Positions 1 through 64,000 of a stretch of DNA of 64,000 bases are shown here, in pieces. Position numbers and translations under genes: made by a program. The stretch is taken from NCBI RefSeq assembly GCF_002142155.1, contig NZ_NASD01000014.1, positions 1-64,000 on the forward strand, given 5' to 3'. The notes beneath the pieces are model-generated. The model searched no databases. It was not told the DNA's origin and saw only the letters and a program-made list of their open reading frames with translations. The stretch is from Gilliamella apis (GTDB lineage Bacteria; Pseudomonadota; Gammaproteobacteria; Enterobacterales; Orbaceae). The number at the start of each line of letters is the position of its first letter. The stretch's first letter is position 1.

Positions 1-1
1 T

Positions 2-385
2 GGTAAAGTTAACCAGACTTGGATATCATCTTGGTGTAATAGTTTGGGATATCGTCTCCCAAAGGTCAAGGATTTAACTAATGCGAGGAATTCTTATTGT
101 CCGGAGGGAAGAGATTGTCAAGGTGCAGAGCCTCGGTTCTCTGGTCGTCACTATCGTCTCATTGGTGCCGGATTTTTCTCGGAATGGGGGAATATGAACT
201 ATTACAGGGATGCTAAATTCGGCAGCGGCGTTAAAATCGACTTCGACAGATTCGCACTATATTGGACGTCGGATAACGATGGTAGGAGATTCTTTGTGGT
301 TAGCTGGTACACTGGTTTTGTGCTTTATGATACCACTGACAATAACAGGATACTCCCCCAATACGGAGTCTGTGTCTATCCTTAG
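2..385 (+). CDS. C-terminal fragment of a large surface protein (adhesin-like), 5' end outside window
   Basis: The reading frame is open from base 2 to the stop at 383-385, so this is the 3' end of a longer gene that starts to the left of the window. The TTG at 44 is not needed as a start. The roughly 127 visible residues contain a WCNSLGYRLPKVKDL motif near the start, a YWTS motif further on and a cysteine close to the end (GVCVYP). This W-C...GYRLP...YWTS pattern is typical of the C-terminal domains of bacterial Ig-repeat/invasin-like surface proteins and of DUF1566-like lectin-type folds. The actual role is not shown by the sequence; adhesion is an inference from that resemblance. A structured repeat follows about 130 bases downstream. 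Confidence 0.6.
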   Translation, partial: GKVNQTWISSWCNSLGYRLPKVKDLTNARNSYCPEGRDCQGAEPRFSGRHYRLIGAGFFSEWGNMNYYRDAKFGSGVKIDFDRFALYWTSDNDGRRFFVVSWYTGFVLYDTTDNNRILPQYGVCVYP

Positions 386-519
386 CTATTATTTTTTAGT
401 TCTTAGGTATTGAAGCTGAGGATAAGAAAAATAACGTTAGTGCATTAAATAATCATTGCCCTGCCAAGGCAATGACGTTGATGTTTACGAAGTGGGCGAT
501 AAAAAAACGATTTTGTAGC
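386..519. other. Intergenic segment with a hairpin
   Basis: This short stretch between the surface-protein stop codon and the structured repeat holds no credible ORF. It contains an 8-bp inverted repeat at 453-475 (arms TCATTGCC and GGCAATGA, loop CTGCCAA). No T-tract follows, so it is at best a weak terminator for the upstream gene. Confidence 0.5.
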
Positions 520-816
520 GCGACATTCGCAATGTGCTGACAACTGAGTGAGGTTAGCATGGCAAACAGGGATGTTTGGCAAGGCTGTGTTTTGTCAGGA
601 ACAAATCACAGCCGGTGCGTTAAGAGCGAACGAAGGCGGAAGGCAGTCACATCGTGACCACTTGCGTGGTCGCCGCGGGAGATTGTAAAGAGGGTTCGCG
701 CCAACCCTCTTAACTCGGACGTAATCGCCGTATAGAAATAACCACAAAACAACAAACGTCCGAAACTAAAACAACCAAAAAATTTTGAGGAACGGGGTTT
801 TTGAAAGCCCAAAATC
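520..816 (+). repeat. Structured dispersed repeat, copy A
   Basis: This is one full copy of a family also present at 62977, 63339 and 63742. By hand count about 60% of bases 616-720 are G or C, against a very AT-rich background. Perfect inverted repeats in order: ACATT/AATGT (523-535), CAAACA/TGTTTG with GGGA loop (563-578), GGCTGTG/CACAGCC (583-613), GTCAC/GTGAC (646-658), GACCAC/GTGGTC (656-671, overlapping the previous one), AAGAGGGTT/AACCCTCTT (688-711) and CGGACGT/ACGTCCG (716-762). The copy ends with the motif TTTTGAGGAACGGGGTTTTT near 783-802. Short ORFs across it are not conserved between copies. A structured RNA or a MITE/REP-like element are the main options. Confidence 0.85.
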
Positions 817-841
817 ACTTTAATCACTTATATTCGATTGT

Positions 842-1621
842 TTATTTCTGATTTTCTGCTGGATTACCAGAATAAGGAAAGATACTATCTTTTAAACTGA
901 ATGAAAAATCCTTCGTACTGATCTCGCCAATGATTTTGTTGCTATCATAAAGGGCTAATAAAAATTCAGCCATTTGATCGGCAGAATGATATTTAGCAAA
1001 ACTTTTATCATAATCATATTCATCAACATTATTGGCTTTTTTGCCAAATTCCGTTTGGGTTGCCGCCGGAGCAAGTACTTTTGCTCTTAATTGGGCTTTA
1101 GCTTGTATTAGTTCTTGAGCAAGCCCTTCAGTGAATGCATTAACATAAAATTTTGTTGCGCAATAGGTAACAGCATTTGGCACAATGGTATAGCCGCCGC
1201 GAGATGATATATTAATCAACTGAGTATTTGCTTGATCTTTATATTTACGTACATAAAGTGTTGATAGAATGGTTAATGCTTCAATATTTAAATGCAACAT
1301 TGATTCAATTTTTGTTAAATCTTGATCGTTTACACTGCCATAATGACCAAAACCAGCATTATTAATCCAAGTTTCGATAAAATAATTCTCTAATTGATTG
1401 AATAAATGATAATTAGACTGTGTATTGGTTAAATCACAAACTTTTATAATAACTTCAACTTTGGAATTTATTTTTGCTATTTGTTGTTTTAATGATTCTA
1501 AATTTTCTTTTCTTCGAGCAATTACTATTAGATTTTTGTTTCTTTTGGCAAATGCGATTGCCGTTGCATAACCTATTCCCGAGCTAGCACCAGTGATAAC
1601 GGTATATCTTTTGTTTTCCAT
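842..1621 (-). CDS. Short-chain dehydrogenase/reductase (SDR family)
   Basis: This 259-residue protein is a cytosolic NAD(P)-dependent oxidoreductase of the classical SDR family. The N-terminal TGASSGIG glycine motif (about residues 10-17) binds the cofactor, NNAG follows around residue 88, and the catalytic Ser (NISSRGG) and YCATK motif with Tyr and Lys are all present. The length fits the family. It is transcribed divergently from the LysR-type gene at 1854, a common arrangement in which the regulator controls its neighbour. The substrate cannot be told from sequence. The stop codon lies about 25 bases beyond the end of repeat copy A. Confidence 0.85.
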   Translation of the reverse strand: MENKRYTVITGASSGIGYATAIAFAKRNKNLIVIARRKENLESLKQQIAKINSKVEVIIKVCDLTNTQSNYHLFNQLENYFIETWINNAGFGHYGSVNDQDLTKIESMLHLNIEALTILSTLYVRKYKDQANTQLINISSRGGYTIVPNAVTYCATKFYVNAFTEGLAQELIQAKAQLRAKVLAPAATQTEFGKKANNVDEYDYDKSFAKYHSADQMAEFLLALYDSNKIIGEISTKDFSFSLKDSIFPYSGNPAENQK

Positions 1622-1853
1622 TTTTAATCCCTTTGTTACTTAGATTGCTACCAAACTTTTAATAAGTTGATATCACTAAAATATTTAACTGACATAAAAA
1701 TCGTTAGGCAAACTTAATCAACAAAATTTTGTTTAATGATGATTATATACTGATTAAATTTCCTTATTTAATTAAAGATCTATATTATATTGATTGATAA
1801 AATGACAATAAATAATATCAAAATTGATTTATTAACAACTGAGGATTGCTAAT

Positions 1854-2744
1854 GTGGATTTAGTTAAATGTATGGAAGCATTTGTTATAACCGTAAAAAC
1901 AGGCTCTTTTGCTGCGACGTCTATTTCGTTAAATACCTCCCCACAGATGATTGCTAAATATATTCTTTTTTTAGAAAATTATTTGGGTCTAAAATTACTT
2001 AATCGAACGACAAGATCACAACATTTAACAGAGTTTGGCAAACAGTATTATGAACGATGTTTGTTTATTCTCAGTGAAATTAAAAGTACAAAAACATTAG
2101 CGCAGCAATTTAGTCAAGAGCCCAAGGGAAGATTAAGGATTAGTGCCCCAATTAGTTATGGTCAATTTAATTTGATTCCTGTGATAAGTCGCTTTATGAA
2201 ATGTTATCCGAAAGTGAATATTGATATGCAATTAAGTGATCGTTATGTCGATTTAGTTAAAGATGATTTTGATGTGGTATTTCGAATTGGCTCGTTAAAT
2301 GATTCAAGTTTAATTGCTCGTAAACTAAGTGACTTACAGCTGATTTTTGCTGCATCACCAAGCTATTTAGCTCAAAATGGCGTACCAGCAATACCTGACG
2401 ATTTGAAGAAGCATCAATGCTTAATTTATCAATATGTCAATCCGACCAAAAAGGATAATTTGTGGCCATTTACTATCAATGGCAAGTTAACTAATATCGC
2501 TATTTCAGGTGCATTTCAAAGTAATAATACCACTGCATTGGCTGCAGCCGCTATTGAGGGATTAGGCGTCACAATGTTACCTGAGTCAGTACTGAATGAG
2601 TCGATTAAACAGAGTAAATTAATTCCTATTTTGCAAGATTTTTTGCCCCCGCCCAGAGAAGCTCATCTTTTGTATACAGCAGATAAGCAAAGATTACCTA
2701 AACTTAATACTTTTATTGAGTTTATGGTTAATGCTATGTCTTGA
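1854..2744 (+). CDS. LysR-family transcriptional regulator
   Basis: This 296-residue protein has an N-terminal winged helix-turn-helix (residues 1-60; AATSISLNTSPQMIAKYILFLE is the recognition region) followed by a periplasmic-binding-protein-like effector domain, as usual for LysR regulators. The start is GTG at 1854, nine bases after GAGG at 1841-1844. The ATG two bases earlier is out of frame and hits a stop at once. It is divergent from the SDR gene, which is its most likely target; the effector is unknown. Sequence style (YaaA/AaeR-like CrgA group) does not allow a specific name. Confidence 0.88.
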   Translation: MDLVKCMEAFVITVKTGSFAATSISLNTSPQMIAKYILFLENYLGLKLLNRTTRSQHLTEFGKQYYERCLFILSEIKSTKTLAQQFSQEPKGRLRISAPISYGQFNLIPVISRFMKCYPKVNIDMQLSDRYVDLVKDDFDVVFRIGSLNDSSLIARKLSDLQLIFAASPSYLAQNGVPAIPDDLKKHQCLIYQYVNPTKKDNLWPFTINGKLTNIAISGAFQSNNTTALAAAAIEGLGVTMLPESVLNESIKQSKLIPILQDFLPPPREAHLLYTADKQRLPKLNTFIEFMVNAMS

Positions 2745-2803
2745 TAAATTTATAATACACTTGGTAATAGAGTTAAATTAAATAAATTAATCACCCAAAA
2801 TAG

Positions 2804-2829
2804 AAAAAGCGATCTGATGATCGCTTTTT
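2804..2829. terminator. Bidirectional terminator between lysR-type gene and tolC
   Basis: The arms AAAAAGCGATC and GATCGCTTTTT enclose a 4-base loop (TGAT). The A-run and T-run on the two sides make it functional in both directions, fitting its place between convergent genes. Confidence 0.85.
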
Positions 2830-2855
2830 TATGTTTAATCAAACTATATAGTCGA

Positions 2856-4202
2856 TTATTTTATCGTTGCAATGGTACTAACTTCTTTACCTAACATGTT
2901 GTTTAAGTAAACTAAATCACTTGCAGTTAAAGTACCAACAGCATATTTCAACTGTAATAAGCTAGTTAAATAGTTGTATTTAGCATCGGATAGATTGCGT
3001 TTTGAGCTATAAAGTTGTGTGGTGGCATTAAGTACATCAACAATAGTTCGCGTACCTACTTGATAACCAGAAGATGTGGCTTCTAATGAACTTTGTGCAG
3101 AAACCACCGCTTGTTGATAAGCTTTAATCGCACTAATTGATGATGAAATATTGTTATAAGATGAGCGAACTTGGTTAATCACACTACGATTAGTACTTTC
3201 AAGTTTTTCACTAAAACTGACAAAATTATGTTGTGCTTGTTGCACTTGTGATACGGTCGCCCCACCAGAGAAAAGTGGTAAACTTACACTCACACCAACC
3301 CTATTATCCCCTGAATATTTTTTGCCAGCGGTGTGACGTTGATAATTGGTGTTACCATAGCTATCAGATTTATTTAAGTTAGTGGAGGCATCAAGACTTG
3401 CCGTAGGCATAAAACCTGATTGTGCCATTTTTATTTGATCACGAGCAATCTCTTGATTTAACTTCATAGTTAATAAGTTAAGATTGGCGGTTTCAGATTG
3501 TTTTAACAGTGTGTTAATTTGTGTTGGTGCTTGAGTTTTAAAAGTTTTGGTATCAACACTGGCTAGCTTAGAATAAAAGCGACCACTTACTTGACGCAAT
3601 GATTCAATAGCGTTATTTAAATCATTTAATGCGTTAACTTGTTGCGCTACTGTTAAATCGTAATTTGCTTGTGCGTTTTGTACATCGGTAATAGCCACTA
3701 AACCGACTTGATGTTGTTGACGAGTTTGCTCTAATTGACGACCAATTGCTTTTTTCTGAGCATCGATAAAGCTTAATGCATCAAGGCATTTAAGTACATT
3801 GAAGTAAGCAACAGAAGTGTTTAGAATTAATGTTTGGCCTTGGTATTGGTAAGAAATATCTGCAATAGTTGCTTGTTTTTTCGTGATATCTAAAGCTTTC
3901 CAATTAGAAAAATTGAAGATACTTTGCGAGACTGCGACTTGATACAAGCTACCGCTTTTAGTCTTAATTCCGCTATTGTCTCGACGTCCATGGGCTACTC
4001 CATAAGAAGCACTTAAGCCTACTTGTGGCAATAAGCTTGCACGAGAACCTGAAATTGCTGAATAAGCTTTATCTTTTTCAGCCAATGAACTGCGTAAATC
4101 TGGATTGGTTTCTTTTGCTTGTTCATAAACTTGAACTAAGTTTTCAGCAAATACAGATTGACTTAATGCTAAGCCAATTAAAAAGGTTAAAGTTTTTTTC
4201 AT
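2856..4202 (-). CDS. tolC: Outer membrane efflux channel TolC
   Basis: TolC forms the trimeric outer-membrane exit duct for RND and MFS efflux pumps and type I secretion. The 448-residue protein starts with a signal peptide (MKKTLTFLIGLALSQSVFA, cleavage before ENLVQVYEQA) and carries two repeated OEP domains rich in coiled coil, including the conserved GTRTIVDVLNAT stretch near residue 390. I place the start at the ATG at 4202-4200, preceded by AGAGAAAG; a TTG directly in front of it would only add one residue. It is divergent from nudF, exactly as in enterobacteria. Confidence 0.95.
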   Translation of the reverse strand: MKKTLTFLIGLALSQSVFAENLVQVYEQAKETNPDLRSSLAEKDKAYSAISGSRASLLPQVGLSASYGVAHGRRDNSGIKTKSGSLYQVAVSQSIFNFSNWKALDITKKQATIADISYQYQGQTLILNTSVAYFNVLKCLDALSFIDAQKKAIGRQLEQTRQQHQVGLVAITDVQNAQANYDLTVAQQVNALNDLNNAIESLRQVSGRFYSKLASVDTKTFKTQAPTQINTLLKQSETANLNLLTMKLNQEIARDQIKMAQSGFMPTASLDASTNLNKSDSYGNTNYQRHTAGKKYSGDNRVGVSVSLPLFSGGATVSQVQQAQHNFVSFSEKLESTNRSVINQVRSSYNNISSSISAIKAYQQAVVSAQSSLEATSSGYQVGTRTIVDVLNATTQLYSSKRNLSDAKYNYLTSLLQLKYAVGTLTASDLVYLNNMLGKEVSTIATIK

Positions 4203-4342
4203 CAATCTTTCTCTTTAAAAGCAATAAAATAGAATAATATTTTTCAATTGCATAATTTTAACAGATAATTAGCATATAGAAAGTGTCCATATTAGTTATT
4301 CGCACTTTTTATTAAAATTTAGCTTAAAATCGAGAACTTAAT

Positions 4343-4972
4343 ATGAAATATAAACCTACTCCAGTAATTTTTAACAAAAAAGATGTGTTTAATTTAACTA
4401 AACGAATTTTATACAAAGGTTTTTTTTCGTTGTTTGAATATCGTTTTCAATATCGTAAATTTGATGGTTCAGTGAGTGAAATGGTTTCGCGTGAAATTTT
4501 AGAACGTGGTCATGCGGTGGTACTTTTAGTTTATGATGATAAACGAGATGAAGTCGTCCTTATTGAACAAATTCGTATTGCAGCGATTGATACCCAAGCT
4601 AGTCCATGGATATTAGAGTTGATTGCTGGCATGATGGATCATGAGAATGAGTCGACAGAAGAAGTTGCAAGACGAGAAGCTATGGAAGAAGCGGGTATAG
4701 TCATTGGACAATGTAAGCCGATCATAAGTTATTTAGCCTCACCAGGTGGCTTAACTGAGCAGTTGCATATTTTAGTTGGTCAAGTTGATTCTTCGACCGC
4801 AAAAGGTGTACATGGCTTGGCTGAAGAGAACGAAGATATTAAGGTTCATGTGGTGAGTCGTGAACAAGCGTATAAATGGGTTGAAGAAGGGGTAATAAAT
4901 AATGCCGCCTCAATTATTGCGCTACAGTGGTTACAACTTAATCATCTGACATTAAAGAATGAATGGAAATAA
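4343..4972 (+). CDS. nudF: ADP-ribose pyrophosphatase NudF (Nudix hydrolase)
   Basis: The enzyme hydrolyses ADP-ribose to AMP and ribose 5-phosphate. The 209-residue protein carries a Nudix box around residues 96-119 with REAMEEAG intact. Compared with the canonical GX5EX7REUXEEXGU spacing there is one additional residue between the Gly (96) and the first Glu (103): GMMDHENE. The rest of the metal-binding helix is kept, so activity is likely. Gene order tolC | nudF - cpdA matches enterobacteria, except that yqiB, usually between nudF and cpdA, is absent. Confidence 0.92.
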   Translation: MKYKPTPVIFNKKDVFNLTKRILYKGFFSLFEYRFQYRKFDGSVSEMVSREILERGHAVVLLVYDDKRDEVVLIEQIRIAAIDTQASPWILELIAGMMDHENESTEEVARREAMEEAGIVIGQCKPIISYLASPGGLTEQLHILVGQVDSSTAKGVHGLAEENEDIKVHVVSREQAYKWVEEGVINNAASIIALQWLQLNHLTLKNEWK

Positions 4973-5133
4973 GCAGTTTTTTGTTAAACTAAGCAATTAT
5001 TACTTTCCTAAAAATAGAATTTATTTTACAATTTAAGTTAACATCATGATTTAAAAATAAAAATTGTGATGTTGATCACAATATCAATTCTATTGCTGAC
5101 ATGATTTCATATAATAAATGATAGAGGTAGATT

Positions 5134-5964
5134 TTGGAGTCACTTTTAAAGCTTCAAATACGTAATAAGCATTGTGCAAAAATACTGCATATTACCGATA
5201 CGCATCTGTTTGCTGATGATAATGGCGCATTGCTAGGCGTTAAGTCAAACGCCAGTTTTTTATCAGTTATTGCTGAAATTGAGCGCAGCAATAAGAAGTT
5301 TGATTTGATTGTGGCAACGGGTGATTTTGTCCAAGATGGTGCTAAAAAATCATATGCACGCTTTGCTGAGCAAATTCAAAAATTTGCTACACCATGTGTT
5401 TGGTTAGCCGGTAATCATGATAACTATAGTTATATGCAAGAGGTATTTTCGAATTATCAACTTGCTGAAAATAAAAGTATATTACTCGGTGATAACTGGC
5501 TAATTGTATTACTAAATAGTCAAGTGGTGGGTAAGGCTTATGGAATGTTGCCTGAATCTGAATTGCAGTTTTTACAAAATACTTTAACTGCTCATGCCGA
5601 TAAAAATGCCCTTGTATTTTTACATCATCATCCGATTCCTTCGGGTTGTGATTGGCTGGATGAACATATTTTAAAAAATAGTTATAAACTTGAAGAAATT
5701 ATCAAACGTTTCCCTAATATAAAAGGAGTAGGTTGGGGACATATTCACCAACAACAAGATCATATTTGGCATAATTGCCATGCATTTTCGACGCCTTCTA
5801 CATGTTTTCAATTTAAACCTAATTGTTATGATTTTCAGTTATCTAATGCAGATGCACCTGGGTGGCGAGAAATTATTCTTAATCAAGATGGAGTGATTGA
5901 ATCTGACGTTTTTCGTATTGTGGATAATCAATTTTTACCTGATATATCACAAAAAGGTTATTAG
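5134..5964 (+). CDS. cpdA: 3',5'-cyclic-AMP phosphodiesterase CpdA
   Basis: CpdA is a calcineurin-like metallophosphoesterase that degrades cAMP. All metal motifs are present: DTH (residues 22-24), GDF, GNHD, HHHP and GHIH. The protein is 276 residues, the usual length. The start is a TTG at 5134, supported by AGAGG at 5123-5127 and by the N-terminus MESLLKLQ, which matches the family; there is no nearby in-frame ATG. It lies 160 bases after nudF. Confidence 0.93.
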   Translation: MESLLKLQIRNKHCAKILHITDTHLFADDNGALLGVKSNASFLSVIAEIERSNKKFDLIVATGDFVQDGAKKSYARFAEQIQKFATPCVWLAGNHDNYSYMQEVFSNYQLAENKSILLGDNWLIVLLNSQVVGKAYGMLPESELQFLQNTLTAHADKNALVFLHHHPIPSGCDWLDEHILKNSYKLEEIIKRFPNIKGVGWGHIHQQQDHIWHNCHAFSTPSTCFQFKPNCYDFQLSNADAPGWREIILNQDGVIESDVFRIVDNQFLPDISQKGY

Positions 5965-5997
5965 GGTATTTTTTGTACATTAATTTTTTAAAATTAA

Positions 5998-7461
5998 TTA
6001 GAGTAAAGGGGCAAAAAAGTAAAATAATCGTTCAATAACTCGTTGCCAGATCGGTCGCTTTTTCCATTTTTGGATATTAATTTCTTCTGACTGTGATAAA
6101 TATTGTTTTAGTAGCTGTGATAGTGATTTGGCAAATTGAGCATCATCAATTACAGTAGTAATTTCAAAATTCAACCATAAACTGCGCATATCTAAATTAA
6201 CCGTTCCAACTAGACTAAGTTGATTATCAATTAGAACACTTTTTGTATGTAATAAATTATCATTAAATTGATAAAGTTTAACGCCACTACTTAATAATTC
6301 CGAAAAGAAAGCTCGACTAGCCCATTTTACCATTAATGAGTCGTTCTTTTTCGGCGTAATGATGATGACTTCAACACCACGTTGGGCGGCAGTACATATT
6401 GCATGTAAAATATCATCACTAGGTACTAAATAAGGTGTAGTAAAAATAATTTGTTCTTGAGCAGAATAAATTGCTGTCAATAACACTTGATGGATCATGT
6501 TTTCGGTATAACCAGGGCCAGAAGGAATAAGCTGCATAATATGTTTCTTTTCTTCTGGTGGTTCGGCAAAATCAGTGATTTGTGGAAGGGCTAAATATTT
6601 ACCTGTTTCAAGTTCCCAATCACTAGCGTATATAGCACCCATTAATGTGGTAACCGGTCCATTCATTCTGATCATGATATCAACCCATTCTCCAACATGC
6701 TTATTTTGTTTAAAGAATCTAGGGTCAACAATATTCATACTTCCGGTATAGGATATATAGTTATCTATAATGGCTACCTTACGGTGTTGACGCAAATCAA
6801 GTCGTCTAAACATAAATCTTAATAGATTAACTTGTAACGCCTCTATAATGATAATACCTGCATCACGCATTCTTTGGCAGGCTTTCGATCTAATAAAATG
6901 TCTACTTCCTGCTGAATCAATCATTAATCGACAGGTAACGCCTCTTTGTGTGGCTTGTATTAGTGCTTGTTCAACATCATCCGCTTTACCGCCTTCATTC
7001 CAGATATAAAATACCATTTCTATGTTGGAGTTGGCATTATTGATATCGTCAATAAGACGATTAAAAATCGTGTCGGTATCACTTAATAATTCAATATGAT
7101 TACCTTTTATACCATCAAGTCCTGTTTGATGTTTACAAAGTTGAAAAATAGGCTTGCTGACTTGGCTAACTTTAGCGGTAAAAATATCTGGGAAAGCGCT
7201 TAATTGATTAATAAATTTGGTGATAGTTGGGCGCATTTTTTGCGCGCGCTTAGCTCGCTGTTGCCCTAAGTGGGTCTCGCCTAAGGCGAAGTAAAGAATA
7301 ATGCCAATAATAGGTAATATATAAATGACCAACATCCATGCAATCACGTAAGTAGTTGGTCTTCTTTTGAAGACAATACGTAGCGTGGTCGATACAATAA
7401 GCAACCAGTAAACGAGAAAAATTAATGTACTTATTAATGCATGGAATGATGTAAATTGCAT
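5998..7461 (-). CDS. clsA: Cardiolipin synthase A
   Basis: This 487-residue integral membrane phospholipase-D superfamily enzyme makes cardiolipin from phosphatidylglycerol. Two hydrophobic segments sit in the first 65 residues, followed by two HKD motifs: HRKVAIIDNYISYTGS (about residue 226) and HTKSVLIDNQLSLVGT (about residue 405). Length and architecture are those of enterobacterial ClsA. The start codon lies 5 bases downstream of the yciA stop, so the two are probably co-transcribed with yciB. Confidence 0.93.
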   Translation of the reverse strand: MQFTSFHALISTLIFLVYWLLIVSTTLRIVFKRRPTTYVIAWMLVIYILPIIGIILYFALGETHLGQQRAKRAQKMRPTITKFINQLSAFPDIFTAKVSQVSKPIFQLCKHQTGLDGIKGNHIELLSDTDTIFNRLIDDINNANSNIEMVFYIWNEGGKADDVEQALIQATQRGVTCRLMIDSAGSRHFIRSKACQRMRDAGIIIIEALQVNLLRFMFRRLDLRQHRKVAIIDNYISYTGSMNIVDPRFFKQNKHVGEWVDIMIRMNGPVTTLMGAIYASDWELETGKYLALPQITDFAEPPEEKKHIMQLIPSGPGYTENMIHQVLLTAIYSAQEQIIFTTPYLVPSDDILHAICTAAQRGVEVIIITPKKNDSLMVKWASRAFFSELLSSGVKLYQFNDNLLHTKSVLIDNQLSLVGTVNLDMRSLWLNFEITTVIDDAQFAKSLSQLLKQYLSQSEEINIQKWKKRPIWQRVIERLFYFFAPLL

Positions 7462-7466
7462 ATTTA

Positions 7467-7925
7467 TCAGCTATAAGTTAAGTTTAATTTGCTAATGGGA
7501 TCTTTAGTACAATCATAATGTTGAAATATTTCTGGCAAAGGTTTTGGATTATTGTGTTTATCTACAGAAACATAGGTAAAAGTAGCATCAGTGATACGAA
7601 AACGCTGCGTAGCAATTTCTGAATCGGTTACTTTTTTAATCCAAACTTCAATCTCGATGGTAATCGAGGTAGTGCCAGTTTTTATACAATGAGCATAACA
7701 ACATACTACGTCGCCAACCATTGCCGGTTTGTAAAAAGTAATACTACTTGCATTAACTGTCACGACTCTTCTTTTGGCAATTTCTTTAGCTAAAATACCA
7801 CCAGCTAAGTCCATTTGCGACATGATCCATCCACCAAAAATATGGCCATGTGGATTAGTGTCTGCCGGCATAGCTAAGGTTCGTAATACTAATTGTCCTT
7901 TAGGGTTGTTATCATTTTGTGTCAT
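7467..7925 (-). CDS. yciA: Acyl-CoA thioesterase YciA
   Basis: This is a hotdog-fold acyl-CoA thioesterase of 152 residues. The conserved stretch NPHGHIFGGWIMSQMDLAG near residues 24-42 contains the active-site Asp and Gly residues of the BFIT/YciA subfamily. It sits between yciB and clsA in a three-gene cluster, as in enterobacteria. Confidence 0.93.
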   Translation of the reverse strand: MTQNDNNPKGQLVLRTLAMPADTNPHGHIFGGWIMSQMDLAGGILAKEIAKRRVVTVNASSITFYKPAMVGDVVCCYAHCIKTGTTSITIEIEVWIKKVTDSEIATQRFRITDATFTYVSVDKHNNPKPLPEIFQHYDCTKDPISKLNLTYS

Positions 7926-7952
7926 GTTGTTAATACTCCTACCAGTATAATC

Positions 7953-8495
7953 TTATCTATTCTCAGTAGTCTTACTCATATTTCGGTAAATATAAATTCC
8001 CGATATTAAAGACATTATTAATGATGCTGCCGGTAAAATAAATATTTTAATAATCCAGAAGAAGTCATCTGCTACATAATATGTTGCAATTAAACTGAAA
8101 GTTCCACAGGCAATAAAAAATACAATCCACATCAGATTTAACTTATTCCAGACTGTTATATCAAGCTGTATCTCTTTAGCTAACATTTTTTGTATTAGAT
8201 TTTTCTTGAAAATAAACTGACTAACAGATAAAGCAGTAGCAAATAAAAAGTTAATAATGGTCACTTTCCATTTCATAATATTTGAATCTTTTGTATAAAG
8301 TGTTATTCCACCAAAAATCATCACCATCAGATAAGATATCAGCTCAACTTTATTAACTTTTTTATAGATAATAAGGATAGTTAAAAAAGATATTGTTGCA
8401 GCAATCATTAATGCTTGGACACCGACAAAAATATTATAAATCGTTAAAAAAATAAAAAATATAAGAAGAGGGATATAATTTAAAAGCTGCTTCAT
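7953..8495 (-). CDS. yciB: Inner membrane septation-associated protein YciB
   Basis: This 180-residue polytopic membrane protein matches YciB throughout (N-terminus MKQLLNYIPLLIFFIF, FGGITLYTKD, KWKVTIINFLFA, C-terminal LISGIYIYRNM). It has about five transmembrane helices. YciB is linked to cell-envelope synthesis and division in enterobacteria and to intracellular spread in Shigella. It is the first gene of yciB-yciA-clsA, with 27 bases to yciA. Confidence 0.93.
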   Translation of the reverse strand: MKQLLNYIPLLIFFIFLTIYNIFVGVQALMIAATISFLTILIIYKKVNKVELISYLMVMIFGGITLYTKDSNIMKWKVTIINFLFATALSVSQFIFKKNLIQKMLAKEIQLDITVWNKLNLMWIVFFIACGTFSLIATYYVADDFFWIIKIFILPAASLIMSLISGIYIYRNMSKTTENR

Positions 8496-8547
8496 GTGAT
8501 TATTAACCTGACAGATAAAAGTATGTATTATTCTTAATAAGTAAAAA

Positions 8548-8566
8548 AAGCCTATAAAATAGGCTT
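8548..8566 (-). terminator. Terminator at the end of fur
   Basis: The hairpin AAGCCTAT/ATAGGCTT with a 3-base loop overlaps the fur stop codon (8565-8567). On the minus strand it is followed by a run of seven T residues. A stem that includes the stop codon is compact but functional in principle. Confidence 0.8.
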
Positions 8567-9023
8567 ATTTTTTAGTATGAAGTTCCGGATGAGCTTTACA
8601 GTTACCAGCCTTACAATGTCCGTAAAGGTATAAGCTATGAAAAGTGAGGGTAACGCCATATTGTTCTGCGATTTCTTTTTGACGTTGATTAATTATTTCG
8701 TCTCGAAATTCAAACACTTCGCCACAATCTAAACAAATTAAATGATCGTGGTGTTTTTGTGAGGCAAGTTCAAAAACAGCTCTGCCACCTTCAAAATTAT
8801 GACGAGTTACAATTCCGGCATCGTCAAATTGATTCAATACTCGATAAACCGTTGCAAGGCCAATTTCTTCCCCCATATCAAGTAGTTTTTTATAAAGATC
8901 TTCTACAGTAATGTGTTGGCATGAAGGGTCTCGTAATAATTCTAAAATTTTTAATCGTGGTAAGGTAACCTTTAAGCCGGCACTTTTCAGTGCTGCATTA
9001 TTATCTTTATCATGATTCGTCAT
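8565..9023 (-). CDS. fur: Ferric uptake regulator Fur
   Basis: Fur is the dimeric, Fe(II)-dependent repressor of iron acquisition genes. The 152-residue protein shows the winged helix (LPRLKILELLRD ... ATVYRVLNQF), the HHDH metal site, the CLDCG zinc pair and a second C-X4-C pair (HCKAGNC) near the C-terminus. It follows fldA as in enterobacteria, with 78 bases between them, so read-through from fldA is possible. Confidence 0.97.
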   Translation of the reverse strand: MTNHDKDNNAALKSAGLKVTLPRLKILELLRDPSCQHITVEDLYKKLLDMGEEIGLATVYRVLNQFDDAGIVTRHNFEGGRAVFELASQKHHDHLICLDCGEVFEFRDEIINQRQKEIAEQYGVTLTFHSLYLYGHCKAGNCKAHPELHTKK

Positions 9024-9101
9024 ATTACATTCCAGTTGAGTTGTTTAATAAAACATATTACAAAAATATGTACGGAAAATAAAATAAATCACTTTGATAG
9101 A

Positions 9102-9614
9102 TCAAATATTCATTTCGGTTTTTACTTGTTTTACCCAATTATTAATGCGTTCTTCGGTTAATTCTGGTTGACGATCTTCATCAATGGCTAAACCAACAAA
9201 ATGATTATCATCAACTAAACTTTTCGATGCTTCAAAGCTGTATCCTTCTGTTGACCAATGACCAACAATTTTAGCCCCTTTAGGTTCGATAATATCGCGA
9301 ATTGTTCCCATTGCATCACAGAAATATTCAGCGTAATCTTCTTGGTCACCACAGCCAAAAATTGCTACAGTTTTACCATTAAAATTAATTTGTTCTAAAT
9401 TAGGGAAAAAATCGTCCCAATCAGCTTGAGATTCACCGTAATACCAAGTTGGGATACCAAAAAACAAGCAATCATATTTTTCGATATGTTCTTTAGTAGT
9501 TTTTGCAATATCGAAAAGATCTGCTTTGTCTGTACCTAAAATTTGTTGGATTTGTTTAGCTACGTTCTCTGTATTACCGGTGTCACTACCAAAAAAGATT
9601 CCAACTTGTGTCAT
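9102..9614 (-). CDS. fldA: Flavodoxin 1
   Basis: This 170-residue FMN-binding electron carrier serves radical enzymes and reductive biosynthesis. The phosphate loop GSDTGNTENVA (residues 9-19) binds the FMN phosphate, and the TWYYGESQADW and CGDQEDYAEYF loops flank the isoalloxazine ring. It is a long-chain flavodoxin, located upstream of fur. Confidence 0.96.
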   Translation of the reverse strand: MTQVGIFFGSDTGNTENVAKQIQQILGTDKADLFDIAKTTKEHIEKYDCLFFGIPTWYYGESQADWDDFFPNLEQINFNGKTVAIFGCGDQEDYAEYFCDAMGTIRDIIEPKGAKIVGHWSTEGYSFEASKSLVDDNHFVGLAIDEDRQPELTEERINNWVKQVKTEMNI

Positions 9615-9682
9615 ATTTTTACCTTTACTGTTTTTACAATATCAATATATTTTTTGAGTATATCATTGTCGGTAGTTATCAG

Positions 9683-9698
9683 CAATAATTCTCAATTA
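9683..9698. promoter_or_regulatory. Possible Fur box upstream of fldA
   Basis: CAATAATTCTCAATTA on the + strand (TAATTGAGAATTATTG on the minus strand) resembles the GAGAAT-containing form of Fur sites. It is about 70 bases upstream of the fldA start. The match is imperfect and AT-rich background makes chance occurrence likely. Confidence 0.3.
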
Positions 9699-9791
9699 CT
9701 ATAAACATAAGTAATTATTTACTACACAATTTTTACATCTTGCATTAAAATTAGCCACTATTTTTGGCAATCAGAGCTTTGGGATTTATTT

Positions 9792-10964
9792 ATGAACCTG
9801 CATGAGTATCAATCAAAAAACCTATTTAAACAGTATAATTTGCCAGTGCCAGAAGGTTATGTATGTAACTCTATCGATGAAATACAAGATACATTGGCTG
9901 AAATTTCCTTGCAAACACCGACTAGCGCTTGGGTGGCAAAATGCCAAGTACATGCAGGGGGACGAGGCAAATCTGGCGGGGTCATTTGTACTAAGGATTT
10001 TAATGAAATAAAGCTTTTTGCTGAAAAATGGTTAGGTCAGTATTTAGTAACTTATCAAACAACAACCAAAGGCCAACCTGTTAATCAGATTTTAATTGAG
10101 AAGGCTTCAAATATAGCTAAAGAGCTTTATTTAGGTGCAGTAATTGATCGTAGTAGCAAACGTATTGTGGTGATGGCGTCAATTGAAGGTGGCGTTGAAA
10201 TTGAAAAAGTTGCTGAAACTTCACCACATTTAATTCATAAAATATCGCTAGATCCATTAACTGGGCCATGTGGCTATCAAGGTCGTGAGCTTGCTTTCAA
10301 ACTCGGTCTTACTGGTAAACTCGTCAATCAATTTGCCAAATTATTTGTCAATTTTGCTAATCTTTTTATCAATAATGATGTTTCATTAGCGGAAGTAAAT
10401 CCTTTAGTTATTACTGATTCCCAGGAATTAATTTGTTTAGATGCTAAAGTTGTGTTAGATGATAATGCCATGTTTAGACATCCTGATTTAGCAATATTAA
10501 GAGATACAACCCAAGAAGACGAACGTGAATCAATTGCAGCTAAACAAGGTATTAGCTATGTTTCACTGGAAGGTAATATTGGTTGTATGGTTAATGGTGC
10601 CGGCCTTGCGATGGCAACAATGGATATGATCAAACTTTATGGTGGTGAGCCAGCGAACTTTTTAGATGTAGGTGGTGGTACAACCAAAGAGCGCGTAGCG
10701 GAAGCATTCAAATTAATTTTATCAGACAAAAATGTCAAAGCTATTTTAGTCAATATTTTTGGTGGTATTGTTCGTTGTGATCTTATTGCTAATGGTATTA
10801 TTGATGCTATTAAAGAGATTGGTTTGACAGTGCCTGTTGTTGTTCGTCTTGAGGGTAATAATGCTGAGCTAGCAAGAGAGATTTTGGCTAAAAGCGAATT
10901 GAATGTTATTACAGCAAAAGGTTTAGTCGATGCAGCCCAACAAATTGTTGCTGTTGCACAATAA
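9792..10964 (+). CDS. sucC: Succinate-CoA ligase (ADP-forming) beta subunit
   Basis: SucC pairs with SucD to convert succinyl-CoA to succinate with ATP formation. The 390-residue protein has the ATP-grasp N-terminus ([29 protein letters not shown] near residue 48) and the CoA-ligase C-terminal domain ([21 protein letters not shown]). The sucAB genes that normally precede it are not here; the upstream neighbour is fldA on the other strand. Confidence 0.96.
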
Positions 10965-10988
10965 TAGTATGGGTGGAGAATAATTACT

Positions 10989-11855
10989 ATGTCAATTTTG
11001 ATTAATAAAGAAACAAAAGTGATTTGTCAGGGATTCACTGGTAGTCAGGGGACTTTCCATTGTGAGCAAGCAATTGCTTATGGAACAAAAGTCGTCGGAG
11101 GTGTAACACCGGGTAAAGGCGGTACCACGCATTTAGGTTTACCTGTATTTAACACGGTTAAAGAAGCCGTAGCAGCAACAGGTGCAACAGCAACAGTAAT
11201 TTATGTCCCTGCTGCATTTGGTAAAGACTCGATTTTAGAGGCAATTGATGCAGGTATCAAACTGATAGTATGTATTACAGAAGGTATTCCAACTCTGGAT
11301 ATGCTTATCGTTAAACAAAAATTAGTCGAACATGATGTTGTTATGATAGGACCTAATTGTCCTGGAATTATTGTTCCTGATGAGTGTAAAATAGGTATTA
11401 TGCCTGGACATATTCATTTGGCAGGAAAAGTAGGTATTGTTTCTCGTTCTGGTACTTTGACTTATGAAGCAGTCAAACAGACTACCGATATCGGATTAGG
11501 CCAATCAGTGTGTGTTGGAATTGGCGGTGATGCTATTCCGGGTAGTGATTTTATCTCCATTCTAAAATTACTTCAGCAAGATCCTAAGACTGAAGCTATT
11601 GTTATGATAGGTGAAATTGGTGGTAGTGCTGAAGAAGAAGCCGCTAATTACATCAAACAAAATGTCACCAAACCTGTTATTGCTTATATTGCTGGTGTTT
11701 CGGCACCTGCAGGTAAACGTATGGGCCATGCAGGGGCAATTATTTCTGGAAACAAAGGAACTGCTGCCGATAAAACCAAAGCACTACAGGCAGCTGGAAT
11801 CATTGTTGTGAATAGTTTAGCGGAAATCGGTGAAACGGTAAAAATGCACCTTTAA
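10989..11855 (+). CDS. sucD: Succinate-CoA ligase alpha subunit
   Basis: This is the 288-residue CoA-binding subunit. The [10 protein letters not shown] motif near residue 16 belongs to the CoA-binding Rossmann domain, and the GHAGAIISG motif near residue 246 carries the phosphorylated histidine. It starts 24 bases after sucC with GGTGGAG in front, so the two are co-transcribed. Confidence 0.97.
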
Positions 11856-11875
11856 TTTTATTTAATTTCATTTTT

Positions 11876-11905
11876 TTGACATTCATCAATTTTTATTCTT
11901 AAAAT
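11876..11905 (+). promoter_or_regulatory. Putative sigma70 promoter for cydABX
   Basis: TTGACA at 11876-11881 and TAAAAT at 11900-11905 are separated by 18 bases, about 70 bases before the cydA start. Oxygen-responsive sites (ArcA, FNR) were looked for but none was clear. Confidence 0.4.
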
Positions 11906-11972
11906 AATATTGTAAAATACAATAAATAACGACAAAAAATTTGTGGGTATTTAAGGATAAAGGGAGCACGTT

Positions 11973-13544
11973 ATGTTTGATATTGTAGAATTATCAAGAC
12001 TTCAGTTTGCACTCACCGCAATGTATCATTTTATTTTTGTTCCATTAACGCTAGGTATGGCGTTTATGCTTGCAATTATGGAAACAGTATATGTGGTTAG
12101 TGGCAAGCAAGTTTGGAAAGATATGACTAAATTCTGGGGTAAACTATTCGGTATTAATTTCGCCGTTGGTGTTGCTACCGGTTTAACCATGGAGTTCCAA
12201 TTTGGTACTAACTGGTCTTATTACTCGCATTATGTAGGTGATATATTTGGTGCACCTCTTGCGATTGAAGGACTAATGGCATTTTTCTTGGAATCAACTA
12301 TGGTTGGTTTATTCTTTTTTGGCTGGGATAGACTAAGTCGTGGTAAACATCTAATGGTTACTTGGTGTGTAGCCTTTGGTTCCAATTTCTCTGCACTTTG
12401 GATTTTAGTTGCCAATGGTTGGATGCAATTTCCTATCGGTTCTGACTTTAACCCGATTACCTCTCGTATGGAAATGGCCAGTTTCTTTGAATTAATTACT
12501 AATACTGTAGCTCAATACAAGTTTGTTCACACTGTTGCTGCAGGGTATTTAACTGGTTCAATCTTTGTTTTAAGTATTAGTTCCTATTATCTATTAAAAA
12601 AACGAGATTTGCCTTTTGCTAAACGTTCTTTTGCTGTAGCAGCTGTGTTTGGTTTTATTATGTCAATTGTTGTTGCAATTATGGGCGATGAAGCCGGTCA
12701 TGAGTTGACAACTGTACAACCAGTAAAACTAGCGGCAATTGAAGGTGAATGGGAAACTCAACCAGCGCCAGCATCATTTAATGTTATAGCGTTCCCGTCA
12801 CAAGATAAGAAAGAAAATGTATTCGCTTTGGAAATCCCTTACATAATGGGAATCATGACAACTCGTTCATTCGATACTCAAGTTACTGGTTTACGAGATA
12901 TTTTAACTAACAATGAATCTCGAATTCGTAATGGTATTTTAGCTTATACTAATTTGGAAAAAATTCAGAAAGGTGATCAGGACCCAGCTGTTTTAAAAGC
13001 CTTTGAAGACAATAAAGTGGACTTAGGTTACGGTTATTTAGTTAAACGCTATACCGATCGTGATAACTTAACAATTCCTGAAGCGACTGAACAACATATT
13101 AAAGCGGCAACTGAAGATTCAATCCCTACTGTATGGCCACTGTTCTGGGCATTTAGAGGTATGGTTGGTTTGGGCTTATTAATGATTTTAGGCACTGGGC
13201 TTGCTTTATGGACAACCTATAAAGGTCGAATTGGTGAAAAACGATGGTTATATCGTTTACTACTGTTATCTTTACCATTCCCATGGCTTGCATGTGAATG
13301 CGGTTGGTTTGTTGCCGAATATGGTCGTCAACCTTGGGCAATTCAAGATATTTTACCAACAGGTGTAGCTAATTCATCATTAACTCCAGGTGAAGTATTA
13401 TTTACCATGGTTCTTATTTGTGGACTTTATACTTTGTTCTTGGTTGCTGAATTGTTCTTAATGTTTAAATTTGCACGATTAGGGCCAAGTTCATTAGGTA
13501 CTGGCAGCTACCATTATGAAAAAACACAATCAATATCGGAATAA
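11973..13544 (+). CDS. cydA: Cytochrome bd ubiquinol oxidase subunit I
   Basis: CydA carries the three haems and the quinol site of the high-affinity bd oxidase. The 523-residue polytopic protein keeps the His19 ligand ([10 protein letters not shown]), the GRQPW motif near the C-terminus and the Q-loop with KIQKGDQDP. It heads the cydA-cydB-cydX operon. Only this terminal oxidase is seen in the window, suiting a micro-oxic lifestyle, although other oxidases could lie elsewhere. Confidence 0.97.
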
Positions 13545-13563
13545 GGCATAGGGAGTAAATACA

Positions 13564-14700
13564 ATGATTGATTACGAAATTGTACGCGTCATCTGGTGGG
13601 TGTTGATTAGTGTTGTTTTAATCGCTTTTGTTATCACAGATGGCTTCGATATGGGTGTCGGAATTTTATTACCTTTTATTGGTAAAACCGATACTGAACG
13701 CCGAATCATGATAAATGCAATCGCACCACACTGGGATGGTAACCAAGTTTGGTTAATTACTGGTGGTGCAGGTATTTTTGCTGCATGGCCTACGGCTTAT
13801 GCGGTATCTTTTTCCGGTTTTTATATTGCGATGGTTTTAGTGCTCTGTGCGCTATTTTTTAGACCAATTGGTTTTGATTACCGTAGTAAACTGGAAAATA
13901 CTAAATGGCGTAATATGTGGGATCTCGCGATCTTTTTTGGTAGTTTTGTGCCTGCTCTTGTTTTCGGTGTTGCTTTTGGAAACTTATTAGAAGGTGTGCC
14001 ATTTAGATTTGATATTAGTAAACGTGCTTTTTATGATGGTTCATTCTTTGAATTACTAAACCCATTTGCAATATTAGCCGGTATTGTGAGTTTGATGTTA
14101 ATCGTTGCTCATGGTGGCGCTTGGTTGCAAATGAAAACTTCTGGTGAACTTTATTTAAGAGCAAGAAAAGCAACACAAATAGCAAGCTTGGTAATGCTAA
14201 TTGCTTTTGTTTTAGCTGGAGTTTGGATTGCATTTGGCATTCATGGTTATGAAATCACAAGTGCTATAGATCATAATGGAGTATCGAATCCATTAGCTAA
14301 AACTGTATCAACAGATTCTACATGGTTAAATAATTACATGAATTATCCTATTTTATGGGCGGTTCCAGCATTAGGCGTATTATTACCATTATTAACTATT
14401 TTCTTTTCTAGTGTGAATAAAAATGGATTGGTGTTTTTATCTTCTTCACTAACTATTGCTTGTGTATTACTTACCTATGGAATTGCAACATTCCCATTCA
14501 TTATGCCATCAAGCATTATGCCAAACGCTAGTTTGACTATTTGGGATGCAACTTCTAGTCAGTTAACACTTAATATTATGTTTGGTGTTGTGGTAATCTT
14601 TTTACCAATTGTTCTTTTCTACACTATCTGGTCTTACATTAAAATGTTTGGACGTTTAGACAAAAACCATATAGAAAATAATAAACATTCACTTTATTAA
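13564..14700 (+). CDS. cydB: Cytochrome bd ubiquinol oxidase subunit II
   Basis: This 378-residue membrane subunit partners CydA. The N-terminal TDGFDMGVGILLPF and the APHWDGNQVWLITGG stretch are signature sequences of CydB. It starts 19 bases after cydA with a good ribosome binding site (GGGAGT) and is followed after 9 bases by cydX. Confidence 0.97.
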   Translation: MIDYEIVRVIWWVLISVVLIAFVITDGFDMGVGILLPFIGKTDTERRIMINAIAPHWDGNQVWLITGGAGIFAAWPTAYAVSFSGFYIAMVLVLCALFFRPIGFDYRSKLENTKWRNMWDLAIFFGSFVPALVFGVAFGNLLEGVPFRFDISKRAFYDGSFFELLNPFAILAGIVSLMLIVAHGGAWLQMKTSGELYLRARKATQIASLVMLIAFVLAGVWIAFGIHGYEITSAIDHNGVSNPLAKTVSTDSTWLNNYMNYPILWAVPALGVLLPLLTIFFSSVNKNGLVFLSSSLTIACVLLTYGIATFPFIMPSSIMPNASLTIWDATSSQLTLNIMFGVVVIFLPIVLFYTIWSYIKMFGRLDKNHIENNKHSLY

Positions 14701-14709
14701 GGATTAATT

Positions 14710-14820
14710 ATGTATTACGTTTTATGGTTCATTGGATTAATTGCTGCATGTATGTTAGCTGTTGTTACTGGACTTTGGGTTGAAAACTCTAGTAATGAAA
14801 AAGAAACTAATAATAAATAA
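14710..14820 (+). CDS. cydX: Cytochrome bd small subunit CydX
   Basis: This 36-codon gene lies 9 bases after cydB. The peptide starts MYYVLWFIGLIAACMLAVV and continues with GLWVEN, the characteristic single transmembrane helix and short charged tail of CydX, a subunit needed for stable, active bd oxidase. AAGGA precedes the ATG. The gene ybgE that normally follows is absent. Confidence 0.93.
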   Translation: MYYVLWFIGLIAACMLAVVTGLWVENSSNEKETNNK

Positions 14821-14839
14821 AATATTAAAAAACTAATAT

Positions 14840-14864
14840 AAAGGTGGCAAATAGTCACCTTTTT
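14840..14864 (+). terminator. Rho-independent terminator of cydABX
   Basis: The arms AAAGGTGGC and GTCACCTTT pair over 9 positions (one G-T pair) around a 5-base loop and are followed by further T residues. It closes the cydABX operon 20 bases after cydX and separates it from ybgC. Confidence 0.85.
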
Positions 14865-15024
14865 ACTTATTTATAAGTCTGAACAAATTTATAAGTCTGA
14901 ATAAAATATAAATAATTCACAAATGATAATTGTTTTCATTTAACTATTTTTATATCATAGTGCAGCGAATTTCATATTCAGATATAATGTGGTTAATTTT
15001 TTAGTCTAAATTAGATCTAACAAT
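14865..15024 (+). other. Leader region before ybgC
   Basis: This AT-rich stretch holds the likely promoter of the ybgC-tolQRA operon. A short direct repeat, AAATTTATAAGTCTGAA, begins near 14884 with the shorter ATTTATAAGTCTGAA just before it. No ORF is seen. Confidence 0.35.
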
Positions 15025-15420
15025 ATGAAACAATTCAATTGGAATGCAAGAGTCTATTATGAAGACACAGATGCTGGTGGGGTAGTTTATCACGCTCGGT
15101 ATCTTGCTTTTTTTGAACGAGCTAGAACAGAAATGCTAAGGCAACTTGATATTAGTCAACAAAAGTTACTGCAAGAAGGTATTGCTTTTGTTGTTAAAAA
15201 GATGGATATTAGCTACGACTTCCCAGCACGTTTAGATGATATGTTAACTATCAGCACTAAGATTGAGCAAATTCGTAAGGCGTCTATTATTTTTAAACAG
15301 ACAATTTTAAACCAGAATAAGCAAATTATCAGCAGCGCTGATGTGGTGATTGCTTGTGTCAATATGACTAAAATGAAGCCTTGTGCGCTTCCAAAGTCAT
15401 TATTTTTGGAGTTAATTTAA
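15025..15420 (+). CDS. ybgC: Tol-Pal associated acyl-CoA thioesterase YbgC
   Basis: This hotdog-fold thioesterase has 131 residues. The YYEDTDAGGVVYHARYLAF motif near residue 11 contains the catalytic Asp of the 4-hydroxybenzoyl-CoA thioesterase type. It is the first gene of the tol operon, and its stop codon abuts the tolQ GTG start. Confidence 0.95.
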   Translation: MKQFNWNARVYYEDTDAGGVVYHARYLAFFERARTEMLRQLDISQQKLLQEGIAFVVKKMDISYDFPARLDDMLTISTKIEQIRKASIIFKQTILNQNKQIISSADVVIACVNMTKMKPCALPKSLFLELI

Positions 15421-16092
15421 GTGAATATTATTGATCTATTTTTACAAGCAGGACTTTTGGTACAAGGCGTTATGCTATTGTTACTTATATTTTCTGTTAT
15501 GTCTTGGGCTTTCATTTTTCAACGTAGCAGCATTTTAGGCAAAGCTAAAAAACAAGTTGAACAATTTGACAATAGTTTTTGGGCCGCTGATGACTTAAAT
15601 GTGCTCTTTGATAAAGCAAAATTCAATAAAGAAGAGATCTGTGGTACAGAACATATTTTCTATTCGGGATTTAAAGAGTTTTCTCGTTTATATCAAATTA
15701 ATCCAAATATGCCAGAAGCAGCGTTAGATGGTGCGTCTCGTTCAATGCGTTTAGCGATGAATCGTGAATTAGATAATTTAGAATTGCATATACCTTTTTT
15801 AGGTACTGTAGGGTCAATTAGCCCATATATTGGTTTATTTGGTACGGTTTGGGGAATTATGCATGCTTTTATTTCTCTTGGAGAAGTCAAGCAAGCAACA
15901 TTGCAAATGGTTGCTCCTGGTATTGCTGAAGCGTTAATTGCGACCGCTATTGGTTTATTTGCCGCGATTCCTGCTGTTTTAGCTTATAACCGATTATCAT
16001 TGCGTGTAAGTCGAATGGAACAAAGTTATTTGAACTTTATTGATGAGTTTTCATCAATTTTACAACGTCAAGCAGTAGCTGTTAGGAAATAA
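15421..16092 (+). CDS. tolQ: Tol-Pal system proton channel subunit TolQ
   Basis: TolQ forms with TolR the proton-motive-force-driven motor in the inner membrane that energises TolA during cell constriction. The 223-residue protein has three transmembrane helices, with the conserved [24 protein letters not shown] region and [21 protein letters not shown]. The start is GTG, immediately after the ybgC TAA, so translation is probably coupled. Confidence 0.96.
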
Positions 16093-16094
16093 TT

Positions 16095-16514
16095 ATGAGC
16101 AGACGTTCACGTTATTCAACTAAATCAGAGATCAATATTGTACCTTTGTTAGATGTATTATTGGTATTGGTGTTGATTTTTATGGCTACAGCCCCAATAA
16201 TAAGCCAAAGTGTTGAAGTTGATCTTCCAGAAGCGACAGAATCAAAAACTGTATCTCCTTCTGATAATAAACCTATAATTATCGAAGTATCTGGAATAGG
16301 GGAGTATGCAATTATTATAGATCAGAATCGACAATCGAATATTCCTCAAGAGCAAATTGTTGCAGAAGTTAAGCAGCAAATGTCACTTAATGATAAAGCT
16401 GTTTTTTTAGTTGGTGGTGCGAAACAGGTTCCTTATGAAGAGATTATAAAGGCTTTAAATTTACTTCAATCAGCAGGTGTCAAATCTGTTGGTCTGATGA
16501 CTCAACCAATTTAA
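16095..16514 (+). CDS. tolR: Tol-Pal system protein TolR
   Basis: This 139-residue protein has a single transmembrane helix (NIVPLLDVLLVLVLIFMATAP) containing the motor's essential Asp, followed by a periplasmic ExbD-like domain. It begins 2 bases after the tolQ stop, in the usual tolQRA order. Confidence 0.96.
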   Translation: MSRRSRYSTKSEINIVPLLDVLLVLVLIFMATAPIISQSVEVDLPEATESKTVSPSDNKPIIIEVSGIGEYAIIIDQNRQSNIPQEQIVAEVKQQMSLNDKAVFLVGGAKQVPYEEIIKALNLLQSAGVKSVGLMTQPI

Positions 16515-16537
16515 CTTAACAATTATTAAAAATAAAA

Positions 16538-17644
16538 ATGTCAGCAATGTCTAATAAGTTAAACTCAAAATTAAGTTTACCGGTTATCATTTCCATTCTT
16601 TTACATGGCATATTAATTATTGCCTTGGGATATAAGTTTGTCAGTGATACTGGTGAAAACTACGGTAGTATCAATGGTAATTCGATTGATGCTATCATGA
16701 TTGATCCATCGGTTATGACCGAACAATATCAAAGACAATTGCAGACACAAGTTAATCAACAAAAAGCAGATCAAAAGACCCAAGAACTGCTAGATAAGCA
16801 AATAAAAGAACTCGCTGAAAAAGCAGAAGCAGAAAAAGCCGCGGCTGAGAAAGCTGCAGCAGAAAAAGCTGCTGCTGAGAAAGCTGCAGCAGAAAAAGCC
16901 GCTGCTGAAAAGGCTGCAGCAGAAAAAGCCGCTGCTGAAAAAGCCGCAGCAGAAAAAGCTGCTGCTGAAAAGGCTGCAGCAGAAAAAGCCGCTGCTGAGA
17001 AAGCTGCAGCAGAAAAAGCCACCGCTGAAAAGGCTGCCGCAGAAAAAGCCGCTGCTGAAAAGGCTGCAGTAGAAAAAGCTGCCGCTGAAAAGGCAGCAGC
17101 AGAAAAAGCCGCTGCTGAGAAGGCTGCCGCAGAAAAAGCCGCTGCTGAGAAAGCTGCAGCAGAAAAAGCCGCTGCTGAGAAAGCTGCAGCAGAAAAAGCC
17201 GCTGCTGAGAAAGCTGCAGCAGAAAAAGCTGCCGCTGAAAAAGCCGCAGCAGAAAAAAAAGCTAAACAGAAGGCAGAGCAAGCTAAAAAAGATAAAGCCC
17301 TCAACGATCTTTTGGGTGGGCTTACCTCAGGAACACCAAGTTCTGGAGGAGCAGCCAGCCGTAAAGGTGTATCCGATGGCGAGCTAGATAAATATAAATC
17401 GTTAGTACAAAATGCAATAAGTAATAAATTTATTAACCCACCAAATGTTTATCGTGGCAAAACTTGTGAACTACAAATTCAGATAGCACCAGATGGACTA
17501 TTACTTAATGTTACCTCAAAAGGTGGTGATGCTGATCTATGCAGAGAAGCGCTTGCTGCAACTAAATTAGCGGCTATACCAAAACCAGCAAGTAGTTTGT
17601 ATAATGAAGTAAAAACCATGAATATTGAATTCCAACCAAAGTAA
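16538..17644 (+). CDS. tolA: Tol-Pal system protein TolA with long EKAAA repeat
   Basis: TolA spans the periplasm and links TolQR to Pal and the outer membrane. The 368-residue protein has one transmembrane helix near residues 14-33, a long alpha-helical domain made of about 28 EKAAA pentapeptides, and a C-terminal globular domain (about residues 285-368) with two cysteines ([15 protein letters not shown]) as in other TolA proteins. The gene is followed by hslV, not by tolB and pal as usual. Confidence 0.95.
16827..17260 (+). repeat. Tandem 15/30-bp repeats encoding the TolA helix
   Basis: About 28 units of 15 bp (GAAAAAGCYGCNGCW type) encode EKAAA. Neighbouring units alternate in synonymous codons, giving a 30-bp higher-order period with several identical 60-base blocks. 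The pattern indicates recent expansion by slippage or unequal crossing over. Two units have replacements (ATA and AAV). Confidence 0.9.
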
Positions 17645-17732
17645 ATAATTTGATAGTTATTTGATTTTTAAAATTTATTTATGTTATGTCATTTATTAAT
17701 GAATAAATATTCCGCATCTTGATAATCTGATA

Positions 17733-17758
17733 TTGAAAATTTACTAATCACCCCAATA
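17733..17758 (+). promoter_or_regulatory. Sigma32 (heat-shock) type promoter of hslVU
   Basis: TTGAAA at 17733-17738 and CCCCAATA at 17751-17758 with 12-13 bases between match the sigma32 consensus (CTTGAAA, then CCCCATNT after 13-15 bases). The hslV start is about 50 bases downstream. hslVU is a known heat-shock operon in enterobacteria. Confidence 0.75.
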
Positions 17759-17809
17759 TATTTCCTATTCATTCCGAATTAAGTTTTTATGTAAAAGAAG
17801 GAGCAGAAT

Positions 17810-18337
17810 ATGACAACAATTGTCAGTGTCCGTCGTGAAGGTCAAGTTGTTATTGGTGGCGATGGGCAAGTCACATTAGGTGAACGCATTATCATGAAAG
17901 GTAATGCGCGAAAAGTTCGCCGATTATATAACAATAAGGTGATAGCTGGATTTGCTGGCGGTACAGCAGATGCTTTCACACTATTTGAATTATTTGAACG
18001 AAAATTAGAAATGCACCAAGGGCATTTAACTAAAGCAGCGGTTGAATTAGCCAAAGATTGGCGAACCGATAGAATGTTGCGTAAATTAGAAGCATTACTT
18101 GCCGTTGCTGATGAAAGCGCATCATTGATTATCACCGGTACTGGTGACGTAATTCAACCAGAAGATGATTTGATAGCGATTGGATCCGGTGGACCTTATG
18201 CTCAAGCAGCTGCAAGAGCTTTATTAGATAATACTTCATTATCTGCACATGATATTGTGCAAAAATCGCTATCAATAGCGGGTGATATTTGTGTTTACAC
18301 GAATAACTTCCAAACTATTGAAGAGCTTAATTACTAA
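17810..18337 (+). CDS. hslV: ATP-dependent protease subunit HslV
   Basis: HslV is the proteolytic, proteasome-beta-like subunit of the HslUV complex. After removal of Met, Thr2 ([11 protein letters not shown]) is the N-terminal nucleophile. The 175-residue length and the GGDGQVTLG and [11 protein letters not shown] motifs are typical. The ribosome binding site AAGGAG is 8 bases before the ATG. It is co-transcribed with hslU. Confidence 0.97.
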
Positions 18338-18364
18338 TTAATCTGATTTAAGAGAAAAACTACT

Positions 18365-19693
18365 ATGTCTGAAATGACTCCTCGCGAAATTGTAAGCGAA
18401 TTAAACCAACATATCATTGGACAAGATAAAGCAAAACGTTCTGTTGCTATTGCTTTACGTAATCGCTGGCGTCGTATGCAACTTGATGAAGCATTACGTC
18501 ATGAAGTTACGCCAAAAAATATTCTTATGATCGGCCCTACAGGGGTGGGTAAAACTGAAATTGCTAGACGATTAGCTAAATTAGCTCATGCACCTTTTAT
18601 TAAAGTAGAAGCGACCAAATTTACTGAAGTTGGTTACGTTGGTAAAGAAGTTGACTCGATTATTCGAGATCTTACTGACTCTGCTGTGAAAATGATTCGC
18701 CAAGAAGCTATCGAAAAAAATCGTAATCGAGCTGAAGAATTGGCAGAAGATCGTATTTTAGATGTGCTTGTTCCACCAGCTAAAGATGGTTGGGGACAAG
18801 TTGAAAATAATAATGATTCAACAGCTAGACAAGCATTTAGAAAAAAATTGCGTGAAGGTGCGCTTGATGATAAAGAAATTGAAATTGAAGTAGCTGGCGT
18901 CAATATTGGTGTTGAAATTATGGCTCCTCCAGGTATGGAAGAGATGACTAACCAACTACAGTCGATGTTCCAAAATTTAGGTGGTCAAAAAACTAAAGCA
19001 CGTAAAATGAAGATCAAAGATGCCTTCAAACAGCTAATAGAAGAAGAGGCTGCGAAGTTGGTTAATCCTGATGATCTTAAACACGAAGCCATTGAAGCTG
19101 TTGAGCAAAATGGGATTGTATTTATCGATGAGATCGATAAAGTGTGTAAACGAGGTAATTCATCTGGACCTGATGTTTCTCGCGAAGGTGTGCAACGTGA
19201 TTTACTACCACTTGTTGAAGGTTGTACCGTTTCAACTAAACATGGTTCAGTAAAAACTGATCATATTTTATTTATTGCATCGGGTGCTTTCCAAACTGCT
19301 AATCCGTCAGATTTAATTCCTGAGTTGCAAGGACGTTTACCAATTCGAGTTGAATTACAAGCGTTAACAAGCGAAGATTTTGAACGGATTTTAACTGAAC
19401 CGAATGCATCATTGACAGTCCAATATAAAGCGTTAATGGCAACCGAAGGCGTTGATATTGACTTTACACCGGATGGTATTCGTAAAATTGCTGAATCTGC
19501 TTGGCAAGTTAATGAACAAAATGAAAATATTGGTGCTCGCCGTTTGCATACAGTGCTTGAACGTTTAATGGAAGATGTCTCTTTCGAAGCCAGCGAATTG
19601 GGCGGACAAACTATCACAATTGATGCTAAGTATGTTAGCGATCATCTAGATAAGCTTGTTGCAGATGAAGATCTAAGCAAGTTCATTTTATAA
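18365..19693 (+). CDS. hslU: ATP-dependent protease ATPase subunit HslU
   Basis: HslU is the AAA+ unfoldase that feeds HslV. The 442-residue protein has Walker [10 protein letters not shown] (about residues 58-66), Walker B VFIDEIDK, the inserted I domain (about 110-240), sensor residues and the C-terminal LSKFIL tail that docks into HslV. It starts 27 bases after hslV. Confidence 0.98.
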
Positions 19694-19712
19694 TAAAAGA
19701 TATTGTTAAATT

Positions 19713-19742
19713 AAAAGGTGAGTTAAACAACTCACCTTTTTT
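19713..19742 (+). terminator. Terminator of hslVU
   Basis: The arms AAAAGGTGAGTT and AACTCACCTTTT (12 bp, perfect) enclose the loop AAAC and run into TT. It lies 20 bases after hslU and before the convergent asmA, and the A-run on the other side makes it usable from both directions. Confidence 0.92.
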
Positions 19743-19769
19743 ATATCTATTATTTAGTTAATGATAAGT

Positions 19770-21650
19770 TTATTTTTTTAGCAATCCACCTAATATATCG
19801 GTTGCTTTAGACTTTAATTTATCTTTGTCTTTGTCTTTGTGATTTTCCAATTTATCACGGAGTTTATCTAAACGTTGTTGTAATTTATCACTTAACACAT
19901 CAGACAGTATTTGTGCGATATCTAATTGATAGCGTAAATTAGAAAACTGACCATATATACGTAGTGGTATAGTAACTTTCTGTAATTTGGCAATGGTTTC
20001 ACTTTTACTATTCCAGCCACCAAGTAATTTGATGTTTAAATTAACATCCAAATCATGATTAAGCATTCCTACTTTGCCAGAACCATCTAGTACATCTAAG
20101 GTTTCAGAATTGGCGTTGAGCGAATTAAGTTGTATATTACCTTGGCTTAAATTAGCATTGGTTTTGATGGTATGAAACTCTGTATATTTCTTTTGATTTC
20201 CAGATTTATCATTACCGTTGCCATATTTTGCAGCTGCATTTTCAATAATATTTTGGATATTAATATTATTTAATTTAGCATTAGTAATGACGATATTCGC
20301 ATTACCTTTTAGATGTTCTAATAATTTAGCCGTTGATAATGAATTAGTTTCTAATAACCCAGAAGCATTAAATATACCATCTAGATCATACGCCATATCC
20401 ATTTGTGTAAAAAATGAATTTAAATTGATATTGCTAATTTTGGTATTAAGTTTAATCTGCGGTGTTTTCTGTTTGCCGTTAGCTGTACCAGTTGCAGTTA
20501 TATGACCATTAGCAAAATCAAAATTTAAATCTTTGAATGTCGCTATTCCATCCTGATTATCAACGTCTAGTTTAAAATTGTTAATTACAATTTTATTTGC
20601 CTTAACTTCTTTGATGTTTATTGTTGTTTTGCCATCAAATGTATTAAGAGCACTTAATTGATTATTATTTTTGACAACACTAGAAACAACAGGTGAAGTT
20701 TGTTGCATCGGAGTGTCTTTGGTTGATTTTGTATCTTGTTGTAAAAAAGGCGTTAAATCTAATTTTTCTGAATTCAATTGCAAATCGACGTATGGTTTTT
20801 TATCAAAACGCGCATTGATTTTACTGGTGAAATTATTGTCGTTAATAGAAAAAGCTAAGTTTTGACTATTTAATTGCATAGGACTTTGCTGATAATTAAA
20901 TATACCGGTTGCACTTCCTTTGAGTGGTTTTTCGGAACTCTCTATGCCGTTATAAGTGTAATCTAACTTTTTAAGATCGATAATGGTTTTTTCAGGAAAT
21001 TGAGTTAAATCGACATTGGCATTCATTGAATAAAATAGGTCTTGCTGATTTTTATCAATATTTCCTTTTAATTCGATTAAAAGATTCTTATCGTTATTTT
21101 GTTCTAATAACAAATTGATATTTCGGAAATTGATCAGATCATCATGATATTGCAACGCTACTGTACTATCAGCTATTTCAAATTTATTTAAGCTAAATTT
21201 CCAATTAGATGTATTCTTTTTATTTTCAGATATATTTGTGTTTTGCTCTGCTGAAGGAGCTAGAGTTTGGGTATATTTTTTAGCATTATCACCTTTACTT
21301 TCGTCAGTAATATTGATTAATGCTGATTTAATAAACACATTTTTAATCGCTAAATTTTTGGAAAAAAGAGGTAGAAGTTCAACATCAAGTCGCATATTGT
21401 CAGCAGTTAATAGCGGTTTTGTCGCACCCGTATCAGATAATTTAACTGCATCAGTTAATATGCTGACCTGAGGCCAGACATGCCAGCGTAAATCACCTTC
21501 GATAGTTAATTCATAACCAGTTTTATCTTTTACTGTTTGAGATATATATCCGCGAAAATGATTAGGATCAACAAATACAATAAGAGAAACAATGCCGATA
21601 ACAATAACCAAAATTAAGATAAATAGAATAACCAGTATTTTTTTTATCAT
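19770..21650 (-). CDS. asmA: Outer membrane assembly protein AsmA
   Basis: This 626-residue AsmA-family protein is anchored in the inner membrane by one N-terminal helix (residues 5-27) and has a large periplasmic part of beta-rich repeats, as in bridge-like lipid transfer proteins. The N-terminal FVDPNHFRGYISQTVKDKTG and DLRWHVWPQ motifs are those of AsmA proper. It follows dcd by 33 bases, the enterobacterial order. The C-terminus is Lys-rich (KDKDKDKLKSK). Confidence 0.92.
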   Translation of the reverse strand: MIKKILVILFILILVIVIGIVSLIVFVDPNHFRGYISQTVKDKTGYELTIEGDLRWHVWPQVSILTDAVKLSDTGATKPLLTADNMRLDVELLPLFSKNLAIKNVFIKSALINITDESKGDNAKKYTQTLAPSAEQNTNISENKKNTSNWKFSLNKFEIADSTVALQYHDDLINFRNINLLLEQNNDKNLLIELKGNIDKNQQDLFYSMNANVDLTQFPEKTIIDLKKLDYTYNGIESSEKPLKGSATGIFNYQQSPMQLNSQNLAFSINDNNFTSKINARFDKKPYVDLQLNSEKLDLTPFLQQDTKSTKDTPMQQTSPVVSSVVKNNNQLSALNTFDGKTTINIKEVKANKIVINNFKLDVDNQDGIATFKDLNFDFANGHITATGTANGKQKTPQIKLNTKISNINLNSFFTQMDMAYDLDGIFNASGLLETNSLSTAKLLEHLKGNANIVITNAKLNNINIQNIIENAAAKYGNGNDKSGNQKKYTEFHTIKTNANLSQGNIQLNSLNANSETLDVLDGSGKVGMLNHDLDVNLNIKLLGGWNSKSETIAKLQKVTIPLRIYGQFSNLRYQLDIAQILSDVLSDKLQQRLDKLRDKLENHKDKDKDKLKSKATDILGGLLKK

Positions 21651-21683
21651 ATGAATGTTCCTTTATTAAGGTTATAAACGTTA

Positions 21684-22265
21684 TTAGTCTTTATCTATAC
21701 GACTGGCAACAGCGCCATGTTGGTTTTTATACTTAGCATCTTGCCTTCGATTATATGGTCTTGCAGCTGGACCACTAAGCGTTTCAAAACTTAGTGCACC
21801 AATGGTCATACCAGGTCTTAGTGCTACTGGAATTTTTCCGGAATTGTAAAATTCTAAAACAATTTGACCATGCCAGCCAGGATCAATGCGATGGGCGGTA
21901 ACGTGTACCATAAGTCCTAGACGCGCTAACGATGAACGCCCATCTAACCAGCCAACTAAATCATCAGGAATGGTTACAGATTCAAGCGTGACAGCTAAAG
22001 CTAGCTCTCCTGGATGTAAATAGAAAGCATCACCTTCAGATAATATCATTTCTTCGCTCATGACTCGTTCTAAAGCAGCAGAAACTTCTTCTTTGGGACC
22101 ACTTAAATCAATATAGGGAGTAGTATGTTCTTTAAAAGTACGAAATTGATTACCAAGTCGAACGTCAACAGTTGCCCCATTAATACAACTTAATTCAGGT
22201 TGTGGCGTGATTTTTAATTTACCACTATCTAAATATGCTTCTATATCACGATCACATAATCTCAT
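21684..22265 (-). CDS. dcd: dCTP deaminase
   Basis: Dcd converts dCTP to dUTP for thymidylate synthesis. The 193-residue protein has the typical [17 protein letters not shown] start, the catalytic region [12 protein letters not shown] and [13 protein letters not shown], and [12 protein letters not shown]. It is upstream of asmA in a probable two-gene operon. Confidence 0.97.
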
Positions 22266-22333
22266 AAGTTATCCTTAATTCTGCTTTTTAACTTATTCTA
22301 GCAGGTTCTTTGGTTGGCGTCGATGTTGGCAAA

Positions 22334-23413
22334 TTAAGGTTTTATAACCCAAGCTCGGCCAAAATGATTGTAGTAACCAGCTTGCTTACCAGCTTTATCG
22401 CCAATGCCTAAATAAAGATCAAAATGATGGCCTTTAATTGCACCACCAACATCAAGTGCCACCATCAACCGTACTTCTCGTCTACCTCGATACTGACCAT
22501 CATCATCAAGGAGTGGTACATCGACTAATACAACAGAACCTGTTGGTATTAATGATTTATCTGATGCCACTGAAGCATTTGCAATTAAAGGTACTGCGGC
22601 AGAACCTTTCACTTCAGCATTATATTGTGGTTTGAAAAAGACAAATGATCGGTTTTGAATTAATAGTGCTTTAAGTTGTTTTTCACTTTTATTTTTAGCC
22701 CAATTTTTAATTGCTTGAATGGACATATCTTCCTTGGCAATTTCACCTTGTTCAACTAATAAACGCCCGATACTTGAGTAACCGTGACCATTTTTACCAC
22801 CATAACAGAAGAAAACTAATGGTGTACCATCTTCAAAATCAATATAGGCGCTCCCTTGCACTTCCATTATAAAGTTATCCATTAATGAATTACTGTAAGC
22901 AATTTCGAGCCCTTTACCGGATAATGCTCCATTATATATTTGTTCACGACTAGGTAGACGACCTTTGGATTTAGCCGGCATTCTATAAATTGGATATTTA
23001 AATTCACCAGTTGGTTGGTGTCTAGCTTTGATTACTGGAGTATAATAACCAGTTAAATGAACATTGCCATATCCGTCTTTACCTGCCATTTCATAGCTTT
23101 TTAACCCTACTTTATGGAATTCTGCCGAACCTAATGAACGATTAATCCAAGCGTCAACCGCTTTATAAATATGTTCATTTTTCTGATACAGTGAAGGTGA
23201 TGTTGTTCTTAATTTTTCAATTTGGATAGTATAGTCAGAAATATTGACCGGTACGGCTAATTGAGGATGGCTAACATTAAGAGCATTTGGTAGTTTCCCA
23301 TCTCTAAATTGTTTACTTTTTGCATTTGAATCACTTTGACACCCAGTCAATAATGATAGGATCAATAAAATAGATAATAGGAAGATAGTAGATTTGTGTT
23401 TGTTTTCTTTCAT
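22334..23413 (-). CDS. mltA: Membrane-bound lytic murein transglycosylase A
   Basis: MltA is an outer-membrane lipoprotein that cleaves peptidoglycan to 1,6-anhydromuropeptides. The 359-residue precursor has a lipoprotein signal with LTGC (Cys25). The MltA core (GYYTPVIKARHQPTGEFKYP, about residue 120) and the C-terminal 3D domain with the catalytic Asp (VALDVGGAIKGHHFDLYLGIG) are intact. Confidence 0.95.
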   Translation of the reverse strand: MKENKHKSTIFLLSILLILSLLTGCQSDSNAKSKQFRDGKLPNALNVSHPQLAVPVNISDYTIQIEKLRTTSPSLYQKNEHIYKAVDAWINRSLGSAEFHKVGLKSYEMAGKDGYGNVHLTGYYTPVIKARHQPTGEFKYPIYRMPAKSKGRLPSREQIYNGALSGKGLEIAYSNSLMDNFIMEVQGSAYIDFEDGTPLVFFCYGGKNGHGYSSIGRLLVEQGEIAKEDMSIQAIKNWAKNKSEKQLKALLIQNRSFVFFKPQYNAEVKGSAAVPLIANASVASDKSLIPTGSVVLVDVPLLDDDGQYRGRREVRLMVALDVGGAIKGHHFDLYLGIGDKAGKQAGYYNHFGRAWVIKP

Positions 23414-23614
23414 TTTAAATAATTTTTTGTAATTAGTTATATGGTATAGGTAGCTATGCTACACAATTATATTATAAGAAACTATCAATAATTATTATAA
23501 TGCCATAAAAAGTTTTGATAACGATTCAGCTTGCGATTTAAAGCCATTAACTTTATAGTCTTTCATTCCTCATAAAAAAACAGAAAATTGTAAAAACGAC
23601 AGGTAATCAACAAG

Positions 23615-24988
23615 ATGAACAGTACGTCTTCAAATCATGATCTTAAGCGAAATCTCTCCAGCCGACACATTCAATTAATAGCAATTAGTGGTGCAATTGG
23701 TACGGGTTTATTTATGGGCTCAGGAAAGACGATTAGTCTTGCGGGACCATCTATTATTTTTGTTTACATGATTATTGGGTTTATTTTATTTTTTGTTATG
23801 CGAGCGATGGGCGAAATTTTATTGTCCAACTTGAATTATAAATCCTTCAGTGATTTTGCTAACGATTTATTAGGTCCTTGGGCAGGCTTTTTTACTGGTT
23901 GGACCTATTGGTTTTGTTGGGTTATTACAGGAATTGCTGATGTTGTGGCTATCGCCGGATATGCCCAGCACTGGTTTCCTGACTTACAAGCGTGGATCCC
24001 GATGTTGCTTACGGTTATCGTTCTATTAACCTTGAATTTGTTGACGGTAAAAATGTTTGGTGAAACCGAGTTTTGGTTCTCGATGATTAAAATTGTCGCT
24101 ATTTTAGCTTTAATTGCTATTGGCCTTGTTTTAGTCTTTACTGCCTATCATTCTGAACAAACCAATACTACCGCTGCATTTTCTAATCTTTGGCAATATG
24201 GTGGCTTCTTTCCACATGGTACTATGGGCTTTTTTGCCGGTTTCCAAATTGCAATTTTTGCTTTTGTCGGGATTGAATTAGTTGGAACAACGGCTGCTGA
24301 AACCCTCGATCCAAATAAAAATTTACCTCGAGCGATCAATTCAGTGCCAGCTCGTATTATTTTCTTCTACGTTTTTGCGTTGATTATCATTATGAGCGTA
24401 ACGCCTTGGCAGTTTATTTCACCAAATAAAAGCCCATTTGTTGAGTTATTTACGTTAATTGGCTTACCTGCTGCGGCCAGTATTATTAACTTTGTGGTAC
24501 TAACTTCAGCAGCCTCTTCTGCCAATAGTGGTATTTATTCAACCAGTCGAATGTTATTTGGCCTTGCTAAAAAACAAGATGCTCCTGAACCATTTGGTAA
24601 ATTATCAAGACGTTCTGTTCCTGCTAATGGCTTGCTATTTTCATGTACTTGCTTGTTCGGTGGGGTAGTACTGATTTATTTAGTGCCTAATGTTATGGAA
24701 GCATTTACCATTGTAACCACTATTTCTGCAATATTATTTATGTTTATTTGGTCGATGATTTTAATTTCTTACATTGCCTATCGTCGTAAAAAAGCTAAAT
24801 TACATCAAGAGTCACAATTTAAGATGCCGGGTGGCGTTTTAATGTGTTTTGTCTGCCTTGCTTTTTTTGCTTTTGTGATTGTGTTATTAACTTTTGAAAC
24901 AGATACTTGCCAAGCACTTATTGCAACACCTATTTGGTTCGTTATTTTAGGTATTAGTTACTATATTCGATCATTAAAACGGGTATAA
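23615..24988 (+). CDS. cycA: D-serine/D-alanine/glycine transporter
   Basis: This is a 12-helix proton-symporting permease of the amino acid-polyamine family. The 457-residue sequence follows enterobacterial CycA closely, for example SGAIGTGLFMGSGKTISLAG near residue 29 and WTYWFCWVITGIADVVAI near residue 100. It is likely monocistronic, convergent with the TerC-family gene. Confidence 0.93.
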   Translation: MNSTSSNHDLKRNLSSRHIQLIAISGAIGTGLFMGSGKTISLAGPSIIFVYMIIGFILFFVMRAMGEILLSNLNYKSFSDFANDLLGPWAGFFTGWTYWFCWVITGIADVVAIAGYAQHWFPDLQAWIPMLLTVIVLLTLNLLTVKMFGETEFWFSMIKIVAILALIAIGLVLVFTAYHSEQTNTTAAFSNLWQYGGFFPHGTMGFFAGFQIAIFAFVGIELVGTTAAETLDPNKNLPRAINSVPARIIFFYVFALIIIMSVTPWQFISPNKSPFVELFTLIGLPAAASIINFVVLTSAASSANSGIYSTSRMLFGLAKKQDAPEPFGKLSRRSVPANGLLFSCTCLFGGVVLIYLVPNVMEAFTIVTTISAILFMFIWSMILISYIAYRRKKAKLHQESQFKMPGGVLMCFVCLAFFAFVIVLLTFETDTCQALIATPIWFVILGISYYIRSLKRV

Positions 24989-25000
24989 CTTTTTATTCTT

Positions 25001-25023
25001 AATCGGCAGATTGCCTGCCGATT
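25001..25023. terminator. Hairpin between cycA and the TerC-family gene
   Basis: The perfect 9-bp stem AATCGGCAG/CTGCCGATT with loop ATTGC lies between convergent genes. The T-rich tract (ATCTTCTCATATCTTATTTTTTT) is irregular, so it may work with modest efficiency in either direction. Confidence 0.65.
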
Positions 25024-25036
25024 ATCTTCTCATATC

Positions 25037-26059
25037 TTATTTTTTTGTTTGGTTAGGCCAAATAATACTCGCAATAATACCTAACAATAAAATACCTAAT
25101 ACCACATAAAGACTGATGGTTGGGCTAATAATAATTCCATAACCAAATAGATGGTCAGTTGCATTTAAAGCAAGTTTTGCAGCAATAAAAAATAATAGGC
25201 AAATTACTGCTTTACCTAAATGAACAAGATATTGTTGCATTGCCTCTAAAACAAAATACATGGTTCGTAAGCCTAAAATAGCGAATATCATCGCACTATA
25301 TACAATTAATGGCTCTTGGCTAACAGCAATTACTGCAGGGACCGAATCAAATGCAAACATAACATCACTTAACTCAATCACAACAATACATAAGAAGAGT
25401 GGTGTTGCATATAATGCACTTTTGGGCATTTTGTTGATTAGTTCACTATTCTCTGGTTTGGCTAGTTCGTTATTGAGTTGCTTTTGCGTTAATAAGAAAT
25501 GGTGCCCGACTATTTTAGGATAGGAAGGAAAAATACGTTTAGCAATACGATAAGCAAAATGTTCTGAATAATCTTTTATCTCATCATCATTGCCTTGGTT
25601 TTTTAGCATCATTAATCCAGTTAAGGCAACCACGACAGAGAAAACCAGCTCCATCCAAGGTCCTAAGGATAATAGACCAGTACCAATAATGACAAAAACA
25701 GCTCGGAAGATGATTGCACCAATCACTCCCCAATAAAGTAACCGATGTCGATAATTGTTAGGGATAGCAAACCAAGAAAACAGTGCCATAATAACAAATA
25801 AATTATCAACAGAGAGTGCTTTTTCAAGTACATAACCAGTGATAAACAGGCTAGCTATTTCACTACCGTGATGTATATACAGATAAAGCGCGAATCCTAA
25901 AGCCACGAAAATCCAAAAGAAAGACCACATAACTGCACTTGTTAAGCTAATGGGCTTATCATTATGATGAGCGTATAAATCAATTATAATCGCAGCTAAA
26001 GCCAAAACGATAAACATCAGCACGGTTTCAATGGGAAAGCCTAATGAATGTTGAATCAT
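25037..26059 (-). CDS. TerC/Alx-family membrane protein
   Basis: This 340-residue polytopic membrane protein has about nine helices with the family motifs EKALSVDNLFV (near residue 82) and ELSDVMFAFDSVPA (near residue 229), whose acidic residues are thought to bind metal. Relatives include Alx and TerC, implicated in manganese export and stress resistance. No yybP-ykoY riboswitch was recognised upstream, so regulation is unclear. Confidence 0.88.
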   Translation of the reverse strand: MIQHSLGFPIETVLMFIVLALAAIIIDLYAHHNDKPISLTSAVMWSFFWIFVALGFALYLYIHHGSEIASLFITGYVLEKALSVDNLFVIMALFSWFAIPNNYRHRLLYWGVIGAIIFRAVFVIIGTGLLSLGPWMELVFSVVVALTGLMMLKNQGNDDEIKDYSEHFAYRIAKRIFPSYPKIVGHHFLLTQKQLNNELAKPENSELINKMPKSALYATPLFLCIVVIELSDVMFAFDSVPAVIAVSQEPLIVYSAMIFAILGLRTMYFVLEAMQQYLVHLGKAVICLLFFIAAKLALNATDHLFGYGIIISPTISLYVVLGILLLGIIASIIWPNQTKK

Positions 26060-26238
26060 AGCTATGTTACCTATATTAAGTTATTTTTTTGAAATAAATA
26101 GAAAAATATTATGAGTATTGATATTTGGAACATATTTTTAAAAGTGATTGAGTATATATTGATAGGCTCAGCAAAAAAAGATATATTTGTTATCTTTATT
26201 TAACTAGTTTTATTCAAAACTCATGTGAGCATACGTTC

Positions 26239-27672
26239 ATGACTAATATAAAGGTATCTTTTTTCTTCATTGTTACTTTTTTCTCATGTTTATTATCAGC
26301 ACAACCAGTGGAACCATATATCTCATCCTTACCTAAAGGAAGTGATTTATCTATTTTAGTGCAAACTGTTGATGGTAATCCCAAAACCTTAGCAAAATAC
26401 AAAAGTGATCAATTTAAACAACCTGCCAGTACGCAAAAAGTTATAACGGCATTAGCTGCACAACTTGAACTTGGCGATAATTTTCGGTTTATTACCGGCA
26501 TGTATACCAATGGTTCTCTAAATAATAAACAGCTTAGTGGTGATCTTATTATCAAGTTGAGTGGTGATCCAACTTTTAATCGTGCTAGGTTAAAGAATAT
26601 GATTACCGCTTTACGTCAAAAAGGCGTAGAAAAGATCTCAGGTAATGTTATTTTAGATACTTCTATTTTTGCTAGTCATGATAAAGCAGAAGGGTGGTCA
26701 TGGAATAATTTAACTGCTTGTTACAATGCACCCGCATCGGCAGCAACAATTGATGATAACTGCTTTTATGCAACCATTACCCCAGGTAAAACCGGTTCTA
26801 AAGCTTCGATTTCAGTATCATCCAGTATACCGGTTATGGTATCAGGTGATGTCAGAACAATTGCTGCCAATAGTAAAGATTTAAATGATAAATATTGTGA
26901 ACTTGATGTTAGTGCTGATAAAAATCGCTACCACTTATCTGGTTGTATCGCGTCGAATGCTGATAAAACACCATTAAAGTTTGCGGTAATGGATCCGACT
27001 GAATACTTTTCAACAATCTTAAAAAATGAACTAAAACAACAAAATATTACTTATAATGGTCGAGTTGTTGAAAGAAAACAAAAAGCAGCAGGTGGGTTAA
27101 CATTACTGACTTCAAGTCAATCAGCTCCACTTTCTGAGTTATTAACCGTCATGCTCAAAAAATCAAATAATTTATATGCTGATACTATTTTTAGAACCTT
27201 AGGTGCGCATTATTATAATGTGTCAGGAACTTGGCGTAATGGTGGTGATGCGGTAAAACAAATTTTACGCAAGAAAGCCGGAATTGATTTAGAAAATTTA
27301 GTTATTGCCGATGGTTCTGGTTTGTCACGTCTAAACTTGGTTAGTGCGAATAAATTAATGGAGATTTTGCAATATATTTCTTTACATAATAATCAATTAG
27401 CTTTTATTGAAAAATTACCGATTGCAGGCGTGGATGGAACGCTACAAAATCGTAAAAGTTTTAATCAAGCTCCATTTAAAGAAGCAGTTATGGCTAAAAC
27501 CGGTTATATTCAAGGTAGCTATAATTTAGCCGGATTTATTCAAAAATCAGATGGTCGTTATATCGCCTTTGTTCAGTTGTTATCAGGTTATCGAGCCGAT
27601 AGTCAAGGTGAGCCAAAAAATGGTGCAATTATGCGATTTGAATCTGAATTTTATAAAAACTTTATTAATTAA
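26239..27672 (+). CDS. dacB: D-alanyl-D-alanine carboxypeptidase/endopeptidase PBP4
   Basis: DacB trims and cleaves peptidoglycan crosslinks in the periplasm. The 477-residue precursor has a signal peptide (cleavage near residue 21, LLSA|QPVEP). The penicillin-binding motifs are SXXK (ASTQK, Ser64/Lys67), SXN (KKSNN, near residue 315) and KTG (AKTGYIQGS, near residue 417). The long insert between SXXK and SXN is typical of class C PBPs. Confidence 0.95.
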   Translation: MTNIKVSFFFIVTFFSCLLSAQPVEPYISSLPKGSDLSILVQTVDGNPKTLAKYKSDQFKQPASTQKVITALAAQLELGDNFRFITGMYTNGSLNNKQLSGDLIIKLSGDPTFNRARLKNMITALRQKGVEKISGNVILDTSIFASHDKAEGWSWNNLTACYNAPASAATIDDNCFYATITPGKTGSKASISVSSSIPVMVSGDVRTIAANSKDLNDKYCELDVSADKNRYHLSGCIASNADKTPLKFAVMDPTEYFSTILKNELKQQNITYNGRVVERKQKAAGGLTLLTSSQSAPLSELLTVMLKKSNNLYADTIFRTLGAHYYNVSGTWRNGGDAVKQILRKKAGIDLENLVIADGSGLSRLNLVSANKLMEILQYISLHNNQLAFIEKLPIAGVDGTLQNRKSFNQAPFKEAVMAKTGYIQGSYNLAGFIQKSDGRYIAFVQLLSGYRADSQGEPKNGAIMRFESEFYKNFIN

Positions 27673-27686
27673 TATATCGATTTAGT

Positions 27687-27720
27687 ATAAGGGCGATGTT
27701 TATATCGCCCTTATATTTTT
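27687..27720 (+). terminator. Terminator of dacB
   Basis: The 11-bp perfect stem ATAAGGGCGAT/ATCGCCCTTAT with a 6-base loop is followed by ATTTTTA. It lies just after dacB and abuts the end of the convergent ABC exporter gene. Confidence 0.9.
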
Positions 27721-27722
27721 AG

Positions 27723-29558
27723 TTAGAAATTATCCGCTAAGAAGCCACCACTTTGATGTTTCCAAAGTTGCGCATAAAGACCATTTTTACTGAGTAACTC
27801 TTGATGTGTTCCTTGTTCAATAATTTTACCTTGGTCTAACACGATTAATCGATCCATTGCCGCAATAGTTGATAAGCGATGGGCAATAGCAATAACTGTT
27901 TTACCTTCCATTAAGGTATATAAACTTTCTTGGATGGCTTGTTCAATTTCAGAATCCAGTGCACTTGTAGCTTCGTCTAATAACAATATTGGCGCATTTT
28001 TTAAAATAACACGAGCAATAGCAATCCGCTGACGTTGTCCGCCTGATAATTTAATTCCACGTTCACCAACAAAAGCATCATAGCCAGTTCTACCATTAGC
28101 ATCAACTAAACCTTCAATAAAACTGTCTGCATGGGCTTTTTTGGCAGCGATTATCATCTCTTGTTCAGTAGCATGATTATTTCCATATAATAAATTGTCT
28201 CTTACTGAACGATGTAACAGCGATGTGTCTTGGGTTACCATGCCAATTTGTGCGCGTAAACTTTCTTGATTTACCTTAGTGATATCTTGACCATCGATAG
28301 TGATCTCACCATGTTGTAAATCATAAAATCGCAATAATAAATTGATTAACGTTGATTTGCCCGCTCCAGATCTGCCAACTAAACCAATTTTTTCACCCGG
28401 TTGAATGGTCAAATTTAGGTTATCAATAATGGCATTTTTTAATTTTTCATCGTAACTGAAATCTATCTGTTTAAATTCGATTTTGCCGTCGGTTACTTTA
28501 AGTGCTGGTGCATCAGGTTGATCGACCACGGTTTTAGCGACCGAGAAGGTATTAATACCATCTTTAACCACGCCAATATTTTCAAATAATGAAGCCATTT
28601 CCCACATAATCCAATGTGAAAACCCATTTAATCTTAGCGCTACTGCGGTTGTGGTTGCAATTGCACCGACGCCAACTAAATCATTGCTCCATAACCATAA
28701 TGACAAGCCGGTGGTGCCCAATACTAGGAAAATAGACAATAAATGATTAACAATTTCAAAACTACTGACTAAACGCATTTGCTTATTCACTGTAACCATA
28801 AATTCATCCATCGATTCCTGTGCATATTTAGCCTCATTACCAGCATGAGAAAACAGTTTTACCGTCATGATATTTGTATAAGCATCTGTTACACGACCAG
28901 TCATGGTTGAACGGGCATCTGCTTGCATACTTGCTACTTTACTTAATCGTGGAATAAAGTAATACATCGCAATACCATAAAAAAAACACCAGACCATAAA
29001 CGGAACTAATAACCAAAGATCTAACTGACCTATGATGGTAGCCATGGTGATAAAGGAAATCAGAACATAAATAAAGATATCAGCAACTAAAAAGCAAGTA
29101 TCCCTTACGGCAAGCGCGGTTTGCATGACTTTTGCTGATATTCTGCCAGCAAATTCATCTTGAAAAAAACGCATGCTTTGGTTTAGTACTAATCTGTGCA
29201 AATTCCAACGCAAACGCATAGGAAAATTTCCAGCTAGGCATTGATGCTTAATGATGGTTTGTAAGGCAATAATAATCGTGCTAGCTAAAATAATAATGGT
29301 AAATGCGATTAAGGTTGTTTTTTCTTGTTGCCAAAATTGATTTGGTGATACAGCAGCGAGCCAATCAACAACTTTACCAAGTGCGGCATATAAAAAAGCC
29401 TCAAACGCACCTGCTAGCGCACTCAATATTATTAATAGTAATAAGAAGCAGCGAGTTCCTTTAGTGGATTGCCAAATAAAGCTAAAAAAGTCTTTAGCCA
29501 TTGGTTGTGGTTCATCTTTGGGATAAGGTGATACCAATTTTTCAAAAAATCGATACAT
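27723..29558 (-). CDS. ABC exporter, fused permease and ATPase
   Basis: This 611-residue half-transporter has an N-terminal six-helix membrane domain (about residues 30-330) and a C-terminal ATPase with Walker A GRSGAGKST, Q-loop, signature LSGGQRQRIAIAR, Walker B ILLLDEATSALD and the switch His (AIAHRLST). It belongs to the MsbA/multidrug exporter class. The substrate is unknown. No partner half-transporter is next to it, so it probably works as a homodimer. Confidence 0.9.
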   Translation of the reverse strand: MYRFFEKLVSPYPKDEPQPMAKDFFSFIWQSTKGTRCFLLLLIILSALAGAFEAFLYAALGKVVDWLAAVSPNQFWQQEKTTLIAFTIIILASTIIIALQTIIKHQCLAGNFPMRLRWNLHRLVLNQSMRFFQDEFAGRISAKVMQTALAVRDTCFLVADIFIYVLISFITMATIIGQLDLWLLVPFMVWCFFYGIAMYYFIPRLSKVASMQADARSTMTGRVTDAYTNIMTVKLFSHAGNEAKYAQESMDEFMVTVNKQMRLVSSFEIVNHLLSIFLVLGTTGLSLWLWSNDLVGVGAIATTTAVALRLNGFSHWIMWEMASLFENIGVVKDGINTFSVAKTVVDQPDAPALKVTDGKIEFKQIDFSYDEKLKNAIIDNLNLTIQPGEKIGLVGRSGAGKSTLINLLLRFYDLQHGEITIDGQDITKVNQESLRAQIGMVTQDTSLLHRSVRDNLLYGNNHATEQEMIIAAKKAHADSFIEGLVDANGRTGYDAFVGERGIKLSGGQRQRIAIARVILKNAPILLLDEATSALDSEIEQAIQESLYTLMEGKTVIAIAHRLSTIAAMDRLIVLDQGKIIEQGTHQELLSKNGLYAQLWKHQSGGFLADNF

Positions 29559-29732
29559 AATTGACCTAATTAGTTAAAAGGTTATTCATTAATAATTTAT
29601 CAATGATATAAAAAAGTGAGGTTTGTTTTGCTATACATTTATTGCTGTAGCTGCAAAAATAAATCTGAAATTAGTAAACTAAAATCACTTGAATATATAC
29701 CTATTAAACTGATGTTATGAAAAGAGTAACAT

Positions 29733-29764
29733 TTTGAGGAAAGGGGTTTTTTATACTTTCCTCA
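29733..29764 (-). terminator. Hairpin downstream of the S24-like regulator, related to the repeat terminus
   Basis: The stem TGAGGAAA/TTTCCTCA encloses a loop GGGGTTTTTTATAC. The + strand arm with its preceding bases (ATTTTGAGGAAAGGGGTTTTTT) closely resembles the terminal motif of the structured repeats (ATTTTGAGGAACGGGGTTTTT), so it may be a degraded repeat end reused as a terminator for the regulator gene. Confidence 0.5.
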
Positions 29765-29810
29765 TGTAATAAATTATATATTGAAAAACTTTAGATTACT
29801 AATAAATGTC

Positions 29811-30494
29811 TTAAAAGACATCTTTGATAACTTGCACAACTCGACCGACAATATTGTATTTTTCAAAGTGAGCTTTAGGTACTTCAATTGTCGGATATTG
29901 GTCATTATTACAGATTAATATCCAGTTACCGAGTGTTAAGCGTATTTTTCTTAATAATGTAAAATTTTCATATTCTATTAAATAAATAGCGCCATCAATA
30001 ATTTCGTTTATATCGGTGTTAATAATTAAGCCATTATTATTTTCGATATCAGGTGCCATCAAATCACCTTTAGCCCAGTAAAGAATTAATTTTTTAATAT
30101 CTAAACCGCGGTGAGATGCCCAGCCCTCAATTACAGGATAATTCATGACGGGTGGTATTTCACGAACATAACGTTGATTTTGTGCTTCTTCTTTGGTTGG
30201 TAGCTGTTTTTTATAAACCGGAATACGATAGATATTTTCATTATAGACTTCATCATCGTCTTGAGGATTTAAAATTTCTAGCTTATAACCTGTAGCTAAC
30301 CAGTTAAATGATACGTTACATTTCTCGGCAATAACTTCTAAACGGGTCAATGATGGATAAGTTTTTCCTGACAAATAATCACGAATAACAGTTTCCGACA
30401 TATCACATTTTTTTGCAAAAGCAGATACAGATAAACCTTGCATTGAAGTATGGAGTCTGTCTTTAAAAGTTTTGACATTTTTATTTTTAATCAT
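29811..30494 (-). CDS. CI/LexA-like regulator with HTH and inactive S24-type domain
   Basis: This 227-residue protein has an XRE helix-turn-helix (about residues 18-70: SAFAKKCDMSETVIRDYLSG) and a C-terminal domain with the S24/LexA fold. In S24 peptidases the nucleophile Ser lies in GDSM-P; here the motif reads KGDLMAPDI, with Leu in place of Ser. The region that normally holds the general-base Lys reads TLLRKIR, with Arg at the expected place. Self-cleavage is therefore unlikely. It is probably a phage-derived repressor. No phage structural genes are nearby. The target is unknown, perhaps its own upstream region. Confidence 0.8.
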   Translation of the reverse strand: MIKNKNVKTFKDRLHTSMQGLSVSAFAKKCDMSETVIRDYLSGKTYPSLTRLEVIAEKCNVSFNWLATGYKLEILNPQDDDEVYNENIYRIPVYKKQLPTKEEAQNQRYVREIPPVMNYPVIEGWASHRGLDIKKLILYWAKGDLMAPDIENNNGLIINTDINEIIDGAIYLIEYENFTLLRKIRLTLGNWILICNNDQYPTIEVPKAHFEKYNIVGRVVQVIKDVF

Positions 30495-30908
30495 ATTTAT
30501 TTTTGTCTCGTTTTTATTTATTCATCCAGTTTTTGATTATATTGTATTTTTTATGAGTTTTATATAAGTGATTAAATGAATATTCTCAATATTGTAGTTT
30601 TTAAATATGAATATTCTTTAAAATTCGTTTTATATTTTGTTATTTTATTGAATTTTCATATAAAAACCAACATTTATTGTTTTTTTTAATAAAATTATTC
30701 CATTGCTTTTTTGTTGAGTTTCTTTGTTTTTCTGCGAGGTTGTTTTTGGGTTTATGAACTGAAAATGACTTTTTTTAGTGGTTAAGTACTGAATAAATAT
30801 GCTTAAATTACATTTTTGTCATTTTTTATCTGTTATGTTAATATTTTATTAATGCTCTTTATTTTTCGTGTAAATTTAGTTATTTTTGCTGAAATCCAAA
30901 TAAAAACG
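30495..30908. other. AT-rich intergenic region with two GAATATTC palindromes
   Basis: No gene is seen. Two copies of ATGAATATTCT (palindromic core GAATATTC at 30578-30585 and 30609-30616) lie 31 bases apart, about three helical turns, upstream of the regulator at 29811. They are plausible operators for it. The rest is T-rich and A-rich sequence without clear structure. Confidence 0.45.
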
Positions 30909-30936
30909 TTGACTAGAGCGAAAAAAAATGGATAAT
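30909..30936 (+). promoter_or_regulatory. Strong sigma70-like promoter
   Basis: TTGACT at 30909-30914 and GATAAT at 30931-30936 are separated by 16 bases. Each box differs from consensus by one base. Transcription would start near 30943 and reach the terminator at 30996-31024. Confidence 0.6.
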
Positions 30937-30942
30937 AAGCAG

Positions 30943-31024
30943 CGTAAGGATTTTTCATTGTTTTCTTTCCTTATATTCCTTATATTTCATGTTGGCCTGC
31001 ATAATTTTTATGCAGGTCTTTTTT
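30943..31024 (+). ncRNA. Candidate small RNA of about 80 nt
   Basis: A strong promoter and a strong intrinsic terminator frame a stretch of about 80 bases with no ORF or ribosome binding site. Inside, TAAGG near 30945 can pair with CCTTA further on, leaving a pyrimidine-rich single-stranded region (CATTGTTTTCTTT). The terminator stem with a long U-tract is of the kind bound by Hfq. It could also be a leader of the tatA-like gene at 31150. No known sRNA family was recognised. Confidence 0.4.
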
Positions 31025-31026
31025 TT
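30996..31026 (+). terminator. Intrinsic terminator before the tatA-like gene
   Basis: The stem CCTGCAT/ATGCAGG with loop AATTTTT is followed by TC and eight T residues. It is one of the best terminators in the window, yet it follows no annotated gene on this strand. Confidence 0.9.
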
Positions 31027-31149
31027 ATTTAAAATTAACTTGTCATGAAATCCTAGTTTAAAAAGAGTATAATTAATTCCATTATTTAAAATCTATTTGC
31101 GCAGTAATAGAATCCAAATAGAGATATATTTTTAAAAGAGGTTTTAATT

Positions 31150-31323
31150 ATGTCATTTAGCATTCCACATCTTTTGGTCTTTCTAGCTGTAGTTGTGTTA
31201 ATTTTTGGAACCAAAAAATTACGCAATTTAGGTTCTGATCTTGGCTCAGCATTAAAAGGTTTCAAAAAAGCAATGAATGATGATGAAGTTGAAACCAAAA
31301 ATGATAATAAGCTTGATAAGTAA
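31150..31323 (+). CDS. TatA/TatE-like twin-arginine translocase subunit
   Basis: This 57-residue protein has one N-terminal transmembrane helix ([17 protein letters not shown]), the hinge [14 protein letters not shown] and an amphipathic helix ([12 protein letters not shown]), which define TatA/TatE. Such proteins form the pore-like oligomers of the Tat system that exports folded proteins. It stands alone: tatB and tatC are not in the window. The next gene begins 15 bases downstream and may be co-transcribed. Confidence 0.88.
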
Positions 31324-31338
31324 TAACAAAATATTGAT

Positions 31339-32523
31339 ATGAAAACGCAATTCGATGTTGCCATTGTTGGTAGTGGGTTAGTTGGTTTAGCTACTGCTTG
31401 TGCACTAAGCAGATACGATTTAACGGTAGCCATTATTGATACTAAAGTTGATGAGTGGCAACATTTTAACGTTGATGAAATAGGCATAAGAGCGTCGGCG
31501 ATAAATGGTGCCAGTCAGAGATATTTATCTCAAATTGGTATTTGGCATAATCTTTGTGCTAGCAATCGAGTTCATTCTTTTAGTGAAATTGGTGTTTGGG
31601 AAAAGAATGGTTTAGCTCATTTATCGGCTTATGCTAAAGATTATGGTTATGAAAATCTTGGCTATATTATTGAAAATAATCTCATTGCTTACCATTTATA
31701 TCAACTTGCTCTAGCCACAGATAATATTACTATATTCAATCAGGTGGCTATAGATAATAATTATACTGATGATTATGCCTTTTTGACCTTAGCAGATAAT
31801 ACGACTTTACAAGCTAAATTGATTATTGGTGCTGATGGTGCTCATTCATGGTTACGCAGACATGAGAAAATATCAGTATTTGAGCGTAATTATATTCACC
31901 ACGCAGTGATTACTACTGTTGAAACACAATACCCTCATCAAGCATGTGCTAGACAGATTTTTTATCCGAATGGCATTGTTGCGTTTTTACCGCTTTGGCA
32001 AGCTAATAAAAGCTGTTTGGTATGGTCGACTAAACCTGCCCAAGCAGAAATTTTAACATCGTTGACTGAATCTGACTTTTGCCACGAACTGTTTAAATTA
32101 ACCGGCGATAAAGTAGGGCAATGTCAGTTGGTTAATCCACGAATGGTCTTTCCATTAAAAGCTCGCTTTGCCAAACAATTTATTAAGCACCGATTAGCTC
32201 TAATTGGTGATGCTGCACATACTATTCATCCATTAGCAGGACAAGGCGTTAATTTAGGTTTTCAAGATTCGGCATTGTTGGTGGCTACTATCAAAAAGCT
32301 TATTGATGAGCAAAAAGATATTGGTTTAATGGAAAACTTAAAATCATTCCAATTTACTCGTCGTAAAGATGCATTAGTTATGCTAACAGCCATGCGAACG
32401 ATTCAAGATATGTTTAATGGTGATAATGCCTTTAAAAAGATGGTTAGAACGGTTGGCATGAATGCTATTGATAACTTTACTCCAATCAAGAAACAGTTGA
32501 TCAAATATGCCATGCAGATTTAA
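31339..32523 (+). CDS. Ubiquinone-biosynthesis FAD monooxygenase (UbiF/UbiI/UbiH family)
   Basis: This 394-residue flavoprotein hydroxylates a ubiquinone precursor ring. The N-terminal GSGLVGLATACAL Rossmann motif, the central GADGAHSWLR motif and the C-terminal GDAAHTIHPLAGQGVNLGFQD motif are all present. The RASAINGASQRYL and LGYIIENN stretches, and the C-terminus ending QLIKYAMQI, look most like UbiF, but the paralogues cannot be told apart with certainty. It lies 15 bases after the tatA-like gene. Confidence 0.87.
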   Translation: MKTQFDVAIVGSGLVGLATACALSRYDLTVAIIDTKVDEWQHFNVDEIGIRASAINGASQRYLSQIGIWHNLCASNRVHSFSEIGVWEKNGLAHLSAYAKDYGYENLGYIIENNLIAYHLYQLALATDNITIFNQVAIDNNYTDDYAFLTLADNTTLQAKLIIGADGAHSWLRRHEKISVFERNYIHHAVITTVETQYPHQACARQIFYPNGIVAFLPLWQANKSCLVWSTKPAQAEILTSLTESDFCHELFKLTGDKVGQCQLVNPRMVFPLKARFAKQFIKHRLALIGDAAHTIHPLAGQGVNLGFQDSALLVATIKKLIDEQKDIGLMENLKSFQFTRRKDALVMLTAMRTIQDMFNGDNAFKKMVRTVGMNAIDNFTPIKKQLIKYAMQI

Positions 32524-32535
32524 TCTGTTTCTTAA

Positions 32536-32557
32536 TCCTGTAGCATTCGCTACAGGA
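32536..32557. terminator. Hairpin between the Ubi monooxygenase and the OYE gene
   Basis: The perfect 9-bp stem TCCTGTAGC/GCTACAGGA with loop ATTC lies between convergent genes. There is no clear T-tract on either side, so it may terminate weakly or protect mRNA ends. Confidence 0.55.
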
Positions 32558-32573
32558 CAATCATTAAATTAAC

Positions 32574-33614
32574 TTATTTAAAGGCGATTTGATAAGACGT
32601 TGGTATAAATGATGACGATGGAATTCGTAACGGCCAATAAGGATCCTTTAATAAACCCCGACCAATCGCAACTAAATCAGCATCCCCAGTGCTTAGCACA
32701 TAATCGGCAACATAAGGATCTTCAAGCATACCAACAGTGATAATCGGTAAATCGGTTACCTGTCTAATTGCTCGGGCTAAATAAACTTGGTAACCAGCAT
32801 GAAAATCAGGGGTATGTTTAGGATCTAGTTTTCCATCGCCACCACCACTAACATCTAAAACATCGGCACCAGCTTGAGCTAATCGTTTGGCAATTTGGCA
32901 GCCGTAATTAACATCATAACCATTAGCGCCATATTCTTGGGCAGAAAAACGAACAATCAGTGGCATATCTTTTGGCATAACTGATTTTGCAGCTTTAATA
33001 ACTTGTTCAGCGAATAATAATTTATCTTGACCATATTCATCGGTTCTTAAATTGGTTTTTGGTGAACAGAATTGGTGAATTAAATAACCATGAGCACCAT
33101 GTAATTCAATGGCATCAAAACCTGCTTCAACTGCTCGTTTGGTTGATTGTCTGAACTTTTCGATGATATCGATAATTTCATCTTTGGTTAATTCTCTTGG
33201 CATTTGGTATTGCCATTTTGGATTAGCCTCGACGTTGCCATCATAACGAATAGCGGAACAGGAAACCACATCAGATTCGCCTAACGCTTTTCGACCAGCA
33301 TGGGCAATTTGGATCGCAATTTTGCCATTTTGTGCGTGAACCCCCTCGACAATACGTTTTAACTGATCGCGTTGTTCATCATTCCATAATCCCAAACAAT
33401 TTGGTGATATTCGACCATTTGCAGCAACATTGGTCATCTCTAAAATAATTAGGCCGACACCACCAATAGCCCTAGAAACATAATGAACAAAGTGCCAATC
33501 ATTAGCTAAGCCATCTTTTGCTTGATATTGACACATAGGTGGCATCACAATGCGATTTTTGAGTGATAAATTTTTTACTTTAAATGGAGTATTAAGATAA
33601 GATATTTTTGCCAT
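32574..33614 (-). CDS. Old yellow enzyme family NADPH:flavin oxidoreductase (YqjM-like)
   Basis: This 346-residue TIM-barrel flavoenzyme has the N-terminal LKNRIVMPPMCQYQA with the Cys typical of YqjM-type (thermophilic-like) enzymes, the catalytic-site HAGRK and LHGAHGYLIHQF, and the FMN phosphate site AIGRGLLKDPYWP. These enzymes reduce activated alkenes; the physiological substrate is unknown. It is next to an MFS transporter on the same strand, with about 125 bases between. Confidence 0.88.
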   Translation of the reverse strand: MAKISYLNTPFKVKNLSLKNRIVMPPMCQYQAKDGLANDWHFVHYVSRAIGGVGLIILEMTNVAANGRISPNCLGLWNDEQRDQLKRIVEGVHAQNGKIAIQIAHAGRKALGESDVVSCSAIRYDGNVEANPKWQYQMPRELTKDEIIDIIEKFRQSTKRAVEAGFDAIELHGAHGYLIHQFCSPKTNLRTDEYGQDKLLFAEQVIKAAKSVMPKDMPLIVRFSAQEYGANGYDVNYGCQIAKRLAQAGADVLDVSGGGDGKLDPKHTPDFHAGYQVYLARAIRQVTDLPIITVGMLEDPYVADYVLSTGDADLVAIGRGLLKDPYWPLRIPSSSFIPTSYQIAFK

Positions 33615-33717
33615 AAGTAATTCCTGTTTTAATAATGGTTCAAATATTAACTATTTATATTAGCAGATAAATAATATATGGTGTTTAATACCTAAAATTT
33701 AAATGAAATAATCGCTA

Positions 33718-33741
33718 AAAAACCCCGTTCCTCAAAATTTT
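33718..33741 (-). repeat. Isolated terminal motif of the structured repeat family
   Basis: AAAAACCCCGTTCCTCAAAA on the + strand is the reverse complement of the 3' motif of the large repeats (TTTTGAGGAACGGGGTTTTT). It directly adjoins the stop of the MFS gene. Only one arm is present, so it does not form the full hairpin seen at 62835. Confidence 0.75.
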
Positions 33742-34946
33742 TAGTTTAATTTAGCCTTATGTTTAGGATTGTGAACGGTTCTAAGATAATAGATCCAACA
33801 GAGTATACCAAAGAATCCTAAAAAGGTTCCGGAAATAATTATCGCTATCCAGCCATAATTGCTATACAAGTAAGTAGAAGCAATAGAGCCTAACATACCG
33901 CCAATAAAATAACTGACCATGTAACCAGTATTCATACGGCTACGTGCTTCTGGACGAATTTGATAAATAGCATTCATATTGGATACATGGGTAACTTGCA
34001 CCGCAAAATCTAATAAGATTACACCAAAAATTAGGGCCACGAGTGAATACTCGGCAATAGATAGCGGTAGCCAAGCAGCAAGTAATAATGTCAAGCCAAT
34101 GGATGTGGCTAACCAGCCTTTTCCTTGATCTGATAATTTGCCAACGATGGGGGAACCTAATGCGCCAGCTGCGCCAGCCAAGCCGAACAAACCGATAATA
34201 AAATCAGAATAATGATAAGGTGCATCAGTTAATAAAAAGGCTAGCGGTGTCCATAATAATGAAAATAAAGCAAAGGAAATAATCGCTAACAATGACCTGA
34301 TGCGTAAAACTGCTTCTTGTTTGTACAATGAACCAATTGACAATAACAGTTGGAAATAGTTAATGTCGATGCTGTTTTTATAGGTTGGTAATGATAACCA
34401 AAGTAAGAAAGTGACTAAGGTCATAATTGATGAGGCAATCCAATAAACATAATGCCAATCGGCTATTGATGAAACAAAACCGGCAAATGTTCTACCTAGT
34501 AGAATACCTAGCAACATACCGCTCATTAGTGTGCCGACAATTTTACCTCGATGTTCGGGACGTGATAGTGTTGCTGCAAAAGGAATGAGTACTTGGGCAA
34601 CAGTCGAAAATAGGCCTGTCATTGCAGTACCTAATACCAACATCCATAAATTCTTTGATATCGCACTAATTATTAGTCCACAGATTGATAATATCATTAA
34701 TGTAAGTATTAGCTGTTTACGTTCAATTTTATCGCCGAGTGGGGTAATAAATAGTAAACCGACCGCATAACTAAATTGCGCTGCCATAATGATTAAACCG
34801 GCATGTTTAACTGCAATATGTAAATCATCAGTTATTGAGTGCAATAGTGGTTGAGCATAATAATTACTTGCGACGGTTATTCCAATGGCAAAAGCCATCA
34901 GGAATACTAACCATGCCGATAGACCTTGCGCTTGTTTGCTATTCAT
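33741..34946 (-). CDS. Major facilitator superfamily transporter
   Basis: This 401-residue membrane protein has 12 predicted helices. The loop between helices 2 and 3 reads GDKIERKQLI, the MFS motif A equivalent, and a related GKLSDQGKGW motif sits in the second half. It resembles drug/sugar efflux-type transporters of the DHA1 group. The substrate is unknown. Confidence 0.87.
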   Translation of the reverse strand: MNSKQAQGLSAWLVFLMAFAIGITVASNYYAQPLLHSITDDLHIAVKHAGLIIMAAQFSYAVGLLFITPLGDKIERKQLILTLMILSICGLIISAISKNLWMLVLGTAMTGLFSTVAQVLIPFAATLSRPEHRGKIVGTLMSGMLLGILLGRTFAGFVSSIADWHYVYWIASSIMTLVTFLLWLSLPTYKNSIDINYFQLLLSIGSLYKQEAVLRIRSLLAIISFALFSLLWTPLAFLLTDAPYHYSDFIIGLFGLAGAAGALGSPIVGKLSDQGKGWLATSIGLTLLLAAWLPLSIAEYSLVALIFGVILLDFAVQVTHVSNMNAIYQIRPEARSRMNTGYMVSYFIGGMLGSIASTYLYSNYGWIAIIISGTFLGFFGILCWIYYLRTVHNPKHKAKLN

Positions 34947-35019
34947 AATAAAAAGTTAACTAATAAATGATGGTTAATTATATATCAAAAGATGATTTGA
35001 TACTGATAGATTGTAATGG

Positions 35020-36066
35020 TTAACGAGATTGATTTAATAAATTATAAACAGGCGTAGCTAAGCCAATTTTCGCATTCTCTGAATTGAGCTTATACCAATA
35101 ACCGTTTGACTCATCCAAACACTTAGTGTTGTTTGTTATCTCACAGTAAATGGGCACAATATCTAAATGAAAATGGCTAAAGGTATGTCGAAATGCAATT
35201 AATTGTTTAGGTTTGCTGGTTTTAATACCATGGTTATCTAGCCAGTCTGTTAAGGCATGCTCGCTGGTAAATTGCGGTAAGCAATATAATCCACCCCAAA
35301 TACCGGCTGGCGGTCTTTTCTCTAGCCAAATCATATTGTCCTGTTCAAGCATTAGAAAATAGGCGGTTTTTTCAGGAATGGTCTTTTTAGGTTTTTTGGT
35401 TGGATACTGTTGCCAACTATCAGTCTTATATGCGATACATAATTGATGCAAAGGGCATAGACTACATTTAGGCTTAGAGCGAGTACAAACCATCGCGCCA
35501 ATATCCATCATGGCTTGATTAAATTTTGCAACGTTATGTTTAGGTGTCACTTGTTCACTTAATTGCCAAAGTTGATTCTCAACAATTTTATTCCCTGGCC
35601 AACCGTCAATTGCAAAAGATCGGGTTAAAACTCGCTTTACATTGCCATCAAGTATCGGGTAATGTTGATTTTGTGATAGAGATAAAATGGCACCAGCGGT
35701 TGAACGCCCAACTCCCGGCAAGGCAATCACATCTTCAAATTTAGTTGGAAATTTACCATCAAAATTCTTAGCGATAACCTGTGCTGCTTTATGTAAATTG
35801 CGTGCCCTAGCATAATAACCCAGCCCCGTCCAAAGATGTAATATGTCGTCAATTGGCGCTTTAGCTAAATCAGTAATTTTAGGGAATTGTGCAATAAAAC
35901 GCTTAAAGTATGGAATAACCGTTGCTACCTGTGTCTGTTGTAACATGACTTCGGATAACCAAACATGATAGGGGCTTTTTTCAATTTGCCATGGTAGTGA
36001 TTTTCTGCCGTACTGTTCATACCAATCAAGTACGGCATTTGCAAAATTTTTTGTCATGCTAGTCAT
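35020..36066 (-). CDS. mutY: Adenine DNA glycosylase MutY
   Basis: MutY removes adenine mispaired with 8-oxoguanine. The 348-residue protein has the helix-hairpin-helix ([14 protein letters not shown], catalytic Asp in [11 protein letters not shown]), the [4Fe-4S] cluster cysteines in [17 protein letters not shown], and the C-terminal NUDT1-like domain that reads 8-oxoG ([11 protein letters not shown]). The ATG overlaps the pheA stop by one base; an internal ATG three codons on is an alternative start. Confidence 0.97.
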
Positions 36067-37223
36067 TACATAATAGCGGTAATTGAATCACTAGGATAAC
36101 AGCCAAGTACTTTGGTATATAAAGTGATTGCAGCTAATTCTTTAAGCGCGACTTGCATTTCATAATCATGAACATTACCTTGTAGATCAATATAAAACAT
36201 CTCTTCCCATGGTGTACCATGGATAGGTCGTGATTCAAGTTTTGTCATAACAATATTATGATTACGTAAAACGGATAGGGCATCAACTAAAGCACCAGCT
36301 TGTTGACCAGTTTTCATTAAGATCGTGGTTTTAGCTGGAATTTGCTCGGAAACTTCAATTGGCTCACGCGCTAAAACAATAAAACGAGTAATATTCTCTT
36401 TTTGATTAGCAAAATTGTGCTCAAGAACCTGTAAACCGTATAATTCTCCCCCATCTTTGTTACCCATAGCCGCAATATTAGGTTGATTTAATTTAGCAAC
36501 AGTTTCCATTGCTGATGAAGTGCTATCACAATAAACGATTTTCCAATCTGGATAATTTTCTAGGAAATTACTGCATTGTTGAAAAGGTTGCGGGTGGCTA
36601 TAAATGGTATCTATTTGTTCAAGTTTAGCGCTAGGAATGGCTAAAACGCAGTGATCAATCGGTAATGATAGTTCACCAATAATATGTAAATTGGTTTTTT
36701 GTAACAAATCATAAACTTCATTGATAGAGCCGGAACTAGAATTTTCTATTGGTAAAATTCCATAATCAACAACTTTTGATTCGACTTTTTCAAACACATC
36801 TTTAAAGGTACTGCAGCTTGATTCTGTTAACTGATCAAAGTGAGTACTCGCATAACGGCGGGTTGCCGAATGTGAATATGATCCTTTAGGTCCTAAAAAA
36901 GCAATATTTGCAGAGGAAATAGCCCCTTGATTCAGTTTTTCTTGTAAAAGTTTCTGTTGTAATAGCACTGAATCTTCAATAATAATTTGATATAAGCGCT
37001 TAATTAAAAGATCATCAAGATTATATTGTTTACCTTGTTCGATTAATGCCTTAATGAGTGAGTGTTCACGGGCTAAATCTCGCAAAGGAATGTTAGCCGC
37101 TATTTTGGCGTGAATAACTTCGGTCGAAACTTGACGTCTTTCAGCAAGGATTTCAATTAATTTTTGATCGAGTTGGTTAATTTTTTCGCGTAAAGGCAAT
37201 AAAGGATTGGCAGTCATGTTCAT
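36066..37223 (-). CDS. pheA: Bifunctional chorismate mutase/prephenate dehydratase
   Basis: PheA makes phenylpyruvate from chorismate. The 385-residue protein has the AroQ chorismate mutase helix bundle (about residues 5-95), the dehydratase domain with the GPKGSYSH and [10 protein letters not shown] motifs, and a C-terminal ACT domain ([18 protein letters not shown]) that senses phenylalanine. No pheL-like leader peptide was found upstream. raiA precedes it, as in enterobacteria. Confidence 0.96.
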
Positions 37224-37270
37224 TAATACAATAAAAAATAGATGGACAATATTATAGCAAGCAAAAAAAT

Positions 37271-37293
37271 AAAGGCACTATTAAAGTGCCTTT
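37271..37293 (-). terminator. Terminator of raiA
   Basis: The 9-bp stem AAAGGCACT/AGTGCCTTT with loop ATTAA has a T-rich tract on both strands (on the minus strand, TTTATTTTTTT). It separates raiA from pheA. Confidence 0.85.
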
Positions 37294-37320
37294 TTATTAC
37301 TTTGGAACTATCAATTAATA

Positions 37321-37647
37321 TTATTCTTCAACTACTGCATTTTTAATACTGTCAAATGCGCGACGAGATTCGCCTTTATGTTGGATTTTATTCAATTGTT
37401 TTTCCAGTTTAGCAACTAAATCATTAATTGCAGCATACATATCTAAGTGTTTAGCGGAAGCAACTAGTGGTGAACCTTTGGTTGCAATTGTTGCATCAAT
37501 AATAAATCCATCTGGTTCTTTAGATAAAATAAAGTGAGGGTTAATTAACAGTGCTCTCCATTTATCTAATTTCGAAAATTTATCTTCGAGATAGCTACGA
37601 ATTGCAGGGGTAATATCCATTTGTTTACTGGTAATGCTTAAAGTCAT
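37321..37647 (-). CDS. raiA: Ribosome-associated inhibitor RaiA
   Basis: RaiA (YfiA) binds the 30S subunit and inactivates ribosomes on entry to stationary phase or cold shock. The 108-residue protein matches the family from [21 protein letters not shown] through [19 protein letters not shown] to [10 protein letters not shown] strong GGAGGT ribosome binding site precedes the start. Upstream of pheA, as in E. coli. Confidence 0.95.
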
Positions 37648-37898
37648 AATTGACCTCCACTATGTTTACTTACAAATTGAGCTAATATAATTATTCTATT
37701 GATTACATTGACAAATTTTTTACATTTCGTCAATAGGTTATTTCAATTTGATTAAACTTTTTGTGAACTTTGTCTAAAATAGTGAATTTCTAGTTATGAT
37801 TAACCTTTGTGAAACTGCTTTTAAACTATTTTTTATTATATACTGTGGTTTATTTGTGTTAATTTTAAGTATAAGTTGTGTTATTTAATGAGGAATAT

Positions 37899-38636
37899 GT
37901 GAATTATTTAAATAATGTTAAGATTGTTTTAGTTGAAACTTCCCATACAGGTAATATGGGTTCTGCCGCTCGTGCAATGAAAACCATGGGATTAACTAAT
38001 TTATGTTTGGTTAATCCGATAATAAAGCCAGACTCTCAATCTATTTCATTGGCAGCTGGTGCCAGTGATATTATCAAACAGGCACAAATTTTTTCCTCTT
38101 TAGAAGAAGCTGTTGCTGATTGTTCTTTAGTTATTGGTACCAGTGCTCGGCCACGAAGTCTACAATGGCCAAATTTAACACCAAAAGAGTGCGGGGATAA
38201 AATAATTGCTGAAGCATCTCATCATGCTCAAGTAGCTTTAGTTTTTGGTCGTGAAAGGGTTGGGTTAACTAACGATGAATTACAAAAGTGCCACTTCCAT
38301 GTCGGTATTCCTGCTAATCCTGACTATAGCTCTTTAAATTTAGCAATGTCAGTACAAGTTCTTTGTTACGAAATTAGAATGTCGTTGCTGTCTGCTCAAG
38401 ACTCACCGTCACAGTTAGCTGATCAGAATATAAATGACACACAATATCCTAACGATGCGGATATTGAACGATTTTATCAGCATTTAGAGCAAACCTTATT
38501 ACAAACAGGTTTTATTAATCCTAATCATCCGGGGCAAATTATGGGGCGTTTACGAAGATTATTTACTCGTGCCCGTATTGAACAACAAGAGCTGAATATA
38601 TTAAGGGGAATTTTAACCTCGATAGATAAAAAATAG
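37899..38636 (+). CDS. trmJ: tRNA (cytidine/uridine-2'-O-)-methyltransferase TrmJ
   Basis: TrmJ is a SPOUT methyltransferase for position 32 of tRNAs. The motifs [29 protein letters not shown] and [14 protein letters not shown] are all present. I choose the GTG at 37899 as start: GAGGAA at 37890 is 5 bases before it, and the N-terminus ([15 protein letters not shown]) then matches the family. A longer in-frame version from a GTG at 37878 would place the start inside the ribosome binding region. The result is 245 residues. Confidence 0.93.
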
Positions 38637-38643
38637 TTAGTCT

Positions 38644-38678
38644 ATCCCCTAGTAATTTTTCATTAAATCTAGGGGATT
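38644..38678. terminator. Hairpin between trmJ and cysS
   Basis: ATCCCCTAG and CTAGGGGAT pair over 9 bases around a 16-base T-rich loop, followed by TTTTAGG. It lies between convergent genes and can serve both. Confidence 0.65.
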
Positions 38679-38692
38679 TTAGGTTTATTGCA

Positions 38693-40084
38693 TTAACTTT
38701 TTTTACGCCAAGTTGTGCCGTTAGCACCGTCTTCTAAAATAATATTCATTTGATTGAGTTTATCTCGTGCCTCATCAGCTAAAGCCCAATTTTTACTAGC
38801 ACGAGCATCATTACGTTGTTTAATTAATGCTTCAATGAGTTGTGTTTCACTATCATCCTGATTACTACCTTGTAAAAACTTAACCGGATCTTGTTCAAGT
38901 AAACCAAGTACAGAAGATAAATAACGTAACTCAGCAGCAAGTTCATTGGCTAGTTGCATATCACTTTCTGCTTTAGCTTTATTTATCTCTCGAGCTAAGT
39001 CAAACAAGGTTGAATAGGCTTCTGGAGTATTGAAATCATCATTCATTGCCTGACAAAATTGTCGATAATAATCACTATCAGGTGTGTTATGTGGATAATT
39101 AGCATCGGTATCTCGTAAAGCCGTATAAAGTCTTTCTAAAGCGGTTCTAGCTTGCTTTAAATTTTCCTCGCTATAGTTAAGTTGGCTACGATAATGACCT
39201 GATAATAAAAAGTAACGCACGGTCTCGGCATCATAATGCTCTAATACATCACGAATGGTGAAAAAATTATTAAGTGATTTAGACATCTTCTCTTGGTCAA
39301 TCATCACCATACCTGAATGCATCCAGTAATTTACATATTGACCATTATGGGCACAGGTAGATTGGGCTATTTCATTTTCATGATGTGGGAACATTAAGTC
39401 AGAACCGCCACCATGGATATCAAAATGATTGCCTAATTGATGACTATTCATGGCCGAGCATTCAATATGCCAACCTGGACGGCCTTTACCCCATGGCGAA
39501 TCCCAACTCGGTTCGTTAGGTTTTGACATTTTCCAAAGCACAAAATCCATTGGATTGCGTTTTACATCAACGACATCAACTCGAGCGCCTGCTTGTAACT
39601 GTTCTAAATTTTGACGTGATAAAATACCGTAGTTAGGATCACTATCGACAGAAAACATGACATCACCGTTATCGGCGATATAAGCATGCTCTTTTTTGAT
39701 TAACTCTTCTACAAGCTCGATAATTTGCGACATATGACGAGTAGCACGAGGCTCTACATCTGGACGTTTTATATTTAGTGCGTCAAAATCGGCATACATC
39801 TCTTTTAACATGCGATCGGTTAATTCATCACAGGTTTCGCCATTTTCAAGCGCACGTTTAATGATTTTGTCATCAACATCGGTAATATTACGCACATAAG
39901 TTAGATCGTAACCTAAAAAACGTAAATAGCGAGTAACGACATCAAATGCGACAAAAGTACGACCATGGCCAATGTGGCAAAGATCATAAATGGTAACGCC
40001 ACAGACATATAGTCCAACTTTATTAGCTGTAATAGGCTGAAATATCTCTTTTTCTCGAGTTAGTGTATTAAAGATTTTTAACAT
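38693..40084 (-). CDS. cysS: Cysteinyl-tRNA synthetase
   Basis: CysS charges tRNA-Cys. The 463-residue class I enzyme has HIGH (HIGHGRT, near residue 37), the zinc ligands Cys28, the Cys of WHIECSAM and the His of HHENE, and KMSKS (near residue 269). Length and order are typical. Confidence 0.98.
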
Positions 40085-40270
40085 TATTGATTACTGTTCA
40101 TGTCAGATTATGATTAATTGTTAATATAACAAAAATCAGAGTATGGCGGAATGACTTTTGCTAATCTTAAAGATTAAAAACAGTACAAATAGTGATTGTA
40201 TTAAGATTGTTTATGGTTTAATCAGTGCAGATTAAAATTGTCAGAAGAAGATTTGATTTAATTTGATATA

Positions 40271-40300
40271 AAATGACGAGTAAGTCTACTCGTCATTTTA
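40271..40300 (-). terminator. Terminator of the GlsB/YeaQ-like gene
   Basis: The 12-bp perfect stem AAAATGACGAGT/ACTCGTCATTTT with loop AAGTCT lies 10 bases downstream of the small membrane protein gene on the minus strand. Confidence 0.85.
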
Positions 40301-40310
40301 TGAAGCAATT

Positions 40311-40553
40311 TTATTTTATTAATCGATAAATATAAATCAATAAAATAGCGCCAAGAACAGAAATAAATAAACTCGGGAAGTTAAAACCAGTTACACTTCC
40401 CCAACCGAAGAATGTACTAATGTAACCACCAACTAATGCACCTGCCACGCCAAGTAGAATGGTTTTAAGCACACCAACTTGTCCTAATGGCATAAAAAAC
40501 TTAGCAATCCATCCAGCAATTAATCCTAGAATAATCCAGCTTAAAATACCCAT
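40311..40553 (-). CDS. GlsB/YeaQ/YmgE-family small membrane protein
   Basis: This 80-residue protein has three hydrophobic helices with Gly-rich faces (LGLIAGWIAKFFMP, LLGVAGALVGGYIS). It belongs to the transglycosylase-associated (GlsB/YeaQ/YmgE) family, which is often stress-induced and of unknown biochemical role. An AGGAAACT ribosome binding site precedes it. It forms a single-gene unit. Confidence 0.88.
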   Translation of the reverse strand: MGILSWIILGLIAGWIAKFFMPLGQVGVLKTILLGVAGALVGGYISTFFGWGSVTGFNFPSLFISVLGAILLIYIYRLIK

Positions 40554-40863
40554 GATAGTTTCCTTCGTCTAATTAAGTTAAAAGTTACTTTTTGTATAGC
40601 TTAAAACATATTGCAGATGAAAATAATCGTTGTGAAAGATATAACTAATTAATAAAACGTAAAATTTACAGCTTTAAAAAAATTGTTATCAAAGAAAGAA
40701 GAAAAATGATTAATACTTAGAACTGTGTGTAGCCATAGATGTATGTCTAGGTCATTACCAACAACCTTTCATACAAATATTAAGTGTAGTTTACAATTAT
40801 TTTTTCAAATATTCTAGAAATTTTTAGTACTGCTTAAGTGAAGATTTATATCATCATTTGCTA
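40554..40863. other. AT-rich intergenic region without recognised gene
   Basis: This stretch between the end of lysC and the start of the GlsB-like gene holds the latter's promoter region. No ORF or RNA was recognised. Confidence 0.4.
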
Positions 40864-40885
40864 GGAGCGATAATATAATCGCTCC
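40864..40885 (-). terminator. Hairpin after lysC
   Basis: GGAGCGAT/ATCGCTCC (8 bp) with loop AATATA lies 11 bases downstream of the lysC stop. The stem is GC-rich but lacks a T-tract. Confidence 0.55.
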
Positions 40886-40895
40886 CGTTAAGTCG

Positions 40896-42257
40896 TTATT
40901 CAAAAATAGTTTTGTGTAAAACTTTGATCACATCTTCTGCATCATTACTTCGTGCTAGTAAGCAAAGATTATGCGTGCTAGCGCCATAACAACATAGACG
41001 AATAATGAAATCATCTAAAGCTCCGAAAACTTCTTTCGCAATACCTTTAGTTGTGGTCAGATTATTACCAATTATAGCAATCAGCGCTAAATCTTCTTCA
41101 ACTTCAACATGGCAAACCGTTGATAACTCATCAAATAACGCTTTAGTTAATAAGCTATTGCCATTGGTATTTGTGCCTGTGGTATCAATGGTTAATGCAA
41201 TGCTGACTTCAGAGGTTGTTACCAAATCGACCGAGATATTGTGTTTAGCCAATATAGTAAATACATTCGCTAAAAAGCCTTGTGCATGTAGCATATTTAA
41301 ACTGGTTAAGGTTAATAATGTCTGTTGACGACGGAGTGCTAATGCTCTGAACGAAGGTAATGATGACTTAATACTATGAGTATTATAGACAATAGTTCCT
41401 CCGTCTTGTGGTGCTTTGCTTGAGCCGACAAATACCGGAATATTGCTACGCACAGCTGGTACTAATGTTGCTGGGTGTAAAACTTTAGCTCCAAAAGTGG
41501 CCATTTCAGCGGCTTCGGCAAATGATATTTCATCAATACGTTTTGCTCCAGAAGTGATGCGAGGATCGGTGGTATAAATACCAGCAACATCGGTCCAGAT
41601 ATCAATTTGGGTAGCATTTAACGCTTCGCCAAGTAAGGCTGCGGTATAATCGCTTCCACCACGCCCCAAAGTTGTGGTTTTACCTGAACTTTCACTACCA
41701 ATAAAGCCTTGAGTAACCACGATAGTTTCTGGATTGAGTGATTTTAAATGGGCGCAACAAAGTTGTTTAATTTCGTCTATTTTCGGTACTGCTTTACCAA
41801 ATTTATCATCAGTGCGCATTACTTTACGGACATCAAACCAAATGGCATTTTTTTGTTTTTCTTTTAATATTTCGACAAATAGTTTTGATGACATGATTTC
41901 GCCATAACTGACTAATTCATCCGTCAGCGCAGGGGAGGTAGCTAAACTTGCGGCTTCTGATAACGAAGCGATATTGGCAATTATTTGGTCAATTTCAGTG
42001 CGTAGAGCTTGATTTTCAGGTAGATTTTCTAAGATATTATATTGAATTGATTGAATTTTGGCGATGTGTTTTGCTCTGACATTGGCATCACGACCTTCAG
42101 CTAATGCTACCAATAAATTGGTTATACCTGCTGAGGCAGATAATACGACTACTTTGACATTAGGATTAGCTAGAACAATATTAGCACTGTTGACCATTGC
42201 TGGGTAATCTGCAACGCTAGTACCACCGAATTTAGCAATTATAAATGATGTTTCCAT
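40896..42257 (-). CDS. lysC: Lysine-sensitive aspartokinase III
   Basis: LysC phosphorylates aspartate, the first step to lysine, threonine and methionine. The 453-residue monofunctional kinase has KFGGTSVAD (residues 9-17), the GRGGSDYTAALLG motif and two C-terminal ACT domains for lysine inhibition. A lysine riboswitch precedes it, so expression and activity are both under lysine control. Confidence 0.96.
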   Translation of the reverse strand: METSFIIAKFGGTSVADYPAMVNSANIVLANPNVKVVVLSASAGITNLLVALAEGRDANVRAKHIAKIQSIQYNILENLPENQALRTEIDQIIANIASLSEAASLATSPALTDELVSYGEIMSSKLFVEILKEKQKNAIWFDVRKVMRTDDKFGKAVPKIDEIKQLCCAHLKSLNPETIVVTQGFIGSESSGKTTTLGRGGSDYTAALLGEALNATQIDIWTDVAGIYTTDPRITSGAKRIDEISFAEAAEMATFGAKVLHPATLVPAVRSNIPVFVGSSKAPQDGGTIVYNTHSIKSSLPSFRALALRRQQTLLTLTSLNMLHAQGFLANVFTILAKHNISVDLVTTSEVSIALTIDTTGTNTNGNSLLTKALFDELSTVCHVEVEEDLALIAIIGNNLTTTKGIAKEVFGALDDFIIRLCCYGASTHNLCLLARSNDAEDVIKVLHKTIFE

Positions 42258-42334
42258 GGATTCCTCATATTAAAAATTCTTATTTTTAACAGAGATAGAG
42301 CGGGCATGTCTTACTACCGTTTAAAAAACACATA

Positions 42335-42503
42335 CCGTGAAGCGCTCCACCTGTTAGGGTGACAACCCAAGGGATTCAGCCCTTGTAGCCGATTCAATTG
42401 CTTTCTGGAATAACAATCAAACCTCGGCATTACACCCCATTAATCATCTCTTTACGGCTCCAGTTCCTAAAATGATCTACCTGAGTAATGCGCCTCTTCT
42501 TTT
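42335..42503 (-). promoter_or_regulatory. Lysine riboswitch (L box) controlling lysC
   Basis: Read on the minus strand, the leader contains the conserved blocks AGAAGAGGCGC, GGAGCC, GGGGTGTAATGCCGAGG, AATCGGCTACAAGGGCTGAA, TCCCTTGGGTTGTCACC and GGTGGAGCGCTTC, in the order of the enterobacterial lysC L box. The five-way junction arms are easily drawn. It ends about 80 bases before the lysC start (GAGG just before ATG), so regulation may act on translation or by termination. Confidence 0.95.
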
Positions 42504-42617
42504 TTTTGTAATATTGGTTACAAAATCAGTGTCATATAGGATTAACGATTTAACCAAGTGTGTCAATAGCCTAAATATTAAAAAAAATTATCGGTCTGGC
42601 TTAAAATAAATTGTTTT

Positions 42618-43076
42618 TTATAAGCTTCGCTCAAATAATTCAATAATAGTTTGATACAGTTTCTTAACCGAACAATCTTTAGTCGGAGTGCTAAAAATTG
42701 TATCATCACCTGCAATGGAGCCTAAAATCCCTTCTGATTTACCAATTGAATCTAACAATCTAGCAATCAGTTGCGCAGCTCCCGGACTGGTACGGATAAC
42801 GACCATTGAACTATTGTAATCAATATCTAATACTAAATTCTTTAGTGGACTACTGGTGGTTGGTACGCTCATTTCGGCTGGTAAGCAGTAAACCATTTCA
42901 GATTTTGCATTGCGAGTTCTTACTGCGCCAAATTTGGTTAACATTCGAGATACTTTGGACTGATTTATATTATCAAATCCTTGTTCCTGTAAGGCCTGTA
43001 CGATACCTATCTGAGAACTAAACTTTTCTTGTAATAACATTTCTTTAAAAGTTTTAGTGAGATCATTTTGTTTCAT
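42618..43076 (-). CDS. argR: Arginine repressor ArgR
   Basis: This 152-residue protein has the N-terminal winged helix (residues 1-75, [20 protein letters not shown]) and the C-terminal hexamerisation domain with the arginine-binding GTSPGAA-like motif (here [15 protein letters not shown]) and [10 protein letters not shown]. ArgR represses arginine biosynthesis and acts in cer-type recombination. It is monocistronic, divergent from nothing on the plus strand. Confidence 0.96.
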
Positions 43077-43273
43077 ACTGTTCCTTTAAATTAAATTTAT
43101 GACCAATTACGCCAATAGCGTTTATTAATCATATTAACTAGTTATCTAAAATTATCTAATTATAATCTTAAATAATGTCATTATTGGCCATTAAGGTAAT
43201 ATTGCTATTATCAATCTTACCTGCACGGTTAAAAATATTTATTTACATAATTATGCATGATGTTTGCATAAAA

Positions 43274-43852
43274 TTAAAGGTTAGATTTGCTAGCATTTTT
43301 CGGTCGAAAAGCTTGAACAACATGATTATGAGTTTCGATATAAGGGCCATCTAATAAATCAATACAGTATGGAACACTGGCGAAGATACCTGTAACAATA
43401 GTATTTCCTTGATCATCTTTCACGCCTTCAAGGGTTTCTTTAATTGATTTAGGCCTGCCAGGTAAGTTTAAAATTAAACATTTTTTTCTAATGACACCGA
43501 CTTGTCTAGATAAAATTGCTGTAGGAACAAAATGCAAACTAATTTGCCGCATTTGTTCACCAAAACCAGGCATTAATCGGTCAGCAATTGCTAAGGTTGC
43601 ATTTGGTGTAACATCTCTAATTGCTGGCCCAGTACCGCCTGTGGTTAATATAAGGTGGCATTGCAACTTATCTACCAATTCGCATAAAGTTTCTTCAATG
43701 ATTAGTTGTTCATCAGGAATAATACGTTGTTCAGTAATAAATGGTGTTTTTAAGGCTGTTTGTAACCATGATAACAATGCTGGAATACCCTCATCTTGAT
43801 AAATACCTTGTGATGCTCTATCTGATACTGAAACCAAACCAATTTTGACCAT
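43274..43852 (-). CDS. mog: Molybdopterin adenylyltransferase Mog
   Basis: Mog activates molybdopterin by adenylation before molybdenum insertion. The 192-residue protein has the MoaB/Mog-fold motifs VSVSDRAS, ILTTGGTGPAIRDVTP and NLPGRPKSIKETL. It implies molybdenum-cofactor enzymes elsewhere in the genome. Confidence 0.94.
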   Translation of the reverse strand: MVKIGLVSVSDRASQGIYQDEGIPALLSWLQTALKTPFITEQRIIPDEQLIIEETLCELVDKLQCHLILTTGGTGPAIRDVTPNATLAIADRLMPGFGEQMRQISLHFVPTAILSRQVGVIRKKCLILNLPGRPKSIKETLEGVKDDQGNTIVTGIFASVPYCIDLLDGPYIETHNHVVQAFRPKNASKSNL

Positions 43853-44002
43853 AACCTCTAATCCTTAATCTTATATTTATCTAATAATTATATTGTTAGC
43901 CTTGAAAATTGAATTATTCTAAAAATCATAACAATATTGTCGATCGGCTAAACATGATATCATATTATATAAATAACAAATTAAGGATTTAGGATTCATT
44001 TT

Positions 44003-44941
44003 ATGTCATCAATGCCCGCACTAGAGCTCATAGCGCTCAAGAAAAAATATAAAAATGGTGTAGAAGCATTAAAAGGAATTAATTTAACCGTACAAGCAGG
44101 GGATTTTTATGCTTTGCTCGGCCCTAATGGTGCCGGTAAATCAACCACCATTGGTATAATTAGTTCATTAGTTACCAAAACCTCTGGGCAGGTTAAAATC
44201 TTTGGATATGATTTAGACAACGATGTTGTTAATGCAAAAAGGCAATTAGGTCTGGTCCCGCAGGAGTTCAACTTTAATCAATTTGAAGAAGTACTCCAGA
44301 TTGTTACCAATCAAGGTGGTTACTATGGATTGCCACGCAAATTAGCATTGCAACGAGCTGAAAAGTATTTGCGTATTTTAGATTTGTGGGATAAAAGACA
44401 TAGTCGGGCAAATATGTTATCAGGCGGAATGAAAAGACGGCTAATGATCGCTAGAGCTTTGGTTCATGAACCAAAATTATTAATTCTAGATGAGCCTACC
44501 GCCGGGGTTGATATTGAAGTACGTCGTTCTATGTGGGAATTTCTCCGCGAGATTAATCAACAAGGTATTACTATTATATTAACCACCCACTATTTGGAAG
44601 AAGCAGAAATGCTCTGCCGTCATATTGGTATTATTCAGCATGGAGAATTAATCGCTAACTCATCAATGCGTGATCTGCTAGCAAAAAGTCAATCCGAAAC
44701 AATCATCATTGATTATGTACCAACAGCTATACCAATCTCTCTTCAAGGCTATCATTATACCGAGGTCGAATCGGGAATGTTAGAAGTCAGTGTAGATAAA
44801 CAACATGGACTTAATCAGTTGTTTGAACAACTCAATCAACAAAACATAAAAGTAATTAGTGTTCGTAATAAAGCTAATCGATTAGAAGAATTATTTGTAG
44901 ATTTGGTGCGCAATGATACTAAAGGAGCTATTGATGAATAA
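44003..44941 (+). CDS. yadG: ABC transporter ATP-binding protein YadG
   Basis: This 312-residue ATPase has Walker A GPNGAGKSTT (about residue 38), signature LSGGMKRRLMIARAL and Walker B LLILDEPTAGVD. It is paired with the permease YadH downstream in an ABC-2 type exporter of unknown substrate. The 3' end overlaps the yadH start by 8 bases. Confidence 0.93.
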   Translation: MSSMPALELIALKKKYKNGVEALKGINLTVQAGDFYALLGPNGAGKSTTIGIISSLVTKTSGQVKIFGYDLDNDVVNAKRQLGLVPQEFNFNQFEEVLQIVTNQGGYYGLPRKLALQRAEKYLRILDLWDKRHSRANMLSGGMKRRLMIARALVHEPKLLILDEPTAGVDIEVRRSMWEFLREINQQGITIILTTHYLEEAEMLCRHIGIIQHGELIANSSMRDLLAKSQSETIIIDYVPTAIPISLQGYHYTEVESGMLEVSVDKQHGLNQLFEQLNQQNIKVISVRNKANRLEELFVDLVRNDTKGAIDE

Positions 44942-45704
44942 TTTATATTGGATTGCCTTAAAAAGTATTTGGCGTAAAGAAGTTAACCGATTTTTAAGAA
45001 TTTGGCTGCAAACATTGATTCCTCCTGTTATTACCATGTCACTGTATTTTATTATTTTTGGTAATCTAATCGGCTCACGTGTTGGTGACATGGGTGGCTT
45101 TAGTTATATGGCATTTATTGTGCCCGGTCTAATTATGATGTCGGTTATTACCAATTCATATACTAATGTCTGCTCTTCATTTTTTAGTGCAAAATTCCAA
45201 CGTAATATTGAAGAAATACTTGTTGCTCCGGTTCCTACTCATATTATTATTTGGGGATATGTAGGTGGCGGTGTCATGCGCGGTATATTGACAGGTATAT
45301 TGGTCACAATTGTGTCGTTATTCTTTGTTCGATACCAAGTTTATTCATGGCCATTTGTTATTTTTACCTTATTATTAACCTCAATTTTATTTTCCTTAGC
45401 CGGCTTGCTAAATGCCGTATTTGCAAAATCCTTTGATGATATAAGTATTATTCCCACCTTTGTGCTAACTCCGTTAACTTATTTAGGTGGCGTTTTTTAT
45501 TCAATCACCATGTTACCCACTTTTTGGCAATGGGTTTCTAAAGTCAATCCAATTGTTTATATGATTAATGGATTTCGATATGGTTTTTTAGGCACTAGTG
45601 ATGTCTCTTTAGTGATCACTTTTGCAATGCTGTTACTTTTTGTGGCTACTTTATATTTTATCGCGTGGCGAGTTATTGAAAGTGGAAGGGGACTCAGGAG
45701 TTAG
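44934..45704 (+). CDS. yadH: ABC-2 type permease YadH
   Basis: This 256-residue six-helix permease matches YadH throughout (WRKEVNRFLRIWLQTLIPPVITM, FGNLIGSRVGDM, KFQRNIEEILVAPVPTH, LTPLTYLGGVFYS). I choose the ATG at 44934: AAGGAG at 44922 precedes it and the N-terminus MNNLYWIALKSIW then fits the family. A longer frame from 44913 lies within yadG without its own ribosome binding site. Confidence 0.93.
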   Translation: MNNLYWIALKSIWRKEVNRFLRIWLQTLIPPVITMSLYFIIFGNLIGSRVGDMGGFSYMAFIVPGLIMMSVITNSYTNVCSSFFSAKFQRNIEEILVAPVPTHIIIWGYVGGGVMRGILTGILVTIVSLFFVRYQVYSWPFVIFTLLLTSILFSLAGLLNAVFAKSFDDISIIPTFVLTPLTYLGGVFYSITMLPTFWQWVSKVNPIVYMINGFRYGFLGTSDVSLVITFAMLLLFVATLYFIAWRVIESGRGLRS

Positions 45705-45724
45705 ATTAATCTGGATAAAGCTAA

Positions 45725-45746
45725 ACCGCCGATCAATGTCGGCGGT
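45725..45746. terminator. Hairpin between yadH and eda
   Basis: The 8-bp stem ACCGCCGA/TCGGCGGT with loop TCAATG lies between convergent genes. The same stem core (CCGCCGA/TCGGCGG) occurs between mreB and mreC. Confidence 0.7.
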
Positions 45747-45756
45747 AAGGTAAAAC

Positions 45757-46395
45757 CTATTTTGCACCGGCAACGGCTTCTTTTGCCATTTCAGTAATTT
45801 TAGCAAAATCACCTTTAGCAATCGCATCGGTAGGGATAAACCAAGTTCCACCTACACAAAGGACATTATCAAGTGCTAAATAATCACGATAGTTTTTCGG
45901 ATTCACACCGCCAGTTGGGCAGAACTTCATATAACCACAAGGACCAGCAAAAGCTTTCAGTGCCGCAACACCGCCATTGATTTCTGCTGGAAAGAATTTT
46001 AATGCAGTCAAACCATATTCTTGCGCAGTTAATAATTCTGAAATTGTTGCTATTCCTGGAATAACAGGAACTGTCCCTTCAACTGCTGCTTTTAAAATAG
46101 AATCAGTAATACCCGGAGTGATGATAAATTCCACGCCTGCTTCAGTTGCTTGTTTAAGTTGTTCAACAGTGGTTACTGTTCCTGCACCAACTACAGCTTC
46201 AGGTACTTCCTTGATAATTTTTTTAATGGCATCAAGTGCACATTCAGTTCTTAGTGTAACTTCTAGAACTTTAACTCCTCCAGCAATTAATGCTTTTGCT
46301 AATGGAACAGCATCTTCTAGACGTTCAATAACAATAACTGGTACAACAGGGCCTAATGTTAAAATTTCTTCAGCAGTTTTTTTCCAACTCTTCAT
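45757..46395 (-). CDS. eda: KDPG/KHG aldolase
   Basis: Eda cleaves 2-keto-3-deoxy-6-phosphogluconate to pyruvate and glyceraldehyde 3-phosphate. The 212-residue TIM-barrel protein has the Schiff-base Lys in [14 protein letters not shown], the Glu of the EVTLRT motif and the phosphate loop [10 protein letters not shown]. The edd gene is not adjacent, so the role may be Entner-Doudoroff or uronate degradation. Confidence 0.96.
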
Positions 46396-46430
46396 ATGCG
46401 TTACCTATACTTTATTTACTTCTATACAGC

Positions 46431-46460
46431 AATAAGCCCTCAAAGTGGTGAGGGCTTATT
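46431..46460. terminator. Terminator after accC
   Basis: The 11-bp stem AATAAGCCCTC/GAGGGCTTATT with loop AAAGTGGT lies between accC (ends 46462) and eda (starts 46395), both on the minus strand. The T-run is better on the plus strand (TTATTTTTA). Confidence 0.75.
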
Positions 46461-46461
46461 T

Positions 46462-47814
46462 TTACTCATAAATACCTAATTTCTTTTCTAAATAATGAAT
46501 GTTTGTGCCACCTTTCATGAAGCCTTCATCATTCATAATTTCTATATGAAGTTCGATATTGGTTTTTATTCCATCAATAACCAGTTCTGCTAATGCATTT
46601 TTCATGCGGGCAATGGCGACGTCTCGGGTCTCTCCATAAGCGATTAACTTACCAATCATTGAATCATAATAAGGCGGAACCGCATAACCAGCATAAATAT
46701 GAGATTCCCAACGAATACCAAACCCACCTGGTGCATGGAAGCGAGTGATTTTACCCGGAGATGGCATAAACGTTTTTGGATCTTCAGCATTTATTCGACA
46801 TTCAATGGCATGACCTTTAATTTCAATATCGTCTTGCTTGATAGATAAAGGTTGTCCTGCAGCAATAAGAATCTGCTCACGAATTAGATCAACGCCTGTC
46901 ACCATTTCAGTAACTGGATGTTCTACTTGAATACGGGTATTCATTTCAATGAAATAGAATTCACCATTTTCAAATAAAAATTCAAAAGTACCTGCACCAC
47001 GATAACCAATCTCAATACATGCATTTACACAACGTTCGCCGATAAATTTACGCATTTTCGGTGTGATGCCGACAGCCGGTGCTTCTTCAACGACTTTTTG
47101 ATGGCGTCGTTGCATTGAACAGTCACGCTCACCTAAGTAAACGGCATGACCTTGACCATCAGATAGCACTTGAATTTCAATATGACGAGGGTTTTCAAGG
47201 AATTTTTCCATATAAACCATGTCATTATTAAACGCTGTTTTTGCTTCAAGTTTAGTCATTTTGATTGATTGTTCGAGCTCTTTTTCTTCTCGAACAATAC
47301 GCATTCCGCGGCCACCACCACCGCCAGATGCTTTAATAATCACTGGATAACCAATTTTCTTTGCAATCTCTTTGTTGGTATCCATATTGCTACCAAGTGG
47401 ACCATCAGAACCAGGAACACATGGTACACCGGCTTTTTTCATTGCTTCAATTGCCGATACTTTATCGCCCATTAAGCGGATAGTATCTGGTTTTGGACCA
47501 ATAAATATAAAGCCAGAACGTTCGACTTGTTCAGCAAAGTCAGCATTTTCAGATAAAAAACCATATCCTGGATGAATAGCGGCTGCGCCAGTTACTTCGG
47601 CAGCAGAAATTAAGGCTGGGATATTAAGATAACTTTTTGCAGAAGCTGCTGGACCAATACAAACCGTTTCGTCTGCAAGTAAAACATGTTTTAAATCTTT
47701 ATCTGCCGAAGAGTGAACAGCGACAGTTTTAATTCCAAGTTCTTTACATGCTCGTAAGATGCGAAGAGCAATTTCTCCGCGGTTAGCAATAAGAATTTTA
47801 TCAAGCATATTCAA
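46462..47814 (-). CDS. accC: Acetyl-CoA carboxylase biotin carboxylase subunit
   Basis: AccC carboxylates biotin on AccB with ATP and bicarbonate, the first step of fatty acid synthesis. The 450-residue ATP-grasp enzyme has [14 protein letters not shown], the catalytic region [18 protein letters not shown] and RINAEDP. It follows accB by 35 bases. Confidence 0.98.
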
Positions 47815-47849
47815 TCTCTTAATCGTCTAAGTTAATAAATAATTTCTGA

Positions 47850-48305
47850 TTATTCAATAATGAATAGCGGTTGATCGAATTCAACTGGTTGACCATTTTC
47901 AACTAAAATAGCTTTAATAGTCCCTGCTTTTTCTGATTCAATTTGGTTCATCATTTTCATCGCTTCAACAATGCAAAGTACATCACCAACATTTACCGAT
48001 TGGCCGACTTCAACAAATGCTTTCGATTCCGGACTAGGGGTACGATAAAATGTACCAACCATTGGTGATTTTATTGTGGTACCATTAATTGTATTGGTAT
48101 CTGCGATGACTTCTGCTTCAACAGTTGGAGCAACCACAACAGGAGCTGGTTGAGGAATTTGAATATTTTGCACTGGCGCAGAATAGTTTGCCGCAGGCAT
48201 AGATCGACTAATTCGAACTGATTCTTCACCTTCAGAAATTTCAAGTTCAGAAATACCTGACTCTTCTACTAATTCAATTAACTTTTTAATTTTGCGTATA
48301 TCCAT
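47850..48305 (-). CDS. accB: Biotin carboxyl carrier protein
   Basis: This 151-residue protein has an N-terminal AccB helix ([17 protein letters not shown]), a Pro/Ala/Val-rich linker (about residues 35-75) and a biotinyl domain with EAMKMMN carrying the biotinylated Lys. It is the first gene of accBC. Confidence 0.97.
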
Positions 48306-49722
<1,417 letters not shown>

Positions 49723-49763
49723 CGTTAAATAATTACTAATAAGTAACCAACTATTTCATTTTA

Positions 49764-49784
49764 TCCGCCGACATTGTCGGCGGA
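49764..49784 (+). terminator. GC-rich hairpin between mreB and mreC
   Basis: The 9-bp perfect stem TCCGCCGAC/GTCGGCGGA with a 3-base loop (ATT) lies in the 115-base gap after mreB. There is no T-tract, so it is more likely a partial terminator or an mRNA end-stabiliser than a full stop. Confidence 0.6.
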
Positions 49785-49837
49785 GTCATATATTAGAATA
49801 GTTAACTACTTAGTATATAACAGGTAAATACTGAACA

Positions 49838-50680
49838 ATGAAATTACTTTTTTCTAAACGTTCGCCTCTGAGTGTACAACTATTTATTGCGCTAACACTT
49901 GCTCTGACGCTAATGGTATTAGATATTAATTATCGTCCTTTTAAAGAGATTCGTTATTACTTAGATACCATAATTTCACCACTCTATAATGTTTCAAACG
50001 CACCAAAATCATCATTTGACTCTCTTTATGAAATGTCAAAAACACAAGAAGCGTTAGTTAATGAAAATAGCAAATTGCAAGAAACGTTAATGCAACAGAA
50101 AAGTGATCTACTACTACTTGAACATTTGAAACATGAAAATGATCGCCTAAGAGGATTATTAGGTTCTCCATTAAGACATGATGAACACAAAATGGCTGCT
50201 CAAGTTTTATTAGCTGATACTGATCCTTATGTTTACCAAGTTGTGATCAATAAAGGTGCAAATAATGGTGTTTATGTTGGTCAACCAGTCGTAGATGAGA
50301 AAGGAATTGTTGGACAAATTTATCAAACGGCGCAATCAACCAGCCGTGCGATATTAGTTTGTGATTATCAACATGCAATTCCTGTGCAAGTACTAAGAAA
50401 TGATATTTCTATGGTAGCAGTTGGTAATGGATGTAGTAATGATTTAACCCTTGATTTTTTACCTAATAATGTTGATATCAAAGTTGGTGATGTTTTAGTT
50501 ACTTCTGGACTTGATGGTCGCTTCCCTGAAGGCTATCCAGTGGCTGTGGTAAGCTCAGTCAAACTTGATATTAGTGATTCAACCCCAATTATTTCTGCTA
50601 CACCTACAGCGGATTTAAAACGTTTACGCTATTTATTATTACTATGGGGCGAACAAGGAGTAAAACATGAGGGGGAATAG
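49838..50680 (+). CDS. mreC: Rod shape-determining protein MreC
   Basis: MreC is a bitopic membrane protein that activates the elongasome. The 280-residue protein has a transmembrane helix at about residues 13-33, a coiled coil at about 65-110 and a periplasmic beta domain (VVINKGANNGVYVGQPVVDEKGIVGQI). The 3' end overlaps mreD by 14 bases. Confidence 0.96.
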   Translation: MKLLFSKRSPLSVQLFIALTLALTLMVLDINYRPFKEIRYYLDTIISPLYNVSNAPKSSFDSLYEMSKTQEALVNENSKLQETLMQQKSDLLLLEHLKHENDRLRGLLGSPLRHDEHKMAAQVLLADTDPYVYQVVINKGANNGVYVGQPVVDEKGIVGQIYQTAQSTSRAILVCDYQHAIPVQVLRNDISMVAVGNGCSNDLTLDFLPNNVDIKVGDVLVTSGLDGRFPEGYPVAVVSSVKLDISDSTPIISATPTADLKRLRYLLLLWGEQGVKHEGE

Positions 50681-51158
50681 TCGATTTAGTATTTTGATTA
50701 TTTGGTTAACACTGTTGATAGGCTTATGTTTACAGATTGTTCCATGGTCAGCTGATTATAATATGCTTAAACCGCATTTATTAATGTTAATCATGGCGTA
50801 TTGGTTAATAGCGCTTCCTCATCGTATTGGAATGGGGATGGCCTTTATATTAGGCATAGTCTTGGATCTATTTTCCGGATCTATTCTTGGTATTCATGCG
50901 TTTATTTTTTCCTGTATAGCTTACTTGCTGCTGTTTAAATTTCAGTTGATTCGTAATTTAGCGCTCTGGCAGCAAGCAATTGTTATCTTTGTTGTATCGC
51001 TTTGTTACAATTTTTTAATATTTTTATTTCAGGTTACTATTTATCACACCATAACGATTTCGCCTTTAATTTTAATATCTAGTTGTGTTGATGGGGTATT
51101 ATGGATAGTGATTTATCTATTTTTACGAATAATAAGACGGAACTTTGCTATCAATTAA
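50667..51158 (+). CDS. mreD: Rod shape-determining protein MreD
   Basis: This 163-residue membrane protein has five or six helices and completes the MreBCD set. The start ATG overlaps the mreC end, with AAGGAG inside mreC at about 50656. The maf gene that often follows is missing and rng begins 12 bases later. Confidence 0.95.
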   Translation: MRGNSRFSILIIWLTLLIGLCLQIVPWSADYNMLKPHLLMLIMAYWLIALPHRIGMGMAFILGIVLDLFSGSILGIHAFIFSCIAYLLLFKFQLIRNLALWQQAIVIFVVSLCYNFLIFLFQVTIYHTITISPLILISSCVDGVLWIVIYLFLRIIRRNFAIN

Positions 51159-51170
51159 AAAGGAATCATT

Positions 51171-52646
51171 ATGTCTGTTGAATTATTAATGAATGTGACG
51201 CCTTCAGAGACTCGTGTTGCTTATATTGAAGACGGTATTTTACAAGAGATCCATGTTGATCGTGAATCGCGCCGAGGAATTGTTGGCAATATTTATAAAG
51301 GAAAAGTGATTCGTATCTTACCTGGTATGCAGGCCGCTTTTGTAGATATTGGTCTTGAAAAAGCTGCTTTTTTGCATGCTTCAGATATTATGCCACATAC
51401 TGAATGTGTCTCTGATAGTGATCAAGAACAATTTCAAGTTAAAGATATTTCTGAACTGGTTCGCCAAGGTCAAGACTTAATGGTTCAGGTGGTTAAAGAT
51501 CCTTTAGGAACTAAAGGAGCTAGGTTGACCACTGACATTACATTACCTTCACGGTATTTAGTTTTAATGCCGGGGCCAAATTCGACCCATGTTGCTACAT
51601 CACAACGAATTGAATCTGAAGAAGAGCGAGAAAGGCTGAAAAAAATCGTTGAGCAGTATGTCTCTGATGAAGGCGGTTTTATTGTAAGAACAGCTGCAGA
51701 AGGGGCAAATGCCCATGAGCTTGAACAAGATGCTAATTTTTTAAAACGACTATGGACAAAAATTCAAGAAAGAATGGCTCGTCCGGTTAGTAAAAATTTA
51801 GTATATGGAGAGCTAGCTTTATCGCAACGAGTATTACGAGATTTTGTTGGTGATCCAATCGAACGTATATTAGTTGACTCAAAATTAACTTATGACTTGT
51901 TAGTTGAGTTTACTCAGGAATTTATGCCTGAAGTAACTAGCAAACTAACCCATTATCGTGGCAATATTCCAATTTTCGATCTGTATGATATTGAAAATGA
52001 AATTCAAAGAGCGCTAGATAGAAAAGTTAAATTAAAATCTGGTGGTTATTTGATTATTGATCAAACCGAAGCCATGACTACCATTGATATTAATACCGGT
52101 GCATTTGTCGGCCATCGTAATTTAGAAGAAACCATTTTCAACACCAATATTGAAGCAACGATTGCCATTGCCCGCCAATTAAGATTACGTAATTTAGGTG
52201 GCATTATTATTATCGATTTTATCGATATGCAAGAAGATATTCATCGTGAACGGGTATTACAATCTTTACAAGATTTTTTAGCTAAAGATCGAGCACGAAC
52301 ATCTGTTAATACTTTCTCCGGTTTAGGATTAGTCGAAATGACCCGTAAACGTACGCGTGAAAGTATTGGCCATATTCTTTGTGAAGAATGTCCATCTTGT
52401 AAAGGTCGAGGTATTGTTAAATCTGTCGAGACAGTATGTAATGAAATATTGCGTGAGATTGTCCGTGTTTATAAAGCTCATCGCTCTGAGTACTTCTTAG
52501 TTTATGCATCTGCCGCAGTAGCCAATGCACTGACCAATGACGAGTCTCATGCTTTAGCCGAAGTTGAAGTCTTTGTAGGCAAACGAGTTGAAGTAAAAGT
52601 TGAACCACTGTATATACAAGAACAGTATGATGTTGTACTTATGTGA
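51171..52646 (+). CDS. rng: Ribonuclease G
   Basis: RNase G is an endonuclease for 16S rRNA 5' maturation and mRNA decay. The 491-residue protein has an S1 domain (GIVGNIYKGKVIRILPGMQAAFVDIG), the catalytic RNase H-like domain (TIDINTGAFVG ... IIIIDFIDM) and the zinc-link CPSCKGRG. The length matches RNase G rather than RNase E. Last gene of the mreBCD-rng unit. Confidence 0.96.
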   Translation: MSVELLMNVTPSETRVAYIEDGILQEIHVDRESRRGIVGNIYKGKVIRILPGMQAAFVDIGLEKAAFLHASDIMPHTECVSDSDQEQFQVKDISELVRQGQDLMVQVVKDPLGTKGARLTTDITLPSRYLVLMPGPNSTHVATSQRIESEEERERLKKIVEQYVSDEGGFIVRTAAEGANAHELEQDANFLKRLWTKIQERMARPVSKNLVYGELALSQRVLRDFVGDPIERILVDSKLTYDLLVEFTQEFMPEVTSKLTHYRGNIPIFDLYDIENEIQRALDRKVKLKSGGYLIIDQTEAMTTIDINTGAFVGHRNLEETIFNTNIEATIAIARQLRLRNLGGIIIIDFIDMQEDIHRERVLQSLQDFLAKDRARTSVNTFSGLGLVEMTRKRTRESIGHILCEECPSCKGRGIVKSVETVCNEILREIVRVYKAHRSEYFLVYASAAVANALTNDESHALAEVEVFVGKRVEVKVEPLYIQEQYDVVLM

Positions 52647-52745
52647 TTAGTTTAACTGTATTAACCATAAAAATAGGTAAAACCTAATTGATAAGTGATT
52701 GTCAGAAAAACATTTTTTATTTTTTATCAATAAATTAAGGAATTT

Positions 52746-54203
52746 ATGAAAGTAACTCAAGTGAGTGAAAGGTTACTCCACCCAAATAACTTAAATCAAC
52801 AAGATATAGCTAATTTACTTGATATGTTAAGTTCAAGAAAAATTGATTTTGGTGATTTATATTTTCTATCCGGTTATTATGAAAGTTGGTCACTTGAAGA
52901 TAGTATAATCAAAAATGCTTCTTTCCATCGTGATCAAGGTGTTGGTGTGCGAGCAATTATTGGTGAAAAAACTGGATTTGCTTATACCGATCAATTGTCA
53001 TTAGCTCGCTTAGAACAGAGTGTATTGGCTGCTAATTCAATTACTAAACAGCAAACACCTATAGCAGTTACACCTTTTAAAACGGCGCAAGATATCACGC
53101 TCTATCCTTCGATAAATCCAATAAACAGTTTTGCTCAGGAACAAAAGATTGCCATATTACAGCAAGTGGATAAGTTAGCCCGATCGATCGATTCAAGAGT
53201 AATTGAAGTATCGGCAAGCTTAATTGGTAGTTATGAAGATATCTTAATCGCAGCTACTGATGGTACCTTAAGTGCTGATGTTCGCCCATTAGTTCGCTTA
53301 TCGGTATCTGTTCTAGTGGAACAAGATGGTAAACGTGAACGAGGTAGCAGTGGTGGTGGTGGCCGATTTGGTTATGACTATTTTTTAACAACTAACGTTA
53401 AAACTGGTGAAAGCCATATCGATAGTTATACTCGCGAAGCGGTGCGACAGGCTTTAGTATTACTTTCAGCTAAGCCAGCACCTGCAGGCACAATGCCGGT
53501 GGTGTTAGGCGCAGGTTGGCCCGGTGTATTACTACATGAAGCAGTTGGTCATGGATTAGAAGGTGACTTTAATCGTAAAAATAGCTCGGTATTTTCCGGT
53601 AAAATTGGTCAGCAAGTTACCTCAGAACTTTGTACTATAGTTGATGATGGTACTATTGCTAATCGTCGTGGTTCACTTTCTATTGATGATGAAGGCACAC
53701 CTAGCCAAAAAACGGTATTAATTGAAAATGGCATTTTAAAAGGTTATATGTTTGATAAGCTCAATGCAAAATTAATGAATTGTTCTTCGACTGGCAATGG
53801 CCGTCGTGAAGGTTACGCATATTTACCAATGCCTAGAATGACAAATACCTATATGCTTGCCGGAACATCGAGTTTTGATGAGATTATTCAAAGTGTTGAT
53901 TATGGTTTATATGCCCCTAACTTTGCTGGTGGTCAAGTTGATATAACTTCAGGCAAATTTGTTTTTTCAACTTCAGAAGCTTATTTAATTGAAAAAGGTA
54001 AAATTACTACGCCAGTTAAAGGTGCAACACTTATTGGTTCAGGTATTGAAACTATGCAACAAATTTCAATGGTAGGGAATGATCTAGAATTAGATTCAGG
54101 TGTTGGCGTTTGTGGTAAAGCCGGGCAAAGTGTACCGGTTGGTGTTGGACAACCGACTTTAAAAGTGAATAATTTAACGGTAGGTGGTACTATTAACCAC
54201 TAA
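52746..54203 (+). CDS. tldD: Metalloprotease TldD
   Basis: TldD with TldE (PmbA) forms a zinc protease that unfolds and degrades peptides, such as microcin precursors and CcdA. The 485-residue protein has the [11 protein letters not shown] zinc motif and the flanking [13 protein letters not shown] and [19 protein letters not shown] blocks. The yhdP gene normally between rng and tldD is absent. Confidence 0.96.
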
Positions 54204-54233
54204 CAATAATACATTAATGAGAAATTAAGCTAA

Positions 54234-54923
54234 ATGGATACAATCATTACACTCTATCAAGCATTTGTTCATATGGATCTTGCAACACTCTCAAATCCGA
54301 ATGTGTTATGGATATTATATGGCATGCTTTTTGTTATCATTTTATTAGAAAATGGTGTGTTACCAGCAGCCTTTTTACCGGGTGATAGTTTATTGTTTCT
54401 AACTGGCGTATTAATTAGTCAAAATGTTTTTCATTTTGGTTTAATAAACTTAATTCTAATTGCGGGTGCCGCATTTGGTACATGGCTTGGTTATGCGCAG
54501 GGGCGCTGGCTTGGCAATACCAAAATTGTGCAAAATTGGATGGCGCATTTACCCGAAAAATATCATCGTAAATCGGAAGTTTTATTTCATAAATACGGAT
54601 TACAAGCCTTATTTATCGGACGATTTATTGCATTTGTGCGTACTTTATTACCGATGATGGCGGGATTATCCGGTTTACATAGTCGCAAATTTCATATTTA
54701 TAACTGGATCAGTGCGACATTATGGATTTTCTTAATTGTTACATTAGGTTATTTATTCGGCTTATCACCGATTTTCAAAACCTATGAAAAGCAAATCATG
54801 TCATTACTTATGTTAATACCGGTAATTTTATTGCTATTAGGTTTGCTTTTTACACTTTGGCTAGCATTTAAACGTTGGTTGAATAATAAAAAGCAAGTGA
54901 AACAAGATACAACAGAAAAGTAA
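54234..54923 (+). CDS. DedA-family inner membrane protein (YqjA/YghB-like)
   Basis: This 229-residue membrane protein has the DedA motifs ENGVLPAAFLPGDSLLFLTGVL, RWLGNTKIVQNWM and FIGRFIAFVRTLLPMMAGLSG. DedA proteins act as lipid (undecaprenyl-phosphate) transporters or in envelope and pH homeostasis. Sequence is closest in style to YqjA/YghB. The stop is next to the 3' end of rnpB, transcribed toward it. Confidence 0.9.
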   Translation: MDTIITLYQAFVHMDLATLSNPNVLWILYGMLFVIILLENGVLPAAFLPGDSLLFLTGVLISQNVFHFGLINLILIAGAAFGTWLGYAQGRWLGNTKIVQNWMAHLPEKYHRKSEVLFHKYGLQALFIGRFIAFVRTLLPMMAGLSGLHSRKFHIYNWISATLWIFLIVTLGYLFGLSPIFKTYEKQIMSLLMLIPVILLLLGLLFTLWLAFKRWLNNKKQVKQDTTEK

Positions 54924-54926
54924 AAG

Positions 54927-55314
<388 letters not shown>

Positions 55315-55321
55315 GGCAAAG

Positions 55322-55349
55322 AGTATAACCTAATCGTTATTTTTGTCCA
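55322..55349 (-). promoter_or_regulatory. rnpB promoter
   Basis: On the minus strand TGGACA (55349-55344) and TATACT (55327-55322) are separated by 16 bases, and the RNA 5' end lies 7 bases past the -10 box. Confidence 0.7.
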
Positions 55350-55468
55350 GAACAGAATAGGGATTATGGTTGCAATCTGTGCAAAAGCATTAATTTGAGT
55401 ATAAGAAAATTGACGTTTGATGAATAAGTAAGTTTAACTATTCTATGTGGTTTAGAGAACATAAACTA

Positions 55469-55492
55469 AAAAGCACATCAATTGATGTGCTT
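55469..55492 (-). terminator. Terminator of the small lipoprotein gene
   Basis: AAAGCACATCAATTGATGTGCTTT is a perfect 24-base palindrome, followed on the minus strand by TT. It lies 21 bases after the lipoprotein stop. Confidence 0.75.
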
Positions 55493-55512
55493 TACTTAAT
55501 CAGTAATGAGAA

Positions 55513-55875
55513 TTACCATTTTTTCTGTTTATTATTTTGATCATAATTAAACCAAGTAACTACACCTTGGTTAACAATGACTTCTAAAGTACCTTCGACA
55601 ATATCATATTGCGTTTCACCTAATAAAACATTATTCGTTGAACTCTTTTTAAGATATTTATAAGTCCATTTAGTCTCATTGCTATTAATAACGGTTTTAG
55701 CTGTTGGTTCACCAAAAATATGTAAAAGCTGTGTTTCAGTGGTCGAACCTTCTACTATTTTATTCACTTTTTCGTGACTTAGAGGGGCTCCTTGTTCAAA
55801 ATAATTTTTTTGTGAACATGCTGCTAATGCCAATATTGAAAAAAGAACGACCAAAATTTTACTAAGATTTTTCAT
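55513..55875 (-). CDS. Small lipoprotein, SmpA/BamE-like fold likely
   Basis: This 120-residue protein has a lipoprotein signal with LAAC (Cys20). The mature part has the VNKIVEGSTTETQLLHIFGEP motif, reminiscent of SmpA/OmlA (BamE-like) domains, and a beta-rich WTYKYLKK stretch. It is not BamE itself as far as I can see. The role is unknown; an envelope location is supported by the signal sequence. Confidence 0.75.
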   Translation of the reverse strand: MKNLSKILVVLFSILALAACSQKNYFEQGAPLSHEKVNKIVEGSTTETQLLHIFGEPTAKTVINSNETKWTYKYLKKSSTNNVLLGETQYDIVEGTLEVIVNQGVVTWFNYDQNNKQKKW

Positions 55876-56091
55876 GGATTCTTGCCTATTAATTTATGAT
55901 TTATAACAAAAGATAGCTAATCATAGCATAGCTTTACTGTTGTAGAAAATGACCGAATCATAAATTTCAATAATAATAATTAACCTTAATAATTGATATA
56001 AAACGATAAAATGAATATATGGAAACATTTTTGTTTCTTTATGTTTCCATTTTTTGAAAAGTGGATAAGATGTTTATCTCTAGTTATTGTT

Positions 56092-56364
56092 TTATGCTTT
56101 ATCGTCTCGTTTTTTTCTTAAAACTCGCTTAATTGGTTGTTTTGTCATGGAATTCATATAACGACTTGGCCAAATTTGTGAAGGTTTCAAATTAAGTGCC
56201 TTGGCTATAATAGTTTCTCCTTTGGTCCAAGGTCTCACTAATGCGTTGCTTAATGTTGATGAGCTCAAACCTGATTTACGAGATAATTCAGCCAGTGTAG
56301 TCCCTTTCTTTTTTAATGCGGCAATGATATCTGCTTTGTGCCAGTCGTTAGATTTTATTTCCAT
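56092..56364 (-). CDS. Nlp/Ner-family DNA-binding protein (phage Mu Ner-like)
   Basis: This 90-residue protein is essentially one helix-turn-helix domain: WHKADIIAALKKKGTTLAELSRKSGLSSSTLSNALVRPWTKGE, followed by ALNLKPSQIWPSRY, which is the Ner/Nlp (SfsB) signature. Relatives are phage Mu Ner and the chromosomal sugar-fermentation regulator Nlp. It is divergent from a MuA-like DNA-binding protein gene across a 178-base region with repeated ATAACAT/ATGTTAT. Confidence 0.88.
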   Translation of the reverse strand: MEIKSNDWHKADIIAALKKKGTTLAELSRKSGLSSSTLSNALVRPWTKGETIIAKALNLKPSQIWPSRYMNSMTKQPIKRVLRKKRDDKA

Positions 56365-56384
56365 TTTTTCTTCCTTCGTAGTTT

Positions 56385-56420
56385 ATAACATTAAATATCT
56401 ATGTTATGCTTTCATGTTAT
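56385..56420. promoter_or_regulatory. Candidate operator cluster between the divergent Mu-like regulators
   Basis: ATAACAT (56385-56391), ATGTTAT (56401-56407) and ATGTTAT (56414-56420) form one inverted and one direct pair just upstream of the Ner-like gene. This spacing suits binding by a small HTH dimer. Confidence 0.4.
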
Positions 56421-56542
56421 TAAAACCAGTAAGTTTATAATTTAACTTTTAACATCATTAATAAGTTGTTTCTTATTATTGTAACAAAGTTTCTTTAATT
56501 TCTGTAATTTTTTTCTTGTTTCTTAAAAATAGGGTAATTAAA

Positions 56543-56899
56543 ATGAAAGAGTGGTTCTCTCCCAAAGAACTATTAAGCGTTGCTGGAATGCCTTCAACAA
56601 CGCAAGGGATTAACCGTAAAGCAAGAGCTGAAAAGTGGACTTCTCGAAAACGATCTGGTGTTCGTGGTAAAGCACTTGAATATCATATAAGTAGTTTATC
56701 GATAGATGTGAAAAAAGCTTTATGTCTTGAAGAAGAAAGTGCGACTTATGTAGTTTCGCCAATAGATCCACTACAACTTTGGATGACTGCATTTGAACAG
56801 TTATCTACTGAAGAACAAATAATTGTTAGTTCATGGCTAATGCGTAACGGCATTAAGGATTTTATTACCTTTATTAATAAACATAAAAAAGATAATTAG
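56543..56899 (+). CDS. DNA-binding protein with MuA-type N-terminal winged helix
   Basis: The 118-residue product starts MKEWFSPKELLSVAGMPSTTQG and continues INRKARAEKWTSRKRSGVRGKALEYHISSL in separate adjoining motifs, the winged-helix fold (HTH_Tnp_Mu_1) at the N-terminus of Mu transposase and Mu repressor. No transposase catalytic domain follows. The C-terminal part (LSTEEQIIVSSWLMRNG) is short and helical. I place the start at the ATG at 56543, with AGGG 8 bases before; a TTG at 56516 has no ribosome binding site. It probably acts as a regulator. Confidence 0.85.
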   Translation: MKEWFSPKELLSVAGMPSTTQGINRKARAEKWTSRKRSGVRGKALEYHISSLSIDVKKALCLEEESATYVVSPIDPLQLWMTAFEQLSTEEQIIVSSWLMRNGIKDFITFINKHKKDN

Positions 56900-56965
56900 T
56901 GTTATTGTATAAGCTGATATATACTCTAACGTCAGAAAATTTTAGTTGCTACAATGGAATAACCA

Positions 56966-57502
56966 ATGGAAAATAAGTTTCAATTAACGAATAGTAAAGA
57001 GATTATTATTTATTTAGCTCAACAGTTTCCGAATTGTTTTACAATTGAAGGGGAAGCCAAACCTTTAAAAATTGGCATCTTTCAAGATATCCTTTCTCAT
57101 CTTGAAAATAGTGAAATACTTAGTAAAACCAAACTCCGTGTTGCATTAAGAGCTTATACAATGGGTTGGCGTTACCTATATAGTATAAAAGAAGGTGCTC
57201 ATCGCGTTGATTTAAATGGTAATCCAACTGAAGTTATCACCAAAGAACAAATGGAACATGCACAACAGCAATTGAAAGAAAGCAAAGAACAAGCTAAAGA
57301 ACGTGCGAAACAAAAACGCAAAGCGACCCCAAAACCAGCTAGAAAACCTCGTACTTTGAAATTAGGTGATTTTGTTAAAGTTAATGTTGGTAATAAACCA
57401 ATAAAAGGACAAATCATTACAATTGAAAAGGAACATATCAAAGTTAAAGTAGGTGCTGGAATGGAGTTAATGGTTAAACCTGAGCATATTATTAATAGAT
57501 AG
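56966..57502 (+). CDS. proQ: RNA chaperone ProQ
   Basis: ProQ binds structured sRNAs and mRNA 3' ends. The 178-residue protein has the N-terminal FinO-like domain (residues 8-110: FPNCFTIEGEAKPLKIGIFQDI, LRVALRAYTMGWRYLYSI), a basic linker and a C-terminal Tudor-like domain (LGDFVKVNVGNKPIKGQI). It is followed after 9 bases by prc, the enterobacterial order. A structured repeat family such as the one in this window would be a natural type of ligand, but that is speculation. Confidence 0.96.
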   Translation: MENKFQLTNSKEIIIYLAQQFPNCFTIEGEAKPLKIGIFQDILSHLENSEILSKTKLRVALRAYTMGWRYLYSIKEGAHRVDLNGNPTEVITKEQMEHAQQQLKESKEQAKERAKQKRKATPKPARKPRTLKLGDFVKVNVGNKPIKGQIITIEKEHIKVKVGAGMELMVKPEHIINR

Positions 57503-57511
57503 AGAATTTAT

Positions 57512-59584
57512 ATGAATAAGCTACTGAAAGGTTTTGTTAAATTCGGTCTCATTTTATGTATAATTAGTACAACTGCTCAGGCCAAAACGCCGGCGACTGA
57601 ACAAATTCCTGTTTTAAAGCAAGACGAAGTACATCAAGTGGTTGCTAAACGTGTGACCAACTTTTTTACCCAGTCACATTACCGTGACTTTTCGTTAGAT
57701 GGTGCCTTTTCTGCTAAAATTTTCGATCGTTATTTCAAATTATTAGATGGTAATAAAACCCTCTTTCTGCAAGATGATGTAAATAAATTCCGTGATCGCC
57801 AAGAGCAATTGGGACAAGAACTGATTGATGGCGATTTAAAAACAGCTTACGATATTTACAACCTTTTCTTGCAAAAACGCTACAATCGTTATCAATACGC
57901 GCTTGAGGTCTTACAACGTCCTATGGACTTTAATACTAAAGACCAAATAAATTTCAAACGTGAAGATATGGCGTGGCCAACCTCTGAAAAAGAGCTCGAT
58001 GAATATTGGGATAAACGAGTTAAATATGATGAGTTAAATCTATCTTTAACTGGTAAAAATGAAAGCCAAATTCGTGAAGTTCTAACTAAACGTTATCAAC
58101 GAGTATTAAAAACGATTGTTCAATCTAATAATGAAGATTGTTTCCAAGTATTTATGAATGCTTTTGCGCGAGAAATCGATCCTCATACCAGTTATTTAGC
58201 ACCACGTAAAAAACGTGATTTTGATTCAGAAATGAGTCTGTCTTTTGAAGGTATTGGTGCAACGCTTAGCCAACAAGATGATTATACTGTTATTATGTCT
58301 TTTGTCACTGGCGGCCCTGCTGAGAAAAGTAAATTATTATCAGTCGGTGACCGAATTATTGGTGTAGGGCAAAGTAATTCTGCTATTGAAGATGTCATCG
58401 GTTGGCGTTTAGATGATATTGTTGACAAAATCCGTGGACCTAAAAATACCGTAGTAAAATTAGAAATTTTACCAGCGGGTAATAATAGTAAACCGAAAGT
58501 GATCGAAATCACTCGTGATAAAATTCATTTTGAAGATCGTGAAGCTAAATTAAAAACTATCAATAATAGCCGTGGAAAAATCGGTGTGATTGAAATACCA
58601 AGTTTTTATATTGGCTTGACCAAAAAAGTTGAATCATTAATCCTCGAAGCCAATAGTGAAAAACTACAAGGTCTAGTTATTGATTTACGAGATAACGGTG
58701 GTGGTTCATTAGCTGAAGTTATTGAATTAACAGGATTATTTATTGACAGTGGTCCAGTTGTACAAGTACGGGATAATTTACAAAAGATCACCACTTACGA
58801 TGACAAAAATAAAGGTATTGAATACACAGGCCCAGTTGTTGTCATGATCAATCGTTATAGTGCATCAGCCTCAGAAATTTTTTCAGCAGCGATGCAAGAT
58901 TATGGCCGAGCAGTTATTGTTGGTGAAACGACTTATGGTAAAGGAACAGTACAAACTTCTCGTAACATTTCATATCCAGTAGATGCGCGATTACACCCTA
59001 AATGGCCAGAACTTGGCGGAGCACAATACACGGTACAAAAATTTTACCGTATTAATGGTGGCAGTACTCAGTTAAAAGGTGTTGTACCTGATATCGAAAT
59101 GACAAAAAGCCAATATGTCGATGAAATGGGAGAACGATTCTTAGATAATGCCATGCCGTGGGATAAAATCCCATCAGCTGATTATCTCACTGTTGCTAAC
59201 ATTAAACCTTTATTAGCTAACTTAAAATCACAGCATCAAGCTCGAATTGCTAATAATCCTGAATTTAATTATATAGAAGAGGATATTAAGCGGTTTAATG
59301 ATAAAAAAGATGATCAATATGTGGTTTCTTTAAATAAAAATGAGCGAGAAACCGAACAAAAAACTAACGATGATCGTGATTTAAAAAGAATGAATGAACG
59401 TTTAAACCGTGCTGGTTTAGCGCCAATTACTAAATTAAAAGATCTACCTAAAGGTTATAAACAGCCTGATGCATTTCTAGATGAGGCAGTCGAAATCTTA
59501 CTTGATTTAATACCAAATTATCCTAATCTTGAAGCTAGTAAGGTTAGAGGTGGATTTCTTTCTTTAGATAAACCAATTGAGTAG
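57512..59584 (+). CDS. prc: Tail-specific periplasmic protease Prc
   Basis: Prc degrades proteins by their C-terminal tails and processes PBP3. The 690-residue precursor has a signal peptide (cleavage after TAQA, residue 24), a PDZ domain (about residues 240-330), and the catalytic Ser-Lys dyad in RYSASASEIFSAAM and TTYGKGTVQT. It is co-transcribed with proQ. Confidence 0.97.
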   Translation: MNKLLKGFVKFGLILCIISTTAQAKTPATEQIPVLKQDEVHQVVAKRVTNFFTQSHYRDFSLDGAFSAKIFDRYFKLLDGNKTLFLQDDVNKFRDRQEQLGQELIDGDLKTAYDIYNLFLQKRYNRYQYALEVLQRPMDFNTKDQINFKREDMAWPTSEKELDEYWDKRVKYDELNLSLTGKNESQIREVLTKRYQRVLKTIVQSNNEDCFQVFMNAFAREIDPHTSYLAPRKKRDFDSEMSLSFEGIGATLSQQDDYTVIMSFVTGGPAEKSKLLSVGDRIIGVGQSNSAIEDVIGWRLDDIVDKIRGPKNTVVKLEILPAGNNSKPKVIEITRDKIHFEDREAKLKTINNSRGKIGVIEIPSFYIGLTKKVESLILEANSEKLQGLVIDLRDNGGGSLAEVIELTGLFIDSGPVVQVRDNLQKITTYDDKNKGIEYTGPVVVMINRYSASASEIFSAAMQDYGRAVIVGETTYGKGTVQTSRNISYPVDARLHPKWPELGGAQYTVQKFYRINGGSTQLKGVVPDIEMTKSQYVDEMGERFLDNAMPWDKIPSADYLTVANIKPLLANLKSQHQARIANNPEFNYIEEDIKRFNDKKDDQYVVSLNKNERETEQKTNDDRDLKRMNERLNRAGLAPITKLKDLPKGYKQPDAFLDEAVEILLDLIPNYPNLEASKVRGGFLSLDKPIE

Positions 59585-59613
59585 TTATAAACAAAAAGTA
59601 AGGAATAAGTATT

Positions 59614-59703
59614 ATGAGTATTAATTTAAAATATGCTTTAGTTGCAACGGTTCTTATTTTAGCTATTTTTGTAGTATTCGGAACCATCGTTTACATGAAT
59701 TAA
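59614..59703 (+). CDS. Small membrane peptide of 29 residues downstream of prc
   Basis: This ORF lies 29 bases after prc, with AAGGA about 10 bases before the ATG. The peptide (MSINLKYALVATVLILA, then IFVVFGTIVYMN) is a single transmembrane helix with a short polar N-terminus. The family is unknown to me. Small single-helix proteins of this kind often modulate a membrane complex. It may be translated as the last cistron of proQ-prc. Confidence 0.5.
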   Translation: MSINLKYALVATVLILAIFVVFGTIVYMN

Positions 59704-59740
59704 CACTTGATTAATTGTTTGCAGATAATTATAGTATGCA

Positions 59741-59761
59741 CCCTGCTTTCAAAAAGCAGGG
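59741..59761 (+). terminator. Hairpin between the small peptide gene and tRNA-Ser
   Basis: CCCTGCTT and AAGCAGGG form an 8-bp stem with loop TCAAA. No T-run follows, so it may act as a weak terminator or processing site ahead of the tRNA. Confidence 0.5.
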
Positions 59762-59770
59762 CTAAATTAA

Positions 59771-59858
59771 GGTGAGGTGTCCGAGTGGTTGAAGGAGCAC
59801 GCCTGGAAAGTGTGTATACGGCAACGTATCAAGGGTTCGAATCCCTTCCTCACCGCCA
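59771..59858 (+). tRNA. tRNA-Ser (GGA anticodon)
   Basis: The 88-base sequence begins GGTGAGGTGTCCGAGTGG and ends CCTTCCTCACCGCCA. The acceptor stem GGTGAGG/CCTCACC, the anticodon arm CACGC-CTGGAAA-GTGTG (anticodon GGA, reading UCC/UCU), a long variable arm (TATACG GCAA CGTATC) typical of tRNA-Ser, and TTCGAATC in the T loop are all present. CCA is encoded. Confidence 0.98.
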
Positions 59859-60008
59859 TGAATATTTATTCAGTCATCGAAGGAAAGAGCCATTAGGTTC
59901 TTTAGCATTGCCAACAAAATCTATTAATATGGTCTTGGCATTTACCTCAGCTTTAATGACCTGACGTGACGATTAATCTCTTCCTCTCCACGATCTTTCG
60001 GAGTTACT

Positions 60009-60902
60009 ATGGAAAACTTACGCACTGTTCAGGATTATATACGCTGGACCACTTCGCAACTTAGTCAATCAGACATCTTTTTAGGCCATGGCACCGATAA
60101 CCCTATCGATGAAGCTAAACAACTTATCTTAGCTACGCTCGGCTTATCACTATTTATTCCTCCAGAATTTTATGCTGCAAATCTGACTAATGATGAAAAA
60201 CAACAACTAAATGAGATCATCAACAAACGTATTAATGATCGCTTACCAACACCTTACCTAACTAATCAAGCGTGGTTTTGTGGTCATAGTTTTTACGTTG
60301 ATGAACGAGTCTTAATCCCACGTTCTCCTATTGGTGAACTGATTAATAATCAGTTTAAAGATATAATTAGCAGTGAACCAAAAAATATTTTAGATCTCTG
60401 CACCGGTAGTGGGTGTATTGGTATTGCTTGTGCTTATGCATTTCCTGATGCTCAAGTTGATATTACCGATATTTCATTAGAAGCGTTAGATGTCGCGCAA
60501 ACTAATATTGAATTGCATGATATGCAATATCAAGTTACACCAATTTTATCCGATCTATTTAATCAATTAGAGAATAAAAAATATGACCTAATTGTGACTA
60601 ATCCTCCATATGTCGATGATGAAGATATGAATGATCTTCCCGACGAGTTTTTATATGAGCCAAAATTAGCACTCGAAGCAGGATTTGATGGATTAGACTT
60701 AGCAAAAAGAATTTTACACGATGCTTGTGATTATTTAACACCTGATGGTGTATTAGTCTGTGAAGTTGGTAATAGCTGGGTGTCTTTACAACAACAATAT
60801 CCAGATGTACCCTTTAACTGGATCAGTTTTGAGCATGGTGGATTTGGCGTATTTGCAATTACGCAGGCTGACTTGAAGACTTATCAGCACTATTTTAAAT
60901 AA
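60009..60902 (+). CDS. prmB: Ribosomal protein L3 N5-glutamine methyltransferase
   Basis: PrmB methylates a glutamine of uL3. The 297-residue protein has the N-terminal helical domain, the SAM site LDLCTGSGCIGIACAYAFP and the NPPYVDDEDM substrate loop, which distinguishes PrmB from PrmC. It is followed after 34 bases by aroC, as in enterobacteria. Confidence 0.95.
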   Translation: MENLRTVQDYIRWTTSQLSQSDIFLGHGTDNPIDEAKQLILATLGLSLFIPPEFYAANLTNDEKQQLNEIINKRINDRLPTPYLTNQAWFCGHSFYVDERVLIPRSPIGELINNQFKDIISSEPKNILDLCTGSGCIGIACAYAFPDAQVDITDISLEALDVAQTNIELHDMQYQVTPILSDLFNQLENKKYDLIVTNPPYVDDEDMNDLPDEFLYEPKLALEAGFDGLDLAKRILHDACDYLTPDGVLVCEVGNSWVSLQQQYPDVPFNWISFEHGGFGVFAITQADLKTYQHYFK

Positions 60903-60936
60903 ATTAACTATAAAATAAAAAATTGGAATAAGAACT

Positions 60937-62004
60937 ATGGCAGGAAATTCAATCGGTAAATTATTTAAAGTCACAACCTTTGGTGAATCACATGGTACTG
61001 CATTAGGTTGCATTGTTGATGGCGTGCCACCAGGGATGAATTTAAGCGAATCCGATATGCAACACGATCTTGATCGCCGTCGTCCTGGTTCATCTCGTTA
61101 CACTACGCAACGTCGAGAAGCTGATCAAGTAAAAATCCTCTCCGGGGTATTTGAAGGTGTGACTACCGGTACCAGTATCGGATTATTAATTGAAAACACC
61201 GACCAACGTTCACAAGATTACAGCAAAATAAAAGATATTTTTAGACCGAGTCACGCCGATTATACCTACCAAAAAAAATATGGTATTCGGGATTATCGCG
61301 GGGGTGGTCGCTCATCGGCACGCGAAACTGCCATGCGTGTAGCGGCCGGTGCTATTGCTAAAAAATATTTACATGAAAAGTTAGGTATTACCATTCGTGG
61401 TTATTTAGCGCAAATGGGTGATATCGAGTGCCAATTAAATGATTGGCAACAAGTTGATCAAAATCCTTTTTTCTGTCCAGATGAAAGTAAACTAGAGGCT
61501 CTTGATCAACTATTAAGACAGCTCAAAAAAGAGGGCGATTCAGTTGGCGCTAAAGTCTGCATTGTTGCTGAAAATGTTCCAGTAGGTTTAGGTGAGCCCG
61601 TCTTTGATAAATTAGATGCTGATCTTGCCCATGCATTAATGAGCATTAATGCAGTAAAAGGGGTTGAAATTGGTGATGGTTTTGCTGCGGTTAATAAACG
61701 TGGTAGTGAAAATCGTGACGAAATAACCCCACAAGGATTTTTATCAAATCATGCTGGTGGTATTTTGGGGGGAATTAGCTCGGGTCAAACTATCATTAGC
61801 AGCATAGCATTAAAACCAACCCCAAGTATTGAAATTGCCGGACAATCAATTAATATTAATGGCGAAAGTGTCGAAGTTTCAACCCATGGCAGACATGATC
61901 CTTGTGTCGGTATTCGAGCAGTGCCTATTGCTGAAGCAATGGTCGCTATCGTATTAATGGATCATTATCTTCGCTATCGGGCCCAATGTAGTGATGTAAA
62001 ATAA
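60937..62004 (+). CDS. aroC: Chorismate synthase
   Basis: AroC makes chorismate from EPSP using reduced FMN. The 355-residue protein has the conserved [35 protein letters not shown] and [17 protein letters not shown] blocks. It feeds the aromatic pathway that includes pheA in this window. Confidence 0.98.
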
Positions 62005-62006
62005 TC

Positions 62007-62759
62007 ATGAGTTACGAATTACTGGCTTTACTTTTTTTAATTGCGACGTTAGCAGGCTTTATTGATTCAATTGCTGGTGGCGGTGGACTATTAACGGTAC
62101 CGGCACTACTAGCTGTAGGATTACCACCAGCTAGTGCGTTAGCTACTAATAAATTACAAAGTTGTGGCGGTTCGTTTTCTGCTAGTTTCTATTTTATTCG
62201 CCAGCGTATGGTTGATTTAAAACAGCAAAAATGGGCGATTGCTTGTGCATTCATTGGTTCCGCTCTTGGCACATTATCAGTCATGCATATACAAGCGGAT
62301 TTCTTAAAATTATTATTACCAATATTAACCATCAGCGTCGGACTTTATTTTCTACTATCACCAACAATCGGAGATAGTGATCGTAATAGTCGGCTTTCAA
62401 TTTTACAATTTGCTTTGATTCCTGCGCTGATTATTGGCTTTTATGATGGATTTTTTGGGCCCGGTGCCGGATCATTCTATGCACTCGCATATATTACTCT
62501 GGCGGGATTCAATTTAACTAAAGCAACCGCTCATACCAAAGTACTCAATTTTACCTCTAATTTAGCAGGATTAATCTTCTTTATTGCTGGCGGTGAAGTG
62601 GTATGGTCAATTGGTTTAGTTATGTTAGTTGGCCAATTTATTGGCGCAAGATTAGGGGCAAAAATGGTTATAGCTAAAGGACGAAAATTAATAAGACCAA
62701 TGTTAATTACCGTTTCAACCATCATGAGCATCAAATTAATCTATGAAAACTTCTTTTAA
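62007..62759 (+). CDS. yfcA: TSUP-family membrane transporter YfcA
   Basis: This 250-residue protein has about seven helices and the two repeated motifs of the TauE/SafE (TSUP) family, IDSIAGGGGLLTVPALLAVGL and GFYDGFFGPGAGSFYALAY. It is an exporter of sulfur-containing or organic anions in other species. It begins 2 bases after aroC; mepA, which usually lies between them, is absent. Confidence 0.92.
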   Translation: MSYELLALLFLIATLAGFIDSIAGGGGLLTVPALLAVGLPPASALATNKLQSCGGSFSASFYFIRQRMVDLKQQKWAIACAFIGSALGTLSVMHIQADFLKLLLPILTISVGLYFLLSPTIGDSDRNSRLSILQFALIPALIIGFYDGFFGPGAGSFYALAYITLAGFNLTKATAHTKVLNFTSNLAGLIFFIAGGEVVWSIGLVMLVGQFIGARLGAKMVIAKGRKLIRPMLITVSTIMSIKLIYENFF

Positions 62760-62976
62760 TCATCGCTAATAAAATTTAGAATCAGTTTTAGTACCATCAA
62801 TAAGCTAACAACCAAGAATACATTAGCCAATTAAAAACCCCGTTCCTCAAAATTTTGTGGAACGGGGTTTTTAAAGCCTAAAATCCCGCCAATAAATCGC
62901 TAACGCTAGTTATAACATCAGCTAGTTCCAATAATAAAAGTTTATTTTTATCAATCAGTTTGATGCTTCTCATTTA
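62760..62976. other. Intergenic leader of the repeat array
   Basis: No gene is seen. It contains the palindrome at 62836-62875 and a spacer (AATCGCTAACGCTAGTTATAACATC, split here as AATCGCTAACG and TAGTTATAACATCAGCTAGT) that recurs between copies 3 and 4, near 63660. Confidence 0.6.
62836..62875. terminator. Perfect terminator-like palindrome built from two repeat ends
   Basis: The arms AAAAACCCCGTTCC and GGAACGGGGTTTTT pair over 14 bases around an internal CAAAATTTTG palindrome. It follows yfcA by about 75 bases and can terminate in both directions. The right arm equals the terminal motif of the structured repeats and the left arm its reverse complement. Confidence 0.85.
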
Positions 62977-63242
62977 GCGACTTTCGCAACGTGCTGACAA
63001 CTGAGAGAGGTTAGCATGGCAAACAGGGATGTTTGGCAAGGAGCGTTAAAAGCGAACGAAGGCGGAAGGCAGTCACGTAGTGACCACTTGCGTGGTCGCC
63101 GCGGGAGATTGTAAAGAGGGTTGGCGCCAACCCTCTTAACTCGGACGTATTCACCGTATAGAACTAGCCACCAAACAACAAAACGTCCGAAACTCAGCGA
63201 ACCAAAAAAATTTGAGGAACGGGGTTTTTAAAGCCTAAAATC
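62977..63242 (+). repeat. Structured repeat, copy 2 (internally deleted)
   Basis: This copy aligns to copy A but lacks about 31 bases, including the whole GGCTGTG/CACAGCC hairpin; the junction lies near 63040. The other stems are kept. Loop bases differ: GTCAC-GTA-GTGAC instead of ATC, and AAGAGGGTT-GGCGCC-AACCCTCTT instead of CGCGCC. Confidence 0.9.
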
Positions 63243-63338
63243 CCCTAAAGTTTCTCCGAAATTGGTTTTAAAACTAAAATTAGCTCGCTATAAACATAAG
63301 AGTTTATTTTGGCAAATAAGTTTGGTGTATTTAATTTA

Positions 63339-63650
63339 GCGACATTCGCAATGTGCTGACAACTGAGAGAGGTTAGCATGGCAAACAGGGATGTTTGCCA
63401 AGGTTGTGTTTTGTCAGGAACAAATCACAGCCGGTGCGTTAAGAGCGAACGAAGGCGGAAGGCAGTCACATCGTGACCACTTGCGTGGTCGCCGCGGGAG
63501 ATTGTAAAGAGGGTTCGCGCCAACCCTCTTAACTCGGACGTAATCACCGTATAGAAACAACCACAAAACAACAAAACGTCCGAAACTCAAACAATCCAAA
63601 AAATAAAGAACTAAAAAATTTTGAGGAACGGGGTTTTTGAAGCCAAAATC
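63339..63650 (+). repeat. Structured repeat, copy 3
   Basis: This full-length copy starts GCGACATTCGCAATGTGCTG and ends with the TTTTGAGGAACGGGGTTTTT motif. Here the second hairpin reads GGCAAACA-GGGA-TGTTTGCC, 8 bp, while copy A has only 6 bp (TGTTTGGC). There is a short insertion (AAATAAAGAACT) before the terminal motif. Confidence 0.9.
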
Positions 63651-63741
63651 CATCCAATAAATTGCTAACGTTAGTTATAACATCAGCTAGTTCCAATAAT
63701 TAAAGTGTATTTTGGCAAATAAGTTTGGTGTATTTAATTTA

Positions 63742-64000
63742 GCGACATTCGCAACGTGCTGACAACTGAGAGAGGTTAGCATGGCAAACAGGGATGTTTG
63801 CCAAGGCGGTGCTTTGTCAGGAACAAATCACAGCCGGTGCGTTAAAAGCGAACGAAGGCGGAAGGCAGTCACATCGTGACCACTTGCGTGGTCGCCGCGG
63901 GAGATTGTAAAGAGGGTTCGCGCCAACCCTCTTAACTCGGACGTAATCACCGTATAGAAACAACCCCAAAACTACAAACGTCCGAAACTCAAACAACTAA
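63742..64000 (+). repeat. Structured repeat, copy 4 (cut by window edge)
   Basis: This copy begins GCGACATTCGCAACGTGCTG and runs to the end of the window without reaching its terminal motif. It again has the 8-bp GGCAAACA/TGTTTGCC stem and the GGCNGTG/CACAGCC region, here with GGCGGTG, which breaks one pair. The array may continue beyond the window. Confidence 0.9.

What the first reader, a model, noticed from the sequence alone, without database searches (positions are those of the whole stretch)
62977..64000. Tandem array of GC-rich, hairpin-dense units with no coding capacity
Three direct copies start at 62977, 63339 and 63742, with cores of about 265-310 bases and AT-rich spacers of about 90-100 bases that are themselves similar. 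The cores are about 60% GC by hand count in their middle part, in a very AT-rich genome. They contain at least seven perfect short inverted repeats. Between copies the stems are kept while loops differ (GTCAC-ATC-GTGAC versus GTCAC-GTA-GTGAC; loop CGCGCC versus GGCGCC). This is what one expects from selection on RNA or DNA structure. The terminal motif is half of a terminator palindrome. It could be a multi-copy structured RNA, or a MITE/REP-like element moved by a transposase elsewhere.
Basis: partly seen in the sequence, partly recalled or inferred. Interest (0 to 1): 0.75.

Follow-up and report, generated by a model that had tools for sequence, protein, structure and literature searches.

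The report
Amplified CsrA-site-like RNA repeats in Gilliamella
In this bee-gut bacterium a structured RNA element that looks like a docking site for the global regulator CsrA is repeated dozens of times in small tandem arrays, many of them beside a large family of variable secreted-protein genes.

Summary
In detail: three direct copies at 62967-63191, 63328-63583 and 63731-63985, a fourth just beyond the window, a solitary one at 509-763, and 74 model matches in this Gilliamella genome. The unit is a real structured RNA: across six Gilliamella species stems change on both sides while the GGA loops stay. Two hairpins, a closing stem and an outer stem make it a divergent variant of Rfam RF01731 (TwoAYGGAY), which shares an Rfam clan with CsrB; the window copies score just under the family cut-off. 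Hairpin 1 carries the CsrA SELEX core ACARGGAUGU in 112 of 118 elements examined. That RF01731 binds CsrA was already proposed (PMC4333381). Not found in print in my searches: the amplification (74 to none per genome; no match in 14 of 35 Gilliamella genomes), the conserved 3' extension, the shared old sites, and the regular spacing to secreted-protein genes with hypervariable C-termini in two Gilliamella species. Best reading: when transcribed, arrays bind CsrA as decoys or UTR modules. Transcription and binding are inferred. A coding role and a diversity-generating retroelement are not supported; a MITE origin is weak.

The parts
62967..63191 (+). Unit copy 1, short form (225 nt; 31 nt with hairpin 2 missing)
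63328..63583 (+). Unit copy 2, full form (256 nt)
   Evidence: (R1 172.0 bits at 63338-63493)
63731..63985 (+). Unit copy 3, full form (255 nt)
   Evidence: (R1 169.9 bits at 63741-63896)
63379..63400 (+). Hairpin 1 of copy 2, with ACAGGGATGT (CsrA SELEX core ACARGGAUGU)
63402..63432 (+). Hairpin 2 of copy 2 (GGA in the terminal loop)
63782..63803 (+). Hairpin 1 of copy 3
63805..63835 (+). Hairpin 2 of copy 3
63017..63038 (+). Hairpin 1 of copy 1
63374..63444 (+). RF01731 match, copy 2 (38.3 bits, gathering 43)
63777..63845 (+). RF01731 match, copy 3 (40.7 bits, gathering 43)
63504..63533 (+). 3' hairpin P5 of copy 2; same hairpin at 63111-63140 and 63907-63936
63534..63583 (+). Terminal helix P6 TCGGACGT...ACGTCCGA of copy 2
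63192..63327 (+). AT-rich spacer (33% GC) with half-terminator motif
63584..63730 (+). AT-rich spacer (30% GC) with half-terminator motif
62831..62874 (+). Full terminator-like palindrome after the upstream gene; one arm recurs in the spacers
509..763 (+). Solitary unit copy at the other end of the window (blastn 520-783; R1 519-674)
2..385 (+). 3' end of a gene like the secreted-protein family, upstream of the solitary unit
   Evidence: (L039), by eye

Best explanation
Each ~255-nt unit is a divergent, Gilliamella-type variant of the TwoAYGGAY RNA: an outer stem encloses a short closing stem and two hairpins with GGA in their loops, followed by two further conserved helices. SHOWN by computation: the fold, its covariation, the relation to RF01731, amplification, shared sites and the regular spacing to a secreted-protein gene family. 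INFERRED: when transcribed (by read-through from neighbouring genes, or from promoters not recognised here), the paired GGA hairpins hold a CsrA dimer, so that arrays multiply binding sites and act as decoys for CsrA, and in this genome also as 3'-UTR modules of the secreted-protein mRNAs. Near identity within a genome is best explained by recombination among copies, which would also help the gene cassettes multiply. Rough confidence: structured RNA of the TwoAYGGAY type 0.9; CsrA binding 0.6; decoy or UTR role 0.4.
For: RF01731 matches window copies 3 and 2 at 40.7 and 38.3 bits, one own copy at the cut-off (43.0) and four G001 copies over it, and two G. bombicola copies over it. Model R1, built from Gilliamella alone, gives 22 matches at E<0.05 in 18 of 24 loci with RF01731 hits from other families, in 17 of them at an RF01731 place, and none in 3 CsrB control loci. 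Covariation: 12 of 32 pairs changed on both sides, score 0.233 against 0.033-0.077 for slid versions, 0 of 500 shuffles; 12 of 49 pairs in the full unit. ACARGGATGT in 112 of 118 regex-defined elements, equal to the core of the SELEX consensus RUACARGGAUGU (passage of PMC7652899). RF01731 and CsrB carry the same clan label CL00106. csrA is present once. CsrA binding by RF01731 was proposed on motif evidence (passages of PMC4333381). In this genome a same-strand unit lies 79-140 nt after the stop of 23 of 26 secreted-protein gene pieces with visible downstream units.
Against: No transcript data. Promoter-like and terminator-like sites around the array are near shuffle expectation (3 against 1.9, sd 1.4; 4 against 1.9, sd 1.6). 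14 of 35 Gilliamella genomes, 5 of them single-contig, have no match at E<=0.001, so the arrays are not essential. 21 of 66 elements of this genome lack hairpin 2. The loops are ARGGAY and NGGA, not AYGGAY; only one of 9 scanned relative loci passed the RF01731 cut-off, and G006, with 25 R1 matches, has no RF01731 match at E<=0.001. Orientation to neighbouring genes is mixed in G001. In G216 the distance from gene to downstream unit is not fixed (199-673 nt where near). The 112 of 118 are not independent, because copies in one genome are nearly alike.
Confidence: 0.5

Rival explanations
1. A REP/ERIC-like intergenic repeat kept mainly as DNA: palindrome-rich, spread and homogenised by recombination or an unknown mobiliser, with no RNA-level role.
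For: Matches per genome range from 0 to 74 in one genus; most full forms are 93-98% identical to copy 2 within this genome; mixed orientation; promoters near chance; RF01731 is multi-copy in other Enterobacterales too.
Against: GGA loops stay while stems change on both sides, as expected for recognition of a folded single strand; relation to an RNA family in the CsrB clan; shared sites between species.
Confidence: 0.3
2. Recombination cassette: units flank secreted-protein genes with variable C-termini and serve as homology blocks for their expansion and shuffling.
For: Unit 79-140 nt downstream of 23 of 26 gene pieces and 263-370 nt upstream of 14 of 16 in G000; 282-359 nt upstream of 17 of 18 in G216, counting only its 19 strong unit matches there; G216 proteins are about 40-55% identical to two G000 members; several contigs of this assembly end in arrays; C-terminal hypervariability.
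Against: G001 has 38 units but no tblastn hit to this protein family in its 9 fetched array loci; it does not explain loop conservation. It may be a consequence rather than the function.
Confidence: 0.35
3. MITE mobilised by a transposase elsewhere.
For: Interspersed and multi-copy; no match in some species.
Against: Arrays lie beside the same genes in G000, G006 and G001; no target duplication noticed at unit ends, not searched systematically; unit-free pgm flanks of G012 and G007, read by eye, are too diverged for an empty-site test.
Confidence: 0.08
4. A small protein is encoded (a 32-codon frame that opens in hairpin 1).
For: ATG opens 32 codons in copies 2 and 3.
Against: The 31-nt deletion shifts the frame in copy 1; the ATG reads CACG in most G001, and in the G. 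bombicola and G. intestini units aligned; no Pfam hit for the 79-aa minus-strand ORF.
Confidence: 0.02

Closest known systems
TwoAYGGAY RNA (Rfam RF01731)
   Same: Two adjacent GGA-loop hairpins inside a closing stem and an outer stem; multi-copy and sometimes tandem in other Enterobacterales.
   Different: Loops ARGGAY / NGGA instead of AYGGAY; different outer stem sequence; extra 3' helices P5 and P6; a short single-hairpin form; window copies under the gathering cut-off.
CsrB-type decoy RNAs (clan CL00106)
   Same: GGA hairpins fitting the CsrA binding consensus; same Rfam clan.
   Different: Two GGA hairpins per unit and dozens of dispersed units, instead of one RNA with many sites (recalled); no RF00018 match over cut-off in the 15 Gilliamella genomes searched.
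REP/ERIC-type intergenic repeats (recalled)
   Same: Interspersed, palindromic, intergenic, nearly alike within a genome.
   Different: Larger unit, covarying stems with fixed loops, shared sites between species, tandem arrays with long spacers.
LhrC multicopy sRNA of Listeria (title and start of abstract only)
   Same: Several copies of one sRNA.
   Different: Other fold and genus; far fewer copies (recalled).

Membership tests
RF01731 TwoAYGGAY | Score at or above the gathering cut-off (43 bits) | tested here: inconclusive
   Window copies 40.7 and 38.3: not met. Own copy C19:20921-20989 at 43.0 and four G001 copies at 43.3-45.9, G. bombicola L074 at 46.1 and 45.6: met. G006: no match at E<=0.001.
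RF01731 TwoAYGGAY | Two adjacent hairpins in a closing stem, within an outer stem | tested here: met
   reciprocal R1 search. Copy 1 and other short forms lack hairpin 2.
RF01731 TwoAYGGAY | AYGGAY in both terminal loops | tested here: not met
   Loops are ARGGAY and NGGA; only GGA is common. Hence described as a divergent variant, not as a typical member.
CsrA-binding decoy RNA | GGA hairpins fitting the CsrA binding consensus | tested here: met
   ACARGGATGT in hairpin 1 of 112 of 118 elements; consensus. Hairpin 2 has GGA in its loop but not the full core.
CsrA-binding decoy RNA | Is transcribed and binds CsrA | not testable with these tools
   No expression or binding data
CsrA-binding decoy RNA | CsrA encoded in the same genome | tested here: met
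   One match, C5:53415-53570, open frame 72 aa
CsrB (RF00018) | Match to the CsrB model | tested here: not met
   0 of 15 Gilliamella genomes over cut-off; best Gilliamella E 0.25. CsrC, RsmY and RsmZ models were not searched genome-wide.
MITE | Terminal inverted repeats and target duplication | not tested
   None noticed by eye at unit ends; no systematic test
Diversity-generating retroelement | Reverse transcriptase | tested here: not met
   PF00078: no match in the own genome

The most novel reading that the evidence does not exclude
A genome-scale, amplifiable CsrA decoy: dozens of tandem two-hairpin CsrA traps, built into the 3' ends of a variable secreted-protein gene family, so that expression or copy-number change of these genes feeds back on the global regulator and couples surface variation to the colonisation programme of a bee-gut symbiont.
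Probability: 0.2. Interest if true: 0.75.

Novelty: new variant of a known kind. Interest (0 to 1): 0.5.

Why it matters
TwoAYGGAY was listed in 2010 (PMC2864571) and still called a family of unknown function in PMC4333381. Here it occurs in extreme copy number in bee-gut symbionts, with a fold supported by covariation, fixed GGA loops, single-contig relatives with 0 to 38 matches for comparison, and a regular link to a variable secreted-protein family. That makes the CsrA-decoy idea directly testable and shows how a regulatory-type RNA can become a repeat family.

Tried and rejected
Protein coding: the 31-nt deletion shifts the frame, the start codon is not conserved, no Pfam hit for the minus-strand ORF. 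Phage or plasmid origin: no blastn match of 63339-64000 in either collection. Naming the other families through plasmids: no match. Diversity-generating retroelement, suggested by the variable C-termini: no RVT_1 match in the genome. Known domain in the secreted proteins: no Pfam or NCBIfam match in the 4 members scanned. Promoter in each unit: near shuffle expectation. A 12-of-12 promoter-like sequence before 14 of 17 secreted-protein genes overlaps an apparent ribosome site and ATG, and the copies are homologous, so it counts as one observation and is left open; 16 of 17 had some promoter-like site against 10.1 expected from mononucleotide shuffles. First genome contigs pattern: 0 hits; a degenerate one gave 21 stretches, all Gilliamella. 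My first regular expression was too narrow (26 elements) and was widened (119). One spurious hit (L122) was dropped after alignment A1, leaving 118. A2 used 28 of these 118, chosen by me for diversity; A3 used 24 of those 28. The literature search for multicopy CsrA-linked repeats gave 74 papers with at least 3 of 4 terms; 10 were listed and none read.

Full report
What is there. The window end holds a tandem array of a conserved ~255-nt unit on the + strand: copy 1 at 62967-63191 (short form), copy 2 at 63328-63583, copy 3 at 63731-63985, with AT-rich spacers of 136 and 147 nt. The contig continues for 733 bases and holds a fourth copy. A solitary copy lies at 509-763, after the end of a fragment that looks like the secreted-protein family described below. 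GC is 49-51% per unit against 35% for the window.

How many. blastn finds 76 cores of at least 100 nt in the 19 stretches fetched; covariance model R1 finds 74 in the whole genome at E<=0.001 (87 of 413 candidates were scored). R1 finds matches in 21 of 35 Gilliamella genomes (20 of 30 among those at least 90% complete), with 74, 46, 38, 38 and 25 in the richest five; 14 have none at that limit, among them five single-contig genomes (one of the 14 has a match at 0.0075). Outside Gilliamella 2 of the 9 family genomes searched have one match each.

Structure. Copy 2 folds at -88.07 kcal/mol, z -3.92. In 28 units from six species (G000, G006, G001, G. bombicola, wkB171, G. intestini), RNAalifold gives 49 pairs, 12 with kept pairs changed on both sides. 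With a structure that I named on 24 of these units (outer stem P1, closing stem, hairpins 1 and 2, P4), 94.5% of cells pair, 12 of 32 pairs have changes on both sides, and the covariation score is 0.233 against 0.033-0.077 for slid versions and 0 of 500 shuffles. Results against: one measure, further pair types, is not above shuffles (480 of 500 reach it); P1 pairs in only 83.2% of cells in that alignment, partly because this genome and G006 lack one base there (with one gap moved, most inner P1 pairs form, but the outer P1 pairs hold only in some species); one pair of hairpin 1 is a mismatch in 7 of 24. The structure was derived from these same sequences, which favours it in the slide control. 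The 3' part adds hairpin P5 (both sides change together at several pairs) and P6 (TCGGACG/CGTCCGA, nearly invariant, one pair changed on both sides).

Family. Rfam RF01731 (TwoAYGGAY) matches copies 3 and 2 at 40.7 and 38.3 bits, under the gathering score of 43. One own copy reaches 43.0 and four G001 copies pass at 43.3-45.9, while G006 has no match at E<=0.001. Of 9 relative loci scanned with the gathering score only L074 (G. bombicola) passes, at 46.1 and 45.6. Conversely R1 gives 22 matches at E<0.05 in 18 of 24 loci with RF01731 hits from other families, in 17 of them at an RF01731 place, while three CsrB loci included as controls give none; R1 E-values are rough. RF01731 itself is multi-copy in the order: 55 of 197 genomes have a match, 41 over the cut-off, 20 of 79 genera, and 0 of 14 control genomes; at most 13 candidates per genome were scored. 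The Gilliamella loops are ARGGAY and NGGA rather than AYGGAY, so this is a divergent variant.

CsrA. The SELEX consensus for CsrA is RUACARGGAUGU (passage of PMC7652899). Hairpin 1 reads ACARGGATGT in 112 of 118 elements. These were selected by a pattern that asks for the conserved ends, not for this loop, and copies in one genome are not independent; but the motif occurs in all six species while the stem beside it changes. RF01731 and CsrB carry the same clan label CL00106. PMC4333381 proposed on motif evidence that TwoAYGGAY RNAs sequester CsrA (passages); in the 2010 paper PMC2864571 the search found the name once, in a table row. The genome has one csrA match. No CsrB match over cut-off was found in 15 Gilliamella genomes; other Csr/Rsm RNA models were not searched genome-wide, so a diverged decoy RNA is not excluded. 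Of 66 elements of this genome in the set, 21 are the short form without hairpin 2, as is copy 1.

Where it sits. Arrays lie beside the same genes in different species (gene names here are my own reading). One site is pgm-guaB: G001 and G000 have units between the two genes; in G006 an array lies about 5.5 kb from pgm, next to a relative of the G000 gene that adjoins guaB, but guaB itself was not in the fetched stretch. G001 and G006 share both flanks of a LysR-gene site, and eight of the 19 G000 stretches share genes with G006 array loci, nine if the last-named pair is counted. Orientation to neighbouring genes is mixed in G001. In G000 the arrays alternate with a family of ~460-aa secreted proteins: of 28 gene pieces, 26 have a unit visible downstream, 23 of them at 79-140 nt on the same strand; 14 of 16 with a unit visible upstream have it 263-370 nt before the open frame. 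In G216, whose family members are about 40-55% identical to two G000 members, 17 of 18 have a unit 282-359 nt upstream, while downstream distances vary; this count used the 19 strong unit matches of those loci and left out the weaker ones. The proteins have a conserved N-terminal part and a hypervariable C-terminus (24 members aligned) and no Pfam or NCBIfam match in the 4 scanned. No reverse transcriptase was found, so a diversity-generating retroelement is unlikely. G001 has 38 units, and none of its 9 fetched array loci gave a tblastn hit to this protein family, so the unit does not depend on these genes.

Mechanism. The best reading is an amplified CsrA-binding RNA module that acts as decoy or, in this genome, 3'-UTR element when transcribed, homogenised by recombination. 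Fold, relation, amplification and positions are computed results; transcription and CsrA binding are inferences. Near-chance promoter and terminator scans and absence from some genomes speak against an essential sRNA gene in each unit. Rivals are a DNA-level repeat and a recombination block for the gene cassettes; these do not exclude CsrA binding.

Print status. 'twoayggay' occurs in 7 papers held (5 listed) and 'ayggay' in 9 (7 listed, some unrelated); I read passages of two of them, PMC4333381 and PMC2864571. No held paper has both Gilliamella and CsrA; Gilliamella with 'tandem repeat' gives 2 papers, and with 'surface protein' and 'phase variation' 1, all on other subjects by title and not read. 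In these searches I found no report of the arrays.

Noticed in passing
L021-L037 (own genome): Multigene family of ~460-aa secreted proteins, 28 gene pieces in the fetched stretches, conserved N-terminal part, hypervariable C-terminus, no Pfam/NCBIfam match in 4 scanned; a related family flanked by the same elements occurs in G216.
   Followed up: partly
upstream of these genes, e.g. L023 about 6150 on the minus strand: Three copies of a heptamer (CAACACA in 13) 143-263 nt upstream of the inner ATG in 19 of 20 genes: possible slippage site, but the copy number is the same in all.
   Followed up: partly
L069:4596-5163 and L071:5226-5433 (G006): CRISPR-DR4 repeat arrays (period 60) lie between element arrays and paralogous 615-630 aa ORFs; no cas gene search was made.
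   Followed up: no
L061:11921-12421 and L063:2957-3355 (G001): ORFs with a repeated peptide (HGCISRLE / CSRIGCLE), perhaps CRISPR-like repeats beside the elements.
   Followed up: no
L077:315-2961 (G008): Three tandem ORFs of 293-295 aa with near-identical N-termini beside a solitary element.
   Followed up: no
window 63475-63490: GACCAC-TTGC-GTGGTC can form its own hairpin that competes with the outer stem P1 (centroid); among the aligned units it is seen in this genome and, in part, G006: a possible two-state fold.
   Followed up: no
L082, L087, L088, L093 and similar, within about 100 nt of RF01731 hits: In other families a further AT-rich hairpin (such as CTTTTTCTT...AAGAAAAAG, then TCGCC...GGCGA) recurs beside the TwoAYGGAY elements (by eye).
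   Followed up: no
window 42332-42506 (-) and 54926-55314 (-): Lysine riboswitch and class A RNase P RNA: ordinary.
   Followed up: no
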